Source: an uncultured Turicimonas sp. (GTDB lineage: Bacteria > Pseudomonadota > Gammaproteobacteria > Burkholderiales > Burkholderiaceae_F). Taken from it: 64,000 nt of DNA. Below, piece by piece: positions 1 to 64,000 of the stretch. How positions within the stretch are numbered: the first letter of the stretch is position 1; the number at the start of each line of letters is the position of its first letter. Position numbers and translations under genes: made by a program. The stretch is taken from positions 1 through 64,000 of the forward strand of contig CANTYJ010000080.1 of the NCBI GenBank assembly GCA_947854175.1, written 5' to 3'. The notes beneath the pieces are model-generated. The model saw only the letters and a list, made by a program, of their open reading frames with translations, searched no databases and was not told the origin of the DNA.

Positions 1-206
1 GTCCATCCATCTTATTATTCGTGGTTTTAACATTTCTTTTGAATGTTATTGCTAAAGTCGTTGTCCAAAGAATAATCTATGCCGGTCAGATTGGAAGCAT
101 TCCGGCCCAAGACTTGATTTTCCTTTTAGTCTGCTTACTAACAGAGTCTTTTGCTTTTGCGTATGTATGCTTTTCCGATAAGTGCCGAAGGACATTTTTT
201 TATTAG
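1..206 (+). CDS. C-terminal fragment of a membrane protein
   Basis: The reading frame is open from the left edge and stops at a TAG ending at 206, so only about 67 C-terminal residues are visible and the start lies outside the window. The fragment has two hydrophobic stretches, one rich in Val, Leu and Ile at its beginning and one around LIFLLVCLLTESFAFAYV, followed by a short basic tail. This looks like the end of an integral membrane protein. The next two genes also encode small membrane proteins of unknown function, so this may be the first of a cluster. No family is recognised. A GTG inside the frame could act as a start, but the frame is open upstream of it. Confidence 0.5.
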   Translation, partial: PSILLFVVLTFLLNVIAKVVVQRIIYAGQIGSIPAQDLIFLLVCLLTESFAFAYVCFSDKCRRTFFY

Positions 207-266
207 TAATTTTCTGGATTAGTAATAAAATAAAAGTATTCATTGAACGGGTAGTGTTTAAGTTTT

Positions 267-857
267 ATGGAAGAAAGCGGTTTTTTTGAATATTGGTTTA
301 CAGTAGCTTTTGTACTATTTTTTATCGTCTGGTTCCCTTCTTATGCGATAAAAACCAAAGGCCGGGGTTTACCTTTGTGGGGATTGGCAGTTTCAATTGT
401 TTTGCTGTTTTTGATTTTGCCTCTGATAAACATTGCCATTATTCAGGAGATGATTTCCGCTTATTGGAATAGCAATTTCTCTGCTGTCCCGGACATGGTT
501 AAGAACGTCACCATGAAAGCCGGTAGTATCCACAGAAGCGCGACACTTGATCAGGTTTATCTGGCGGTTTCCGGGTTAATGATTCTGGTTGGAATTGTTC
601 AAAGCATGATGTCTGCATGGCTGTTATATGTTCGTCATAACCGCAGGAGCCTTTTTCGGGCAATTCGCTTTATGTGGTGCTCGGCTCTGATGACGGTTCT
701 TGCAGTAGGCCTCTTTCCATTTCTTTTCTTGGGGGCAGCCGGCTCACCTTTTGCATTGGACTGCGCACCTTACGAGGCTCTTTACATCGCTATCCTGTTG
801 CTGATCACGGCATATCTTAGAATGTGTCCGGCAGTCGCCAAATTTTATCCTAACTAA
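267..857 (+). CDS. Hypothetical multi-pass membrane protein, 196 aa
   Basis: The product has about five hydrophobic segments: roughly residues 9-29, 37-62, 98-122, 135-158 and 168-185. It is therefore predicted to be an inner-membrane protein with short loops. A hydrophilic loop of about 35 residues, with several Met, Asn and Ser, separates the second and third segments. No catalytic motif, signal peptide or metal-binding site is visible. It lies 11 nt ahead of the next membrane-protein gene on the same strand, so the two are probably co-transcribed. No strong Shine-Dalgarno precedes the ATG. I do not recognise the family. Confidence 0.6.
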   Translation: MEESGFFEYWFTVAFVLFFIVWFPSYAIKTKGRGLPLWGLAVSIVLLFLILPLINIAIIQEMISAYWNSNFSAVPDMVKNVTMKAGSIHRSATLDQVYLAVSGLMILVGIVQSMMSAWLLYVRHNRRSLFRAIRFMWCSALMTVLAVGLFPFLFLGAAGSPFALDCAPYEALYIAILLLITAYLRMCPAVAKFYPN

Positions 858-868
858 TTGCAGAGCCT

Positions 869-1393
869 ATGTCCTGGCTTACCGATGGCTACACTCTTGG
901 ATTTATAGTCTTTTTATGTCTTCTGGCTTTTTTGTCTGTTGTGCATTTAAGCCAGAAAAGTAAAAGGATGCCTTTGTTGTTTCTTGGGACGATATGGCTT
1001 TCGGTTTTAACGACTCCGTTGTTTGAGTTATTTTGCTACTACAGAGTCTACTTATTTGCCAAAACTCAAAGCCGTCTGATGCTTAACGCGGCCGGATATC
1101 TTCAGGCGAGTCTTCTTGTTTTTCTTGTGTGTTTTGCTTTATCAGCTTATTTGGCTATTTCAATTTACAGGAATCCCGGATTTGAAAAAACGAAGCAGCT
1201 GATTATGTCTTTGGCAGTTAATGTCACCTGCGGAGCGGTAACCTTAATTGAAGCTCCGAAGCTTGTTTGGCCGCTGGCTAACTCAATGGTACTCGATGCG
1301 ACGGTACCGGCCTTCATGTTACTTTTTTTGTTTAACATGGCCGGCGGAATTTTCGGACTGATGAGTTTCCGAAAACTTAGGCAAATCAGATAA
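869..1393 (+). CDS. Hypothetical four-helix membrane protein, 174 aa
   Basis: The protein has four clear hydrophobic segments near residues 8-26, 36-55, 76-99 and 146-166, with short polar connections. It has no recognisable enzymatic or transport motif. It follows the 196-aa membrane protein by 11 nt and has similar size and composition, so the two may be distant relatives or subunits of one complex. That is inference from context only. The gene ends before a gap of about 240 nt that precedes ndk, so it is not part of the ndk operon. Function unknown. Confidence 0.6.
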   Translation: MSWLTDGYTLGFIVFLCLLAFLSVVHLSQKSKRMPLLFLGTIWLSVLTTPLFELFCYYRVYLFAKTQSRLMLNAAGYLQASLLVFLVCFALSAYLAISIYRNPGFEKTKQLIMSLAVNVTCGAVTLIEAPKLVWPLANSMVLDATVPAFMLLFLFNMAGGIFGLMSFRKLRQIR

Positions 1394-1637
1394 ATAGTCT
1401 CGTTCTGAGCGACAGTAAGCGAACCTTCGTTTTGAAGATGGTTTCTTTTTTGTGTACCAAAAGTTAACAATCAACCTAATATCGGGTGTAGACAAAAAGT
1501 TGTCCGTCTACCTACATGATAAAATCCCAAAATTGTCAAGTTTGACAGATAGTGCTATTCATTAGTGTGGATAGCTTTATTAACTAGTATGTCTTTGCGG
1601 GAAGCAAGGACGAATTATATTTTTTTAAGAGCAAGAA
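1394..1637. other. Intergenic region upstream of ndk
   Basis: This 244-nt AT-rich gap holds no supported gene. It must carry the promoter of the ndk-rlmN operon. TTGTCA and TTGACA hexamers occur around 1536-1552, but no matching -10 element is convincing. The ndk start is preceded only by an A/G-rich stretch rather than a strong Shine-Dalgarno. Confidence 0.4.
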
Positions 1638-2063
1638 ATGGCAGTAGAACGCACACTTTCTATCATTAAACCCGATGCAGTCGCCAAAAACGTAATTGGC
1701 CAGATTTACACACGTTTCGAAAGCAATGGTCTTAAAATCGTTGCTTCCAAGATGAAATGGCTTTCCCGTCAGGAAGCTGAAGCATTTTACGCAGTTCACA
1801 AAGAAAGACCTTTCTTTAAAGATCTCGTCGATTTCATGGTTTCCGGTCCGGTTCAGGTTCAGGTTCTTGAAGGCGAAAATGCCATCATGAAAAACCGTGA
1901 ACTCATGGGCGCAACAGATCCGAAGAAAGCTGCTAAGGGTACTATCCGTGCTGACTTTGCACAGAGCATCGACGCTAACGCCGTTCATGGTTCTGACAGC
2001 CCCGAAACAGCTGCTGTTGAAATCGCTTTCTTTTTCCCACAGATGAATGTTTATTCACGCTAA
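1638..2063 (+). CDS. ndk: Nucleoside diphosphate kinase
   Basis: Cytoplasmic enzyme that moves the gamma phosphate from ATP to other nucleoside diphosphates through a phosphohistidine, balancing NTP and dNTP pools. The 141-residue length is normal for the family. The N-terminus [10 protein letters not shown] and the catalytic stretch [12 protein letters not shown], with active-site His117, are intact. It heads the conserved ndk-rlmN-rodZ-ispG-hisS-bamB-der order typical of betaproteobacteria. rlmN starts 12 nt after its stop, so the genes probably share a transcript. Nothing unusual is seen. Confidence 0.97.
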
Positions 2064-2074
2064 TTAGGAAAACC

Positions 2075-3244
2075 ATGTCAGTCATTTCAAACGAGGATCA
2101 AAAGATTAACCTTCTCGGACTTGATCAGGAGGGTTTGAAGTCTTTCTGTGCTTCCATGGGTGAAAAACCTTTCAGAGCAGTTCAGCTTGAAAGATGGATT
2201 CATCGCCGGGGAGCAAAAAACTTTGATGAAATGACTGATCTAGCTAAATCCTTCCGGGCAAAACTTGCACAGGTTGCAGAAATAAAAGGTCCTGAAATTC
2301 TCCGTGATAAGACGGCATCAGACGAAACGCGTAAATGGCTGGTGGACGTCGGAGGCGGAAACGCTGTAGAAATGGTGTTTATTCCGGAGAAAGACAGAGG
2401 GACTTTATGCATTTCCAGCCAAGCAGGATGTGCCATGAATTGCCTGTTTTGTTCAACAGGAAAACAAGGTTTTAATCGGAATCTCACTTCATCGGAAATT
2501 ATCGGTCAGCTTTGGCATGCTGAACATACTCTCAGAAAAGACAGAGGTGTCACAGATGAGAATGAACGGGTGATTTCCAATGTAGTGCTCATGGGCATGG
2601 GTGAACCTTTGCAAAATCTGGAGGCCGTTGTACCTGCATTAAATTTAATGTTGGATGACCATGCATACGGTTTGTCACGTCGCAGAGTGACAGTTTCTAC
2701 TTCAGGCCTTGTCCGCCAAATTGATAAATTGGCAGAACGTTGTCCGGTAGCTCTTGCAGTCAGTTTGCATGCTCCCAATAACGAACTGCGTGACAAGATA
2801 ATGCCTGTCAACCGCAAACATCCTATTGAGGATCTGTTGGCTGCATGCAAACGTTATCTCAAGGTTGCTCCTCGAGATTTCATCACTTTTGAATATATCA
2901 TGATCGGGGGAGTTAATGACTCGGAAGAACAAGCCCGGGAATTGGTCCGCTTGGTCAAAGATGTACCTTGTAAATTCAATTTAATCCCATTTAATCCTTT
3001 TCCGGGTTCCGGATTACTGAGAAGTCCGGAGCAAAGTGTTAAGGCTTTTAGCAAAATTCTCAATGACGCCGGTATTGTCTGTACTATTAGAAAAGTGAGA
3101 GGCGATGATATAGACGCAGCTTGCGGACAGTTAGCCGGAGAGATTAAAGATCGTACCAAGTTGGCTGAGAAAAGAGCTGACAGACAAATCATTATTAAGG
3201 AAATCACGAGTTCTTCAACAAGAAGTCCTGGAGAAGAAAAATGA
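2075..3244 (+). CDS. rlmN: Dual-specificity 23S rRNA/tRNA C2 adenine methyltransferase
   Basis: Radical SAM enzyme that methylates C2 of A2503 in 23S rRNA and A37 in several tRNAs. The [4Fe-4S]/SAM motif CAMNCLFC lies at about residues 119-126, and the downstream GMGEPL motif is present. A conserved Cys near residue 350 (AACGQLAGE) is the methyl-carrying cysteine of the family. At 389 residues it is of normal length. An AGGA sequence sits just before the ATG. Its stop overlaps the start of the rodZ-like gene as ATGA, which indicates translational coupling. Confidence 0.96.
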
Positions 3245-4401
3245 CAGACCAAAATGAAAAGCAAAATCAGGATCCGGTAGAGACAAGCTCAAACGCCCCG
3301 GAATACGGACGGCTTTTGGCTGAGACCCGTGAAGCAAAAGGCTTAGGTGTTGAGCAGGTTGCTTCCCAGCTCAGACTTTCTCCAAAACAGATTCTTGGAA
3401 TGGAGACAGGAGATCCGAAGGCATTTGCCTCGGTGGTTTATACCCGGGCTCATTTAAGAAGTTATGCCCGGCTACTAGGCATGGACGAAGGAAAGATAAT
3501 TTCTTTATTCAATAACTCATTGAACCTCGAAGATAGAGATCAGAGTGCGTTTATCAAGAAAACCACCTCCGGCCTTCGTCCCTATCAGGAAGAAACGACC
3601 AAAAACGGAAAAGGAAAAGGTATCGGATGGCTTATCTTTTTAATCGTTTTAGGAATTGTGGCCTACGCCGGCTGGAGATATTCCAATGAATCCTTTAATT
3701 TCAATTCTGTCAAAGAGTCTTTGGGGTTCATGAATGATTCCAAAGAAAAGGTAGAAAAGGAAGTACAAGAAGAACGGCAGGCAGTTGCTGAAGAATTGAC
3801 GGCAAAACAAGCCGCTGAAGAAAAGAAAGAGGACAAAAAAGAGCCGGAAAATAAACCTGCAGAAAAGACTGAAGTCAAGCCTGACCAGCCTAACAATGCT
3901 CCGGCCGAGACATCCGCAGCTCCTGTACCGGTAGCCAGCCAACGGGCTGTGAACCAGTTGGGAACAACACCTGAAGAGAAGGCCTTGGAAGAAAAGGTAA
4001 TGGCTGATCATGCACGTCAGCTTGAGGAGCAGAAAAAACTCGCAGAGGAAAAAAATAAAAACCAGGTTCAAGAAGTAGTCAAACCAAGAACCTTGGCCGT
4101 CGTCCAAAATCAGGACGGTTGGAGTACCGTTTTACCGGGTTATGTTAAAGGAACCCCTGTTCAAATCAATCTTAAATCAACGGACGGTGACTGTTGGTTC
4201 GGCATCTATGTTGATGGGAAGCTCGTTGACAACACCACTTTGAAACAAGGAGGTGAAAAACAATTTTCTCATCCGTTACCTTTCAGAATTACCGTTGGAA
4301 ATAAATTCCGCGCGACAGTTCTTTTAAACGGCAATCCTGTCAATATTGCAGAGTCCGGTAAGAGCGGGACGGTTTCTTTCCAAGTTTTCCCGGAGAAATA
4401 A
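3241..4401 (+). CDS. rodZ: RodZ-like cytoskeletal protein with helix-turn-helix and DUF4115 domains
   Basis: The protein has three parts. An N-terminal helix-turn-helix of the RodZ type spans about residues 22-90 ([16 protein letters not shown]). A single transmembrane helix lies at about 129-148. A long Glu/Lys/Pro/Ala-rich linker leads to a C-terminal periplasmic beta domain resembling DUF4115 at about 295-385. RodZ links MreB to the cell-wall elongation machinery. The position between rlmN and ispG is the usual place for this gene in Burkholderiales. The linker is low complexity and probably disordered. Family assignment is firm; the cell-shape role is inferred from the family. Confidence 0.88.
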
Positions 4402-4404
4402 TAA

Positions 4405-5634
4405 TTGAGTAATACGAGAAACGGCCCGATGAAAATTAAATGGGCCGGTAGAGAAGTTCTTTTGGGCGGAGGAAGTCCGGTAGTCGTTCAATCCATGACC
4501 AACACGGAAACAGCCAATATCCCGGCCACAGTGGAGCAAATATTGGAGCTGGCGCAGGCAGGTAGTGAACTCGTCCGCCTAACTGTAAATACACCCGCGG
4601 CAGCTCAAGCAGTGCCGGAAATAAGAAGACAGTTGGATGAGGCAGGTTGTTATGTCCCCTTGGTAGGGGATTTTCATTACAACGGACACAAACTTCTAAC
4701 CGATTATCCTCAATGTGCCAAAGCATTATCAAAGTACAGAATAAATCCCGGAAATGTTGGAAAGGGAGATAAGTACGAAGAGAATTTTAAGACTTTGATT
4801 GAACTGGCCATAAAGTATGAAAAACCAATCCGAATCGGTGTCAATTGGGGATCTCTTGATCAACAGCTCCTGGCACAAATGATGGAGGAAAACAATAAAC
4901 TGGAAGAACCGTTGGGTTCCGATGAAGTTCTTCGTAGAGCTTTGGTCAGAAGTGCTGTTGAAAGTGCAGATGCCGCAGTTGCTTTGGGGCTTCCGAAAGA
5001 GCAAATTGCAATTTCAGCGAAGGTCAGCGGTGTCAAAGAACTGGTTGATATTTATAGAAAACTTCAGAGCGCTTGTAATTATAGTCTTCACCTTGGTTTG
5101 ACTGAGGCAGGAATGGGACTTAAAGGAACAGTTTCTTCAACGGCTGCCCTATCAATATTATTAGCGGAAGGGATCGGAGATACGATTAGGGTTTCTTTAA
5201 CACCGGAACCCGGTCAGAAACGTTCAGCTGAAGTGGACTTGGCTTGCGAAATTTTGCAGTCCCTCGGAATGCGTAACTTTGAACCGAAGGTTATCTCCTG
5301 TCCGGGTTGCGGAAGAACCAGCAGTGCATTGTTTCAGGAACTTGCAAAAGAAACACAAGTTTATTTAAAGAGCAAAATGCCGCAATGGCGGAAAAAATAT
5401 CCCGGCGTAGAAAATATGACGGTTGCCGTTATGGGGTGTGTTGTGAACGGCCCCGGAGAAAGCCGCCATGCCAATATTGGAATTTCCCTACCCGGAAGCG
5501 GTGAGTCTCCGGTTTCTCCTGTTTATGTCAACGGCAATAAATATTGCACGTTGAAAGGAGAAAAAATGAACTCAGAATTTAAAAAATTAATAGATAATTA
5601 CGTCGAAGAAACTTTTGGATCTGATAAGAGTTAG
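4405..5634 (+). CDS. ispG: 4-hydroxy-3-methylbut-2-enyl diphosphate synthase
   Basis: IspG (GcpE) carries out the penultimate step of the MEP isoprenoid pathway using a [4Fe-4S] cluster. The N-terminal barrel signature [13 protein letters not shown] is present. The C-terminal cluster ligands appear as SCPGCGRTS and [15 protein letters not shown] start at 4405 is preferred because GGAGAAA lies 6 nt upstream; an ATG at 4429 is an alternative that would shorten the protein by 8 residues. The gene sits 3 nt after the rodZ stop and 2 nt before hisS, so all are in one operon. The length of 409 residues is normal. Confidence 0.96.
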
Positions 5635-5636
5635 AC

Positions 5637-6920
5637 ATGGCAAAAGATAAAATTCAGGCAATTAAGGGTATGGCAGACATGCTGCCTACGGATACTCCGT
5701 ATTGGGATAAATTTACAGAAGCTGCAACTGAAGCTGCCCGAGATTACGGTTATATGCAGATTCGTACCCCGATCCTTGAACAGACCAGACTATTCAAGCG
5801 AGGCATCGGAGAGGTGACCGATATCGTAGAAAAAGAAATGTATTCTTTTGTCGATTCCTTAAACGGTGACGAATTAACCATGAGACCGGAAAATACTGCT
5901 TCTGTTGTCCGGGCTTGTATCGAACACAATCTTCTTTACGATGCACCGAAACGTCTTTGGTATATGGGACCGATGTTCAGACATGAACGTCCGCAAAGAG
6001 GCAGATTCCGCCAGTTCCATCAGTTTGGTCTTGAAGCACTCGGATTTAAAGGTCCCGATGTGGATGCCGAACAGCTTCTGCTTGTTAACAGAATCTGGAA
6101 AAAACTTGGAATCAAACATGTCTGGCTTGAGTTGAACTGCCTGGGACAGCTCGATGAACGTAAACTTTATAGAGAAGCTCTTATCAAATACTTTGAAGCA
6201 AACAAAGAAATTTTGGATGAAGAAGCTCAAAGACGCCTTTATTCCAATCCGTTAAGAATTCTCGACACAAAAAATCCTGATATGCAGGAATTGGTTGAGA
6301 ATGCTCCGAAATTAATTGATTACCTTGGGGAAGAGTCCAAAGCTTTCCTAAATCGTCTGGAAGAAATTCTGACAGCCGAAGGTATTCAATACAAAATTAA
6401 TACAAGACTCGTTCGTGGTCTTGACTACTACAACCTGACCGTATTTGAATGGGTCACCGATAAGCTCGGAGCACAAAGTACTATCTGCGGAGGCGGCCGT
6501 TATGATCCCCTGATTGGTATCCTCGGAGGAAAAGAAACTCCGGCATGCGGTTTTGCGATGGGTATCGAAAGAATCATTGATCTGATGAAAGAAGAAGGCG
6601 TCAGCCCGGCATATAAAGAATGCTCGGTTTACCTGGCATGGAGCGGGTCAGATACTTATCTGTATTCATTGAATATTGCTGAGAAGCTCAGAGACAGAAA
6701 AGTCAGCACGATTCTTCACTCCGGCTCATCTAAATTTGCAAACCAAATGAAGAGAGCCGATGCAGCGGGTGCTGAGTATGCGGTTATTATCGGAGAGTCC
6801 GAAGTTCAGGATAATACAGTGACGATTAAACCTCTGAGAGAACATCTTGAGGATTATGGTACTCAACTTAAATTACCTGTTGAGGAAGCCCTTAATTATT
6901 TAGCCGAACACAACAAATAA
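5637..6920 (+). CDS. hisS: Histidine-tRNA ligase
   Basis: Class II aminoacyl-tRNA synthetase that charges tRNA-His. Motif 2 (RPENTASVVRA), the histidine-binding signature LVRGLDYYN and motif 3 (GGGRYDPLIG, then GFAMGIERI) are all present. They are followed by the C-terminal anticodon-binding domain from about residue 330. The 427-residue length fits the family. It begins 2 nt after ispG and is followed 16 nt later by the yfgM-like gene, the standard betaproteobacterial order. The catalytically inactive relative hisZ lies further down the same strand, so the two must not be confused. Confidence 0.97.
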   Translation: MAKDKIQAIKGMADMLPTDTPYWDKFTEAATEAARDYGYMQIRTPILEQTRLFKRGIGEVTDIVEKEMYSFVDSLNGDELTMRPENTASVVRACIEHNLLYDAPKRLWYMGPMFRHERPQRGRFRQFHQFGLEALGFKGPDVDAEQLLLVNRIWKKLGIKHVWLELNCLGQLDERKLYREALIKYFEANKEILDEEAQRRLYSNPLRILDTKNPDMQELVENAPKLIDYLGEESKAFLNRLEEILTAEGIQYKINTRLVRGLDYYNLTVFEWVTDKLGAQSTICGGGRYDPLIGILGGKETPACGFAMGIERIIDLMKEEGVSPAYKECSVYLAWSGSDTYLYSLNIAEKLRDRKVSTILHSGSSKFANQMKRADAAGAEYAVIIGESEVQDNTVTIKPLREHLEDYGTQLKLPVEEALNYLAEHNK

Positions 6921-6936
6921 TCACACAAGGATTGAT

Positions 6937-7563
6937 ATGGCATACGATTTAGAAGAACAAGAGTCCCTGGCCGAGATTAAGGCATGGTGGGAAAAATGGG
7001 GAACTTTGATTCTAACTGTTGTAACAATTGCTTGTTTTGTTGCCGCAGGTTTAAGAGGTTGGCAGTGGTATCAGATGAAACAATCAGCTGACGCCGGCTC
7101 TTTATATAGCATGATGATTCAGGCAAGCAATAATAAGGATCAGACCAGAGTTCAAAATTTGTCTGATAAGCTCCAAGAAGATTATGCAGGCACAGCCTTT
7201 GCCGGCATGGGTTCTTTGCTCGCAGCTTACTCGGCTGAGAGAAACAACAAGACGGCAGACGCTATTAAAGATCTTCAGTGGGTTATTGATTCTGATGATT
7301 ATCCAGAATTAAAAACCATTGCTTCCGTCCGCTTAGCAAGCCTTTATTTAGATCAAGGTTCAAATGAGCAGGCTCTGCAGGTTTTGAACGCGATTAAAAA
7401 CCCGGATGCTGAAAAAGCTTTGGTAGAAGATAGAAAAGGTGATGTCTATATTGCAATGGGTGACAAAGCCAAGGCAAAAGAAAGCTGGACTGAAGCTTTA
7501 AAGGCCTGTACAACAACCAATCCTTTAGCACGGGTTATTCAGATAAAACTTCAAGCACTCTAA
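6937..7563 (+). CDS. YfgM-like tetratricopeptide membrane protein
   Basis: A 208-residue protein with a short cytoplasmic N-terminus, one membrane anchor at about residues 17-41, and a periplasmic alpha-helical TPR-type domain (TPR_21). Relatives called YfgM act as accessory subunits of the SecYEG translocon and hand over outer-membrane substrates to periplasmic chaperones. The position between hisS and bamB is diagnostic for the family. The ATG is preceded by an AAGGA-type ribosome site. Function is inferred from family and gene order. Confidence 0.85.
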   Translation: MAYDLEEQESLAEIKAWWEKWGTLILTVVTIACFVAAGLRGWQWYQMKQSADAGSLYSMMIQASNNKDQTRVQNLSDKLQEDYAGTAFAGMGSLLAAYSAERNNKTADAIKDLQWVIDSDDYPELKTIASVRLASLYLDQGSNEQALQVLNAIKNPDAEKALVEDRKGDVYIAMGDKAKAKESWTEALKACTTTNPLARVIQIKLQAL

Positions 7564-7572
7564 CAGTTTATT

Positions 7573-8688
7573 ATGAAAAAAATATATTTGCCGTTGGCCT
7601 CAATCCTTTGTGCAGCTTTAATCTCAGGTTGTTCTTCAACTAAGCATGAGCCGGCTGAACTTGTAAATTTCACTCCGGCAATTAATGTCACGGAAGAATG
7701 GTCTGTCAGCATGCCGGATGCAGAAGGCTTTTTAGTACCCGGTGTCTATGACGATATCGTCTTTGTTGCCGGAGGGAAAGAACTCTCAAAAGTTAATGCC
7801 CGTACCGGAAATAGAGAATGGACCGTTTCTTTTGATTCTCCGGTTGTCGGCGGGGTTGGTACTGACGGATATAACACGGCTGTCGGGCTTGAAAACGGAG
7901 AGCTTGTCGTCGTTAATTCTGAAGGCAAAATCGACTGGCTGAAGTCAATGACAACAGAGCTGGCCGGCCCTCCGGTAATTACCAATGGTCTCGTCATAGT
8001 CAGAACCAAAGATGTAAAAATTACCGCTTTTGAAGCATCCAGCGGTGATCAGCAGTGGGTCTTCCAAAGAAATCAGCCCGCTTTGACTCTGAGAGCTCCC
8101 GTATCCATGGTTACCCGTGATAACTTATTGTTTGCGGGACAGCCAAACGGTAATGTTGTCATTATTGATGTAAAAACCGGAAGACCTGTTTTTGAGTTTC
8201 CTGTAGCTCAGGCCCGGGGGATCACTGAAGTTGAACGTCTTATCGACGTTGTCGGTGCACCGGTTCTCAGCGAAGACATGCTCTGTGCGGCCGCTTATCA
8301 AGGCGCAGTGACCTGTATTAATGCAATGAACGGCCAGATGAGATGGACTCAGAATGTCGATGCTGTGACCGGACCGGCAATCGATGATGACAACGTATAT
8401 GTTGTCGATGCAACCGGGATTGTTCGTGCTTATTACAGAGAAAGCGGCGAACTCAGATGGGAAAACAAGACAATGACCTACCGCGGTGTCAGTGCTCCGG
8501 TAGTGATGCCGGGAACAGTGGCTGTCGGAGATAACGAAGGGTACGTTCATTTGCTCTCACCTAGAACCGGTGAAGAAATTGGAAGAACCCGCTTGAATGG
8601 AGCGATTGTAACGGCAGCACCAACTTTTGGTGCCGGCGCAATCTTCCAAACGAAAGATGGAGAAGTGGCTTATTTAGCTACAAGATAA
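7573..8688 (+). CDS. bamB: Outer-membrane assembly lipoprotein BamB
   Basis: A lipoprotein of the BAM complex, which inserts beta-barrel proteins into the outer membrane. The N-terminus is a lipoprotein signal with lipobox LISGC, predicting acylation at Cys20. The rest consists of repeated beta-propeller blades of the PQQ-repeat type, seen as recurring TGxxxW and GxLxW patterns such as TGNREW and SGELRW. At 371 residues it is of normal size. It is flanked by yfgM and der, as in related genomes, and ends 4 nt before der. Confidence 0.93.
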
Positions 8689-8692
8689 AAGT

Positions 8693-10024
8693 ATGTTGCC
8701 TGTTGTTGCTTTGGTTGGTCGTCCCAACGTTGGAAAGTCGACTTTATTTAACCGTTTAACCCGATCCAGAGACGCTTTAGTTGATGATTTTCCCGGTTTG
8801 ACCAGGGACAGACATTACGGTGAAGGCCGAGTCGGTGATAAGCCTTATTTGGTGATAGATACGGGCGGGTTTGAGCCGATCAGAACCGAAGGGATTGTCA
8901 AAGAGATGACTAACCAGGCGCAGTTGGCTATTACTGAGTCTGATATCGTTCTTTTTATTGTTGACGGACGTGCCGGACTAACTCCGCAGGATCAGAGAAT
9001 TGCTCAGTCCTTACGTGTTTCCGGAAAGAAAACTTATCTGGTTGTCAATAAAGCCGAAGGCATGAGCGAAACCGTCAAAGCTGAATTTTATGAATTAGCT
9101 TTAGGTGAACCTTATCCAATTTCAGCTGCCCATGGAGAAGGTGTCCGTGCCCTGATGGATTTGGTGCTGGAAGGATATCCTTCAGAAAAGGAAATCGAAA
9201 AAGAAGGCGACTTTGTTCATAAAATCAAAGTGGCCATTGCAGGTCGTCCGAACGCCGGAAAGTCAACTCTTATCAATGCTCTTATCGGCGAAGAAAGACT
9301 AATTGCCTATGACATGCCCGGTACCACCAGAGACGCAATTGAGGTGGAGTTTACCTACAAGGACAGAGACTACACCTTAATCGACACAGCCGGTCTTAGA
9401 AGAAAAGGGAAAGTTTTCGAAGCCATTGAAAAGTTCTCAGTCATTAAAACTCTTCAGGCTATCGAAAACTCAAACGTTGTTGTTCTGTTGCTAGATGCTA
9501 AAGCCGGGATTTCTGAGCAGGACGCCAATATCGCCGGTTATATTCTCGAAAGTGGAAGGGCTCTGGTCATAGCTATTAACAAATGGGATGATATCGGTGA
9601 GTACGAGCGTGCCAGAGTTAAAGAAGAATTTGAGTACAAGATCCATTTCCTTAGATGGGCAAAGAGTTTGTATATCTCAGCTCTTCATAAGAGAGGACTT
9701 GGAAACCTGCTCAATGCTGTCAATGAAGCCCACGCGGCAGCTTTTGCAAAATTGTCGACTCCGAAACTGACAAGAGCTTTGATAGAAGCGACAACCAAGC
9801 AGCTTCCCCCAAGAGCCAGAGGGGGACGTCCGAAAATGCGTTATGCACACCAGGGAGGTATGAACCCGCCGGTGATCGTTATTCATGGAAATGCTTTACA
9901 GGACGTACCTGAAAGCTATAAACGCTATCTTGAAGGCTTCTTTAGAGAAAAATTTAATCTGAAAGGTACTCCGTTGAGGATCGAATTAAAGACAAATAAG
10001 AATCCGTACGCTCAAAACGATTAA
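8693..10024 (+). CDS. der: Ribosome assembly GTPase Der
   Basis: Tandem-domain GTPase needed for 50S subunit maturation. Both G domains are complete: GRPNVGKST near residue 8 with DTGG, and GRPNAGKST near residue 184 with DTAG and NKWD. They are followed by a C-terminal KH-like domain with the basic stretch [11 protein letters not shown]. The length of 443 residues is typical. The gene begins 4 nt after bamB. Its end is followed by an 84-nt gap before hfq that contains a TACAAT hexamer, which could be part of a separate hfq promoter. Confidence 0.97.
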
Positions 10025-10108
10025 TATAGTAAATGTTTCAATAGAGACCTCTCATACAATATTTTTGATTTTTTTATTTTGTGCATTGCACACACGGAGA
10101 TAATAAAT

Positions 10109-10345
10109 ATGACAAAAGGGCAATTATTACAAGACCCGTTCTTAAACAGCCTTCGTAAAGGAAAAATTCCCGTCTCAATTTACTTGGTAAACGGTATCAA
10201 ATTACAAGGACAAGTTGAATCTTTCGATCAATATGTAGTGCTTTTAAGAAATACAGTCACACAGATGGTTTACAAGCACGCAATTAGTACAATTGTTCCC
10301 GCAAGAGCAGTACCTCTTTCCGGAGAACAGCAGGAAGCAGAATAA
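10109..10345 (+). CDS. hfq: RNA chaperone Hfq
   Basis: Small Sm-fold protein of 78 residues that forms hexamers and helps small RNAs pair with mRNAs. The Sm1 region ([23 protein letters not shown] is close to the Hfq consensus) and the Sm2 motif YKHAIST are intact. The frame is open upstream to 10079, but the ATG at 10109 is the right start: it has GGAGA 8 nt upstream and begins at the conserved family N-terminus. The next gene, hflX, starts 3 nt after the stop, the classic hfq-hflX arrangement. Confidence 0.97.
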
Positions 10346-10348
10346 GTA

Positions 10349-11509
10349 GTGGATTTTCAATATGAGAAGGGGGCTGACGGCCCCCAAAAAGTCTGGCTGG
10401 TATCCGTCACAGTCGCACGCCAGGTACATAACGACGCCGCAGAAGAACTGACCGAATTGGCTCAATCCTGCGGCTACTCTGTTCAAGGACTGACAGAAGC
10501 TAAAAGAGAAAAACCGGACCCAAAAACGTTTTTGGGTAGTGGAAAAATAGAAGAAATTGAGTCTCTGGCCAAAGCTTCTGAATGCAGTATATTAATTTTT
10601 GACGTTGCCTTATCACCGGCACAGCAACGTAATATCGAAAAAGAAACCGGGTTGTTTGTCCTGGATCGGACAAGCCTGATTCTAGAAATTTTCAGACAAA
10701 GAGCAAAAACCAAAGAAGGGCGCTTGCAGGTAGAACTTGCCCGTCTTGTTCATCTGTCTACCCGTCTTGTCCGCGGATGGACTCACTTGGAAAGGCAGCG
10801 GGGCGGCTTATCAAAGACAGGTGGCCCGGGTGAGAAGCAGATCGAACTTGACCGCCGAATGATTGGTGTCCGTATCAAAGCTTTGAAAGAACAGCTCAAA
10901 AAACTCGAAAAACAAAGAAATACTCAAAGAAAGTCACGCCAGAAAGGCAGAGCTTTAACGGTAGCGCTTGTCGGATATACCAATGCCGGTAAATCAACCT
11001 TGTTTAATAGACTGACAAAGGGTGAGGCGTACGCTGCCGATCAGCTTTTTGCAACCCTTGACACGACAGCAAGAAGATGTTTTATCGGTGACAATACAGA
11101 AGTAGTTCTCAGCGATACCGTCGGGTTTATCCGGGGACTTCCTCACCAATTAGTGGAGGCATTTAAGTCTACTTTGGACGAAGCGGCACAAGCCGATCTT
11201 CTCCTTCATGTCATTGATTCTTCAAGCCCAGCCAGAGAAGAACAAATCTCTGAGGTCAATAAGGTTCTTAAAGAGATAGGTGCTGAAAATATTCCTCAGA
11301 TCATGGTCTATAACAAAATTGACAAGGATGGAAATAAACCGTTTTTGACGGTTGATGAAAAAGGTGTACCGAAGTCAGTTGCTGTTAGTGCCGTGACAGG
11401 CGAAGGGATCAATCTTTTAACGGAAGCTATTGCTAAAGTAGCTTCAATGCCTGAAGAAGTTGTTGAAGAAGACGACGATGAAGACTGGTTAAAGGAATTC
11501 GAGCCGTAA
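10349..11509 (+). CDS. hflX: Ribosome-splitting GTPase HflX
   Basis: GTPase that splits stalled ribosomes. It has an N-terminal HflX-specific domain with the glycine-rich segment ERQRGGLSKTGGPGEKQ, a coiled-coil linker, and a G domain with GYTNAGKST, DTVGF and NKID. The C-terminus is acidic. A GTG start 3 nt after hfq is used, with AGGAAG about 11 nt upstream. The length of 386 residues is normal. It is co-transcribed with hfq. A 121-nt gap with an 8-bp inverted repeat separates it from hflK. Confidence 0.95.
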   Translation: MDFQYEKGADGPQKVWLVSVTVARQVHNDAAEELTELAQSCGYSVQGLTEAKREKPDPKTFLGSGKIEEIESLAKASECSILIFDVALSPAQQRNIEKETGLFVLDRTSLILEIFRQRAKTKEGRLQVELARLVHLSTRLVRGWTHLERQRGGLSKTGGPGEKQIELDRRMIGVRIKALKEQLKKLEKQRNTQRKSRQKGRALTVALVGYTNAGKSTLFNRLTKGEAYAADQLFATLDTTARRCFIGDNTEVVLSDTVGFIRGLPHQLVEAFKSTLDEAAQADLLLHVIDSSSPAREEQISEVNKVLKEIGAENIPQIMVYNKIDKDGNKPFLTVDEKGVPKSVAVSAVTGEGINLLTEAIAKVASMPEEVVEEDDDEDWLKEFEP

Positions 11510-11526
11510 AGATGAGACGAGTTGTA

Positions 11527-11553
11527 AACAACCTTTATAAACAGTAGGTTGTT
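11527..11553. other. Inverted repeat between hflX and hflK
   Basis: AACAACCT and AGGTTGTT form an 8-bp stem with an 11-nt loop just after hflX. No run of T follows, so it is a weak terminator at best. It may instead be a processing or regulatory hairpin ahead of hflKC. Confidence 0.3.
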
Positions 11554-11630
11554 AATAGATAACAAATACGTGGATGGTAGAATCTCCACACATTTTGATT
11601 AATAGTTAACATTAGAGAGGACTCAAAGAC

Positions 11631-13097
11631 ATGTCTTTGAATGACCCCCATTGGGGCCGGGATCCATCGGATAAAGATCCCAAGAAAGAAGAGCCAAAAA
11701 AGAATACTCCGGAAGAAAGTTCTACAGATGATGGTTTTAAGGAACCTGAGCTTAAACGTCCTATAGAAGATAAAAGAGACGAAGAAAAATATAAAAAAGC
11801 CACAGGTCAGGAAAACGATATAGAAGAACTCTGGAAAGAGTTTAATAACAAGCTTTCCGGAATGCTGGGGCAAAAACCTGCAGATCAAGGAAACAAGAAC
11901 ACTTCTTTTAATAAGGAAGATTCTGACAGTTCATCTGACGAACCTCCATTAAGAGAAAACCACCCGTTTAACGGCGGAAATGGAAATAATGGCGGCGGCA
12001 CGCCTTTTGATCTTCCGCAAAGACCATTCCCTAAGTCTTCAGGCGGTCTTTCGTGGGGCGTACTGATGGCGGCAGCTGTCATTGCAGCGGGAGCCTGGCT
12101 GGCCTCCGGTTTTTATATTGTTCCCGAAGGTCAAAGAGGCGTTGTTACAACGTTCGGTAAATACACAGAAACAACGAATTCCGGTTTCCGTTGGCATTTG
12201 CCTTATCCTGTTCAGGATGTCACTCTTGTTGATGTTAGCTCTGTCAGGAAAGCTGAAATCGGTATGAGAGGTTCAACTTATCGTCTTAGAGAGGCGTTAA
12301 TGCTGACTGACGACGAGAATATCGTTGACGTGATGTTTAATGTTCAGTACAGAATCAAAGACGGTAAGGGTGCTGAAGAATTCCTCTTCCGGACCAGAGA
12401 TCCGATGGGTGCTGTTGTACAGACTGCAGAATCTGCCATGAGAGAAGTAGTCGGTCGCAAAAAAATGGACAGCGTGCTTTTTGAGAGTAAACAAGAAATT
12501 GCTGAAGAAGTCAAAAAGCTGATGCAGGAAATGCTTGACAGATATCACAGCGGTATTCAGGTATTGTCTGTAGCTATACAAAATGCGCAACCACCGGAAC
12601 AGGTTCAGGCTGCTTTCAATGATGCAGTTAAAGCAGGCCAGGACAGAGAACGTCAGATAAATGAAGGCGAAGCCTATGCTAATGACGTTGTACCAAAAGC
12701 CAAGGGTCTTGCCGAAAGATTAAGACAGGAAGCTGAAGCCTATAAGTCTCATGTCGTTTCAACTGCAGAAGGTGATGCGTCACGTTTCGAACAGGTATAT
12801 AACCAGTATGAGAAAGCTCCTAAAGTGACCCGCGATCGTATGTATGTTGATACGATGCAACAAGTTCTGAACAATACCCAGAAAGTATTGGTTGACAGTA
12901 AGAGCTCAAATAATCTTCTTTATTTGCCTTTAGACAAGTTGGTCCAGAAAAGTGAGCCGGCAGTGAAAACAACCGACCACCAGCCTGTAGGCCAGCCGGC
13001 GGTCCCGGCTCAGGCTTCACAGCAAACACCGGTAGCACCGAAAGCCGCCCCTTCTGATGACTATATTTCTCGTCCCCTTTCTAGGACACTGAGATAA
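11631..13097 (+). CDS. hflK: FtsH protease modulator HflK
   Basis: SPFH-family membrane protein that forms a large cage with HflC around the FtsH protease. A long charged, Gly/Asn/Pro-rich N-terminal region of about 140 residues precedes one transmembrane helix (about 144-166), then the SPFH domain (EGQRGVVTTFGKY) and a coiled-coil region. The C-terminal tail is Pro/Ala/Gln rich. At 488 residues it is longer than many HflK proteins because of the low-complexity ends. GAGAGGA lies upstream of the ATG. hflC follows 14 nt later. Confidence 0.93.
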   Translation: MSLNDPHWGRDPSDKDPKKEEPKKNTPEESSTDDGFKEPELKRPIEDKRDEEKYKKATGQENDIEELWKEFNNKLSGMLGQKPADQGNKNTSFNKEDSDSSSDEPPLRENHPFNGGNGNNGGGTPFDLPQRPFPKSSGGLSWGVLMAAAVIAAGAWLASGFYIVPEGQRGVVTTFGKYTETTNSGFRWHLPYPVQDVTLVDVSSVRKAEIGMRGSTYRLREALMLTDDENIVDVMFNVQYRIKDGKGAEEFLFRTRDPMGAVVQTAESAMREVVGRKKMDSVLFESKQEIAEEVKKLMQEMLDRYHSGIQVLSVAIQNAQPPEQVQAAFNDAVKAGQDRERQINEGEAYANDVVPKAKGLAERLRQEAEAYKSHVVSTAEGDASRFEQVYNQYEKAPKVTRDRMYVDTMQQVLNNTQKVLVDSKSSNNLLYLPLDKLVQKSEPAVKTTDHQPVGQPAVPAQASQQTPVAPKAAPSDDYISRPLSRTLR

Positions 13098-13111
13098 GAA
13101 GAATATTAAAT

Positions 13112-13990
13112 ATGAAAAAGATCTTTACTTTGTTTTTAATAGTTGTGGTTTGCGGGTTCTTCGCGACCTCCTGCCTCTACACCGTCAAAGAACGTGAATA
13201 CGCTTTGGTATTTATGCTCGGGGAATTGAGAACAGTTGTTTCCAAACCCGGGTTACATGTAAAACTTCCTTCTCCTCTGGAAAATGTTGTTTATCTGGAC
13301 AACAGAATCTTAACGATCGACACACCGGCAGCTGATTTGGTGCAAACCAGCGAGAAAAAGAATCTCATGATCGATTCTTACGTGAAATGGAGAATTCAGG
13401 ATCCTAGAAAATACTGGGTTTCTTTCCAGGGAAGCGAAAGAGCTGCTGATGACCGTGTTTCTGCTTTGTTAAGAGACGTACTCAACCAGGCTGTAAACAG
13501 AAGAACTGTGAACGATATTACTTCCCGTGACAGAGCCAAAGCCATGTCTGAGATTTCTCAGGCCTTACAGCATCGTGTTACTGATCTCGGAATTGAGATT
13601 GTAGACGTTCGTCTCAAACGCGTCGATTTCACTCCTGAAATTTCTGAATCCGTTTACAGAAGAATGGAGGCAGAAAGAAAGAGAGTGGCCAGTGAAGAGC
13701 GTTCAAAAGGTGCAGCTGAAGCCGAAAAAATTAAAGCAGATGCTGATCGCCAGAGAACCGTTATTCTGGCGGAAGCCTACAAAGACGCGCAACAGATCAA
13801 AGGCTCGGGGGATGCTAAAGCCAATGAAATATATGCAAACGCTTTCAGCAAGGATCCTGAATTCGCAAAATTCTACCGTTCCCTTGATGCATACCGAAGC
13901 TCTTTCTCCAAACCGAACGATATGATGGTAGTTGATCCGTCCGGTGAGTTCTTTGATTATCTGAAGAATTCAAAAGGCAAAGAGCAATAA
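13112..13990 (+). CDS. hflC: FtsH protease modulator HflC
   Basis: Partner of HflK in the HflKC complex, which limits FtsH access to membrane substrates. The 292-residue protein starts with a signal-anchor helix (residues 4-21), then an SPFH domain (KEREYALVFMLGE) and a charged helical region rich in Glu, Lys and Ala. The family C-terminus (FYRSLDAYRSSF) is present. It lies 14 nt after hflK and 14 nt before the small DUF2065 gene, as in most betaproteobacteria. Confidence 0.95.
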   Translation: MKKIFTLFLIVVVCGFFATSCLYTVKEREYALVFMLGELRTVVSKPGLHVKLPSPLENVVYLDNRILTIDTPAADLVQTSEKKNLMIDSYVKWRIQDPRKYWVSFQGSERAADDRVSALLRDVLNQAVNRRTVNDITSRDRAKAMSEISQALQHRVTDLGIEIVDVRLKRVDFTPEISESVYRRMEAERKRVASEERSKGAAEAEKIKADADRQRTVILAEAYKDAQQIKGSGDAKANEIYANAFSKDPEFAKFYRSLDAYRSSFSKPNDMMVVDPSGEFFDYLKNSKGKEQ

Positions 13991-14004
13991 TTTTTAGTAA
14001 TATT

Positions 14005-14193
14005 ATGAAAGTCCTTCTTGCTGCATTAGGTTTTTGTCTGGTGCTCGAAGGGCTTTTTCCATTTTTAGCTCCTGAAAAATGGAAAAAGTACCTTTTAGAG
14101 TTAACTGTAATTTCTAATGAAAAAATCCGATTAATCGCCTTAGTGAGTGTACTCTTAGGTTTGGCGATCGTTTGGTCGGTAGAGTTGTTATAA
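14005..14193 (+). CDS. DUF2065 family small membrane protein
   Basis: A 62-residue protein with two hydrophobic helices (about 2-20 and 41-60) joined by a short polar loop containing PEKWKKYL. This matches DUF2065, a small inner-membrane family almost always found right after hflC and before hisZ or purA. Function is unknown; the neighbourhood suggests a link with the HflKC-FtsH complex, which is inference. It is spaced 14 nt from hflC and 10 nt from hisZ, so all are probably in one operon. Confidence 0.85.
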   Translation: MKVLLAALGFCLVLEGLFPFLAPEKWKKYLLELTVISNEKIRLIALVSVLLGLAIVWSVELL

Positions 14194-14203
14194 AAAGGAA
14201 TTT

Positions 14204-16671
<2,468 letters not shown>

Positions 16672-16687
16672 TTAGTTTACTTTTGAT

Positions 16688-16708
16688 AGCACTGCTCTGA
16701 GCAGTGCT
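16688..16708 (+). terminator. Hairpin terminator after purA
   Basis: AGCACTGCTC and GAGCAGTGCT form a perfect 10-bp inverted repeat separated by one base, so the real loop is about 3-5 nt. TTCTCT follows. It ends the purA transcript or attenuates read-through into the phosphoribosyltransferase gene 17 nt downstream. Confidence 0.6.
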
Positions 16709-16725
16709 TCTCTATAGGAAAGCGA

Positions 16726-17259
16726 ATGAAAGATCTTCATGTTTCTTGGGATGAATACCGTCAGTTAATAGAAAATTTGGCATATATTGTTGACGACAGC
16801 GGTTGGAAATTTGACTCCTTACTCTGTCTTTCAAGAGGAGGTCTGAGACCGGGAGACGTTCTCTCAAGAATTTTTGATATGCCTTTAAATATTCTTGCAA
16901 CCAGCTCATACAGAGAGGCTGCAGGTACTGTTCAAGGAGTTCTGGATATCGGGCAATATATTGCTTCGAGCAGACCGGATTCTTTAAAAGGTAAGGTTTT
17001 ATTAGTTGACGACTTGGTTGATTCCGGTCTGACATTCCAAAAAGTGACTGAACATCTGAAAACAAAAGTACCTGCAATCACAGAAGTTAGGACAGCTGTT
17101 TTGTGGTGGAAGAAGTGTTCGAAGGTGAAGCCGGATTATTACGTTCAATACCTCGAAGACAATCCATGGATTCATCAGCCGTTCGAAGTGTATGACACCA
17201 TGCGAAGAGGCCAACTGGTTGACAGAGTTGATAACAACCTGATTAAACGCGCCCCATAA
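16726..17259 (+). CDS. Purine phosphoribosyltransferase family protein
   Basis: A 177-residue protein of the type I phosphoribosyltransferase fold. The PRPP-binding loop VLLVDDLVDSGLTF lies near residues 88-101, and the N-terminal LSRGGLRPGDVL segment matches hypoxanthine/xanthine-guanine enzymes. It probably salvages purine bases to nucleotides, consistent with its place after purA. The exact base specificity cannot be read from sequence. AGGAAAG precedes the ATG. A separate terminator follows, and a hairpin lies between it and purA, so expression may be partly independent. Confidence 0.85.
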   Translation: MKDLHVSWDEYRQLIENLAYIVDDSGWKFDSLLCLSRGGLRPGDVLSRIFDMPLNILATSSYREAAGTVQGVLDIGQYIASSRPDSLKGKVLLVDDLVDSGLTFQKVTEHLKTKVPAITEVRTAVLWWKKCSKVKPDYYVQYLEDNPWIHQPFEVYDTMRRGQLVDRVDNNLIKRAP

Positions 17260-17269
17260 AGTTAAAAAG

Positions 17270-17296
17270 AGGATCGGAATTCCGGTCCTTTTTTAA
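17270..17296 (+). terminator. Rho-independent terminator after the phosphoribosyltransferase gene
   Basis: AGGATCGG and CCGGTCCT form an 8-bp stem, including one G-T pair, with loop AATT. It is followed by a run of eight T. Confidence 0.85.
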
Positions 17297-17362
17297 TAAG
17301 AGGCGGTAACGGTTCGGTGAGTTAACAATGCCGGACAGCTTCAAAACAATAACAGGACAAAC

Positions 17363-17878
17363 ATGAAAGTAGTAAATATCGTCGGCTACTCCGGTAGCGG
17401 TAAAACAACGTTAACTGAAAAGCTGGTTTCCATCTTTTGCGAGGCCGGGCTCAATGTAGCTGCGATTAAGAGTGCACATCATCATTTAGACATTGATAAA
17501 CCGGGAAAGGATTCGTACCGTTACCGTGCTGCAGGCGCCAGACAAGTAATTTTACGAAATGAAGAACAATATGCTGTTATGGTTTCAACGCCGATGCACC
17601 CTGCAAGTTTGGAAGATTTAATTAAAAAATTGGATCCTTGTGATCTTGTTTTGGTTGAAGGATTCAAGGCAGAACATTATGCTACGTTGAAAATGGAGGT
17701 TTGGAGGCCCGGCATCAAGAACGAAGCTCCGCTTTATACAAAAGATGAAAGAATAGATGCCGTAATTACAAACGTTGATGCTATCGCGGGATTTGAAGGA
17801 ACTGTTTTAAACATAGACGATGAAAGAGCGGTTGCCCGTTATATAGCAGACAAACTTGACTTGAATGCGAGGAATTAA
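17363..17878 (+). CDS. mobB: Molybdopterin-guanine dinucleotide biosynthesis adaptor MobB
   Basis: GTP-binding accessory protein of molybdenum cofactor synthesis. The Walker A motif GYSGSGKTTL lies at residues 8-17, followed by the family HHHLDIDKPGKDS segment and VEGFK. The length of 171 residues is typical. It is the first of three molybdenum cofactor genes, and moeA starts directly after its stop codon. Presence of these genes implies molybdoenzymes such as anaerobic reductases elsewhere in the genome; this is inference. Confidence 0.92.
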   Translation: MKVVNIVGYSGSGKTTLTEKLVSIFCEAGLNVAAIKSAHHHLDIDKPGKDSYRYRAAGARQVILRNEEQYAVMVSTPMHPASLEDLIKKLDPCDLVLVEGFKAEHYATLKMEVWRPGIKNEAPLYTKDERIDAVITNVDAIAGFEGTVLNIDDERAVARYIADKLDLNARN

Positions 17879-19072
17879 ATGCTCACTGTTGAAGAAGCCA
17901 AAGACATTATTTTAAAAGACATTCATCCTGAAGCTGAAACAGAAGAGGTCGTTACACTGTACAGTGCCGGCAAGATTTTGGCTGCTCCGGTTGTTTCTCC
18001 CATACAAGTTCCTCCTCTGGATAATTCACAAATGGACGGTTACGCTGTCCGCACAGAGGATTTTCAGGGCGGCCGTTTGGAATTTCCTGTTACTCAGAAA
18101 ATATTTGCCGGACATGTCGGAGAAAAACTCCAACCCGGTACCGTAGCAAGAATCTTTACCGGAGCTCCTCTACCGGAAGGAGCCGATGCAGTGATTCCTC
18201 AGGAAGAAGCGACCGAGCTCAAATATGATTATGTTCGTTTTCAAAAGGCTCCTAATCCCGGCGACTGGATTCGTAAAGCCGGTAGCGATGTCGAAATTGG
18301 AGACATTATTCTAAAGGCAGGGGACCGCATGACACCGGCCGCTTTAGGTGTCGCTGCCAGTGTAGGTACTGCCACTGTATTGTGTTACCGTCCGATTAAG
18401 GTTTCTCTATTTTTTACAGGTGATGAATTGGCGATGCCCGGTGAGACATTAGTTGAAGGCGGCATCTATAACTCAAACCGCTTTGTTCTGCGCGGGCTCC
18501 TTCACCAGCTAGGCTGCGATGTCGTTGATTATGGTAATGTTCCTGACACCTATGAAGCTACTTTAGAAGCATTCAAGAAAGCCTGTAAGAAGTCTGATTT
18601 GATTCTTACCAGCGGAGGAATGAGTGTCGGAGAGGCAGATTATATAAAGCCTGTGGTAGAAGCTCTCGGACATGTCGATATGTGGAAGATTGCGGTCAAA
18701 CCCGGGAAACCTGTCGCAAAGGGAGAAGTTAACGGTGTTCCCTTCTTAGGTCTGCCCGGCAACCCGGTATCTTCTTTGGTGACTTTTTTAATATTTGCCA
18801 GACCATTAATTTTGAAATTGTCAGGACGCAACAACGTAGAAGTTAAACCATACACATTGCCCATCAATTTTGACTGGAACGGCGGAGCGCGCAGAGAGTA
18901 TATTCGCGTCAGACGAAATGAGCTGGGCACCCTTGAAAATTACAGAACCCAGAATTCAGCTGTTTTATCCTCCTGTCTATGGGCAGATGGGTTGGCGGAT
19001 ATTCCGGCCAACGCCAAGCTCAAGAAGGGCGATTTAGTGACCTACATTCCTTTTAGCGCATTCAATATTTAG
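17879..19072 (+). CDS. moeA: Molybdopterin molybdenumtransferase MoeA
   Basis: Inserts molybdate into adenylylated molybdopterin. Family signatures seen include PPLDNSQMDGYAVR, GAPLPEGADAVIPQEE, the TSGGMSVGEADY stretch of the MoeA/MogA domain and LPGNPVSS. The length of 397 residues is normal, with the C-terminal beta-barrel domain from about residue 325. The ATG follows the mobB stop directly, with AGGA 6 nt upstream. moaE is 16 nt downstream, forming a mobB-moeA-moaE operon. Confidence 0.95.
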   Translation: MLTVEEAKDIILKDIHPEAETEEVVTLYSAGKILAAPVVSPIQVPPLDNSQMDGYAVRTEDFQGGRLEFPVTQKIFAGHVGEKLQPGTVARIFTGAPLPEGADAVIPQEEATELKYDYVRFQKAPNPGDWIRKAGSDVEIGDIILKAGDRMTPAALGVAASVGTATVLCYRPIKVSLFFTGDELAMPGETLVEGGIYNSNRFVLRGLLHQLGCDVVDYGNVPDTYEATLEAFKKACKKSDLILTSGGMSVGEADYIKPVVEALGHVDMWKIAVKPGKPVAKGEVNGVPFLGLPGNPVSSLVTFLIFARPLILKLSGRNNVEVKPYTLPINFDWNGGARREYIRVRRNELGTLENYRTQNSAVLSSCLWADGLADIPANAKLKKGDLVTYIPFSAFNI

Positions 19073-19088
19073 GAAGAGAAAATACAAA

Positions 19089-19535
19089 ATGAAGATTCGT
19101 GTTCAGGAAGAAGATTTCAGTGTTCAAAAGGAATACAACGAATTAAAAACCAATCCGAAAGCCGGAGCAGTTGTTATGTTTGTCGGTAATGTCAGAGATA
19201 TCAACGAAGGTTTGAAAATCGATAAGATGTTTCTTGAATATTATCCCGGTATGACAGAGAAAGCTCTACATTCGATCGTAGAAGAAGCATCCCGGCGCTA
19301 TTCGATAGAAGATGCAACAGTCATTCACCGCGTCGGGGAATTAGACATTAACGATCAAATTGTTTTTGTTGGAGTTTCTTCAAAACACCGAGGAGAAGCT
19401 TTTGATGCCTGCGAATTTATTATTGATTTTCTAAAAACGGAAGCACCATTCTGGAAAAAAGAAACAATCGAGGGAGAAGGCAAGTGGGTTGATGCCAGAG
19501 AAAGCGATGAAGTTGCTAAAAAAAAGTGGAAATAG
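19089..19535 (+). CDS. moaE: Molybdopterin synthase catalytic subunit MoaE
   Basis: Large subunit of molybdopterin synthase, which adds sulfur to precursor Z using MoaD thiocarboxylate. Signatures include GAVVMFVGNVRD, the HRVGELDI segment, the SKHRGEAFDAC motif and the conserved active-site lysines in FWKKE. At 148 residues it has the usual length. The moaD partner is not in the window. A terminator follows about 25 nt downstream and ends the molybdenum cofactor operon. Confidence 0.95.
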   Translation: MKIRVQEEDFSVQKEYNELKTNPKAGAVVMFVGNVRDINEGLKIDKMFLEYYPGMTEKALHSIVEEASRRYSIEDATVIHRVGELDINDQIVFVGVSSKHRGEAFDACEFIIDFLKTEAPFWKKETIEGEGKWVDARESDEVAKKKWK

Positions 19536-19558
19536 CAAAAGAAACTAACTAACGATAT

Positions 19559-19584
19559 AGCCGGTCTCTGACCGGTTTCTTTTT
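19559..19584 (+). terminator. Rho-independent terminator after moaE
   Basis: AGCCGGT pairs with ACCGGTT across loop CTCTG and is followed by TCTTTTT. A second small hairpin (CCCG...CGGG) lies about 10 nt further on. Confidence 0.8.
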
Positions 19585-19743
19585 ATCCGGAACCCGAGTT
19601 TTTTCGGGATCAAGGATTCAGAATATACCCAAAATAAGGGTTTTCTTCTACCTTAAATCCGTAAGAATCGCGACAATTTATCTTGATAGGAGCGGCTTGT
19701 CCGTACTTCCCTTTTTGATAAGGGAGAAAGGAGTCTAAAACTA

Positions 19744-22335
19744 ATGCGTCAAGATAAATTTACAACACGATTTCAGGAACTTCTGGGCGAAGCACAGAGT
19801 TTGGCTGTAGATCATTCTCAACAATTTATTGATCCGCTGCATGTTTTAAAAGCAGTCTTGGAAGAAACTGAAGGAACCGGAAAAACGCTTTTAGAAAGAT
19901 CCGGCGTCCGGATGGCTGAATTAAAACGGCTTGTAGATAAAGAAATTGACAAGATTCCTGAAGTATCGGGTGCCGGGAACAATGTTCAAGTAAGTCGGGA
20001 ACTGATGACTGTTTTACAGGCAATGGAAAAAGGAGGACAACGCTTAGGCGATGAATTTCTTTCGACTGACCTGTTCTTATTAGTCCTCTGTGATAGCAAA
20101 TGTGAAGCAGGTCGTGTTGCACGCGAAGCCGGCTTAACAAAACCCGCTCTTGAAAATGCAATTATGGCAATGCGTGGAGGAGAGAAAGTGGACAATCCAG
20201 ATGCTGAAAACAACCGCGAAGCTCTAAAGAAATATACGGTTGATTTAACTGAAAGAGCAAGAAACGGGAAACTTGATCCGGTCATTGGCCGTGACGATGA
20301 AATTCGTCGCGCAATGCAAATTCTGCAACGAAGAAGTAAGAATAATCCGGTTTTAATCGGTGAGCCGGGCGTTGGTAAAACAGCTGTTGTAGAAGGTTTA
20401 GCACAGCGAATCGTCAACGGTGAAGTGCCTGACACTTTAAGAAACAAGAAGGTTCTGAGTTTGGATATGGCCGGTTTGCTGGCCGGTGCTAAATACAGAG
20501 GTGAGTTTGAAGAAAGACTCAAAGCACTTCTTAAAGAAGTTGTCGCAGAAGAAGGCAGAATCATTCTCTTCATTGACGAAATCCATACTGTTGTGGGCGC
20601 AGGTAAGACAGACGGTGCAATGGATGCGGGCAACATGCTTAAACCTGCTCTTTCCAGAGGCGAACTGCACGTTATTGGCGCAACAACTTTAGACGAGTAT
20701 AGAAAGTACATTGAAAAGGATCCTGCGCTTGAAAGACGTTTCCAAAAAGTTATCGTTGATGAACCGACTGTCGAAGATACTATTGCTATTCTTCGCGGAC
20801 TTCAGGAAAAATATGAAGTCCATCACGGCGTAGAAATTACTGACCCGGCTATTGTTGCAGCTGCAGAACTTTCTGCCCGTTACATCACAGACAGATTCCT
20901 TCCGGATAAGGCAATTGACTTGATCGATGAAGCAGCTGCAAGAATCAAGATGGAAATCGATTCAAAGCCGGAAGAACTCGACAAACTCGACAGACGTCTC
21001 ATCCAGTTGAAGATTGAAAGAGAAGCTGTCAAGAAAGAAAAAGACGAAGCCAGCCGTAAGAGACTGGAAGCTCTTGAAGAAGAAATCAAGAAATTAAGCC
21101 GCGAATATTCTGACCTGGAAGAAATCTGGAAACAGGAAAAGAGTGCTGCTCTTGGGTCTCAGAATATCCGTGATGAAATTGATAAATTAAAGACAAAGAT
21201 GGAAGAACTCCGCCGTCAGGGCAAGTACGAAGAATTAGCTTCCATCCAGTACGGTCAATTGCCAGAACTCGAGAAACGTCTTCTTAAAGAAGAAGACTCA
21301 GAAGCAAAAGCCCATGAAGAAAAGCCAAAACTTCTGAGAACTCAGGTTGGTGCTGAGGAAATCGCCGATGTCGTCTCTAGAGCAACCGGTATTCCGGTTT
21401 CTAAGATGATGGAAGGTGAACGTCAGAAACTGTTGGATATGGCTGAACATATCGGTAAGAGAGTTGTTGGCCAGAAAGAAGCAGTCCAAAAAGTTGTTGA
21501 CGCAATTTTACGTTCAAGAGCCGGACTTGCAGATCCGAACCGCCCATACGGTTCATTCCTGTTCCTCGGACCAACAGGCGTTGGTAAGACCGAATTGACA
21601 AAGGCTTTGGCCGAGTTCTTATTCGACACAGATGAAGCCATGATTCGTATCGATATGAGCGAATTTATGGAAAAGCATTCTGTTGCCCGTTTGATTGGGG
21701 CCCCTCCGGGATATGTCGGCTATGAAGAAGGCGGTTATCTTACAGAAGCCGTCCGCAGAAAACCTTATAGCGTCATTCTTCTGGACGAAGTTGAGAAAGC
21801 CCATCCGGACGTCTTTAACATCCTCCTCCAAGCTTTGGATGACGGACGAATGACAGACGGACAAGGCAGAACCGTTGATTTCAAAAACACTGTTATCGTC
21901 ATGACTTCCAACCTTGGTTCACAGGAAATCATGAACAGACAGGGTGAAGATCCGGCAGTTATCAAAGAAGCTGTAATGGATGAAGTGAAAAAACATTTCA
22001 GACCTGAGTTCATTAACAGAATTGATGAAATCGTCGTCTTCAACGCTCTTGATGAAAAAGCCATCCGTGAAATTGCAAGAATCCAGATTCGTAAGCTTGC
22101 AAGAAGAATGGAGGCTCAAAACATCGGTCTTGAAGTCACACCGGCTGCTCTGGATGAAATCGGCAAAGTCGGATTTGATCCATTATTTGGTGCACGTCCG
22201 CTCAGAAGAGCAATTCAGGAATATATTGAAAACGGAATTGCTATCAATCTTCTGAAAGGCATGTATGCTCCGGGAGAAACTGTCGTTGTTCATTACGAAG
22301 GCGGAAAATTCGTCTTTACAAAGAAAACAGAATAG
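19744..22335 (+). CDS. clpB: ATP-dependent disaggregase ClpB
   Basis: Hexameric AAA+ chaperone that rescues aggregated proteins with DnaK. Order: N-terminal Clp repeats (1-145), AAA+ 1 with GEPGVGKTA near residue 205, the long coiled-coil M domain (about 410-525), and AAA+ 2 with [10 protein letters not shown] near 607. The length of 863 residues is typical, and the M domain separates it from ClpA. AAGGAG lies 10 nt before the ATG. About 160 nt of non-coding DNA lies upstream and includes CTTAAA, resembling a sigma-32 -35 element, but the -10 match is poor. Transcribed alone and followed by a strong terminator. Confidence 0.98.
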
Positions 22336-22356
22336 TTTTTCTCTAGAACAGTAAGA

Positions 22357-22400
22357 AGCAGAGACCGGGTTGAATCTGTCTATCCGGTCTCTGCTTTTTT
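22357..22400 (+). terminator. Strong rho-independent terminator after clpB
   Basis: AGCAGAGACCGG and CCGGTCTCTGCT form a perfect 12-bp stem around a 15-nt loop. It is followed by six further T. Confidence 0.92.
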
Positions 22401-22439
22401 GCATCGTATTTTGTGATGGTACCGGTAAGGAACTTTGAA

Positions 22440-22475
22440 TAAAAAGCCGGCAAGAAACTATTGTTCTTTCCGGCT
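22440..22475 (-). terminator. Terminator of the AbrB-like gene
   Basis: Read on the minus strand, AGCCGG and CCGGCT enclose a 19-nt loop, and TTTTT follows. It lies 40 nt beyond the stop of the AbrB-like gene and faces the clpB terminator. Confidence 0.6.
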
Positions 22476-22515
22476 CTAGGTTCAAGGAACTTTCGTAGTT
22501 CGACTAGTTGAATTA

Positions 22516-22752
22516 TCAGGCGGATTCACCATCTGATTCCGGGTTCGTCGTTTGAACCAGTTTGAGATTATTCTGAAGGTGCTGCATGGAAAATTCTGCG
22601 GAATTGACAAGGCGAACCTGGTCACCTTCGACGATAAACGTTACGCTTTCATGATGTCCGCTTTTAACACCAAGAACGTCAAGAATATATTTAGGAATCG
22701 TCACTTGACCATTAACCCATACTAGAGATGTAGCGGCAAAAGAGTTAGACAT
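22516..22752 (-). CDS. AbrB/SpoVT-type DNA-binding regulator, orphan
   Basis: A 78-residue protein whose first half matches the swapped-hairpin AbrB fold: WVNGQVTIPKYILDVLGV is the typical start of this DNA-binding domain, followed by DQVRLVN. Such proteins are usually antitoxins or transition-state regulators. No toxin gene lies beside it, so it is an orphan here. The ATG has a strong AAGGAGGG ribosome site 4 nt upstream, so it is probably well translated. A 16-bp palindrome lies about 110 bp upstream and could be an operator. Function beyond DNA binding is not known. Confidence 0.75.
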   Translation of the reverse strand: MSNSFAATSLVWVNGQVTIPKYILDVLGVKSGHHESVTFIVEGDQVRLVNSAEFSMQHLQNNLKLVQTTNPESDGESA

Positions 22753-22862
22753 AATGCCCTCCTTGATTTTGTTTACTACCTAGAATCTCAAGAAAAACTC
22801 AAAACCGACGTGAAATAACTTATTTCGGAATTTGATGAAATCTCTTTTTCATAAGGATATTT

Positions 22863-22878
22863 TAAGGGAATTCCCTTA
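22863..22878. promoter_or_regulatory. 16-bp perfect palindrome, possible operator
   Basis: TAAGGGAATTCCCTTA is its own reverse complement. It sits in the 199-bp gap between the dinB stop and the AbrB-like gene, upstream of the latter. A regulator dimer could bind here. It has no T-run, so it is not a terminator. Confidence 0.35.
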
Positions 22879-22951
22879 TCTAAATTTCATAAACAACCAT
22901 ATTGAGGATTGATTTTTTTAATTGAACGCGAGGAAACCCTTTGTGTTTTTT

Positions 22952-24085
22952 CTAGAACTCGACAAATGGCAGTAACAATTCTTCTTCGTTAATAGTGAGA
23001 GGAGAGCCAACACTGACGCCGATAAGCCGGATCTTTTTTCCTTTGAGATCAACATGTTTTATCAACTCAATAGATTTTTTATAAATCTCTTCGGCTTCTT
23101 TTAAAGGATGATCGAACGTATGAGATCTGGTGCAGGTTTTAAAGTCTTGGAACCTTATTTTTAAGGTTAATGAAAAACCAATGAAGTTTTTTCTTTTCAG
23201 TCGTTCCACAAGTTTGTTTATGACCATGACTAAAGAATTTTTTAAGTCATGATAGTTGGTTAAATCATTGGAGAATGTGCATTCTGCGCTGATTTGTTTA
23301 CGTACACGATTAGTATTTACGACTCTGTTATCAATGCCTCTGGAATAGTTGTAATAACTCATTCCGGCTTTTCCAAAATTATCAACCAGAAACTTAAGAG
23401 GTTTTTCACGTAGATCTTTACCAGTATGGATTTCCAGCCGATGCATTTTTTGTTGGGTGACCGGACCTACACCCCAAATTTCTTTAACAGGTAACTTATC
23501 AATAAATGCCTGTGCTCTTGCAGGATGAATGACATACAAACCGTTTGGTTTTTTCCAGTCACTGGCTATTTTTGCTAAGAATTTGTTATACGAAACGCCG
23601 GCCGAAGCAACCAGACCAACCTCTTTTAAGATATCCGCTTTGATGCTACGTGCACACTCTACTCCGAACTGAAATCCTTTGAAGTTTTCAGTAACGTCTA
23701 AAAATGCTTCATCGATGGAAAGCGGTTCAATGAGATCGGTATAACGGCGAAAAATTTGATTGATTTGCTCAGATGCTTCGCGGTAAGCGTCCATTCTTCC
23801 CTTCACAAAAATGATTTGTGGACAGAGCTTCAAAGCACAAGAAGAAGGTTGTGCAGAGTGAACACCGAATTTTCTTGCTTCGTAACTGCATGAAGCAACA
23901 ACACCGCGTGCGCTATTTAATCCTACAGCGATTGGTAGCCCTACTAATTTTGGATTGTCTCTTTGCTCGACAGAAGCAAAGAAAGCATCTAAATCGACAT
24001 GCAGAATCTTTCTGAATTGCTTCCAAACTTCAGAGTAGGGATCAATCTTTCCGGCATAAGTAACGGATGGTACAACTTCAGACAT
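22952..24085 (-). CDS. dinB: DNA polymerase IV (Y family)
   Basis: Translesion DNA polymerase. The palm motifs HVDLDAFFASVEQRDNP and SIDEAFLD carry the catalytic acidic residues, and the thumb and little-finger regions follow, for 377 residues in total. About 25 residues precede the usual family N-terminus, and no internal Met offers a shorter start. The start codon is only 17 nt from the last CRISPR repeat, and no good Shine-Dalgarno lies between; the nearest GAGG is the repeat end itself. No LexA box is visible upstream. Transcription may therefore come through the CRISPR array. Confidence 0.93.
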   Translation of the reverse strand: MSEVVPSVTYAGKIDPYSEVWKQFRKILHVDLDAFFASVEQRDNPKLVGLPIAVGLNSARGVVASCSYEARKFGVHSAQPSSCALKLCPQIIFVKGRMDAYREASEQINQIFRRYTDLIEPLSIDEAFLDVTENFKGFQFGVECARSIKADILKEVGLVASAGVSYNKFLAKIASDWKKPNGLYVIHPARAQAFIDKLPVKEIWGVGPVTQQKMHRLEIHTGKDLREKPLKFLVDNFGKAGMSYYNYSRGIDNRVVNTNRVRKQISAECTFSNDLTNYHDLKNSLVMVINKLVERLKRKNFIGFSLTLKIRFQDFKTCTRSHTFDHPLKEAEEIYKKSIELIKHVDLKGKKIRLIGVSVGSPLTINEEELLLPFVEF

Positions 24086-24102
24086 CAGCGGTAATTAACG
24101 TT

Positions 24103-24564
24103 CCTCTAACCCCACATCAATTCTGGGCGCACGGTTCTTGGTCGATCCTCTAACCCCACATCAATTCTGGGTCATATTCGGGCAGACCGAACCTCTAACC
24201 CCACATCAATTCTGGGCGGAATCATGGAATCTGAGCCTCTAACCCCACATCAATTCTGGGTTCCTAACAGTCGGGCATCCTCTAACCCCACATCAATTCT
24301 GGGAAATGCCAGAATCTCTGACCTCTAACCCCACATCAATTCTGGGATCATCTATGCATTCCCTGCCTCTAACCCCACATCAATTCTGGGTCCAATCAAA
24401 ACTGCCAAACCTCTAACCCCACATCAATTCTGGGCTGCCCGAGAGAGCGGAACCTCTAACCCCACATCAATTCTGGGGGTATCTGCCCAGCTCGTCCTCT
24501 AACCCCACATCAATTCTGGGGAAAAGTTAAAGTCCGTAACCTCTAACCCCACATCAATTCTGGG
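24103..24564 (-). CRISPR. Type V-C CRISPR array: 11 identical 25-bp repeats, 10 short spacers
   Basis: Eleven perfect copies of a 25-bp repeat begin with CCTCTAACCCC and end with CAATTCTGGG on the + strand. First copy 24103-24127, last 24540-24564. Spacers in order are 19, 20, 19, 18, 18, 19, 19, 18, 18 and 19 nt, giving a period of only 43-45 bp. Each repeat can form a CCCA/TGGG stem with a 9-nt loop. No repeat is degenerate, so polarity cannot be read from repeat decay. The leader is placed on the right because the left flank is only 17 nt from dinB, while 182 nt of AT-rich DNA with a promoter-like element lies on the right. Short repeats and spacers are the known hallmark of type V-C/V-D systems. 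Confidence 0.95.
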
Positions 24565-24593
24565 AGAATAGCATATAACTATCTGAAAAACAA
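24565..24593 (-). promoter_or_regulatory. Putative extended -10 promoter abutting the CRISPR array
   Basis: On the minus strand TTGTTT is followed after 17 nt by TATTCT, preceded by TGC, which gives an extended -10 element. The -10 hexamer touches the first base of the leader-side repeat. Transcription would then start inside that repeat and run through the array toward dinB. The -35 match is weak, so this is tentative. Confidence 0.4.
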
Positions 24594-24746
24594 GATTTAC
24601 CCTTTAAAATGAATCTAAATAACCTCCATGAAAACTCAGTAGTTTCTCAGTAGGTTTTAGTTTTGGACATGATATAAAAGACCCTTTCACCGAGATTTGT
24701 TACTAAACGATTTTTGAATTTTTTAAATAAATCTTTTGCCGAGAAG
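24594..24746 (-). other. AT-rich leader region between cas12c and the array
   Basis: This stretch is very AT-rich and has no ORF. It is the only space beside the array large enough for a leader. No clear terminator follows cas12c, so cas12c transcripts could also enter the array. Confidence 0.5.
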
Positions 24747-27700
24747 CTAGTTTTTTTCTTTTTTCTTCAATTCTCCAAGAAATCTTCTTCCAATATTTAT
24801 AGCTGCATTCAAATCAGCATGGACTTCTCGATTATGCATAGAACAATCCTTAAATACGCAAAAATACCGACTTTGACTTGTATCTTTTGATTGAAGACTC
24901 CGAGGAGGGCGTCTCAAGTTCATCGCAATTGCTTTCTTCAAAGAACGTAAGGATATTGTCTGCTTTGGAATCGGTTGAATCCATGGAGCTCTTTCATTTC
25001 TACGCCTGGCTTCTTTTTGTGCTTCTGCAGAAGGTCTTTGATAAAGCTGTAATACTGATCCCATTAAATTTACGCAACCTTGGTCGTTTACTTCAAACGA
25101 AGTGATTTTGGCATCTTCTGCTTTTCTCAAAAGTTCATAGGCATTCCGGTTACATGTAGTACAGATTTTGCTTGTCCATTTCGCATTAACTGCAGCTCCC
25201 GGGAATATTTTTGCATCTCTAAAGAATCTTTGATCTATTGAGTAGATTTCCCCTTTTTTCTTTCCTTTTGCAAATTCTTCTGAGACTTCCTCAAGAAGAT
25301 TAGGCACCATCCATGAATTTGCACCATACCACCAGGATGTTCGTTCTGAGTTATGTGCGCCTATCATATCTGCAAGGAATCGGGCATTAACCATTTTATA
25401 GGCTGCACTAAGTTGCTTAGAACCACTAGCAAGATTTGAAACCTGGCGTTCAAGAACAGGAAAGGCCGAGAATTTTTTCATTAATCCTGCGATAGCTCCA
25501 CAAACGTCGCCCGCAACATTTTCTCTCAAAGAAAACATTGTAGAGTCGAACTGTTGATTGAATTTCTGTATTCCTTGGCCTCTATTCCGGTACTTTTTGA
25601 CTCCTCTAATTAGGCTCCTGATTGAAGGAATCGGGATAGTACCTGTTTTTATAGGCTTAGCTTCCGGATTACCTGCATCAGATAAGTTAAAGACAGCAAA
25701 ACCCAGGCCGGCTTCTCCCTGATCAATTCCTATAATTCTTGTAAAGGGAAAACCATCTTGCTTGGTATCTGCTGGTGAGGTCATAGGGAGAGCGATAGAC
25801 AAAGTCAGTCCTTGCCCTTCGAGGTAGATCTCATCCTTTTCATTTTTTTGATTAACCTCATGATCAACTAGTAAGGTTGCATCACCAATTGTTTCTTCCG
25901 GGTCTATGAGCAATCGGTCTAGTCTGCTTTTCATTGAGGAGGGGCCGATTAAACGGGCAATTGCGTTGGAAGGAAGTGTTTCAAAGGTCAATTTACCTTT
26001 ATCACTTCGAATCACATTAACAATTTCATGTTTATCAGACTGTTCGGATTTTGAAGATTTTACAGGTAATGCGTAACACCAATCGTGAGGGAGCTCTCTG
26101 AGAAGCATACGAAGGAAATTCGGTAATCCAGATTTGGAGTCAATTTTATTTTTCAAAAGAACGTTTTCAAAAGTCTTTTTTGAATCTATGAGAGTTGTGC
26201 TATCAGGTTGAAATGCTAATACCCCAGAATCGCGAATCTGTTGCCAGTATTTATTTTTAAAATAGCGACAAGGAATTTTCCAAGTATTCTTTTTTGGTCG
26301 GTAATGTATTGCACAATTACCTATCCACACAAACTTAGTCCGCAGAAAAAATCTATCTCTCCGTAATCTTATACCTGCACCATTGAGCTGGGTTGTATAA
26401 GTGTTGAAGACTTTACCAAGAATATTAGCTCCAACATAGTCATGTTTTAGTTGAAGTCGAAGGTCTTCAGAGACTGTCTCTCCGTCCCAACCTTCAGGAA
26501 ACCGCGGTAAAGCAAGCTCCGAAGGTATCGGAAATGTGATTGAAGAGAGCATAAAGCCATGGATAATTCCCCACAATAAATCAGCCGTTTGAGTTTCGAA
26601 AGAGTTTTCCTTAAATTTTTTGCTGAGGCTTTCAGACAAATTGAGGATTTCATTTATGGTTGTAGACGGATTATTAATAATCTGCTTGTTTAAAAGATAA
26701 GGAGCATGGCGTTTTGCTGCCATGGGGTGCACAAAAATTTGTCCCTTTTGGTTATGAAAATACTTATTTGCATCCTTAGAATTAACAAATATTTTTTTCC
26801 TCAGAAACCAGTTTCTAATCTCAATAGCCGCTTCATCATTATGGGTTTGTGCGAGTCTTGCTATTTTTTGTAATATGCAACGGATGGCTAATTCGGGAAG
26901 AGGAGTTGAGATGGTTGCTTCACCTTCTTTTTGCTCCTTATTTTGGTATTTGGAAAATTTAGTGATTAATGGTGCCAACGGATCAAAGTTGCTGCCTCGT
27001 TTTTGTATGTAGGCTTCAATGTCCTGATAATGTTTTTCCCGATTATCGCGTAATACTTTAGAAAGAGATAGGGCTTTTTCTAGCTCAATACGAGGCTTGG
27101 GAACTCCCCCGGACATTTTGTTAAGTTTAGGTAGATCTTTTAATTCCTTCCAAGTAAGAAGTTCCGATTCTGCCTGTTCTTTAAATTTTTTCCAGAAAGA
27201 ATCTTCTCCTTTTAGTCCCATCTCAATTGAATTCTCTATCTGATGTTTTATCGAGTTGAGACGGTTAACGATTTCTGAAAAGTTTCGAACATTGGTAACA
27301 TCACGTTCAATCGAATTTAGTGAACTTCCTCTTAGATTATCTAAGGACTCTTTTACTTGCGGATAAAGCTCGTTATAAAGAAATACGGCCTCAGAAGTTT
27401 CATCTTTTTTGCAGTCAGATATATCATATAGACTAATGACGGAGTCGTCTTTAGATATTGCTTCAAACTTAGGAACCTCCAAATGCTTCGGTAATTTAGT
27501 TAAAAGCTCATCTAATTCCTGCAGTCGTTTCACGTAATTGGTAATCCAACTGTTGATATGCCCACCAAAAGATGTTCTGAATTCATGGTATCCGATAGCC
27601 TTATCTTTGTTGAATAAAACGTCTTGTTCAGTAATTTGTTCAGCAAGACCTTTAACTCTTTCGACACACCACTGTGCATCCTCAGGTGCATCAAAAAGAG

Positions 27701-28652
27701 ACATTAACTCTTCAATAGAACTATGTTTGAAAAGAAGAAGGCCTTTGTTGAAAAGCCAACTGAGTCCGGCGGCTTTTTGTCCTGTCGTTAAATGATCCTT
27801 AACAAAATTTTCTTCATCAACCGAGCCATCCCTTTCGGGATAAGCCAAGATAGTTGCCACCGCTAAGTATGGTAACCATTCTTCCTGGATTTCCTTAGTA
27901 CGAACAGCCGACGGATCAAAAACAATTGAAGCCTTTTTTATTTCAGCATCCGGCTCTTTCAAAACTGGTAATTGATATGAGAATCCAAGAGATTTCAACT
28001 CGTTATTTATAATATTGACCGAGCTTTTTTTATCAGTGTTAATTTTGTTCCAACTTCCGAGTTGGAGAAATTCATTTGAAACGTTTGTGAAAAAACGGTT
28101 GATATTCTCTTCATTTGCTCCCTTTGGGAGAGAAGGGCATAAATCCTTTTGTAATTCTTTTTCGATATTTTCGGCTGTAAAGCTTGTATCTTTTCCTCCT
28201 CTGGCTCGCGGTGTCGTAGCAAGTCGTTTCAAAAGAGAGGACGGATTAAGTTTTGGTAAATCTACTCCAAAAATTTGCACAGCTTCTTTTTGAAAATCTT
28301 CAGACCGTAACAGCCTTTGATCTTTGAATAGTTGTGCTTCAGTTGACGTTCCAAAAATTCTAAATCCTGACAAAATCAAAGAAAATAGAAAATTTGATAA
28401 TGAACCTGCCGAAGTACCTTCAACAGTATCGTAAAGACTTTCAAATCTTTTGAAATCGCACCATGCATCTATTTTCTCATTCGCCGGTAGCTCAAGTTTA
28501 AATTTCATTGTAAGAGGACCGGGTTTTGCTGGTGTAGAGGCATATGCTGCAATCTTTTTCCGATAGTTTCTTAATTCTTGTCCTGATGGAAGATCGCGTA
28601 AAGGCATACTATGAGCGGTTGAATGCAAAAGATTTTGGAATGGTTTTGTCAT
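24747..28652 (-). CDS. cas12c: Cas12c-like type V-C CRISPR effector
   Basis: RNA-guided effector of about 1,301 residues. The C-terminal third holds a split RuvC domain: RuvC-I IIGIDQGEAG with Asp near 977, RuvC-II FPVLERQVSN with Glu near 1068, and RuvC-III HADLNAAINIG with Asp near 1280. A zinc-finger pair (CTTC near 1163 and CVFKDC near 1268) lies between II and III, as in TnpB-derived nucleases. The N-terminal two thirds resemble no other family I can name. The size, the Cas1-only partner and the very short repeat and spacer units support subtype V-C. Published Cas12c proteins process pre-crRNA and bind DNA with little or no cleavage; whether that holds here is unknown. The ATG at 28652 is preferred to a TTG at 28673; neither has a strong ribosome site. 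Confidence 0.88.
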   Translation of the reverse strand: MTKPFQNLLHSTAHSMPLRDLPSGQELRNYRKKIAAYASTPAKPGPLTMKFKLELPANEKIDAWCDFKRFESLYDTVEGTSAGSLSNFLFSLILSGFRIFGTSTEAQLFKDQRLLRSEDFQKEAVQIFGVDLPKLNPSSLLKRLATTPRARGGKDTSFTAENIEKELQKDLCPSLPKGANEENINRFFTNVSNEFLQLGSWNKINTDKKSSVNIINNELKSLGFSYQLPVLKEPDAEIKKASIVFDPSAVRTKEIQEEWLPYLAVATILAYPERDGSVDEENFVKDHLTTGQKAAGLSWLFNKGLLLFKHSSIEELMSLFDAPEDAQWCVERVKGLAEQITEQDVLFNKDKAIGYHEFRTSFGGHINSWITNYVKRLQELDELLTKLPKHLEVPKFEAISKDDSVISLYDISDCKKDETSEAVFLYNELYPQVKESLDNLRGSSLNSIERDVTNVRNFSEIVNRLNSIKHQIENSIEMGLKGEDSFWKKFKEQAESELLTWKELKDLPKLNKMSGGVPKPRIELEKALSLSKVLRDNREKHYQDIEAYIQKRGSNFDPLAPLITKFSKYQNKEQKEGEATISTPLPELAIRCILQKIARLAQTHNDEAAIEIRNWFLRKKIFVNSKDANKYFHNQKGQIFVHPMAAKRHAPYLLNKQIINNPSTTINEILNLSESLSKKFKENSFETQTADLLWGIIHGFMLSSITFPIPSELALPRFPEGWDGETVSEDLRLQLKHDYVGANILGKVFNTYTTQLNGAGIRLRRDRFFLRTKFVWIGNCAIHYRPKKNTWKIPCRYFKNKYWQQIRDSGVLAFQPDSTTLIDSKKTFENVLLKNKIDSKSGLPNFLRMLLRELPHDWCYALPVKSSKSEQSDKHEIVNVIRSDKGKLTFETLPSNAIARLIGPSSMKSRLDRLLIDPEETIGDATLLVDHEVNQKNEKDEIYLEGQGLTLSIALPMTSPADTKQDGFPFTRIIGIDQGEAGLGFAVFNLSDAGNPEAKPIKTGTIPIPSIRSLIRGVKKYRNRGQGIQKFNQQFDSTMFSLRENVAGDVCGAIAGLMKKFSAFPVLERQVSNLASGSKQLSAAYKMVNARFLADMIGAHNSERTSWWYGANSWMVPNLLEEVSEEFAKGKKKGEIYSIDQRFFRDAKIFPGAAVNAKWTSKICTTCNRNAYELLRKAEDAKITSFEVNDQGCVNLMGSVLQLYQRPSAEAQKEARRRNERAPWIQPIPKQTISLRSLKKAIAMNLRRPPRSLQSKDTSQSRYFCVFKDCSMHNREVHADLNAAINIGRRFLGELKKKEKN

Positions 28653-28673
28653 GAGAGTTTTTATAAGAACCAA

Positions 28674-28942
28674 ATTAGATCAATTTGTTAAGATTAACAC
28701 GACTTTGATATGTTCTCATGTAAAAATTGAGCTCTGACTCCCGTTTTTTCTTTTTTAATTTACATTGGGTCTTTCAGGTTCAATTTTTTCTGGCTATTTT
28801 TCTCTCAACCTCAAAAATGGACATAAATGCCCAACATCCTCTTATAAACAAGTATCGATTCCTACAAACAGTTGTGAAGTTTCGGAAGGTCTTCCCATAA
28901 GTGAGAATAAAAATTTTTACCTAAAGCACAAATTCATGTATT
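28674..28942. other. AT-rich intergenic DNA upstream of cas12c
   Basis: No ORF with good context is present here. It should carry the cas12c promoter and leader. TTGATC and TTAACA hexamers lie near 28681-28700 on the minus strand, but without a convincing -10 element. The right end passes into the GC-rich block that is treated separately as a candidate RNA. Confidence 0.4.
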
Positions 28943-29036
28943 ATTAGTTGCAATCCCCTTGCAGATTTTTGGATGCTTCTTCGTGAAACCTCCGTACCTC
29001 GATCTGGAAGGCGCCGCGGAGCCCGGTGCACATCAA
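28943..29036 (-). ncRNA. Candidate scoutRNA/tracr-like RNA between cas1 and cas12c
   Basis: This block is clearly more GC-rich than its flanks. On the minus strand it starts at the cas1 stop codon. It could fold with an outer stem GATGT (29034-29030) with GCATC (28976-28972), an inner stem CTCCG (29021-29017) with CGGAG (28994-28990), and a separate hairpin TGCAA-loop-TTGCA (28963-28949). Two short complementarities to the repeat exist. TTGATGTG (29036-29029) could pair with a repeat transcribed from the + strand. CTAAT (28947-28943) could pair with GTTAG of a repeat transcribed from the - strand. Type V-C and V-D systems are known to use a scoutRNA with only a few pairing bases. Exact ends are guesses. 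Confidence 0.35.
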
Positions 29037-30136
29037 ATGGCTCCTTTCCTTTTACCTGCATGAGTTTCACCCGGAAGTTTGTAGCCTGTCTTGATGGGGC
29101 GGCCTCCCTTCTTTTCTCCTTCCACCGGAATGACTAATCGTAGACTTTCATTTAAAAGATACGCTCTAAGAGCTAACACTATCCCGTGTAATAAATTCTT
29201 TCGTCTGACATATTGTCTGGTTGCTGGCACATAAACAGTTTCGTCTAGCTTTTCTTTCATAATTGCTAAAGTTGCTGCTACCAATCTTTTCTCATTCATG
29301 GTGTCTTCTTTCTGCTTCAGCCAGGCTTGAGATGCAGCTTCTTCAATAATGTATCGATATGGTTCCATTAAGTCATAAACCAAAGATGGATAAGAAGCCG
29401 GTTCATGTAAATAACCATGCTGAGGAGAAAATTTATGAAAAAGAATCCATCTCAAAAGGATTCCATATAAAAATTTACTTCCGGCATCAAGAGCAGTTGT
29501 TATTGGAGATTCTGCACGGCGTGTTTCTTCTTCCAGACCAAGTTGCTCGAACCAGGCTTGCCAATACCTAAAAGACTCGCAGGCTTCAAGTTGACGAACT
29601 TCTTTTACAGAATTATAGGAAGCAAGAGTGCGGTACGTTGAACGGCTAATAGCTATGTGGGATTGAAATTTGTCAAAACGATGGCGTATTAGAGTTTTTG
29701 CAACATATGCTTTTTTCTGGGAATGTTCTCTGACGAGAATTTGTCTCGTAAGAATGTCAACGTCATCAGATAAAGGAGCAGGATAAAAAATATAAGGCGA
29801 AGGAATATTCCGACGATGAATCATACAAGGAATTTTTTTGGAAGCTAAAGCATCAAGAAACTCCAAAGGTAGTTCACCGGTTGCACCATAAAACATAATA
29901 AAGTCAATTTTGTCGAGCTCGAGGATTAGGCTACCGCCGTTATATTCAATAATCCAAAATTTTGTCCGGTATTTTTTCTTGACACCTTGGAAATACGGGA
30001 GCCAAAGGCTAACCTTGCTATTTCTGGAGGTTGATTTCCAAGTCCATATAAAATCTTCATGTTGTGCCTCTTCAAGTGTTCTTGGAATCGTTTCCTCAGA
30101 CTTTTTTTGATTTGCATTAGGTGATGAGGGTTCCAT
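29033..30136 (-). CDS. cas1: Cas1 integrase, type V-C, without Cas2
   Basis: CRISPR adaptation integrase of 367 residues. Conserved active-site residues are visible in the family order: Glu184 in QLEACESFRYW, His244 in GYLHEPASYPS, and Asp255 and Glu258 in VYDLMEP. An N-terminal beta domain covers about residues 40-110 and the alpha-helical catalytic domain the rest; the C-terminus is basic. No cas2 or cas4 gene is found anywhere in the window. This matches the described V-C mini-integrase, in which Cas1 alone integrates 17-19 bp fragments. The ATG at 30136 with AAGAGA 9 nt upstream is preferred to a TTG at 30145. A good promoter lies 57-84 nt upstream. Confidence 0.93.
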   Translation of the reverse strand: MEPSSPNANQKKSEETIPRTLEEAQHEDFIWTWKSTSRNSKVSLWLPYFQGVKKKYRTKFWIIEYNGGSLILELDKIDFIMFYGATGELPLEFLDALASKKIPCMIHRRNIPSPYIFYPAPLSDDVDILTRQILVREHSQKKAYVAKTLIRHRFDKFQSHIAISRSTYRTLASYNSVKEVRQLEACESFRYWQAWFEQLGLEEETRRAESPITTALDAGSKFLYGILLRWILFHKFSPQHGYLHEPASYPSLVYDLMEPYRYIIEEAASQAWLKQKEDTMNEKRLVAATLAIMKEKLDETVYVPATRQYVRRKNLLHGIVLALRAYLLNESLRLVIPVEGEKKGGRPIKTGYKLPGETHAGKRKGAI

Positions 30137-30192
30137 CGGTGACAATCTCTTATGTGCTGATTTTAAAAGAGTAGAGAAAAGAAACTAACTTA

Positions 30193-30220
30193 ATTTTAAC
30201 TAGTTGCTTTTATCTTTCAA
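30193..30220 (-). promoter_or_regulatory. Sigma-70-like promoter of cas1
   Basis: On the minus strand TTGAAA (5 of 6 to consensus) is followed after 16 nt by TAAAAT (5 of 6). It is the likely start of the cas1-cas12c transcript. Confidence 0.5.
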
Positions 30221-30352
30221 CAAAAAAGATAAACATAGAGCTTATAGCCAGAAAAGTTTGAATATAGCGACGTATGTGAAAATATGATGGTGGCTTTTAT
30301 TTATTTCTTTGAGTAAAACTGAAGTTTTTCCGCTAAGGTCTCCTCTAGTAAC

Positions 30353-30553
30353 ATGTCTGAAGAATTTTTTGTACGTGACCAAATGAATGAGGCCTACGGC
30401 AAGTTCAATTGAGATTTCAAATTAGATGAGATTTCGCACAAAGAGGATGTGATTCCAGAATTTTTTATGCATGTTCGATTCGAAAGAAAAAATATAGAAA
30501 TCAATCGTATTGAATCTTACAGAATGAAAAAGAGAGAAGAGTTAGAAGGTTGA
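30353..30553 (+). pseudogene. Small interrupted ORF beside tRNA-Leu
   Basis: An ATG at 30353 opens a frame of 19 codons ending in TGA. The same frame then runs on for 46 further codons without a stop, to a TGA at 30551-30553. Joined, the product would be about 66 residues: charged, with a basic C-terminal helix (YRMKKREELEG). This looks like a short gene broken by one TGG-to-TGA change, or a decayed fragment. I recognise no family. It lies between the divergent cas1 promoter and the 3' end of tRNA-Leu, a common place for integrated elements. Chance cannot be excluded at this length. Confidence 0.3.
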
Positions 30554-30555
30554 AG

Positions 30556-30641
30556 TGGTGGCCCGAACCGGACTTGAACCGGTACAGCTTATCGCCGAGG
30601 GATTTTAAGTCCCTTGTGTCTACCAATTTCACCATCGGGCC
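30556..30641 (-). tRNA. tRNA-Leu (anticodon UAA)
   Basis: The minus strand folds as a class II tRNA. The acceptor pairs GGCCCGA with TCGGGCC and has an encoded CCA at 30558-30556. The D arm contains AAATTGGTAGAC, and the anticodon stem GGGA/TCCC surrounds loop CTTAAAA, which gives anticodon TAA. There is a long variable arm, and the T arm is ACCGG-TTCAAGT-CCGGT. It decodes UUA. A consensus-like promoter lies just upstream. Its 3' end abuts the CRISPR-side flank, where a small broken ORF ends 3 nt away. Confidence 0.96.
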
Positions 30642-30658
30642 ACACATCAGAGAGACGC

Positions 30659-30687
30659 ATTCTACATACTTTTAATCAAGTTGGCAA
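30659..30687 (-). promoter_or_regulatory. Promoter of tRNA-Leu
   Basis: On the minus strand TTGCCA and TAGAAT, each 5 of 6 to consensus, are separated by 17 nt. They place the start about 10 nt before the tRNA. Confidence 0.65.
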
Positions 30688-30824
30688 ATCAAAAAATAAG
30701 ACCTGTCAAAAAATTTCTTTTTAGCTCCAAAAGATCAATTTATTCGTAAATTAAATTGGTAAAAATGCTCATTCAGAAAATTAGTATTAAAAAATAGCGA
30801 CAGAAGAAGGAATCAGTCCTAATA

Positions 30825-30853
30825 TTGAGTATGTAAATCATTAAGAGAATAAT
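30825..30853 (+). promoter_or_regulatory. Putative promoter of the ATP-grasp/alpha-E operon
   Basis: TTGAGT and AATAAT are separated by 17 nt and lie about 55 nt upstream of the ATP-grasp start codon. A small hairpin (TGCAT-AAAA-ATGCA) and a strong AAGGAGG ribosome site follow in the leader. Confidence 0.5.
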
Positions 30854-30907
30854 GAATTTACTCCTTAGCTGCATAAAAATGCACTTAAGACTTAAGGAGG
30901 TATAAAT

Positions 30908-32224
30908 ATGGAATCCTTAGTTGCCAATGTTTCGGCAATTAATCGTCTTCTAGCCCGTTACGGCGTTAAATTTGGAATTTATAAAAACAATGAGTTCATA
31001 GAGCAATTGTTTCCTTTTGACCCGATCCCAAGAGTTATAGACGGTGAAGAATTCGCTGTTTTGGAAAAAGGCCTAAAACAACGTGTAGATGCACTCAACG
31101 CTTTTCTTAAAGATATCTATACAAAAAAACAAATTATCAAGGATGGAGTTATTCCTGAAAGTTTTGTTTTTTCATCGAGCGGATATCTCCCGGCTTGCGA
31201 TAATTTTGTTCCGCCGGGTGAAGTTTTCTCACATATTTCCGGAATTGATTTGGTTCAGGCTGACAGCGGGCAGTGGTACATTCTTGAAGATAACCTGAGG
31301 ATCCCTTCAGGTGCTTCTTATCCTTTAATTGCCCGCAAGCTCTCAAGAAGAGCAAGTCCGGAGACTTTCAAACACAATAAAGTCGATAACAATGCCGATT
31401 ACGGGCGCCTTTTGGCTGAAAGTATGAATAGCGTTAACCGTGGCGGATTAAACGTCATACTGACACCCGGAAGATACAACTCAGCTTTCTTTGAACATAG
31501 TTATCTGGCTGAAGTAACAGGTTTTCCGCTAGTCATGCCAAATGATCTGTTTGTAAGAAATAACAAACTTTATATTCGTACCCAGCAGGGTGCAGAAGCT
31601 CAGGTCGGTGCAATTTACCGCAGAATCTCCGATGAATATCTTGATCCTTTGACATTCAATCCTGACTCTCTGATTGGAGTGCCGGGAATTATGAGCGCAT
31701 ACCTGGCCGGTAATCTGGCTATCGTCAATGCACCGGGAAATGGGGTCGCTGATGATAAAGGGACTTACTATTTTGTTCCTAAGATGGTTTCGTACTATCT
31801 CAATGAAGAGCCAATCCTCAATAATGCACCTACTTATTTGCCTTTGTATCCCGAAGACTTGGAATACTGTTTGGATAATATCCAGAATCTGGTTATCAAA
31901 GATGTGGCAGAAGCAGGCGGTTATGGAGTACTGTTCGGCCGGGATATGGACGAAAAAACATTAGATGACTGGAGACAGAAAATTCAACTTGAACCGAGAA
32001 GATTTATTCTTCAGGAAGTGATCAACTTTATCGATCTTCCAATCCTGGAAGGAGATACAACGGTTCCCAGAAAGGCGGATTTAAGAGCATATGTCGTCTC
32101 GTCAGCTGATAAAACTGAAGTTTGGCATTGCGGTTTGACACGCTTTTCACGTGTACCTGATTCATTCGTAGTTAATTCATCACAAGGCGGAGGCTTTAAA
32201 GACACATGGGTTATATCTCGATAG
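30908..32224 (+). CDS. Circularly permuted ATP-grasp type 2 protein (DUF404/DUF407)
   Basis: A 438-residue ATP-dependent carboxylate-amine ligase-like protein. The N-terminal GVKFGIYKNN and PFDPIPRVI segments, the EDNLRIPSGASY motif and the KDVAEAGGYGVLFG nucleotide-binding stretch match the circularly permuted ATP-grasp family (DUF404/407). The family is always associated with alpha-E and transglutaminase-like proteins, as here, and is predicted to form peptide-like bonds. Substrate unknown. The ATG has a near-perfect AAGGAGG site, suggesting strong translation. Its end overlaps the alpha-E gene by 19 nt, so the two are translationally coupled. Confidence 0.9.
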   Translation: MESLVANVSAINRLLARYGVKFGIYKNNEFIEQLFPFDPIPRVIDGEEFAVLEKGLKQRVDALNAFLKDIYTKKQIIKDGVIPESFVFSSSGYLPACDNFVPPGEVFSHISGIDLVQADSGQWYILEDNLRIPSGASYPLIARKLSRRASPETFKHNKVDNNADYGRLLAESMNSVNRGGLNVILTPGRYNSAFFEHSYLAEVTGFPLVMPNDLFVRNNKLYIRTQQGAEAQVGAIYRRISDEYLDPLTFNPDSLIGVPGIMSAYLAGNLAIVNAPGNGVADDKGTYYFVPKMVSYYLNEEPILNNAPTYLPLYPEDLEYCLDNIQNLVIKDVAEAGGYGVLFGRDMDEKTLDDWRQKIQLEPRRFILQEVINFIDLPILEGDTTVPRKADLRAYVVSSADKTEVWHCGLTRFSRVPDSFVVNSSQGGGFKDTWVISR

Positions 32225-32883
32225 AACAAAGTGGCAATCTTTTTTGGTTGGGCCGCTATGTAGAAAGAGTCTGCATGACACTGCATTACTTGGATGAACT
32301 CTACGATACCTTGTTAGACCATGACGCTTCAGCGTATAAACAGTTTTGCGTGAAATTGAATATTCCTGACATTTATCAGGATGAGATGGACTTTATTACC
32401 TGTTATCAATTCGACGGTAATAATCCCGATTCTCTATATAGCAATTTGTCCAGAGCCTATGACAACGGTCTGATATTAAGAAATATCATCTCAACTCCTG
32501 CCTTGTCTTATATTCAAATGTCCTTGGACTTGCTCAAAGAAGGCGAAAAAAACGGAACGTATGCATTATTGAATCAGCAGATTATTGATTATCTGTTGGC
32601 GTTTTGGGGTATTCTTGATGAAAAAGTAGGAACTAAACACAAACGCAATCTAATCAAAGCCGGAAGATATTTAGAGCGTCTGGATATGCAGTTACGCTTG
32701 GGCGTGAACTGGGAAGATTTACAGGTTACCCTTAGACGACTTCAAAGAAGACTGGAAGGTTCGGGCATTAGAGTGAACGACGAAAAACTCAACGCTCTGG
32801 CCTATATGATCGAAACCGGAAAGGGAGACGATATCACCAGACTGGAAGCATTGGATTTAGTGGACAATTTAGTAATTTCCTAA
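32206..32883 (+). CDS. Alpha-E domain protein (DUF403)
   Basis: An all-helical protein of 225 residues. The start SGNLFWLGRYVERV is the hallmark of the alpha-E (DUF403) family. Family members are often about 300 residues, so this copy is short. It overlaps the ATP-grasp gene by 19 nt and carries its ribosome site (GGCGGAGG) inside that gene, so production is tightly coupled. The biochemical role of alpha-E is unknown; it is thought to act with the ATP-grasp partner on a peptide-like substrate. Confidence 0.88.
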   Translation: MGYISIEQSGNLFWLGRYVERVCMTLHYLDELYDTLLDHDASAYKQFCVKLNIPDIYQDEMDFITCYQFDGNNPDSLYSNLSRAYDNGLILRNIISTPALSYIQMSLDLLKEGEKNGTYALLNQQIIDYLLAFWGILDEKVGTKHKRNLIKAGRYLERLDMQLRLGVNWEDLQVTLRRLQRRLEGSGIRVNDEKLNALAYMIETGKGDDITRLEALDLVDNLVIS

Positions 32884-32890
32884 CAAAGAA

Positions 32891-33661
32891 ATGAAAAAAT
32901 ATCTCTATTCATTGAGAACGGATCTGAAGTTTTCTGAACCTGCGCAGGTACACACGTTCCTGCTCAGGGCAACCCCGTTTAGGACAATGTCTCAGGAAGC
33001 GATGAGGGCGAGTTTAACTTGTAGCCCTTCCTGCGTTCTTAGTCCCTACAAAGATGGATTTGGCAATGTTGTTCATGCAGGATACATCCGAGAAAAACAT
33101 TCACAGTTTGTCTTTTGTTCGACAGGTGAAATCGCAATAGACAGTTATGTCAAAGATACCTCTGAACCGGCTCCTTACTACCTCTATAACTATCCTTTGA
33201 CAAAGATGGATGAGCAGTTGAGAGCGTATTTTGAGGATAACGTTCCGTCAGGTAATGTTGATGAGGTAGTTAATTTCTGGTTGACAAGGATATCTTGCGA
33301 TTTCCGTTACGAAAAGGGTGTTACCACAACTAAGACGACGGCTTCAGAAGCGTGGGCAATAGGATGTGGTGTTTGCCAGGACTACAGTCATATTCTTATC
33401 AGCATTTTGAGGGCACAAGGAATTCCCTGCAGATATATTGCCGGTCTTTTGGTTGGCGAGGGCGCAACACATGCCTGGGTAGAGTATTACGATGGAAAAT
33501 ATTGGGTTGGCGTGGATCCCACCCATAACAGCATTTGCAATGACTCTTATATGAAGCTTTCTCAAGGTCCGGATTTTTCTGCCTGCTCGTTGGAAAAAGG
33601 CGTTTTTCTCGGTGGCGGAGAACAGTTTATGTTTACAAAGTCAGCTCTTATTGAATTATAG
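32891..33661 (+). CDS. Transglutaminase-like cysteine protease
   Basis: A 256-residue protein with the transglutaminase-like catalytic triad in order: Cys in GCGVCQDYSHI, His in ATHAWVEYY and Asp in VGVDPTHN. The N-terminal half is the beta-rich domain common to bacterial members that pair with alpha-E and ATP-grasp genes. It could be a peptidase or an amidohydrolase/ligase in the same pathway. No signal peptide is visible, so it probably acts in the cytoplasm. It lies 7 nt after the alpha-E gene and 2 nt before the first AstE-like gene. Confidence 0.9.
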   Translation: MKKYLYSLRTDLKFSEPAQVHTFLLRATPFRTMSQEAMRASLTCSPSCVLSPYKDGFGNVVHAGYIREKHSQFVFCSTGEIAIDSYVKDTSEPAPYYLYNYPLTKMDEQLRAYFEDNVPSGNVDEVVNFWLTRISCDFRYEKGVTTTKTTASEAWAIGCGVCQDYSHILISILRAQGIPCRYIAGLLVGEGATHAWVEYYDGKYWVGVDPTHNSICNDSYMKLSQGPDFSACSLEKGVFLGGGEQFMFTKSALIEL

Positions 33662-33663
33662 AA

Positions 33664-34605
33664 ATGGTAGAAGAGATTTTATCGCTTGCTCAGCCGGTAA
33701 ATGAACGTCTGGTTATCAAACGCAATCGGCATGTACCTGTCGGAAATAATTACAAGACTGAAGAATTAAAACGGCTTTGCGTTGTTTCCGGAATTCATGG
33801 AGACGAACTTGAGGGACAGTACATTTGTTATGAACTGAACCGGAGGTTGAATGAACATCCTGAATTGCTCCGCGGTATAGTTGATGTTTATCCGGCATTA
33901 AACCCGATGGGCATCGATACTATGCAAAGAGGCGTGCCTTTTTTTGACTTGGATATGAACCGGATATTCCCGGGAAATGTCAATGGAGCTGTGGAAGAAT
34001 GGATTGCAAGCCAGTTGATCAAAGAATTTGCAGACGCTGATTTTGCGATTGATATTCACGCGAGCAATCTTTTTTTAAGAGAAATACCTCAGGTAAGAGT
34101 CAACATTAATTCCGCTGAGGATTTAATAGAATACGCTCAAATGCTCGATGTTGATTTTGTATGGGTCCATCAAGCATCGACGGTTCTCGAGTCGACTTTG
34201 GCTTACAGTTTAAATTCCATTGGGGTAAAAACTCTTGTAGTTGAAGCGGGTGTCGGAATGAGAATCACAGTTGACTACTGTGAACGTCTCGTAAACGGCA
34301 TTCTCAATTTACTTAAAAATGAAGGAATGTGGCTCGGAGAAGTAGATCCGGTAAGACAACCTGTGGTTTCAGCAGACCGGGCGGTTTCTTTTATTAATGC
34401 AGAAACATCGGGTGTTTTTGTTCCTACGATCCGTCATAGCTCACAAGTGATCCCGGGAGAAATTATCGGCCGGATTGTAGATCCCTTTGAGGGCAAGGTT
34501 AAACAGGAATGCGTCTCTCCTGTCATAGGGTTGCTTTTTACTTTAAGAGAATATCCTATCGTCAATGAAGGCTCACTGATAGCCCGCATTTTAGGAGAGA
34601 ATTAA
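33664..34605 (+). CDS. M14/AstE-AspA family zinc carboxypeptidase-like protein
   Basis: A 313-residue protein of the succinylglutamate desuccinylase/aspartoacylase group. The zinc ligands are present as HGDE (in SGIHGDELEG, near residue 44) and a later His in AIDIHASN. The DLDMNRIFPG motif and a C-terminal beta domain (GVFVPTIRHSS) are also seen. It should cleave an amide bond at the C-terminus of, or in, a small acylated amino acid or peptide. Substrate unknown. Its stop overlaps the start of the next, related gene as TAATG. Confidence 0.88.
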   Translation: MVEEILSLAQPVNERLVIKRNRHVPVGNNYKTEELKRLCVVSGIHGDELEGQYICYELNRRLNEHPELLRGIVDVYPALNPMGIDTMQRGVPFFDLDMNRIFPGNVNGAVEEWIASQLIKEFADADFAIDIHASNLFLREIPQVRVNINSAEDLIEYAQMLDVDFVWVHQASTVLESTLAYSLNSIGVKTLVVEAGVGMRITVDYCERLVNGILNLLKNEGMWLGEVDPVRQPVVSADRAVSFINAETSGVFVPTIRHSSQVIPGEIIGRIVDPFEGKVKQECVSPVIGLLFTLREYPIVNEGSLIARILGEN

Positions 34606-35540
34606 TGGAAGAAAAAGTAATCTTCACATTGAATTCGACATACCGTGAGCCATTCGAAATTCGTTCTTATCATTTCGGAGGATCCGGAAGAAGCGTTTGT
34701 GTTATCGGCAATATGCGCGGAAACGAAATTCAACAGATGGTGATAGCCGGACACCTTATCAGAAGACTGAAATCAATTGAGGAGCAGGGCCTCTTTAGAA
34801 GAAATTACGGTGTAACGGTTATTCCGTCCGTTAATACTTATTCGGTTAACATCGGTAAACGGTTCTGGGCGATGGACAATTCCGATATTAACCGGATGTT
34901 CCCGGGGTATAACAAAGGAGAAACAACCCAGAGAATAGCAGCAGGTTTATTCGAAAAAATCCAGGGTTATAAATATGGGATATATTTAACTTCCAGCTAT
35001 ATTTCCGGGGAGTATGTACCTCACGTAAGAATCGTTAAAACTCCGTATCAGGATGCCGGGGCAGCCCAGTTGTTCGGGTTACCGTTTGTAGTATTAAGAA
35101 AGCCAGTCCCGTTTGATACAACAACGCTTAACTTTAATTGGCAGATTTGGAATACACAAACTTTCTCACTAGTTTCAAAAAATACGGAAACGGTCGATAT
35201 TAAAGAAGCTGAAATGATGTCAGGTTCCATCCTGCGTTTCCTTTCCCGGATGGGGATTATTGATTACAGTATTTACGGAGGGTTTGAGTCAACAACGTTT
35301 TACGAAGAGGAACTTGAGACGATCCGATCTGATTCTGCAGGCATATTCGTACCGAAGGTCGGTGTTTTTGAGGAAGTCTTGTCGGGACAGGAAGTGGCAC
35401 AAATTATAAATCCTCTGACCGGAGAACTTTTAAGTTCTGTTCGTGCAGAAAATGACGGAATTGTTTTTTACAAAAAAGGTGATCCTCTGGTAATGGAACA
35501 TGAAGAGATATTTATGTTAGTTTCTAGACTTCATATTTAA
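34605..35540 (+). CDS. AstE-like paralog lacking zinc ligands
   Basis: A 311-residue paralog of the preceding gene, with the same layout: N-terminal GNMRGNEIQQ, middle NSDINRMFPGYN and C-terminal AGIFVPKVG. The first metal His is replaced by Arg (RGNE instead of HGDE), and the DIHAS segment is replaced by YLTSS, so two of three zinc ligands are lost. It is therefore probably not a zinc hydrolase. It may be a regulatory or structural partner of the upstream enzyme. It is the last gene of the operon; yigZ begins 10 nt later and may be read through. Confidence 0.82.
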   Translation: MEEKVIFTLNSTYREPFEIRSYHFGGSGRSVCVIGNMRGNEIQQMVIAGHLIRRLKSIEEQGLFRRNYGVTVIPSVNTYSVNIGKRFWAMDNSDINRMFPGYNKGETTQRIAAGLFEKIQGYKYGIYLTSSYISGEYVPHVRIVKTPYQDAGAAQLFGLPFVVLRKPVPFDTTTLNFNWQIWNTQTFSLVSKNTETVDIKEAEMMSGSILRFLSRMGIIDYSIYGGFESTTFYEEELETIRSDSAGIFVPKVGVFEEVLSGQEVAQIINPLTGELLSSVRAENDGIVFYKKGDPLVMEHEEIFMLVSRLHI

Positions 35541-35550
35541 AAGAAGTTAG

Positions 35551-36174
35551 ATGGCAGCAGACATATATCAGGTTCCTGATCTTGAGCAGGGCACGTTTCA
35601 CCGCACAGAACAGATTATTAAGAAGAGTCGTTTTATTACTTCCATTGCGCACACTTCTTCTGTTGAAGAGGCTAAAGCTTTTATTGACACTATAAAAGCT
35701 GAGTTTAGTGACGCGACTCATAATTGCTGGGCGTATAACGCAGGGGCTGCCTGCTCTACTGCCCAAATAGGCGCAAGCGATGACGGTGAGCCTCACGGAA
35801 CCGCCGGAAAGCCGATGCTCAACGTCCTTGTTCATAGCGATATCGGTGAGTTGACTGCTGTTGTCACCCGTTATTTCGGCGGAACGTTACTAGGGACAGG
35901 AGGTCTGGTTAAAGCTTATTCATCCAGTGTTAAGCAGGGACTGGAAACACTGCCGCTTTGTGAAAGAATGATCGTCGAAAAGCTTTCGTTTACGGTTGAA
36001 CATAAGTTCATTGGCCAGATTCAAAGACTTTTACCCGACTATCGAGCAAAAATCATCCATCAGGAGTTTCTGATGGATGTGACAATGGAACTGGCTCTTC
36101 CTGAACAATTAATTGATCAATTGAAAGAAAAACTTATCAACTTGACCGCCGGAGCAATCCTCTTTGAAGAGTAG
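35551..36174 (+). CDS. yigZ: YigZ/IMPACT family protein
   Basis: A 207-residue protein with the IMPACT (UPF0029) N-terminal domain. KSRFITSIAH, SDDGEPHGTAGKPML and TRYFGGTLLGTGGL are family signatures. A C-terminal DUF1949-like domain starts at about residue 140. Bacterial members are soluble proteins of uncertain role, possibly linked to translation or RNA. It starts 10 nt after the AstE-like pair, but the family is widespread and is probably not functionally tied to that operon. It converges on the SbcC-like gene with only 8 nt between stop codons. Confidence 0.92.
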   Translation: MAADIYQVPDLEQGTFHRTEQIIKKSRFITSIAHTSSVEEAKAFIDTIKAEFSDATHNCWAYNAGAACSTAQIGASDDGEPHGTAGKPMLNVLVHSDIGELTAVVTRYFGGTLLGTGGLVKAYSSSVKQGLETLPLCERMIVEKLSFTVEHKFIGQIQRLLPDYRAKIIHQEFLMDVTMELALPEQLIDQLKEKLINLTAGAILFEE

Positions 36175-36182
36175 ACAATCAG

Positions 36183-39100
36183 CTAATTAGAGTTTCTAAA
36201 GGTTCCCGGACCTTTGATAGGTTGAATTGAATTTCGGTCAAATTCCAGGACGGTTTGGAATAAAGACGCGGAACTTTCGTTATCGACAAACACTCCAACT
36301 TGTTTTTCTTGCTGAGAAAGCTTAGCCACCGCACTGAGTAGCCATTGCTGACAATACGCATTATCAGTCTTTGACCGCTCATCTAAGAAAACGAGATTCA
36401 TGTCTGAAATTCGTTCAATCATCTGGTAGAACCCTAAAGCCAAAGCCAGAGAAACAAAATATTTCTCTTCAGCAGTCATGTCTTCTGTGCGTTTGGAAGA
36501 CTCCTTTATGTATTCATCAACCAGAAGAATATTGAACGGTCTAACAGGATCCGGAATGATGCTGTAACGTGAGTTTAACGAACTGAGTTGCTTGTTTGAG
36601 AAGTCAATAAGGATATCAAAGGCCAGAGAAATGACGAAGTTTTTATCTGCCAATAAAGATGGATTGGAGAGCATCGTTACGAAGTCTTCCCATCTCAGGC
36701 TTTCGTTTTCTCTCTTTCTTTGTTCAAGACTTTCTCGCTCAAACCTTTGCTTATTGTATAAGTTATGCTCGATTTTTTCGGATAACAAGGCTTCACGAGA
36801 AGTTGATTCTCTCAGCTGAGCTTGTTGTGTTTCAATGTTTTCTTTTAATTTCGCCGGCGACGTTTCATCAGAAGAAATGCCTTGAGACAAGACATTTATT
36901 TTCTCCTCAAGAGTTTGTTTTAGATGCAGGATTTCTTCTTTACGGGCATTTAGCTGATCATTTTCTCTCTGGAGTTCTTCCTTCTGTTGGGCAGAGATTC
37001 GTGAAGCACTGAATTGTGCCTCGGATGAAAAGCCGGTTTCGGTTAGTTTTGTTTCGAAGTTGGAAGTTTCAAGATCGAGCTCTTTCGACAGTAACTCAAG
37101 CTGTTTTTCGAGGTTGGAAACGTACTGCAATAAATCTCCATGTTCTTTTTCTTTTTGAGTAAATGAAGCACGTACCTGTTGACTGGCTGTTTTCTGTTTC
37201 TCGAATTCTTTTAAAGCATTTTCTTTGAATTCCTGAGAAGATAAACCGCCGAGAGTATCGTTTTTTTCTTTATTAAGTTTCTTTTCTTCCGAATCACAGC
37301 GGTTGATTTCAGATTCGAGATCCGAAATTGCTGATTTTTTGGACGCAATGCTTTCCTGACAATCCTGAATTGCAACATTTGTATTATCAAGCTTATTATT
37401 GATATCAGTCAGAGCATTATTGTTTTCAATGTAACTCTCACGGCGGTTGACCAGCATGCTCATCTGTTGCTTCAAAGAGGCAATTGAAGTTACCTTAATG
37501 CCGTAACGAAGATAGAACTTCTCAAAATCCTTGAAGAGGTTTTCTTTCTGCGTCGAAAGCAAAATATGGTCCTGATCACATTTTTGTAATTTTTTGACGG
37601 TCTCAGAAATTCTTAATTTTTGAGTTTCAAGCAACTCGCAAAGCTCTGTAATGGAAGCTTTAACTTTGGTTAATTTACCGACCGACTCATTACATCCGTT
37701 TTTATAAGAGTTAATTTGTTCGATTTTGCTTTGAAGGTCGTCTCTTTTGTTTGATAAGAATGTCATTCTCTGACGGACGATTTGGGACCAGGAAATGACT
37801 TTCTTTTCTTTAAAGCCTGATATTCCAAGCTGGGATGCCAGGCCGAGAATCTCAGCAGTTAAGTCCTTGATTGAGTCATTGAGGCCTTCGATTATGTTTT
37901 TCGAAGCCGTCATCGACTCCTGTAGTAATTCAACCTGTTCTTTAGCCTTAGAAAGAACTGCATGGGATTTCTTTTCTTCTTCCAGAGCCTCTGCTAACTT
38001 TTCTTCGGCATTCGTTATAAACGGAGGAGAAGAAACATACGGATGGTGAATAGCACCGCAGAGAGGGCACGGTTTTCCGTTTTCTAGCTGTTGCCTCTGT
38101 GATTCCAGATTTTTTACTTTTTGCTGAAACAGTAAAATCGTTTCAGCATCCGAGACAATCGTTTGCTTATCCTTATAAATTTGTGCGGAGTTGTTCAGAG
38201 CAACTGTTGCGACCTTAAATTCATTGGAGTATTTAGTCAGGATATCCTTTTCAGAAGTAAAGGATTCATAAAGAGAGGCAATTTTTTCAATTAGAAGTTT
38301 TAAATCATTCAGGCCAGACAATTTCCCTTCAAAAACTTCCAGATCTTTATATAAGGACTCTTCGGTAACGCTTCCCAAGGCTTTTGAGATATGGCGCTCT
38401 TTAATGACAACATCACTTTGCAGAAAGACTTCTTCTTTTTTCAGTGAAGTCAAAAGAGATTCGTTCTCCTGAAACTCTGATCTTGTTTTTTCTAGCTCTT
38501 TCTGAAGATTTTTTTGTTCTTGTATTGAGTTCTCAATATCTCTATTAATCTTGTCAAAGAAATCAAGTCCGGCCTGATAAGAAGAAAGTTCATCTCTTAA
38601 TTTATCGTCAGCCCCGATATCGGAGATTTTCTTAAGTAAGAGCTGTTGTTTGTTTTTATCTACGTTGTAGGAATCTTTTAATGAGGCCAATGAATCGGAT
38701 AGTGTTTTTAGTTCTGTCTGTTGGCCATCGAGAAGTAATTTTTTATCTTTTATCTGAGCCCGGAGTTCGGCAATCGTGTTTTCAATTTCGATGCCTTTTT
38801 GCAATAGAGCTTCTTTGTCACTGTAATTTCGTTCTGCAACACGAAGAGCTTTTTCGCTTTCTTCAAAAGCGGATTGGAAATTTTTGAACTTATCTGTACT
38901 GATAGTCAATTTAGAGCGGTTCTCGTCCAACTGTTTCTGCCTTTCTGTGAAATCAATTCTCATCAACTTGAGCAGGTTATAGTCAAAAGACAGCTCTTCA
39001 GCTTTGACCGATTTTTCAAGTACAGGTTTTTTGATATCAAATCTTGCGATATCGGCCTTTAGGACATTTTCATCTTTTAATACTTTCTGTAGCTCTTCTT

Positions 39101-39833
39101 TGAAGGCTTCAATTTGTTCTAACTGTTCCAGAAGTCCCGAATTTTTCTTCATTAAATCCTTAAGAGAAGAAATGTTAGATTTTAGGATTAACAATTCTCT
39201 ATTTAATTCGTCTTCCTCTTCGGATGAAAGGAGTTCAAAAGCGTCCACCATTTTCCGTGAAACTTCGGCAGCGATTCTTTTACGTTTGGCAATGTCCTTG
39301 GTTAATGAAGAAATGTATTTAAGCTTGTCATCTCCGAGAAAGTTAGAGATTTCCTTAATCTTTTCTGTGGTGCCTGATGAAAGAAGTTTTAAGAAATTTT
39401 CCGGTTTGATGAAAAGTAATTGCTTAAAGGTCCTTTGATCCAGTTTTGTAATAGTTTCGATTGTTTTGTTGATGGTTGTAAGATTGTCATCAATTACTTC
39501 ATTTGAATCATATTTAAAAACCCTTTTTTCGAGTGTTTCTCCACCAGAATACGAAAGTGAGAATTTAGCTTTGTAAATAGTATTTCCACAGGAAAATTTG
39601 ATTTCTGAGGCAATGTTTTCTCTTCTATTGTCAGAAATATCAGAGGAATTCCGGAAAAAACTGATGCCATACAAACTAAGAGTGACAGCATCAATTAAAA
39701 CTTTGTCGTAAGAATTATTTTTTCCAAAAAGTGCATATCCTGAAGTTTTCTCAAAGCACGGGGAGGTCAAGTCTATTGACCAGGAGCCAGAAAAAGGAGC
39801 AAAGTTAGAAAAACTTATCGAAAGAATCTTCAT
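36183..39833 (-). CDS. SbcC/Rad50-like protein with eroded ATPase motifs
   Basis: A protein of about 1,216 residues with SMC/SbcC layout: N-terminal nucleotide-binding half, long coiled coils, a central zinc hook CPLC near residue 588, more coiled coil and a C-terminal half. The Walker A region reads GYALFGKNNSYDKVL instead of a glycine-rich GxxGxGKS loop. The ABC signature is MTAEEKYFVSLALAL instead of LSGGE. Walker B (LVFLDE) is kept. No sbcD nuclease gene is in the window. ATP binding may therefore be altered or lost. The ATG at 39833 is preferred to a TTG at 39845. Related to SbcC by architecture; function uncertain. Confidence 0.75.
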   Translation of the reverse strand: MKILSISFSNFAPFSGSWSIDLTSPCFEKTSGYALFGKNNSYDKVLIDAVTLSLYGISFFRNSSDISDNRRENIASEIKFSCGNTIYKAKFSLSYSGGETLEKRVFKYDSNEVIDDNLTTINKTIETITKLDQRTFKQLLFIKPENFLKLLSSGTTEKIKEISNFLGDDKLKYISSLTKDIAKRKRIAAEVSRKMVDAFELLSSEEEDELNRELLILKSNISSLKDLMKKNSGLLEQLEQIEAFKEELQKVLKDENVLKADIARFDIKKPVLEKSVKAEELSFDYNLLKLMRIDFTERQKQLDENRSKLTISTDKFKNFQSAFEESEKALRVAERNYSDKEALLQKGIEIENTIAELRAQIKDKKLLLDGQQTELKTLSDSLASLKDSYNVDKNKQQLLLKKISDIGADDKLRDELSSYQAGLDFFDKINRDIENSIQEQKNLQKELEKTRSEFQENESLLTSLKKEEVFLQSDVVIKERHISKALGSVTEESLYKDLEVFEGKLSGLNDLKLLIEKIASLYESFTSEKDILTKYSNEFKVATVALNNSAQIYKDKQTIVSDAETILLFQQKVKNLESQRQQLENGKPCPLCGAIHHPYVSSPPFITNAEEKLAEALEEEKKSHAVLSKAKEQVELLQESMTASKNIIEGLNDSIKDLTAEILGLASQLGISGFKEKKVISWSQIVRQRMTFLSNKRDDLQSKIEQINSYKNGCNESVGKLTKVKASITELCELLETQKLRISETVKKLQKCDQDHILLSTQKENLFKDFEKFYLRYGIKVTSIASLKQQMSMLVNRRESYIENNNALTDINNKLDNTNVAIQDCQESIASKKSAISDLESEINRCDSEEKKLNKEKNDTLGGLSSQEFKENALKEFEKQKTASQQVRASFTQKEKEHGDLLQYVSNLEKQLELLSKELDLETSNFETKLTETGFSSEAQFSASRISAQQKEELQRENDQLNARKEEILHLKQTLEEKINVLSQGISSDETSPAKLKENIETQQAQLRESTSREALLSEKIEHNLYNKQRFERESLEQRKRENESLRWEDFVTMLSNPSLLADKNFVISLAFDILIDFSNKQLSSLNSRYSIIPDPVRPFNILLVDEYIKESSKRTEDMTAEEKYFVSLALALGFYQMIERISDMNLVFLDERSKTDNAYCQQWLLSAVAKLSQQEKQVGVFVDNESSASLFQTVLEFDRNSIQPIKGPGTFRNSN

Positions 39834-39924
39834 ATTCCGGAACAAAATGGAGCTAAAAAATCAGACTTAATTATAGACAGAAGAGAGAAAACTTCATTTG
39901 TGAAGATTGTTACCGTACCAAACG

Positions 39925-39945
39925 AAAAGGCCGCCAAAGGCGGCC
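39925..39945 (-). terminator. Terminator after the DUF3597 gene
   Basis: On the minus strand GGCCGCC-TTT-GGCGGCC forms a 7-bp GC stem with a 3-nt loop. It is followed by TTTT. Confidence 0.75.
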
Positions 39946-39999
39946 GCGTAGAATCAATTCCTACAAGCATCTTTTAAAGATGCCATCAAAACCGATTAG

Positions 40000-40440
40000 T
40001 TAATTTTTGAGTTCTTCAGGTACTTTTCCTCCATTGGCAGCTAACTGCTGCATAACAGCCTTATGAAGCCAAATATTCATTTGAGAATAATCACCGCCAA
40101 TTAAATCTTTCGGGCAGTTCAATTCTTCGGCAAGCTGTTTTCTATTTGCTAAAGACGAATCGATTCCAAGTAATTTGAGTAAGTCAACAATGGATTGTTT
40201 CCAGTTAAGTTTTTCCGGATTCTTAGCGGCCAAAGCTTCGCAAACAGCTACTACGTCAACAGTTTCTGCCGGTGTCGCTGTCGTGGTTGTTTCTGTAGCA
40301 GCCACTACTTCAGGGGACTGGACCGGTGTTTCGGGTGCGGCCGGTGCTTCTGCAGCCTGAACTTCATTTCCGGCAACAGCTTCTACAGCTTTTTTCTTCA
40401 AAAAGCCGAGTTTTTCCATGATTGCGCCAAAAATACTCAT
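40000..40440 (-). CDS. DUF3597 family protein
   Basis: A 146-residue protein. The N-terminus MSIFGAIMEKLGF and the C-terminal globular half (VDLLKLLGIDSSLANRKQLA, about residues 67-146) match DUF3597. Between them lies a low-complexity Ala/Pro/Thr/Glu linker of about 45 residues that is probably disordered. Function unknown; C-terminal relatives are sometimes described as LysM-associated. AAGGAG lies 7 nt before the ATG. It is transcribed alone, with its own terminator, and is not evidently linked to the SbcC-like gene downstream. Confidence 0.8.
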   Translation of the reverse strand: MSIFGAIMEKLGFLKKKAVEAVAGNEVQAAEAPAAPETPVQSPEVVAATETTTTATPAETVDVVAVCEALAAKNPEKLNWKQSIVDLLKLLGIDSSLANRKQLAEELNCPKDLIGGDYSQMNIWLHKAVMQQLAANGGKVPEELKN

Positions 40441-40608
40441 AAATCACTCCTTTTAAAGATTAAGAACTTAGTTGAATCTTAAATAAATGAAGAAATAAAG
40501 GAAAAGGAGTTTTCCCGTTTCAAGAAATCTCATATAGATTTTCAAGAATGTGCTGGGAAGTACCTGTGTTCTAAGATTGAAAAGGCAGTTCTCTTCGATA
40601 TTGAGAAA

Positions 40609-40633
40609 CAAAAATAGGAAGCCGATGGCTTCC
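40609..40633 (-). terminator. Terminator after the thioredoxin-fold gene
   Basis: On the minus strand GGAAGCC-ATC-GGCTTCC is followed by TATTTTTG. It lies about 20 nt past the stop of the gene at 40654. Confidence 0.75.
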
Positions 40634-40653
40634 TTCAAGATAAAAAGTTGAAA

Positions 40654-41256
40654 TTATTCAGCTTTGTAGTCTTTTATTCCAAAAAGTTTGGCTAACTCTT
40701 CAGTTGTCAGATTTTCATCGAAAGGAAGATATTTTCCGTCCGGTGTCTGGAAAACGCCGTATGGGACGGCTCTGCAACCTGCTCTACGATGCAGTTTTGT
40801 ATTGGTCCAGACTTTATTTCTGATGTCGGTCGGCAATTTTGAAATATCGTACTTAATGCCTCTGAAATCAGGATCTTTAAAGTGCTCATGCTGTTCTTCA
40901 AAAATCTTGTACGGGTCTTTAGCGGCCAGCATGGTTGTACCCTGAGGTTCTGAATGAATGTTCAGATAAGAAATCGGGTAGTAGATGACATGAACATATT
41001 TTTCAAGAGGTTTAATTCTTTTTTGCAATGTAATGCAATCAGGACATTGTGCATCAAAGGCAACTAATGCAAGAGGTTTGCCTTCACCATCCGGAGAAGA
41101 AAAACCGGTACCATCTTTCAAGAAGGAATCCCACATCTTTTTACCGTCCCAAATGACAGGAACGTTTGCAGGACGGGCGGACGCTGTAGACATAGTTGCT
41201 GCAGCTAAAGCTCCTAATGAAGAAGCCAAAAAGACACGACGTTTGATTGTAGCCAT
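40654..41256 (-). CDS. Tat-exported thioredoxin-fold (DsbC/DsbG-like) protein
   Basis: A 200-residue exported protein. The N-terminus KRRVFLASSLGALAAA has the twin-arginine pattern and a hydrophobic stretch, with likely cleavage after ASA near residue 27. A CPDC redox motif follows in FDAQCPDCITL near residue 73, typical of thiol-disulfide oxidoreductases related to DsbC and DsbG. Two later Cys or aromatic positions (RAGCRAVPYGVF, with a cis-Pro) fit the thioredoxin fold. It would act on disulfides in the periplasm. Export by Tat implies folding before transport. AGGTGA precedes the ATG. Confidence 0.8.
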   Translation of the reverse strand: MATIKRRVFLASSLGALAAATMSTASARPANVPVIWDGKKMWDSFLKDGTGFSSPDGEGKPLALVAFDAQCPDCITLQKRIKPLEKYVHVIYYPISYLNIHSEPQGTTMLAAKDPYKIFEEQHEHFKDPDFRGIKYDISKLPTDIRNKVWTNTKLHRRAGCRAVPYGVFQTPDGKYLPFDENLTTEELAKLFGIKDYKAE

Positions 41257-41345
41257 ATTTCACCTGTCATCAAAGAAAAGTAGTCACACAGAATATAGTC
41301 TCGATTTCTTGCATGACTCTTAAAAAGTTAAAAATCGTTATTATT

Positions 41346-41372
41346 AAAAAAGGCCGCATAATTCATGCGGCC
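41346..41372 (-). terminator. Rho-independent terminator after glnS
   Basis: On the minus strand GGCCGCAT-GAATT-ATGCGGCC forms a perfect 8-bp stem. It is followed by TTTTTT. Confidence 0.9.
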
Positions 41373-41397
41373 AATTAAGAAAATGATGATTAGGAAA

Positions 41398-43470
41398 TTA
41401 TTTCTTGTTGAAAGAGTCTTTCAATGGTACGGCCAAGTTGAAGACTAAATTATCCGGTTTGAAGTCTTTCTGATCTGCTACATAGTATCCGTTTCTTTCA
41501 AACTGGAACTTTTCTTCCGGCTTAGCGTCCTTCAAAGAAGTTTCAACATATGATTGAAGAATAGTCTTGCTGTTCTTATTCAACAGCTCTCTGAAGTCTT
41601 GTCCTCCTTCATCAGGATGTTCAAGAGTAAAGAGTCTGTCATAAAGGCGAATCTCAGCCGGCAATGCGTCTTCCTTACTTAACCAGTGAATTGCAGCCTT
41701 TGTCTTGATGTTGTTTGCTCCTTCCGAACCGCTCTTGGTTTCAGGATAATACTTGGCGTGGACCGCGACAATGTTGCCGTTTTCATCTTTATCCACATGG
41801 GTTGCCTCAATGACATAAGCATGGCGTAACCGAACCGGCAAAGCGGGTTTCTCTTCAGTTGCCAATGTCAAACGGCGATAGCCCTTGGGAGGATTCTCAG
41901 AGAAGTCATCCTGTTCAATCCATAATTCCTTACTGAACTTCAGTTTACGAGAACCCCTTTCTGGATGCTGCGGATGATTTAATGTTTCGACTTCTTCAAT
42001 CAAATCATCAGGATAATTATCAATGATCAGTTTCAACGGTTTTTGAACAGCGATGCGTCTGTCGGCGGAGGCATCGAGTACTTCCCGCAGGCAACCTTCA
42101 AGGACGGAGTAATCAATCCAACCGCCTGTTTGCTTAGAAACCCCGATCCGATCGCAGAAAAGCTGCATTGCTTCTGCTGTGTATCCTCTCCTTCTAAGGC
42201 CTACTAACGTAGGCATTCTCGGATCGTCCCAGCCTTCAACCAGACCTTCCTTAACAAGGGCGATCAGTTTACGTTTGCTTAGTACAACGTTAGTAATGTT
42301 CAGACGATTGAACTCATATTGGTGAGGCAGCAAGAAGTAATTAGGCTTGACTACTTTGCTCAGAACATCAGACAAGAGTGGTGTGAAATGCTCCGGAGCA
42401 GCCAAAATCTTATTGAGAATTTCATCACTTTTTACGGAAGTTAATTCAGGATTTTCTTTGATTTCATTTAAAACCTTTAATAAATCCTGTTCTTCAGCAT
42501 TCTGACCCAGTTTCCATTTGAACTTCACTGCACCAGTAGCAAAGTTGTTTTTCTTCTCCTGATCCGAAGAAGCTGCAAGTTCTGCTAAGTACTTTTTGGC
42601 CTGTTCGAATAACGGAGCTCTAGTCACCGGAATTGAGCGCTCAGTAGCCCAGTTATAGAAAGCTCTCTGGTCTTCGAACTCGAGTGTGCAAATGGAATGG
42701 GTGATGTTTTCCAATACATCTTCGAGCGGATGAGCAAAGGTATACATCGGATAAATGCACCATTTGTCACCTGTTCTGTGGTGATTGGCAAAGCGAATTC
42801 TGTAAATTGCCGGGTCTCTAAGATTGATATTCCGAGAGCTCATATCGATTTTGCTACGGAGAACGCGGCTACCTTCCGGATATTTACCCTCACGCATTTC
42901 GCGGAAAATCCGTAAATTTTCTTCGATTGGACGATCTCTATACGGAGAGTTCTTTCCGGGTGTATTGAAGGTTCCCCGGTTTTCTTTCATTTCATCTGCT
43001 GTTTGCTCATCTACATAGGCGTCACCGGTCTTGATTAAATGTTCAGCAATGTCGTACATATAATCAAAATAATCAGATGCAAAGTAATAGTTACATTCTT
43101 TATCATCTTTCCAGTCAAAGCCCAGCCAATTGACTGAACCTAAAATTGAGTCGACATACTCCTGATCTTCCTTGACCGGATTAGTATCATCAAAACGCAT
43201 ATGACAGCGTCCGCTAAATTCTTTAGCAAGTCCAAAATTCAAGCAAATACTTTTTGCGTGGCCGATATGAAGGTAACCATTAGGTTCCGGAGGAAAGCGT
43301 AGTCTGACTTTTGCAGTATCGACAGGACCTTCCATTTGTTCTGTATAAGTTCCGGGAGTTCCTCTCCAGTGTCTTGGCTCGTTGGCCCCGGTTTCGAGGT
43401 CCTCGTTAATAATATTTTTTAGAAAATTTGTAATATGGCTGCTGACAGCTTTCGGCTTATTTTCAGACAT
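41398..43470 (-). CDS. glnS: Glutamine-tRNA ligase with a large internal insertion
   Basis: Class I synthetase that charges tRNA-Gln. HIGH (NGYLHIGHAKS, near residue 64) and the KMSKS-like loop LSKRKL (near 397) are present, as are the C-terminal anticodon-binding beta barrels. The protein is 690 residues, against about 555 in E. coli. Two segments account for the difference: about 20 residues before the first strand (PRHWRGTPGTYTEQMEG) and about 99 residues at roughly 283-381, between SIPV and PHQYEFNRLN, which are nearly adjacent in E. coli GlnRS. The inserted piece is charged and helical-looking. The frame is intact throughout. Confidence 0.93.
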   Translation of the reverse strand: MSENKPKAVSSHITNFLKNIINEDLETGANEPRHWRGTPGTYTEQMEGPVDTAKVRLRFPPEPNGYLHIGHAKSICLNFGLAKEFSGRCHMRFDDTNPVKEDQEYVDSILGSVNWLGFDWKDDKECNYYFASDYFDYMYDIAEHLIKTGDAYVDEQTADEMKENRGTFNTPGKNSPYRDRPIEENLRIFREMREGKYPEGSRVLRSKIDMSSRNINLRDPAIYRIRFANHHRTGDKWCIYPMYTFAHPLEDVLENITHSICTLEFEDQRAFYNWATERSIPVTRAPLFEQAKKYLAELAASSDQEKKNNFATGAVKFKWKLGQNAEEQDLLKVLNEIKENPELTSVKSDEILNKILAAPEHFTPLLSDVLSKVVKPNYFLLPHQYEFNRLNITNVVLSKRKLIALVKEGLVEGWDDPRMPTLVGLRRRGYTAEAMQLFCDRIGVSKQTGGWIDYSVLEGCLREVLDASADRRIAVQKPLKLIIDNYPDDLIEEVETLNHPQHPERGSRKLKFSKELWIEQDDFSENPPKGYRRLTLATEEKPALPVRLRHAYVIEATHVDKDENGNIVAVHAKYYPETKSGSEGANNIKTKAAIHWLSKEDALPAEIRLYDRLFTLEHPDEGGQDFRELLNKNSKTILQSYVETSLKDAKPEEKFQFERNGYYVADQKDFKPDNLVFNLAVPLKDSFNKK

Positions 43471-44045
43471 GTGTATTTATTTCAATTCAGATAATTAAGA
43501 ACTAATCTTTCTATTTTACTGACTTTTGTATAAAGGAATATCAGATTTTGAAACTAGTTATCGACTATTTCGGCGTTGATAAATAGTTGTTACGGGTTAA
43601 AGTTTTTCTTTGCAAGCACTTTTTGCATAAATCGAAATTCAGCAGCGTTAACGAAAATTAGGAGCAAAGAGATTATGTTGTATTTAACCTTTTTAAGGTT
43701 TAAATATTAACGTCTCTGGTGCAGTCAAAGCTATTTTTTTGCGTTCTATTCCGACTTCTTTTTCGCTGGAAGTTAATATTTGGTGCGAAGTTGTCAACAC
43801 TGGTTTGCTAAACCGATAACATTTTTAAAACCAAGCAAAATTAGTAAATTCAGTTTGTTGACAGTTAATCGAGCGGTTTTTGTTGGTTTTCTCAAAAATG
43901 TTCAAAATAACCGAATGCATCCAGTTTGAAAAAACGTTTAGTACTTACAGTTTTTTCACAGTCCTTATCAAACTTGGAAGTTTGAGGTTGAGTTTCTTTA
44001 TTACCAGATCTTTGGGTCAAATGATTTGAGATAAGGGCTTTTGAA
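43471..44045. other. Long AT-rich intergenic region
   Basis: This 575-nt stretch lies upstream of glnS and downstream of the tctA terminator. No ORF has credible length or codon use. It contains an imperfect palindrome near 43683-43706 (TTTAACCTT with AAGGTTTAAA) and an inverted repeat CGACTATTT...AAATAGTTG near 43562-43588. The right part gives no signal that I can name. Confidence 0.4.
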
Positions 44046-44085
44046 AGAAAAAAGCAGTTACAGTCTTTTTGCAACGGTAACTGCT
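44046..44085 (-). terminator. Terminator of the tctCBA operon
   Basis: On the minus strand AGCAGTTAC pairs with GTAACTGCT across a 15-nt loop. It is followed by TTTTTTC. Confidence 0.85.
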
Positions 44086-44111
44086 AATCTTCTAATGTCC
44101 AATTCTGCTAA

Positions 44112-45620
44112 TTAATCTTCTTGGAATGCTACTTCTCTGGTCTTTTTAATTGTTGGAAGAAGGACAAGGACAAGAAGGAATGCTGCCATCATTAACAAAA
44201 CCAGAGAGATTGGCCGAGTAAAGAAAGTTGAAGGATCTCCTCTGGAAAGTAACAAGGCCCGCCGTAAATTTTCTTCCATCATAGGACCGAGAATGAAGCC
44301 CAGGATAAGGGGAGCAGGTTCACACTGTAGTTTGTAAAAGATATAACCAATGGCTCCAAAGATAATGGTGATATATACATCGAACGGATTGTTATTGATG
44401 GAATAAACACCGATACAGCAAAAAGTAAGAATAGCGGGATATAACCAGCTATAAGGAACCCTCAGAAGCTGTACCCACATGCCAATCAGCGGCAAATTTA
44501 GAATAACCAGCATCAGATTTCCAATCCACATGGAAACGATGAGTCCCCAAAACAGCGTAGGATTTGTGCTCATCACTTGTGGTCCCGGCGTAATGTTGTG
44601 GATCATTAATGCTCCAATCATTAAAGCCATGGTTGCATTACTTGGGATACCCAATGTCAACATAGGAATAAAACTGGTCTGCGCCCCTGCATTGTTAGCT
44701 GACTCCGGACCGGCAACTCCGTTAATATTTCCTTGTCCGAATGGTGGGTCTGCTTTGTCACCGCAACGTTTCTTTTCCAAAGAATAGGAGGCAAAAGAAG
44801 CAAGTAAAGCTCCGCCTCCGGGCAGGATTCCAAGGAAAGAGCCAAGTAGTGTTCCTCTGGTAATCGCAGGTAAGGCTTTGACAAGAACCGCTTTAGACGG
44901 CCAAATTGACCCTACTTTATTAGTTAAAGATTCTCTGGTTTGACCTTTTTGCAGATTGACCATAATTTCAGTAAAGCCGAAAAGCCCCATTGAAATTGCA
45001 ACGAAATCGATACCGTCCTGTAATTCGGAGATCCCGAAGTCAAAGCGGAAAGCGCCCGAGTTGATATCTGCTCCGATAATTCCAAGTAGTAATCCCAGGA
45101 TAATCATGGCAAACGCTTTCAATATCGAGCCGTTGGCAAGTACGACAGCGCCTACTAAGCCAAGAACCATCAAACTAAAATATTCAGCCGGACCAAATTT
45201 GAATGCCAGCTCGATGAGGGGAGGGGCAAAAGCTGCAACGAGAATGGTCGCAAAACAGCCTGCAATAAATGATCCGATTGCTGATATTCCGAGGGCTGTG
45301 CCGGCCTGTCCTTTTCTGGCCATTTGATAACCGTCCAGACACGTTACGACCGAAGCTGCTTCTCCGGGCAGATTGACTAAAATTGCGGTGGTAGAGCCCC
45401 CGTACTGGGAGCCATAATATATACCGGCCAGCATGATAAGTGCTGACGTCGGATCGAGAGTGTAGGTTATAGGCAATAACATTGACAGAGTTGCAACAGG
45501 GCCCAAGCCCGGTAAAACTCCGATTAACGTTCCTAATGTGACGCCCAGGAAACAATAAAAAAGATTAGAAACGGATAAAGCTGTTGAAAATCCAAGTGCG
45601 AGGTTGTTTATTAAATCCAT
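44112..45620 (-). CDS. tctA: Tripartite tricarboxylate transporter, large permease subunit
   Basis: A 502-residue membrane protein with about 11-12 hydrophobic segments. The N-terminal GTLIGVLPGLGP and the IYYGSQYGGSTTAIL and GIPSNATMALMIGAL stretches are TctA signatures. It forms the main channel for sodium- or proton-coupled uptake of organic acids handed over by the TctC binding protein. The ATG at 45620 is chosen because AAGAGGA lies upstream and it falls after the tctB stop; a longer frame to 45659 overlaps tctB. Last gene of tctC-tctB-tctA. Confidence 0.95.
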   Translation of the reverse strand: MDLINNLALGFSTALSVSNLFYCFLGVTLGTLIGVLPGLGPVATLSMLLPITYTLDPTSALIMLAGIYYGSQYGGSTTAILVNLPGEAASVVTCLDGYQMARKGQAGTALGISAIGSFIAGCFATILVAAFAPPLIELAFKFGPAEYFSLMVLGLVGAVVLANGSILKAFAMIILGLLLGIIGADINSGAFRFDFGISELQDGIDFVAISMGLFGFTEIMVNLQKGQTRESLTNKVGSIWPSKAVLVKALPAITRGTLLGSFLGILPGGGALLASFASYSLEKKRCGDKADPPFGQGNINGVAGPESANNAGAQTSFIPMLTLGIPSNATMALMIGALMIHNITPGPQVMSTNPTLFWGLIVSMWIGNLMLVILNLPLIGMWVQLLRVPYSWLYPAILTFCCIGVYSINNNPFDVYITIIFGAIGYIFYKLQCEPAPLILGFILGPMMEENLRRALLLSRGDPSTFFTRPISLVLLMMAAFLLVLVLLPTIKKTREVAFQED

Positions 45621-45631
45621 TTTTAATCCTC

Positions 45632-46099
45632 TTAGTTGGACTCGATAAAACTTGGCCAAATAGGAACTGTCAAGTCAAGACCAAGTACAAATACCAGCCA
45701 GACCACAATACTTAGAATGATGCAAAGAACAATGGTCTGAAGCCATTTGAAATTACGGTTAGCAAGGCCGCTTAAGAGGATCATTGCCGCCGTAGCCGGA
45801 ATGAGGCCGCCGGGTCTTAAGAGAAGAGCAAAAACAAAAACAGACCCGAGAATCACTAAAATGGCTCTCCAGTCAAAGGAACCGATTTTGTCATCGCCTT
45901 GTGGAGCTATAAAAAAAGATTTGAGACTGATAATAATGCCAAGAAATAATAAGAAGCCGCCTAACAGCATCGGAAAATATCCGGGTCCCATTCTGGAAGC
46001 CGTCCCGAGGGGATAGGTAGCAATGGAATAAAAGCAAAAGAAGGAGCCGAAAGCTGAAAATAAAATACCGGCCCAAAAGTCTCGTTGGTCTTTAATCAT
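45632..46099 (-). CDS. tctB: Tripartite tricarboxylate transporter, small permease subunit
   Basis: A 155-residue protein with four hydrophobic helices of the TctB type (GPGYFPMLLGGFLLFLG is the family signature). It partners TctA in the membrane. The ATG at 46099 is chosen; a TTG at 46114 would add five residues. No strong ribosome site is seen. A GC-rich hairpin in the gap between tctC and tctB may lower expression of the membrane subunits relative to the binding protein. Confidence 0.92.
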   Translation of the reverse strand: MIKDQRDFWAGILFSAFGSFFCFYSIATYPLGTASRMGPGYFPMLLGGFLLFLGIIISLKSFFIAPQGDDKIGSFDWRAILVILGSVFVFALLLRPGGLIPATAAMILLSGLANRNFKWLQTIVLCIILSIVVWLVFVLGLDLTVPIWPSFIESN

Positions 46100-46105
46100 A
46101 GTTTT

Positions 46106-46134
46106 AAAAATCAAGGCGGGAGCATGGCCCCCGC
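46106..46134 (-). terminator. Attenuator-like hairpin between tctC and tctB
   Basis: On the minus strand GCGGG and CCCGC enclose a 9-nt loop. CTTGATTTTT follows. It lies just after the tctC stop and could cause partial termination before tctB. Confidence 0.45.
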
Positions 46135-46155
46135 GGGATTTATATCTGGATGGTT

Positions 46156-47139
46156 TTAATCAACTTTAGCGCCGCTAGCTGCGACGATCTTCTTGTATTT
46201 TGCCAATTCAGATTTAACAAAAGCATTTAACTCATCAGGTGTACCTGCTTTGGGAACGGCGCCCATTTTTTTGAATCTTTCAGCCATGGCCGGTGAGTTA
46301 ATGGCTTTAACTAAAGCCGCATTAAGTTTATCCTGGACATTCTTATCCATTTTTGCCGGTGCGAAGAAGGCATACCATGTTGAAATGTCAAAACCCGGAA
46401 CACCGGCTTCTTCCATTGTTGGAGTATTCGGTAATTCAGGTGCACGGAATGTAGTTGTAACAGCCAGTGGGATAAGCTTTCCATCCTGAATGTTGGCTAA
46501 TGCAGAAGCCAGATTGTCAAAGATAAGATCGCATTCACCTGACAAAACGCTCATACGAGCTGCAGCAGCTCCCTTGAACGGGATATGCATCATCTGAACG
46601 CCCGCAGCAGTTTTCAGTAATTCACCAGACATGTGGCCTGCAGAACCGTTACCACCGGAAGAGTAATTAAGTTTGTCCGGATTTTTCTTAAGATATTCAA
46701 TCAATGATTTGACATCTTTTATACCGGTTTTCTTAGAGAACTCCGGTGTGATAACTAAGACGTTAGGAGTCTGAGCAACTAATGTCAAAGGAGTAAAGTC
46801 CTTGATTGGATCATAAGGAAGTTTGCTAAAAAGGTTCGGGTTTACGGCGTGAGTTGCAAGAGCGCCCATAACAATGGTTTTACCGTCCGGTTTTTGATTG
46901 GAGACGTACTCAACACCGATATTGCCACCGGCACCGGGTTTGTTTTCAACAATAATGTTGCCTAAATCTTTGCGGGCTTCTTCAGCAATTGCACGTGCAG
47001 TTACATCCAAAGGACCTCCGGCAGAGTAAGGGACGATGATACGGATAGGATCATCAGCCCAGCTGATTCCGGGAACAGAGATTAGAGCGGCTGCTGCAAT
47101 TGAAGTGCAGACAGTACGGCGGGTCATAGAAATTTTCAT
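46156..47139 (-). CDS. tctC: Bug-family periplasmic solute-binding protein
   Basis: A 327-residue exported binding protein. The signal peptide MTRRTVCTSIAAAALISVPG with cleavage near SWA (about residue 28) is followed by the Bug/TctC signatures IRIIVPYSAGGPLDVTAR and GGNGSAGHMSGEL. It captures a carboxylate in the periplasm and delivers it to TctAB. The actual ligand cannot be read from sequence. GAGGAGAAAA lies before the ATG, a strong ribosome site. It is the first gene of tctCBA and is separated from fnr by 130 nt. Confidence 0.94.
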   Translation of the reverse strand: MKISMTRRTVCTSIAAAALISVPGISWADDPIRIIVPYSAGGPLDVTARAIAEEARKDLGNIIVENKPGAGGNIGVEYVSNQKPDGKTIVMGALATHAVNPNLFSKLPYDPIKDFTPLTLVAQTPNVLVITPEFSKKTGIKDVKSLIEYLKKNPDKLNYSSGGNGSAGHMSGELLKTAAGVQMMHIPFKGAAAARMSVLSGECDLIFDNLASALANIQDGKLIPLAVTTTFRAPELPNTPTMEEAGVPGFDISTWYAFFAPAKMDKNVQDKLNAALVKAINSPAMAERFKKMGAVPKAGTPDELNAFVKSELAKYKKIVAASGAKVD

Positions 47140-47269
47140 TTTTATTTTCTCCTCGGGTTATGAGTCTTTTTTGAGGCGTTACTGCCCCTAACATATGAAA
47201 TTTTACCTGTAAAGAGCCGCAATCTCGGTATCAGTAAAAGGAATATTTTGAGCCAGTGGAACAAAGATG

Positions 47270-48013
47270 CTACAAAGAGCTCAATGCACTGCGGCGTGCA
47301 GAGAAAATATTTCTTAGGCCTTTTAAGTCAATGAGGTGAACACGTTTTTGACGGATTTCAATTAAATTAGCATCCGAAAACTTTGAAAGAACACGGCTGA
47401 CAGTTTCAGGTTTCATACCGAGGAAACTGCCAATATCAGATCTTGTCATCCGTAAAATAAATTCGGTCCTAGAATATCCCCGGCTTTCAAAACGGTGAGA
47501 CATGTCCAGTAAGAAGTAGGCTATTTTTTCTTCCGAGCGAAATGAACCTAAGGAAAACATATTTTTGTTTCCTCTTACATACTCAGCACTTAAATAGCGC
47601 AACAAATTTTTATTGAGGGTGAAGGAGCGGTGGCAGAGCTTTTCAAAATCGTTAAAAGGAACGACACAGACTTCCGAATCCTCCATTGCTGAAAGATCGC
47701 AAAAATGCTCTCCGCTTGCAATTCCCCCAAGGCCCAGCATTTCCCCGGGAAAATAAAATTCTGTTACCTGCTCAGTTCCATCGGCTGTTGTTAGGGTGCT
47801 CTTAAAAGAGCCGGTACGGATAACATATAGGTTTTTAAAAGAAGATGATTTGTAAAACAGTTTATCTCCCTTGTGGACTTTTTTTGTAGTACTGATAATA
47901 CTGATTAAATCGTCCATTTCAGGTTCTGTTAACCCTGCCGAAAGACAATTGAGCCTCAGACCACATGTTTTGCAAGAAGCAGAAAGGCGCTCATTTGAAT
48001 TTCTTAAAAACAT
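47270..48013 (-). CDS. fnr: FNR-type oxygen-sensing transcription regulator
   Basis: A 247-residue CRP/FNR regulator. The N-terminal cysteines C14-x2-C17-x5-C23 (CKTCGLRLNC) and a fourth Cys in SEVCVVPF match the four ligands of the oxygen-sensitive [4Fe-4S] cluster of FNR. The cyclic-nucleotide-like sensor domain precedes a helix-turn-helix whose recognition helix reads GMKPETVSRVL; the E-x2-S-R pattern recognises FNR boxes. It is divergent from hemN, a frequent FNR target. No clear TTGAT-N4-ATCAA site is seen in the 116-bp gap between them. Confidence 0.93.
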   Translation of the reverse strand: MFLRNSNERLSASCKTCGLRLNCLSAGLTEPEMDDLISIISTTKKVHKGDKLFYKSSSFKNLYVIRTGSFKSTLTTADGTEQVTEFYFPGEMLGLGGIASGEHFCDLSAMEDSEVCVVPFNDFEKLCHRSFTLNKNLLRYLSAEYVRGNKNMFSLGSFRSEEKIAYFLLDMSHRFESRGYSRTEFILRMTRSDIGSFLGMKPETVSRVLSKFSDANLIEIRQKRVHLIDLKGLRNIFSARRSALSSL

Positions 48014-48129
48014 TACTTGGGCTCAAGGAGTTAGGGTTAAAGAAAATGATGGGTTGTCTTGGTTCGATTGAGTATATAAGATTTGTAAAACTTAAGATAC
48101 AGGTAGTTCTCATAACGAAGGAACAATAA

Positions 48130-49530
48130 ATGTCAGAACAAAAAAAGACCGGCGTAGAGTTGCCGGAATTAGATATTCTTCAGCGGTTTGACGTCCCCGG
48201 TCCCCGCTATACGTCTTATCCGACGGCAGACAGGTTTAAAAAAGAATTTGGACCGAAAGAGTATGCTGAAGTTCTCTCAAGCAGGGCAACTGTATCGCCT
48301 GAGGCAGCTCTATCTCTGTATGTCCATATTCCGTTTTGTTCCAATATTTGCTACTACTGCGGTTGCAACAAAGAAATCACAAAGGATCATTCCAAATCAG
48401 CTCAATACATCGAAACTCTTGGAAAAGAGTGTGACCTGATTAAGGATGTAATGACCGGAACTCACACTGTTGAACAATTGCATTTCGGCGGCGGTTCCCC
48501 GACATTTCTTGAGCATGACGAAATAGCCCAAGTGATGGAAACACTGACATCGCGTTTTCCACTTGAAGAAAACGCTGAAGTTTCAATTGAGGTTGATCCG
48601 AGATGTTGCGATCCAAAAAAAGTGGAAACACTGGCAAAAGCCGGTTTTAACCGCATGAGTGTCGGCCAACAGGACTTCGATAACAGAGTTCAGATTGCAG
48701 TCAATCGCATCCAGCCGTTTGAAATGACGAAAGCAACTATGGATGCGGCACGTGCAAACGGTTTTGGTTCCATCAATATGGATTTGATTTATGGGCTTCC
48801 GTTCCAGAGTCAGGATTCTTTTAATGTCACTTTGGATAAGGTTCTTGAACTATCTCCGGATAGAATTGCCTTATATCACTATGCCCATTTGCCGGAACAT
48901 TTCAAAGCACAAAGACGAATCAATGCTGAAGACCTTCCGAGCACACCGGAAAAAGTCCAAATCATGCTCAATGCTATCCGTCGTCTGACTTCCTCCGGAT
49001 ATCACTTTATCGGCATGGATCATTTTGCTAAGGACAGCGATACATTGTCTCAAGCTCAGGAAAACGGTACGTTACAACGTAATTTCCAAGGCTATTCCAC
49101 AAAGCCGGAATGCGATATGGTTGCTCTCGGAGTCTCTTCTATCAGTAAGGTTGCCGGTTGTTACGCAGCCAATGCCAGAGATCTTCCGACATACTACGAA
49201 CGAATTAACAATGGTGAGCTGGCTACTATCCGAGGGTATGCTTTAAATGCTGATGACAAGCTCCGTGCCAAAGTCATCATGAATCTGATGTGTCAATTTG
49301 CCGTCAACAAAGCACAGATAGAAGACGAATTCGGTATTAAGTTCGATGAGTACTTTGCTTATGAACTTAGAAACCTCGAGCATTTCGCTAAAGAAGGCTT
49401 GTGCGAACTTTCGAAGGACAAGATAGTTGTTACACCGAAAGGAAAACTTCTTGTTAGAGCCGTAGCGATGAATTTTGACCGCTACCTCAGAGAAGATGAA
49501 AGAGTACGCCGTTACTCCAAGATAGTATAA
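48130..49530 (+). CDS. hemN: Oxygen-independent coproporphyrinogen III oxidase
   Basis: Radical SAM enzyme that decarboxylates coproporphyrinogen III in anaerobic heme synthesis. The cluster motif CSNICYYCGCNK lies near residue 75, preceded by the family segment PGPRYTSYPTADRF. The HFGGGSPTFL SAM site and the C-terminal HemN domain are present. The length of 466 residues matches true HemN rather than the shorter HemW. It is divergent from fnr, fitting oxygen control. It ends at a hairpin before alaS. Confidence 0.95.
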   Translation: MSEQKKTGVELPELDILQRFDVPGPRYTSYPTADRFKKEFGPKEYAEVLSSRATVSPEAALSLYVHIPFCSNICYYCGCNKEITKDHSKSAQYIETLGKECDLIKDVMTGTHTVEQLHFGGGSPTFLEHDEIAQVMETLTSRFPLEENAEVSIEVDPRCCDPKKVETLAKAGFNRMSVGQQDFDNRVQIAVNRIQPFEMTKATMDAARANGFGSINMDLIYGLPFQSQDSFNVTLDKVLELSPDRIALYHYAHLPEHFKAQRRINAEDLPSTPEKVQIMLNAIRRLTSSGYHFIGMDHFAKDSDTLSQAQENGTLQRNFQGYSTKPECDMVALGVSSISKVAGCYAANARDLPTYYERINNGELATIRGYALNADDKLRAKVIMNLMCQFAVNKAQIEDEFGIKFDEYFAYELRNLEHFAKEGLCELSKDKIVVTPKGKLLVRAVAMNFDRYLREDERVRRYSKIV

Positions 49531-49551
49531 AAAAACTGTCAGGACACTTCT

Positions 49552-49571
49552 ACGGGAGAATTTTCTCCCGT
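49552..49571 (+). terminator. Hairpin after hemN
   Basis: ACGGGAGAA-TT-TTCTCCCGT is a perfect 9-bp stem with an AATTGTT tail. The T-run is weak. Confidence 0.6.
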
Positions 49572-49665
49572 AATTGTTATCAGAGTCAGGCGTGTAAGCC
49601 TTAACGCTTTGTTAAAATTAATACATTGTGCTGGTTTTACCGGCTATTTTTGTTTGAGAATTTAA

Positions 49666-52290
49666 ATGTTTACTGCTTCACAGATTCGCTCAACTTTCTT
49701 AAAGTTTATGGAATCAAAGGGCCACACCATCGTGGCATCAAGCCCTGTGGTTCCCGGAGATGATCCGACATTGTTGTTTACCAATGCCGGTATGAATCAA
49801 TTTAAAGATGTCTTCCTCGGATTTGACAAACGTCCATATAAACGTGCAACCACATCCCAAAAATGTGTCCGAGCAGGCGGAAAGCACAATGACCTGGAAA
49901 ACGTTGGTTATACCGCCCGCCACCATACTTTCTTTGAAATGCTCGGTAATTTCAGCTTTGGTGACTATTTCAAGCGCGATGCTATTAAAAATGCATGGGA
50001 ACTTTTGACAAAGCACTTTATGCTTCCGCCGGAAAAGCTCTGGGTTACGGTTTACGCAGAAGATGATGAAGCCTATGACATCTGGAATAAAGAAGTAGGT
50101 GTTCCTGCCGAACGCATTGTACGTATCGGTGACAACAAGGGAGCTCGTTATGCTTCGGATAATTTCTGGATGATGGGCGATACCGGCCCATGCGGACCCT
50201 GCTCAGAAATTTTCTATGACCATGGAGAAGAAGTGCAGGGAGGTCCTCCGGGAAGCCCTGACGAAGACGGTGACAGATACATCGAAATTTGGAATCTCGT
50301 GTTTATGCAATACAACAGAGATGAAAAAGGAGAGATGCATCTTCTCCCGAAGCCATCTGTTGATACAGGCATGGGCTTGGAAAGAATTTCTGCCGTGTTA
50401 CAGCACGTCCACTCCAACTATGACATTGACCTCTTCCAGAACCTGATGAAGGCTGTCAAGAAAGCTGTGGAAGAAGCCGGTGCTGAAAATGTTGATCCGA
50501 ATTCTCCTTCGCTGAAAGTTATTGCAGACCATATCCGTGCATGTTCTTTTATTATCGCCGACGGAATTCTTCCGGGTAATGAAGGAAGAAGCTATGTTTT
50601 ACGCCGTATTGCCCGCAGAGGTATGCGTCATGGCTTCAAACTCGGTGCCAGAAAGCTGTTTTTCAATACTCTGGTTAAAGCCGTTGCTAAAGAAATGGGC
50701 GAACAGTACCCTGAGTTGAATAATCCTCGTATCCAGGAAGTTCTTCTGCAGGAAGAAGTCAGATTCTCTCAGACTTTAGCCAAAGGTCTTGAAATTTTGA
50801 ATGAAGCACTCAAGGACGGAACAAAGGTTCTTAGCGGTGATGTTGCATTCAAACTTCACGATACATATGGATTCCCGGTTGATTTGACAGCTGACGTTTG
50901 CCGTGAAAGAGGCGTCACAGTTGATATCGAGGGCTTTGATGCAGCCATGGAAAAACAAAGAGAACTTGCCCGTTCACAAGGCAAATTCAAGATGGCTCAA
51001 GGTCTGGAATATGCCGGTGCTCCGACACAATTCTTGGGCTACGAAACCCTCAAGGTTGCGGGCTGCAAAGTAGAAGCTATTTACAAAGACGGAGAAATCG
51101 TAACGGAAGCAGAATCCGGAGACGAAGTTGTTGTTGTATTCGATAAAACTCCTTTCTATGCAGAAAGCGGCGGTCAGGTTGGAGATAAAGGCTTATTTAA
51201 GAATAAGACAACCATTCTTAAAGTTGACGACACCTTCAAGATCAAAGCTGATGTGTTCGGTCACATGGTTTACGTTGCAGAAGGAAGCGTCAAAGACGGT
51301 GATCTCTTTACAGCGACTGTTGATGAAGAAAACCGGGAAGCTACAGCCAGAAACCACTCCGTTACCCATATTATGCATAAGGCTTTGAGAGAAGTATTAG
51401 GCAGCCACGTTCAGCAGCGTGGTTCTATGGTCAACGGTGACAGAACCAGATTTGACTTTGTGCATAACGGCCCAATGACCGAAGAACAAATTTTCCAAGT
51501 TGAAAATATTGTCAATAAGGAAATTCTGCGTAATACAGAAACAATGACACGGGTCATGCCTATTGATGAAGCCAAAAAGACTGATGCGGTGATGCTTTTT
51601 GGCGAAAAATACGGCGAGGTTGTTCGTGTTCTCAACATTGGTTCGAGCTGCGAATTCTGTGGAGGTACCCATGTCCAGAGAACCGGCGATATCGGCATGT
51701 TCAAGATCGTCAGTGAGTCTGCAGTTGCCGCCGGTGTCCGAAGAATTGAAGCCGTTACTGGTATGAATGCTTTGCACTTTACCCAGAATCAGGAGAAAGC
51801 TCTTGAAGAAGTCGCTGCAGAATTCAAGGCTCCGGTTTCAGAGGTACAGGGCAAAGTCCAGGACACTCTGGCAACGGTTAAGAGTCTTGAAAAAGAATTG
51901 TCCGTATTGAAGACAAAACTGGCTCAAAGCGCCTCTTCAAATGTTGCATCGCAGGCTGAAGACATCAACGGAGCTAAAGTGCTTGTTGTTGAAATGAAGG
52001 GCATCGAAACTAAGGCTCTCAGAGATTCAATTGACAAGCTCAAGGATACTTTGAAGTCCGCCGTAGTCGTTCTTCTGAAGTCTGAGGACGGAAAGGCCAG
52101 CGTTGCAGTTGGAGTCACTAAAGATCTGACCGGTAAGATTAAAGCCGGTGAGGTTGTTTCCTACATTGCCTCAGAACTTGGTGGTAAAGGGGGCGGTAGA
52201 CCTGACTTTGCACAAGGCGGCGGTGCTGCTCCGGCCGATATGAATAAAGTTATTACTGACGCGAAGAAGTTCATATCAGCAAAACTCTAA
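49666..52290 (+). CDS. alaS: Alanine-tRNA ligase
   Basis: Class II synthetase that charges tRNA-Ala and edits misacylated Ser and Gly. The catalytic core has [20 protein letters not shown] near residue 85. The editing domain carries the HSVTHIMH metal site (HxxxH) near 565 and CEFCGGTHV near 665. The C-Ala domain ends with [15 protein letters not shown]. The length of 874 residues is normal. It stands alone between hemN and a strong terminator. No odd features. Confidence 0.98.
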
Positions 52291-52308
52291 TGAATTTTCG
52301 CTAAACAA

Positions 52309-52346
52309 AAGGTGTGCCAACTAAAACGCTGAGCACACCTTTTTTG
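52309..52346 (+). terminator. Rho-independent terminator after alaS
   Basis: AAGGTGTGC pairs with GCACACCTT across a 15-nt loop. It is followed by TTTTTG. Confidence 0.9.
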
Positions 52347-52410
52347 TTACCTGCAAAGTCTGCTTAACTGGATAATTTATTTAAAAATTTTCGGTCATTG
52401 GATACTATTT

Positions 52411-52449
52411 TTGACAGCGGTGAAGAAGATGAAAATTCAACGCTGTCAA
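52411..52449. repeat. 9-bp inverted repeat between alaS and galE
   Basis: TTGACAGCG (52411-52419) and CGCTGTCAA (52441-52449) form a perfect 9-bp stem with a 21-nt loop. No T-run follows on either strand, and the alaS terminator is separate. It may be a second, weaker stop for galE or a protein site. Confidence 0.4.
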
Positions 52450-52470
52450 TACATTACCGGATATTAGCTT

Positions 52471-53490
52471 TTAGTCCGGATATCCTTGAGGGTTTTTAGA
52501 CTGCCAATTCCAGGTGTCCTTGCACATGGTCTCAATATCTCTTTTTGCAGTCCAGCCAAGTAAAGTTTTGGCTAAAGACGGATTGGTCCAGTAGGCAGCT
52601 TTGTCTCCTGCTCTTCTTGGACAGATTTGATATGGAACTTTCTTTCCGCTAGCTTTTTCAAAAGCTTTAATCAGCTCAAGAACGCTTGTAGAGCCTCCGG
52701 TTCCAAGATTAACTGTCAGAAGTTGAGGACCTTTACTGAGAACGTCAAGAGCGTTTAAATGGCCTTCTACGAGGTCCATAACATGGATATAATCTCTGCA
52801 TCCGGTTCCATCCCGTGTCGGATAATCATTACCGAACACATTCAAATGAGCGCGCTTACCAACTGCCACCTGTGAAATAAACGGCATCAGATTGTTGGGA
52901 ATACCGTTGGGGTCTTCTCCGATTAAGCCGCTTTCGTGAGCACCTACCGGATTGAAATAACGGAGAATTGCAATGGACCAGTCAGGTTCCGCTTTGTATA
53001 GTTTACGGAGGACTTCCTCGATCATCCATTTGCTTAATCCGTAATTATTGATTGGGGCCAAAGGAGTTTCTTCGTTGAATTCGTCATAACCCGGGTCACC
53101 GTAAACGGTAGCTGAGGAAGAAAATACAAATTTCTTGACATTAAATTTCTTCATTACCCGAAGTAAAACGATAGTCCCTTCAACGTTGTAAGAAAAATAT
53201 AAGAGAGGATCCGTCTCAGATTCACCCACAGCTTTTTTACCTGCAAAGTTAATCACGGCGTCGATTTGGTGGTTTCGGAATAAATTTTCCAATTCCTGTT
53301 CATTTCGAATATCGCCTTTGACTAATAAAGGGCGTACTCCGGTGATTTGTTCGATACGATCAAGTACAGCCGGTTTACTGTTACTGAAGTTATCAAAAAT
53401 TATCGGAGTATAGCCGGACTCGATGAGACGAACGACCATATGGGAGCCGATATAACCGGTACCGCCTGTAACAAGAATATTCTGAGACAT
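52471..53490 (-). CDS. galE: UDP-glucose 4-epimerase
   Basis: NAD-dependent short-chain dehydrogenase-type epimerase that interconverts UDP-glucose and UDP-galactose, for galactose use and surface polysaccharide. The NAD motif GGTGYIGSH lies at residues 8-16, and the catalytic Ser and YGLSK are near residues 123-152. The family-specific PxGAHESGLIGEDP segment follows. At 339 residues it is of normal length. It lies downstream of adk, with a strong terminator between them. Confidence 0.96.
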   Translation of the reverse strand: MSQNILVTGGTGYIGSHMVVRLIESGYTPIIFDNFSNSKPAVLDRIEQITGVRPLLVKGDIRNEQELENLFRNHQIDAVINFAGKKAVGESETDPLLYFSYNVEGTIVLLRVMKKFNVKKFVFSSSATVYGDPGYDEFNEETPLAPINNYGLSKWMIEEVLRKLYKAEPDWSIAILRYFNPVGAHESGLIGEDPNGIPNNLMPFISQVAVGKRAHLNVFGNDYPTRDGTGCRDYIHVMDLVEGHLNALDVLSKGPQLLTVNLGTGGSTSVLELIKAFEKASGKKVPYQICPRRAGDKAAYWTNPSLAKTLLGWTAKRDIETMCKDTWNWQSKNPQGYPD

Positions 53491-53500
53491 TTAAAAATCC

Positions 53501-53532
53501 AAAAAAAGAGCCTTGTTGGGATACAACAAGGC
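53501..53532 (-). terminator. Rho-independent terminator after adk
   Basis: On the minus strand GCCTTGTTG-TATCC-CAACAAGGC is followed by TCTTTTTTT. It lies in the 55-nt gap before galE. Confidence 0.9.
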
Positions 53533-53545
53533 CGGGAAAGAGAAA

Positions 53546-54220
<675 letters not shown>

Positions 54221-54249
54221 TTATCAAAGAATTAATTTTAAAAGAATTA

Positions 54250-54274
54250 AGCCGACTTTTAAAGTAAGTCGGCT
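54250..54274 (-). terminator. Hairpin terminator after kdsB
   Basis: On the minus strand AGCCGACTT and AAGTCGGCT form a perfect 9-bp stem with a 7-nt loop. They are followed by TAATTCTTTT. Confidence 0.75.
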
Positions 54275-54294
54275 CAATGGCTGGCTATCTTAAA

Positions 54295-55059
54295 TTAACC
54301 GTTAGCAGCAGAAAAGTGCTTTCTCACACGTTCCAAATCTTCGGGAGTGTCGACACCCGGCGGTATTCCTTTATCGAAAATCTCGACTCCGATTTTGTAT
54401 CCGTGCCACAGTGCTCTCAATTGTTCAAGGCTTTCTACCGTTTCGATTGGAGATTTTTCAAGCTTTGGATACACCTTTAAAAAACCGGCACGATAACTAT
54501 AAATGCCGACATGACGCAAAGCTAAATCCTCCGGAATTTGCTCTTTAGTCTTGGCAAAATTGTCTCTATCCCATGGTAAAGGGGCTCTGCTAAAGGTAAG
54601 GGCTTCCTGTTTTTTATTTAATTCAACTTTGACGACATTCGGATTAAAAAACTCTTCAGCCGACTTAATACGGATAGCGGCCGTACCCATCGCACAATCA
54701 GAGTTTTTTTGCAGGATTTCTGCGACCATGTTGATGATATCAACCGGAATTAGAGGTTCATCTCCCTGGACATTAACAATGATTTCTTCATTCGGGATGT
54801 TAAGTTTATCAACAACTTCACTGAGCCGGTCTGTGCCACAGGCGCAGTCTTTGGAGGTCAGACAAGCCTGTATTCCATAGTTCTTACAGGCTTCCTCGAT
54901 GAGTAGATCATCACACGCAACAATGATGCGGGAAGCTAGAGACTGGCGGGCCTGCTGTGCAACCCGTACAACCATTGGAACTCCGTTGATGAGAGCTAAA
55001 GGTTTATTCGGAAGACGCGTACTGGCTAAACGCGCAGGGATGATGACTGAAAAACTCAT
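54295..55059 (-). CDS. kdsB: 3-deoxy-manno-octulosonate cytidylyltransferase
   Basis: Activates Kdo as CMP-Kdo for lipopolysaccharide core synthesis. The N-terminal IPARLASTRLPNKPL nucleotide-binding motif, VNVQGDEPLI and the C-terminal GVDTPEDLERV are all present. The length of 254 residues is normal. It overlaps the Trm112-like gene by 4 nt (ATGA), forming the lpxK-ycaR-kdsB cluster typical of Gram-negative bacteria. This places the organism among lipopolysaccharide makers. Confidence 0.97.
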   Translation of the reverse strand: MSFSVIIPARLASTRLPNKPLALINGVPMVVRVAQQARQSLASRIIVACDDLLIEEACKNYGIQACLTSKDCACGTDRLSEVVDKLNIPNEEIIVNVQGDEPLIPVDIINMVAEILQKNSDCAMGTAAIRIKSAEEFFNPNVVKVELNKKQEALTFSRAPLPWDRDNFAKTKEQIPEDLALRHVGIYSYRAGFLKVYPKLEKSPIETVESLEQLRALWHGYKIGVEIFDKGIPPGVDTPEDLERVRKHFSAANG

Positions 55060-55247
55060 TTTTCTTTTTCCTCCAATTCTTCTTCCGTCAAATCTCTTGC
55101 TTCTTCGGGAACCATATCAGGAATTCCGTCAATAACAGGAAAAGCCTTTAAATCAGAGCGACAAAAAAATTCTTTTTTAGTTTTGTCCCATAACAAAGGC
55201 CCTTTGCAAATCGGGCAAACGAGTATTTGTGTGACGTTGGCATCCAT
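55056..55247 (-). CDS. ycaR: Trm112/YcaR family small protein
   Basis: A 63-residue zinc-ribbon-like protein. The start TQILVCPICKGPLLWDKTKKEF and the later PVIDGIPDM match the YcaR/Trm112 family, but the second Cys pair is reduced to one Cys (FFCRSDL). The ATG at 55247 matches the family N-terminus. An upstream ATG at 55274 overlaps the lpxK stop as ATGA and would add nine residues by coupled translation. It lies between lpxK and kdsB as in many Gram-negative bacteria. Acidic C-terminal tail. Confidence 0.85.
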   Translation of the reverse strand: MDANVTQILVCPICKGPLLWDKTKKEFFCRSDLKAFPVIDGIPDMVPEEARDLTEEELEEKEK

Positions 55248-55270
55248 TTTTAATTCTCTGCTATCAAAGC

Positions 55271-56293
55271 TCATTTGGTTTTGTGAGCGCCTAATTTTTC
55301 TTCAATAAAGTCGATCAGAAATTTATCTAAAACAATTTCCAGCGGAACAACATAAATTCTTTCGTCATTTTTGATTTCTTCATGCTTTCTGCATTTCACC
55401 GCATCTTTTTCTGTGATGAAAATCAAATCTGCATTGAGATCTTTAAACGGGTTTTTATCAAAATTGTAGTGGTCCGGAAGCGGAATACCGACCACATCAA
55501 GACCATGTGCACGAAGCATCGAGAAAAATCTCTTCGGCACAGCAATTCCGGCAACAGCGGCTGCTGAAAGCTGTTTTTTGTGTTGTATGCGACTTAAAGT
55601 ATCCAGAGAAATAACTTCTCCGTTGCAATATTTTATAGCGTTTGTGAAACCGCTTGTCGCGACGTATCTTGGAGTGGACGATTTAATCGTGTCTTCGGTA
55701 GCATTGAGTACAAGTGCATCGACCTTATCCAGGCGGGATGGTGGTTCACGAAGGGGTCCTGCAGGTAATACCCATTCATTGCCTAAGCCTCTTGCACCAA
55801 TGACGGCGATCTCAAAATCCCGGTGTAATTCATAATGTTGAAGCCCGTCATCGCTAATCAGGATATCCACCTCAGGATATTTTCTTAACAAGGCTTCGGC
55901 AGCCTGGACTCTTTTCTTGCAAACAAAAGTAGGAACTTTAGTTGATTTTCTGATAAGAAGAGGTTCATCCCCAACGATGTCAGGATTACTGGTACTATGG
56001 ACCTCTACCGGTTGATCCGTTTTACCTTTGTAGCCTCTGGAAATAACTCCCGGGTTCCATCCTCTTTCTTGAAGTTCTTTGACGAGAGCAATCGTTACGG
56101 GTGTTTTACCGGTCCCTCCGACATAAATATTGCCGACAACAACAACCGGAACTCTGACCTTAACAGGAACGGTTTTTTTCTGTTTGTATTTGGCGGCAGC
56201 CATAAAAATGGCAGAAGCTGGCAATAACAGCCAGGAAATAAGCCCTCTACGATCCCACTGGTGGTGTAGGAAAGATTCAAGTTGAACTTTCAT
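55271..56293 (-). CDS. lpxK: Tetraacyldisaccharide 4'-kinase
   Basis: Phosphorylates the lipid A precursor at the 4' position. The Walker A region VVGNIYVGGTGKTP lies near residue 52, after an N-terminal hydrophobic helix (about 18-34) that ties it to the inner membrane. SDDGLQHYEL and the RPFxxLxADLIF-like DNPFKDLNADLIFITEKDAVK segment are also present. The length of 340 residues is typical. It is first in lpxK-ycaR-kdsB and has no clear Shine-Dalgarno. Its upstream region is the DnaA-box-rich gap. Confidence 0.95.
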   Translation of the reverse strand: MKVQLESFLHHQWDRRGLISWLLLPASAIFMAAAKYKQKKTVPVKVRVPVVVVGNIYVGGTGKTPVTIALVKELQERGWNPGVISRGYKGKTDQPVEVHSTSNPDIVGDEPLLIRKSTKVPTFVCKKRVQAAEALLRKYPEVDILISDDGLQHYELHRDFEIAVIGARGLGNEWVLPAGPLREPPSRLDKVDALVLNATEDTIKSSTPRYVATSGFTNAIKYCNGEVISLDTLSRIQHKKQLSAAAVAGIAVPKRFFSMLRAHGLDVVGIPLPDHYNFDKNPFKDLNADLIFITEKDAVKCRKHEEIKNDERIYVVPLEIVLDKFLIDFIEEKLGAHKTK

Positions 56294-56449
56294 TGATATG
56301 AAAAAAGGTTAAAAAAGAAATTGTACAAAGAAATAAGGAGGTTGTTTGTCTTCTGGCCGTTTTCTCACATTATATTTTTTTGCTTTCTTAACAAAAAATG
56401 TAACCTCTTTAGAAGTCATATAGTTACTGACAAATAACCTCCGGATTGT
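56294..56449. other. AT-rich region upstream of lpxK
   Basis: No gene is seen here. It should hold the lpxK promoter. It is T/A-tract rich and passes directly into the DnaA-box cluster. Confidence 0.4.
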
Positions 56450-56636
56450 TGTGGATATCTATGTGGATAAGTTTTTTGATAGGTGGATAATCTGCTTGAA
56501 TATAAAAGAAAATTTGTTTAATTACCACTTATTTTTAAAATATAAACTTAATTAAATCAATAACTTACTGCTAACTATCTGGCTTTCCGTCGGGTGTGGA
56601 TTGTTTTGTGGATAACTTTGTGGATATTGTTGATAA
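56450..56636. other. DnaA-box cluster with AT-rich core, candidate oriC-like element
   Basis: Seven 9-mers related to the DnaA box TGTGGATAA occur in one orientation. Perfect copies lie at 56462-56470 and 56607-56615. One-mismatch copies lie at 56450-56458, 56482-56490, 56619-56627 and 56628-56636. A two-mismatch copy lies at 56595-56603. The boxes form groups of three and four on either side of a very AT-rich 90-bp stretch (56491-56580) that could unwind. Genes on both sides point away (lpxK left, xseA right). dnaA is not in the window. Box density and layout suggest an origin or another DnaA-binding locus; regulation of lpxK or xseA is the alternative. Confidence 0.5.
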
Positions 56637-56783
56637 CTGTTCACAGATAAAAGAATTCTCGGACTTTTTGAACCGCAAATATCAGAAAATCCGGTGAAAC
56701 AATTTTTCCGGCAAATTAGAAAAATTATTGTTTCCGTAAGTGCGAGATAAAAATAAAAGAATGGCCTTCCATTTAGAATATTT

Positions 56784-58664
56784 GTGTCCTTAGGCAATAT
56801 CGTTTGGAAAAGAAAGAAGACGGAGAAAGAATTGGAACCGGAGAATTTAAAAAGACCGGCAAATCTGCTGAGTGTGACACAGGCAGTTCAAAGAATTGAT
56901 AGAACTGTCAAATCTCTTTCTACCATCTTAGTTGAGGGAGAAATAAGCAGTTTCCGCAATAACCTTGCAAGCGGTCACTGGTATTTTGACATCAAGGACT
57001 CTCAGTCTCAGCTTAAATGCATGATGTGGAGCTCTATAAATTCAAGGGTTAATTTTTATCCTGTTGCCGGCGATAAAGTTTGGGTTGCAGGAGAGTTATC
57101 CGTATATCCTAAAAGCGGAGAGCTTGGTTTGGTTGTCCGCAGGATGGTCAAGGCCGGAGAAGGTGCGCTCTTTGCAAAATTCCAGTTGTTGGTAAAAAAA
57201 CTAAGACAGGAAGGACTTTTCAATCCTGAACTTAAACGGCCGATTCCTAAAGTTCCTCGAACCATAGGTGTAATAACAGGCTTGCAGACAGCTGCTCTGA
57301 GGGACGTCATCAAACGAATCAAACAATATTCTCCTTATGTGGATATGATTATTTACCCGACGCCGGTACAAGGAGACAAAGCTGCCTCAGAGATTGTTAA
57401 ACAGCTGGATATAGCTTCCCGGAGAAAAGATGCGGATGTACTCTTACTCGTCCGGGGTGGAGGCTCTCTGGAGGATTTATGGTGTTTTAATGAGGAAATA
57501 GTGGCTAGGGCAATAAGAAGATGCCAAGTCCCGGTCATTACCGGAATTGGTCATGACAGCGACCAGACCATCGCGGATTTTGCTGCGGATCTTTCAATGC
57601 CAACTCCAACCGCTGCAGCTTCAGCTGCAGCAACCCCATTGGAACAACTTCTGTTGATGATAGCTAAACCATTAAAAGAAATTCACCGCATGATGGAAGG
57701 TAAGTTGGAGCTATCACAAAGTTCACTTGCCTATTCTTCCCGATACTTTGAAACACCCGAAACGTTCTTTTCCGTTTTTAAGAACCGTTTTAATATGGTT
57801 TCATGGACTTTTGTCAGAAACTGCGAAGGTATTGTTAGCCAGAGGCAGCAGATATTATTGCTGAGCATCAGCGGGTTGCGCCAATTATCTCCTGTTTCGA
57901 TGAATCAGAAACTGGTTTCTTTGGTGACTTCTCTGTCGGTCTCTACTCATAGTAGCCTGAATAAAAAAACTCAGGCAGTCAGATTAAATTTGCCGCCTCT
58001 TAAAGAATTAATTAATCATAAAAAAGAACAGAATAAGGCCTTAGTAGAACGCGTTCGTCACCTGGTACTGATATTACGGTTTCAGCATAAAAATAAATTA
58101 GAAGGCCTGTTGACGGCTCTAAAAACCAGACAAGGTCTGGAAAACAAAAAAATTGTTCTCAAAGATGTTTTTTTGAACTTTCAAATAACTTCTCAAACGG
58201 ACTATAAGAGACAGGCAGGACGTTTCAGAGTGCTGCCTTCCAGTCCTCTATCTTCAATTAAAGAATCGAGATTAACGTGCGGAATAGTTGTATCTAATCT
58301 GAAAAAAACACAGGAAAAATATCTGCTTCTTGTTCGGAATAAACTCTCTGTACAGAAAAAAGACTTTTACCTGCATCGGCCCGGAATTCAGCAGGAGCCT
58401 ATTAAAAGAACCATGGCCGCGCTGAAAGTAAACCAAGGGCTGTCTTTGACAATAAAGGTGTCGACTTTAAATTCCTTGCGGAAAGCCTTGGATGCCTATA
58501 ATCCTCAACGTATTCTTAAGATGGGGTATGCCCTGGTTAAGAAAGACGGCAAGGTCGTTGAAAAAGCAGCAGGACTCAGAGCCGGGGAAGTGCTCGAGAT
58601 TGTTTTCATAGATCATGAGGTATCTGCCCGAGTTGAGAGAGACGGAGCGGCAGGAGCGAAGTAA
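56784..58664 (+). CDS. xseA: Exodeoxyribonuclease VII large subunit, extended form
   Basis: Large subunit of the single-strand-specific exonuclease VII. The N-terminal OB-fold (VEGEISSFRNN and GHWYFDIKD), the catalytic domain with GVITGLQTAALRDVI, RGGGSLEDLWCFNEE and GIGHDSDQTIADFAAD, and the C-terminal NPQRILKMGYALVKKDGK are clear. The length of 626 residues exceeds the usual 400-460. The extra length lies mainly in the helical region between about 290 and 570, with about 25 residues at the N-terminus. A GTG at 56784 or a TTG at 56834 (GGAGAAAG upstream) could be the start. xseB is not in the window. Confidence 0.92.
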   Translation: MSLGNIVWKRKKTEKELEPENLKRPANLLSVTQAVQRIDRTVKSLSTILVEGEISSFRNNLASGHWYFDIKDSQSQLKCMMWSSINSRVNFYPVAGDKVWVAGELSVYPKSGELGLVVRRMVKAGEGALFAKFQLLVKKLRQEGLFNPELKRPIPKVPRTIGVITGLQTAALRDVIKRIKQYSPYVDMIIYPTPVQGDKAASEIVKQLDIASRRKDADVLLLVRGGGSLEDLWCFNEEIVARAIRRCQVPVITGIGHDSDQTIADFAADLSMPTPTAAASAAATPLEQLLLMIAKPLKEIHRMMEGKLELSQSSLAYSSRYFETPETFFSVFKNRFNMVSWTFVRNCEGIVSQRQQILLLSISGLRQLSPVSMNQKLVSLVTSLSVSTHSSLNKKTQAVRLNLPPLKELINHKKEQNKALVERVRHLVLILRFQHKNKLEGLLTALKTRQGLENKKIVLKDVFLNFQITSQTDYKRQAGRFRVLPSSPLSSIKESRLTCGIVVSNLKKTQEKYLLLVRNKLSVQKKDFYLHRPGIQQEPIKRTMAALKVNQGLSLTIKVSTLNSLRKALDAYNPQRILKMGYALVKKDGKVVEKAAGLRAGEVLEIVFIDHEVSARVERDGAAGAK

Positions 58665-58714
58665 TGGACCATAATATCCCGGTTAAAGAATAAAATGAAT
58701 AAGGAGACAAAAAG

Positions 58715-59299
58715 ATGGCTTTTACCCTACCGCCGTTACCATTTGATATGAAGGCACTTGAGCCTTACATGAGCGAAAAGACATTGTCTTATCACTATGG
58801 GAAGCACCACAAAGCCTATGTTGATACTTTGAATACTCTTATTCAGGGTACTGATTACGAAAAAATGCCGCTTGAAGAGATTATTCGAACCACACAGCAG
58901 GGTCCGATTTTTAATAATGCCGCACAAAACTGGAACCATACATTCTTCTGGAACAGCCTGAAACCTAACGGCGGGGGAGAACCATCAGGACGTGTAGGCA
59001 AAGCTATTGCCGCTCAATGGGGTAGCTATGACGCGTTCAAACAGACTTTTATCAAGAGTGCTGTCGGTAATTTTGGTTCCGGCTGGACTTGGCTTGTTCA
59101 GAAAGAAGACGGGACATTGGATATTGTTAACACCGGCAATGCAGGCACTCCTATCACAACTCCGAATCGTCCGCTTATAACATGTGATGTTTGGGAACAT
59201 GCTTACTATCTGGATTACTACAATGTTCGTGCACAGTTTGTAACTACTTTCCTTGAAGAGTTAGTCAACTGGGATTTCGCAGATAAGAACATGCAATAA
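58715..59299 (+). CDS. sodB: Iron superoxide dismutase
   Basis: Cytoplasmic dismutase of superoxide. The metal ligands are found in order: His near residue 27 (LSYHYGKHH), His in QNWNHTFFW near 73, and Asp and His in DVWEHAYYLDY near 157 and 161. GPIFNNAAQN and other positions favour the iron form. The length of 194 residues is normal. AAGGAGA lies before the ATG. It is a single-gene unit with a terminator, and gives superoxide protection in what looks like an oxygen-sensitive organism. Confidence 0.96.
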   Translation: MAFTLPPLPFDMKALEPYMSEKTLSYHYGKHHKAYVDTLNTLIQGTDYEKMPLEEIIRTTQQGPIFNNAAQNWNHTFFWNSLKPNGGGEPSGRVGKAIAAQWGSYDAFKQTFIKSAVGNFGSGWTWLVQKEDGTLDIVNTGNAGTPITTPNRPLITCDVWEHAYYLDYYNVRAQFVTTFLEELVNWDFADKNMQ

Positions 59300-59321
59300 A
59301 AGCTTGTAATTGTAAAGTGTG

Positions 59322-59340
59322 GCCGGGCTTGCCCGGCTTT
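59322..59340 (+). terminator. Terminator after sodB
   Basis: GCCGGGC-TT-GCCCGGC forms a 7-bp GC stem and is followed by TTTATT. Confidence 0.8.
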
Positions 59341-59342
59341 AT

Positions 59343-59768
59343 TCATGGGCGGAAGGTGAGGATATCGCCGGCTTTTATCCCGTTGTTTTTGAACCACCCC
59401 TGATTCATTTCTAGAGCATAACGTACATCACCACTGCTGCAGTGAAGATCTGTTGTTTGCGGGCTCATGTTTTCCAGGTTAATTATTTTTCCCTTTGCAT
59501 CAATAAAGGCAACCGAAAGAGGGATGAGCGTATTTTTCATCCACATGCAGATTCTTCTATCGGAATTAAAAATAAACAGCATCCCGGAGTCTTTAGGCAG
59601 GCTTTGGCGGAACATTAAGCCTTTTTCTCTTGAGCTATCGGTATTAGCGATTTCAACGGCAATCTTTTTGTCTTTGATCTGAACTGTCTGAGTTTCAGAG
59701 CTGCCAGCCACGTTGTTCAAAAAGAGGCTTAAACATAAAGCCGGTAATAAAATGAATGGATTTTTCAT
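59343..59768 (-). CDS. Exported DUF192 protein
   Basis: A 141-residue protein with a signal peptide (NPFILLPALCLSLFLNN, cleavage near residue 23) and one DUF192 domain; REKGLMFRQSLP, MWMKNTLIPLSVAFID and the C-terminal GIKAGDILTF are the family signatures. The role of DUF192 is unknown. An in-frame ATG at 59786 lies inside the csp terminator stem, so the ATG at 59768 is chosen. The gene has almost no room for its own promoter after that terminator and may depend on read-through. Confidence 0.85.
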   Translation of the reverse strand: MKNPFILLPALCLSLFLNNVAGSSETQTVQIKDKKIAVEIANTDSSREKGLMFRQSLPKDSGMLFIFNSDRRICMWMKNTLIPLSVAFIDAKGKIINLENMSPQTTDLHCSSGDVRYALEMNQGWFKNNGIKAGDILTFRP

Positions 59769-59772
59769 AATC

Positions 59773-59796
59773 AAAAAACTCGGCATTTCGCCGAGT
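59773..59796 (-). terminator. Rho-independent terminator after the cold-shock gene
   Basis: On the minus strand ACTCGGC-GAAAT-GCCGAGT is followed by a run of six T. Confidence 0.88.
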
Positions 59797-59815
59797 CTTT
59801 AAGGTCTAATTTTGT

Positions 59816-60019
59816 TTAGGCGGGCTTAATGTTATCGGCCTGTTTGCCTTTTTCACCGACCTTCAAGTCATAGGTTACTTTTTGACCTTCTTTAAGAGTC
59901 TTAAAGCCATCCATCTTGATAGCTGAGAAGTGAGCAAAGAGATCTTCACCGCCGTCATCCGGAGTGATAAATCCGTAGCCTTTAACGTCGTTAAACCATT
60001 TTACGGTTCCTGTTGCCAT
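59816..60019 (-). CDS. Cold-shock family protein
   Basis: A 67-residue single-domain RNA/DNA-binding protein of the CspA family. RNP1 (KGYGFITP) and RNP2 (LFAHFSAI) are intact. [12 protein letters not shown] is the standard start. GGAGATATATAA before the ATG gives a good ribosome site. About 380 nt of non-coding DNA lies upstream, compatible with the long regulatory leader usual for csp genes. Which paralog it is, and whether it is cold-induced, cannot be decided from sequence. Confidence 0.95.
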
Positions 60020-60399
60020 TTATATATCTCCAAAACTTTAACGGCGTTGTCTCTGAAGCTCACCCGCCACTGATTGTGTAATTTGACAGTTGTTCAAGCT
60101 GGTTTTCCACAACCGGTACGACCTTTTGTTGAATCCTTACTACCTTATACTGCCTATACTGTCTGTGAGAAAAGACTGACAGTGATTAGATTTTTAATGT
60201 TTAAGTGGAAAAAGTCAACGGTACCAAAGTATCATAGCCAGGATAGGCGGAGGTTATTTTCTGCTCCAATAGCAGTTACTACCCCCTTTGCCCCTCGAGA
60301 ACTAGGCTAACTAAGCCACAGATAAGGCTTTTGGCTAAAAATCAGGGCTGAAGGTTAATCCGCAAGTTATTGTTGTTATCTAACCACATCAAAGAGACT
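60020..60399. other. Intergenic region between the cold-shock gene and clpS
   Basis: No gene is supported. On the minus strand TTGACT is followed after 17 nt by AAAAAT near 60195-60223, a possible csp promoter that would give a leader of about 170 nt. TATAAG near 60145 on the same strand is an alternative -10. The clpS promoter must lie in the right half. A small AAGCC...GGCTTTT hairpin lies near 60314-60332. Confidence 0.35.
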
Positions 60400-60720
60400 A
60401 TGTCGCGTTTTCATACAGAAACTTCAACCATGGTAAAACCTCGTGTTAAACCATATAAAAAACCTAGCCGTTGGAAAGTGATTCTCCATAATGATGATGT
60501 CACGACAATGGATTTTGTCATTAGGCTATTAATGGTTATATTCGGTAAAAGTACTGATGACGCGACTGCTATCATGCTAAAAGTACATGAGGAAGGGAGC
60601 GGTATTGCGGGTGTTTACAGCCGTGACATCGCAGAGACAAAAATGTTGAAATCCAGAGAAATGGCAAAAGAAGAAGGATTCCCTTTGAAAATTACTATAG
60701 AGGAAGAAAGTCAACCGTAA
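60400..60720 (+). CDS. clpS: ClpS adaptor of the ClpAP protease
   Basis: Adaptor that delivers N-degron substrates to ClpA. The family core WKVILHNDDVTTMDFVI binds the N-terminal residue, and the later VHEEGSGIAGVYSRDIAE helix contacts ClpA. The length is 106 residues from the ATG at 60400; the frame is open to a TTG at 60370, but AAGAGA before the ATG supports the shorter form. It is directly followed by clpA, with no gap, so the adaptor and its protease are co-expressed. Confidence 0.95.
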   Translation: MSRFHTETSTMVKPRVKPYKKPSRWKVILHNDDVTTMDFVIRLLMVIFGKSTDDATAIMLKVHEEGSGIAGVYSRDIAETKMLKSREMAKEEGFPLKITIEEESQP

Positions 60721-63021
60721 ATGAGTAGTTTAAGCAGCGAAGTTCAAAAGATTATGATGGTCGTCTTCTTAAGAGGACGAAGCGACCGCGTAGAGTATCT
60801 GACTCTTGAGTATTTATTATGGGGTCTGCTACAAAATGAAGGCGTCGAAGAATTCCTTCAGGACAATGATGTCGATCCTCATGAAATCGAAAATGAGTTA
60901 AACCTCATATTGTCGAAACAAATAGCTGAACAAAATAAGATTCCCCAGGATAAAAATCCGGATGTCACAATAGGCTATTCAAGAGTTCTTCAAAGAGCAA
61001 TCATAAAAGTCAGATCGGACGACAGAGATGAAGTCGACAGTTTGGATCTGCTTGATTCTCTATTAGCTGAAAAAGATAGTGAGGCCGTTTATCTGCTGAA
61101 TCAGCACAACATTGATAGATCGATTCTTACGACTTATATCGAAAATCTGATGGAAGAGACCAGACAAGCTCAGGAAATGGAATCAGAAGGTCCTGAGCGC
61201 CGTCATAACGGAAAAAAATCTCTTCTGGAGACGTACGCCCTTAACCTGAACACAGAAGTTAAGGAAGGCCGTCTGGATCCGCTTGTCGGCCGGGGCGAAG
61301 AAATTGAACGGGTATTGCAGGTTTTAACCAGACGCAGAAAAAATAATCCAATTCTGGTTGGTGAGGCAGGTGTCGGTAAGACGGCAATTGGTGAAGGTTT
61401 GGCTTACAAAATAGTCAAAGGAGAGGTTCCTAAGTTTCTTAAAGACTACGAAGTCTATTCGGTGGATCTAGGCTCAATGCTGGCCGGAACACATTATAGA
61501 GGCGACTTCGAGGAAAGAATGAAGGGACTGATCAAAGAAGTTGAGTCTAAGCCTAAGACAATTCTTTTTATTGATGAGATTCACCAGATTCTGGGCGCCG
61601 GTAGTGCAGAAGGCTCCGCCTCAGACGCAGCTACTTTATTAAAACCGCATTTGGCCAAGGGAACTCTGAGGATAATCGGTGCAACAACCTATGATGAACT
61701 TAGGAAAATATTGCGTCGCGATTCTGCTTTAATGAGGCGTTTCCAGAAGATTGATGTGTCTGAACCGACCATTAAAGAAACCATTGATATTCTTAAAGGT
61801 CTGAAGGAAAAGTTCGAGGAACATCATGGTGTGGTTTATAAAGACTCTGCCATCATTTCAGCGGTTGAGCTTTCTAACAGATATATATCTGATAGAAAAC
61901 TTCCCGATAAGGCCATCGATGTAATTGACGAAGCAGGTGCCAGAAGAAGACTTCATCCTGAGGGACGCTCCAATATTATTACTAAAGCGGATGTGGAAGA
62001 GGTGATAACTAAGATTGCAAGAGTGCCTCCCCAAACTGTATCCACGGACGACAAGAACCGTTTAAAGACTTTAAGTGATACCTTAAAAAACGTCATTTTT
62101 GGTCAGAATGCTGCCATTGAATCAGTCACGGACGCTATTAAGTTATCCAGAAGCGGACTAGGTAAAACTGACAGACCAATAGGAGCTTTCCTTTTTACAG
62201 GACCGACCGGAGTAGGAAAAACTGAATTAGCTAAACAATTAGCTTTGGCAATGGGCGTTCAGCTTATCCGTTTCGATATGAGCGAATACATGGAAAAGTT
62301 CTCTGTATCTCGCCTTATCGGAGCGCCTCCGGGATATGTAGGTTTTGATCAGGGAGGACTTCTTACTGAAGAGATTGGTAAGCATCCTCATAGTGTTCTG
62401 TTGCTCGATGAAATTGAGAAAGCTCATCCTGATATTTACAACATCTTGCTTCAAGTGATGGATCATGGCGCCTTGACAGACAATAACGGTAAGACGGCCG
62501 ACTTTAAAAATGTCATCCTGATTCTGACCACCAATGCCGGTGCTTCTGATCTCAGCAAAACGTCGATTGGCTTTATTAGCTCATCTCATTATTCTGATGA
62601 AAAGGCTGAAATCAATAAGACATTCACTCCTGAGTTTAGAAACCGTCTTGATGCAATTATTCCTTTCAAAGCCTTGGGCAATGAAGAAATCAGGCGGGTA
62701 GTTGATAAGTTCCTGCTTGAGGTTGAAAACCAGTTGCATCTCAAGAAGGTTGAAGCGACATTTACGGAACCACTGAAAGAATATCTGGCCAAGAAAGGAT
62801 TTGATCCGAAGATGGGTGCTCGTCCCATGTCCAGACTCATTCAGAATACCATTCGTAAATCTTTGGCTGATGAGCTTCTGTTCGGGCAGTTATCCAACGG
62901 CGGAAAGGTTACTATTGGTCTCGATGAAAATGAGAAAGTTACTCTGGATATTACTCAGAGCAACTTGTTTAAAAACCATCAGGAGGAAGATGAAGAATTA
63001 GAAACCGTTCGGGCCGAATAA
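60721..63021 (+). CDS. clpA: ATP-dependent Clp protease ATP-binding subunit ClpA
   Basis: Hexameric AAA+ unfoldase that feeds ClpP. Two AAA+ modules are present: GEAGVGKTAIGEG near residue 217 and [13 protein letters not shown] near 496. An N-terminal ClpS-binding domain (1-150) precedes them. There is no long M domain, unlike ClpB. The ClpP-contact loop typically reads IGL/IGF, and TSIGFISS near 620 fits. The length of 766 residues is normal. The start follows the clpS stop immediately. Confidence 0.97.
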   Translation: MSSLSSEVQKIMMVVFLRGRSDRVEYLTLEYLLWGLLQNEGVEEFLQDNDVDPHEIENELNLILSKQIAEQNKIPQDKNPDVTIGYSRVLQRAIIKVRSDDRDEVDSLDLLDSLLAEKDSEAVYLLNQHNIDRSILTTYIENLMEETRQAQEMESEGPERRHNGKKSLLETYALNLNTEVKEGRLDPLVGRGEEIERVLQVLTRRRKNNPILVGEAGVGKTAIGEGLAYKIVKGEVPKFLKDYEVYSVDLGSMLAGTHYRGDFEERMKGLIKEVESKPKTILFIDEIHQILGAGSAEGSASDAATLLKPHLAKGTLRIIGATTYDELRKILRRDSALMRRFQKIDVSEPTIKETIDILKGLKEKFEEHHGVVYKDSAIISAVELSNRYISDRKLPDKAIDVIDEAGARRRLHPEGRSNIITKADVEEVITKIARVPPQTVSTDDKNRLKTLSDTLKNVIFGQNAAIESVTDAIKLSRSGLGKTDRPIGAFLFTGPTGVGKTELAKQLALAMGVQLIRFDMSEYMEKFSVSRLIGAPPGYVGFDQGGLLTEEIGKHPHSVLLLDEIEKAHPDIYNILLQVMDHGALTDNNGKTADFKNVILILTTNAGASDLSKTSIGFISSSHYSDEKAEINKTFTPEFRNRLDAIIPFKALGNEEIRRVVDKFLLEVENQLHLKKVEATFTEPLKEYLAKKGFDPKMGARPMSRLIQNTIRKSLADELLFGQLSNGGKVTIGLDENEKVTLDITQSNLFKNHQEEDEELETVRAE

Positions 63022-63024
63022 CAG

Positions 63025-63046
63025 AAAACGGCGCCGGAAGCGCCGT
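63025..63046. terminator. Convergent hairpin between clpA and dut
   Basis: ACGGCGC-CGGAA-GCGCCGT gives a 7-bp stem. On the minus strand TTTTCTG follows, so it serves dut best. On the + strand only a short T-poor tail follows. Confidence 0.6.
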
Positions 63047-63059
63047 CAAGATTAAATAT

Positions 63060-63506
63060 TTAACTAATACCGGAGGACCCGAATCCTCCGGTTCCTCTTT
63101 CTGAATGGATAAATTCAGTTGTTTCTTCAAATTGGGCGTGTACGACAGGAACAATAACCAGCTGGGCAATCCTATCCATTGGCTCAATGGTGAAAGGCTG
63201 TTTTGAACGGTTCCAGCAGGATATTTTCAGTTCTCCCTGATAATCCGAGTCAATGAGTCCAACTAGATTTCCTAGAACAATTCCATGTTTATGGCCGAGG
63301 CCGGAGCGGGGAAGAATTAAGGCTGCATAATTGGGATCTTCTAGATAAATAGCTATTCCTGTCCCGATTAATGCTACCTCGTTCGGCTCAAGAACTTTAG
63401 GTTCGTCAAGAATGGCTCTAAGATCCAAACCGGCTGCTCCCACGCTACCATAAGCCGGCGGATTTTCTTTTGCTCTTTGATCAAGATACTTAATTTGAAC
63501 TTTCAC
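63060..63506 (-). CDS. dut: dUTP diphosphatase
   Basis: Hydrolyses dUTP to dUMP, which keeps uracil out of DNA and feeds dTMP synthesis. The trimeric dUTPase motifs are [40 protein letters not shown] and [11 protein letters not shown]. The GTG at 63506 is chosen: it overlaps the coaBC stop as GTGA, has AAGGA upstream and gives the usual length of 148 residues. The open frame extends to 63578 inside coaBC, but that part is not dUTPase-like. coaBC-dut is a common pair. Confidence 0.96.
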
Positions 63507-64000
63507 TGAGATTCCTTTTTTAGAAGTTCTGCAACTTTTATGATGATTTGTTGAGATAGATCCTGTTTGGTTTGACAAGGAAGGTGCTGTGAACCGTGTG
63601 AGGTCACAAAAATTGCGGTGTTAACGTCGCTATTTATAGCAGAGGCAGAATTGCCGATAATCATGTCAGCGTTCTTCCTGACGAGCTTAGATTTAGCGTT
63701 TTCTTCTATATTTTCAGTTTCAGCGGCAAATCCAACAGTGAGCGGTTTATCCGGAAGTGCGCCGACCATTTTCAGAATATCTTCATTTTCTGTTAATTCA
63801 ATAGATTTGAAAACAGTATTTTCTCTTTTAATTTTTGAAGAAACTTCATGAACCGGACGGTAATCAGCCACCGCGGCCACCGCGATAAAGACTTCAGGAT
63901 GTCTTAAACAGATTAATTCAAAGACTTTGTCTTTCATCTGTTCAGCCGTTTCAATATCGAATCGTTCTACGCCTGCCGGTGTCGGTAAGTTAACGGGGCC
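63503..64000 (-). CDS. coaBC: CoaBC, C-terminal part (phosphopantothenoylcysteine synthetase domain), cut by window edge
   Basis: The frame is open to the right edge, so only about 165 C-terminal residues are visible. [15 protein letters not shown] at the edge, AAVADYRP, the Lys pattern [11 protein letters not shown] and [14 protein letters not shown] match the CoaB domain, which joins cysteine to 4'-phosphopantothenate in coenzyme A synthesis. The decarboxylase CoaC half lies outside. Its stop overlaps the dut start by 4 nt, so the two are coupled. Confidence 0.94.

What the first reader, a model, noticed from the sequence alone, without database searches (positions are those of the whole stretch)
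28943..29036. Candidate scoutRNA in the cas1-cas12c gap
A GC-rich block begins at the cas1 stop and stands out from the AT-rich locus. It can form nested stems (29034-29030 with 28976-28972; 29021-29017 with 28994-28990) and a separate 5-bp hairpin with a GGGGA loop. It contains an 8-nt stretch shared with the repeat (TTGATGTG, 29036-29029) and a 5-nt stretch (CTAAT) able to pair with GTTAG of the repeat. Known: Cas12c needs a scoutRNA with short complementarity for pre-crRNA processing. An 8-nt match in this space has a modest chance of being random.
Basis: partly seen in the sequence, partly recalled or inferred. Interest (0 to 1): 0.72.

Follow-up and report, generated by a model that had tools for sequence, protein, structure and literature searches.

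The report
Guide-partner RNA of a Cas12c CRISPR system
The gap between cas1 and cas12c encodes the small helper RNA (tracrRNA, or scoutRNA) that Cas12c should need to use its CRISPR guides, but on the opposite strand from the one proposed; its folding and its pairing with the CRISPR repeat are preserved by matched mutations in related bacteria.

Summary
The window holds a type V-C CRISPR-Cas locus: cas12c, cas1 and 11 repeats of 25 nt with 18-20-nt spacers. The PLUS strand at 28952-29053, antisense to the cas genes, carries every element of the Cas12c2 guide-RNA scaffold known from cryo-EM, in the same order: R:AR-1, stem 1, 3-nt linker, stem 2 (GGA...UCC), GUA linker, dock CCUC (pairs with repeat GAGG), stem 1', stem 3 and R:AR-3 (ACAUCAA pairs with repeat UUGAUGU). 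The '8 nt shared with the repeat' is really this third anti-repeat, read on the wrong strand. A covariance model built from seven relatives without this window finds 28953-29052 (+) at 56.8 bits, E about 1e-17; the next-best place in the genome scores 12.4 bits. Within the bacterial family, model hits and Cas12c occur in the same 5 of 67 genomes. I found the element antisense at the cas1/cas12c junction in all 11 loci examined. One feature I could not find described: a covarying 3' helix pairing the stem-3 loop with sequence just after the third anti-repeat (H-type pseudoknot or terminator hairpin). Transcription was not tested.

The parts
28952..29053 (+). Cas12c tracrRNA (scoutRNA) gene, core RNA of about 102 nt, antisense to the cas1-cas12c operon
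   Evidence: Hold-out covariance model R1: 56.8 bits, E 1e-17; best hit in own genome, next-best 12.4 bits
28916..28944 (+). Predicted promoter TTTACC-17-TATTAT; -10 box ends 7 nt before the RNA
   Evidence: promoter-like sites upstream of the element summed over 11 loci exceed all 500 shuffles
28952..28957 (+). R:AR-1, AAUCCC pairs with repeat GGGGUU (-11..-6)
28958..28967 (+). Stem 1, 5' strand (CUUGCAGAUU)
   Evidence: predicted in the MFE fold
28968..28970 (+). 3-nt linker UUU
   Evidence: Same length as the Cas12c2 linker
28971..28993 (+). Stem 2 hairpin, invariant GGA...UCC base
28994..29000 (+). Linker GUA plus dock CCUC; dock pairs with repeat GAGG (-4..-1), R:AR-2
   Evidence: dock changes to CCUU where the repeat ends AAGG
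29001..29010 (+). Stem 1, 3' strand
29011..29029 (+). Stem 3 (29011-29015 with 29025-29029)
   Evidence: covarying
29030..29036 (+). R:AR-3, ACAUCAA pairs with repeat UUGAUGU (-18..-12); overlaps the antisense of the cas1 stop codon (29033-29035)
29018..29044 (+). 3' helix: GGAGCC 29018-29023 with GGCUCC 29039-29044, followed by UUUCCUUUU 29045-29053; pseudoknot with stem 3 or terminator hairpin
29033..30145 (-). cas1
   Evidence: Pfam Cas_Cas1 2.5e-15; PADLOC Cas1
24747..28673 (-). cas12c (true start probably ATG 28652 or 28607)
   Evidence: PADLOC Cas12c 914 bits; Cas12c1 PDB 7VYX 696 bits
24103..24564 (-). CRISPR array: 11 identical 25-nt repeats CCCAGAATTGATGTGGGGTTAGAGG (crRNA strand), spacers 18-20 nt

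Best explanation
The plus strand at 28952-29053 encodes the tracrRNA (scoutRNA) of this type V-C system. It is predicted to be transcribed from its own sigma-70-type promoter (28916-28944), convergently with cas1 and antisense to the cas1/cas12c junction. It folds into stem 1, stem 2 and stem 3 and joins the 18-nt crRNA handle UUGAUGUGGGGUUAGAGG through three short duplexes: AR1 with -11..-6, dock CCUC with -4..-1, and AR3 with -18..-12. Cas12c should bind this X-junction and cut the pre-crRNA just upstream of the next repeat in its RuvC site. A 3' helix joins the stem-3 loop to the sequence after AR3. It probably closes the RNA as a pseudoknot clamp on stem 3 and the AR3 duplex and, where a U-tract follows (as here), also ends transcription. 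Shown here by sequence: position, strand, conservation, covariation with the repeat, and co-occurrence with Cas12c. Inferred: transcription, Cas12c binding, processing and the role of the 3' helix.
For: Cas12c and cas1 identified; 11 identical 25-nt repeats. The element layout and linker lengths match the Cas12c2 cryo-EM scaffold: linkers UUU and GUA, stem 2 GGA...UCC, 4-nt dock immediately before the 10-nt stem-1 3' strand. In eight loci the dock pairs 4/4 with the own repeat in 8/8 (CCUC with GAGG, CCUU with AAGG); AR3 pairs 7/7 in 7/8; AR1 pairs 5-6 bp in 8/8, with compensatory changes. Each tracrRNA fits its own repeat at least as well as any other; of 100,000 re-pairings 8 reach the observed total, about what the identity and the interchangeable L032/L033 pair would give. 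Structure counts: 87.2% of cells paired against 73.5% in shuffles and 41-52% with slid partners, 18 pairs with changes on both sides against 8.6. The hold-out covariance model finds the window element at E 1e-17 on the plus strand. Model hits and Cas12c occur in the same 5 of 67 family genomes. Promoter-like sites upstream of the RNA in 11 loci score above 500/500 shuffles. The joint architecture occurs in 2 of 20,000 shuffled gaps.
Against: No transcript data. The single-sequence fold of the plus strand is not unusually stable (z = -0.77). AR1 in the window is shifted by one position relative to relatives. The free RNA's MFE fold forms the 3' hairpin instead of stem 3, so stem 3 and the 3' helix may be alternatives rather than coexist. 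Stem 1 has one mismatch here and up to two in relatives.
Confidence: 0.95

Rival explanations
1. One reading: a scoutRNA transcribed from the minus strand (same direction as cas genes) with nested stems 29034-29030/28976-28972 and 29021-29017/28994-28990 and short repeat complementarity through CTAAT.
For: The named stems and words exist in the window. A minus-strand read-through transcript of the cas1-cas12c operon would cover the region.
Against: The stems are not conserved in six relatives. The minus strand folds no better than shuffles (z +0.42). The minus strand between cas12c and cas1 contains no CCUC dock complementary to the repeat's GAGG end (read). The plus-strand elements covary with the repeat.
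Confidence: 0.02
2. The conserved block is only an antisense regulator or bidirectional terminator of the cas1-cas12c operon, not a guide component.
For: It lies antisense at the cas1 3' end in 11/11 loci. The 3' helix plus U-tract resembles an intrinsic terminator in about half of the group-1 loci.
Against: A regulator or terminator needs no covariation with the CRISPR repeat at three separate sites, nor linkers like those contacted by Cas12c2. A dual role is not excluded.
Confidence: 0.02
3. The 3' helix (GGAGCC/GGCUCC here) is only the transcription terminator hairpin of the tracrRNA and not part of the folded guide complex. (This rival concerns the 3' helix only; it is compatible with the tracrRNA identification.)
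For: It is the MFE fold of the free RNA. A U-tract follows in W, L030, L031 and L038. It lies outside the 71-nt tracrRNA used for the Cas12c2 structure.
Against: L032, L036, L048 and L049-L051 keep the helix without a convincing U-tract. Its 5' arm always sits between the stem-3 strands with L1 of 1-3 nt, as expected of an H-type pseudoknot.
Confidence: 0.45

Closest known systems
Cas12c2 tracrRNA/scoutRNA (Kurihara et al. 2022, PMC9522604, PDB 7V93/7V94; first named scoutRNA by Harrington et al. 2020, not readable here)
   Same: Order of elements, 3-nt linkers (second one GUA), GGA...UCC stem 2, 4-nt dock pairing with the last four repeat nucleotides, 10-nt stem-1 strands, three repeat:anti-repeat duplexes
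   Different: Different sequence; stem 3 longer (about 19 nt against 15 nt); here a 3' helix beyond AR3 is seen, whereas the published sgRNA stops at AR3 and replaces the tail by a GAAA loop
Cas12c1 system of Parasutterella muris (PDB 7VYX; Zhang et al. 2022, named in PMC11246509, paper itself not held)
   Same: Closest solved effector (696 bits; the Parasutterella locus L030 scores 920 bits); by its name related to the Parasutterella locus found here
   Different: The published Cas12c1 tracrRNA could not be compared here, so whether its 3' helix was described is unknown
Cas12d (type V-D) scoutRNA
   Same: Short complementarity to the repeat, known from the literature
   Different: The effector here is Cas12c by 914 bits against 46 bits for Cas12d

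Membership tests
Type V-C CRISPR-Cas | Cas12c effector | tested here: met
   PADLOC Cas12c 914 bits; Cas12c1 E 9e-208
Type V-C CRISPR-Cas | cas1 next to cas12c, no cas2 or cas4 seen between or beside them | tested here: met
   ORF list and Pfam/PADLOC; only cas1 found. That V-C often has cas1 alone is from general knowledge
Type V-C CRISPR-Cas | Short spacers of about 17-20 nt between repeats | tested here: met
   10 spacers of 18-20 nt; Cas12c2 processes 17-22-nt spacers
Type V-C CRISPR-Cas | Intact RuvC triad and CXXC/CXXXXC zinc motif | tested here: met
   D973, E1064, D1276, C1160/C1163 and C1261/C1266 present and invariant in five aligned Cas12c; equivalence to Cas12c2 D928/E1014/D1201 is by motif, inferred
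Cas12c tracrRNA (scoutRNA) | Dock of 3-5 nt pairing with the 3' end of the repeat | tested here: met
   CCUC with GAGG; covaries with repeats in 8/8 loci
Cas12c tracrRNA (scoutRNA) | X-junction elements: R:AR-1, R:AR-3, stems 1-3, 3-nt linkers | tested here: met
Cas12c tracrRNA (scoutRNA) | Occurs with Cas12c | tested here: met
   Same 5 of 67 family genomes carry both
Cas12c tracrRNA (scoutRNA) | Transcribed and bound by Cas12c; required for pre-crRNA processing | not testable with these tools
   Needs RNA-seq or biochemistry
Rfam RNA families | Match to a described RNA family | tested here: not met
   Only the tRNA matched in 23500-31000; Rfam release 15 gave no match to this RNA

The most novel reading that the evidence does not exclude
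Cas12c tracrRNAs carry an undescribed, family-wide H-type pseudoknot: the loop of stem 3 pairs with the tail just after the third anti-repeat, closing stem 3 and the repeat:AR3 duplex at their tips. The published Cas12c2 sgRNA lacks this tail, which could explain why the tips of stems 3 and 4 were disordered in its cryo-EM map.
Probability: 0.4. Interest if true: 0.55.

Novelty: new member of a known kind. Interest (0 to 1): 0.45.

Why it matters
It gives the exact guide-RNA parts of an uncharacterised Cas12c from a relative of Sutterella, on the correct strand, so the system can be reconstituted. It gives comparative support for the X-junction that, in the papers I could read, rested on one structure. 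It also points to a conserved 3' helix that the published Cas12c2 single-guide design leaves out and that can be tested directly.

Tried and rejected
Minus-strand stems and the CTAAT contact: not conserved. A degenerate repeat or mini-array in the gap that could autoregulate cas genes: no repeat copy outside the array with up to 3 mismatches over its last 18 nt in the whole genome, and none convincing in the window. Viral, phage and plasmid collections: no Cas12c relative. Weak Cas12c-profile hits in the phylum sample: partial matches of 16-25 bits and E 1e-6 to 1e-3, not Cas12c. Single-sequence folding energy is uninformative for this RNA. Papers on the scoutRNA discovery, Cas12c1 structure and Yan et al. 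2019 were not held. Group-2 loci L049-L051 are too similar to each other for their 3' helix to be significant on its own.

Full report
WHAT IS THERE. The window carries cas12c on the minus strand (24747-28673; PADLOC Cas12c 914 bits; PDB Cas12c1 696 bits), cas1 on the minus strand (29033-30145), and an array of 11 identical 25-nt repeats (24103-24564) with 18-20-nt spacers. In crRNA orientation the repeat is CCCAGAATTGATGTGGGGTTAGAGG. No Rfam family other than a tRNA matches the region, and the block is single-copy in the genome.

CHECK OF THE OBSERVATION. The minus strand folds no better than shuffles, and the three minus-strand stems fall apart in relatives.

THE PLUS STRAND. The cryo-EM structure of Cas12c2 (PMC9522604) gives a precise template: AR1 pairing with crRNA -11..-8; a 10-nt stem 1; a 3-nt linker; stem 2; a linker G-U-A; a dock C-x-U-C pairing with -4..-1; the stem-1 3' strand; stem 3; and AR3 pairing with -18..-12. 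The plus strand at 28952-29036 reads AAUCCC | CUUGCAGAUU | UUU | GGA...UCC | GUA | CCUC | GAUCUGGAAG | GCGCC...GGUGC | ACAUCAA, which fits this template piece by piece. This joint pattern arose in 2 of 20,000 shuffles of the gap.

RELATIVES. Whole-genome searches found Cas12c in four other genomes of the same bacterial family. The species-genome scan named these as Sutterella (two), Mesosutterella and Parasutterella, and added a Succinivibrionaceae and a Mailhella genome. Four more came from the family of the Succinivibrionaceae genome. In all 11 loci an equivalent element lies at the cas1/cas12c junction on the strand opposite the cas genes. In the eight closer loci (Cas12c of the four aligned first is 37-41% identical to this one) the dock is CCUC where the repeat ends GAGG and CCUU where it ends AAGG; AR3 follows the repeat (ACAUCAA, CUAUCAA, CUGUCAC); AR1 shows compensatory changes. 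Each tracrRNA pairs with its own repeat at least as well as with any other; 8 of 100,000 random re-pairings reach the observed total. Structure counts give 18 pairs with changes on both sides (8.6 expected from shuffles) and 87% paired cells, against 41-52% when partners are slid.

HOLD-OUT TEST. A covariance model was built from seven relatives without the window. It finds window 28953-29052 (+) with 56.8 bits, E 1e-17. In the whole host genome the next match has 12.4 bits and E 2.3. Among 67 genomes of the bacterial family the model hits exactly the five that carry Cas12c; four of these five contributed to the model, the window's genome did not.

TRANSCRIPTION. A sigma-70-like site TTTACC-17-TATTAT ends 7 nt before the RNA. 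Summed over 11 loci, promoter-like sites at this place score above all 500 shuffles; the opposite strand is not significant (32 of 500). This is consensus evidence only; no RNA data were available.

THE 3' HELIX. Directly after AR3 all eight closer loci have an arm that pairs 6-7 bp with the loop of stem 3: GGAGCC/GGCUCC here; GCAGGG/CCCUGC, GGGGGC/GCCCCC, GGGGGU/ACCCCC, GCCCGGC/GCCGGGC and GGGAUAG/CUAUCCC elsewhere. Five of its six pairs change on both sides. The spacing (L1 1-3 nt, S2 5-7 bp, L2 0-3 nt, L3 8-11 nt) is that of an H-type pseudoknot with AR3 in loop 3. It can also be an intrinsic terminator: the free RNA prefers it over stem 3, and a U-tract follows in about half of the loci. 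The published Cas12c2 sgRNA stops at AR3. I could not find this helix described in the papers I could read; the Cas12c1 structure paper was not held.

MECHANISM. [quoted passage not shown] The RuvC and zinc-finger residues are intact here. Whether this enzyme cuts DNA, as reported for Cas12c1, or only binds it, as for Cas12c2, cannot be decided from sequence.

VERDICT. The one feature that may be new is the conserved 3' helix.

Noticed in passing
window 24103-24564 versus L030, L031, L032, L033, L038, L048, L049, L051: Here the array lies downstream of cas12c in the same direction as the cas genes; in eight relatives with an array it lies upstream of cas1 and runs divergently from it. The gap between the tracrRNA and cas12c is also about 250 nt longer here.
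   Followed up: partly
L048 8786-10708: cas12c of genome G494 is interrupted near its C-terminal part by a roughly 2-kb insertion carrying a DDE transposase (Pfam DDE_Tnp_1).
   Followed up: partly
window 24085-30641: The cas locus sits between dinB and a tRNA gene (30559-30641). In a genome of the same genus without Cas12c the two flanks are about 38 kb apart on one contig, suggesting a variable island beside the tRNA.
   Followed up: partly
L033 10190-11817: The array is split in two blocks about 1.1 kb apart, with a degenerate repeat beside at least the first block.
   Followed up: no
L031 8600-8670 and similar loci: In relatives the tracrRNA promoter overlaps the start region of cas12c on the other strand (the tracrRNA begins about 20-70 nt from the cas12c start), so tracrRNA and cas mRNA are antisense; mutual regulation is possible but untested.
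   Followed up: partly
L052 6870-7379: Genome G551, from the same family as the Mailhella genome, has a short open frame (326 aa) matching only the C-terminal part of Cas12c (142 bits).
   Followed up: no
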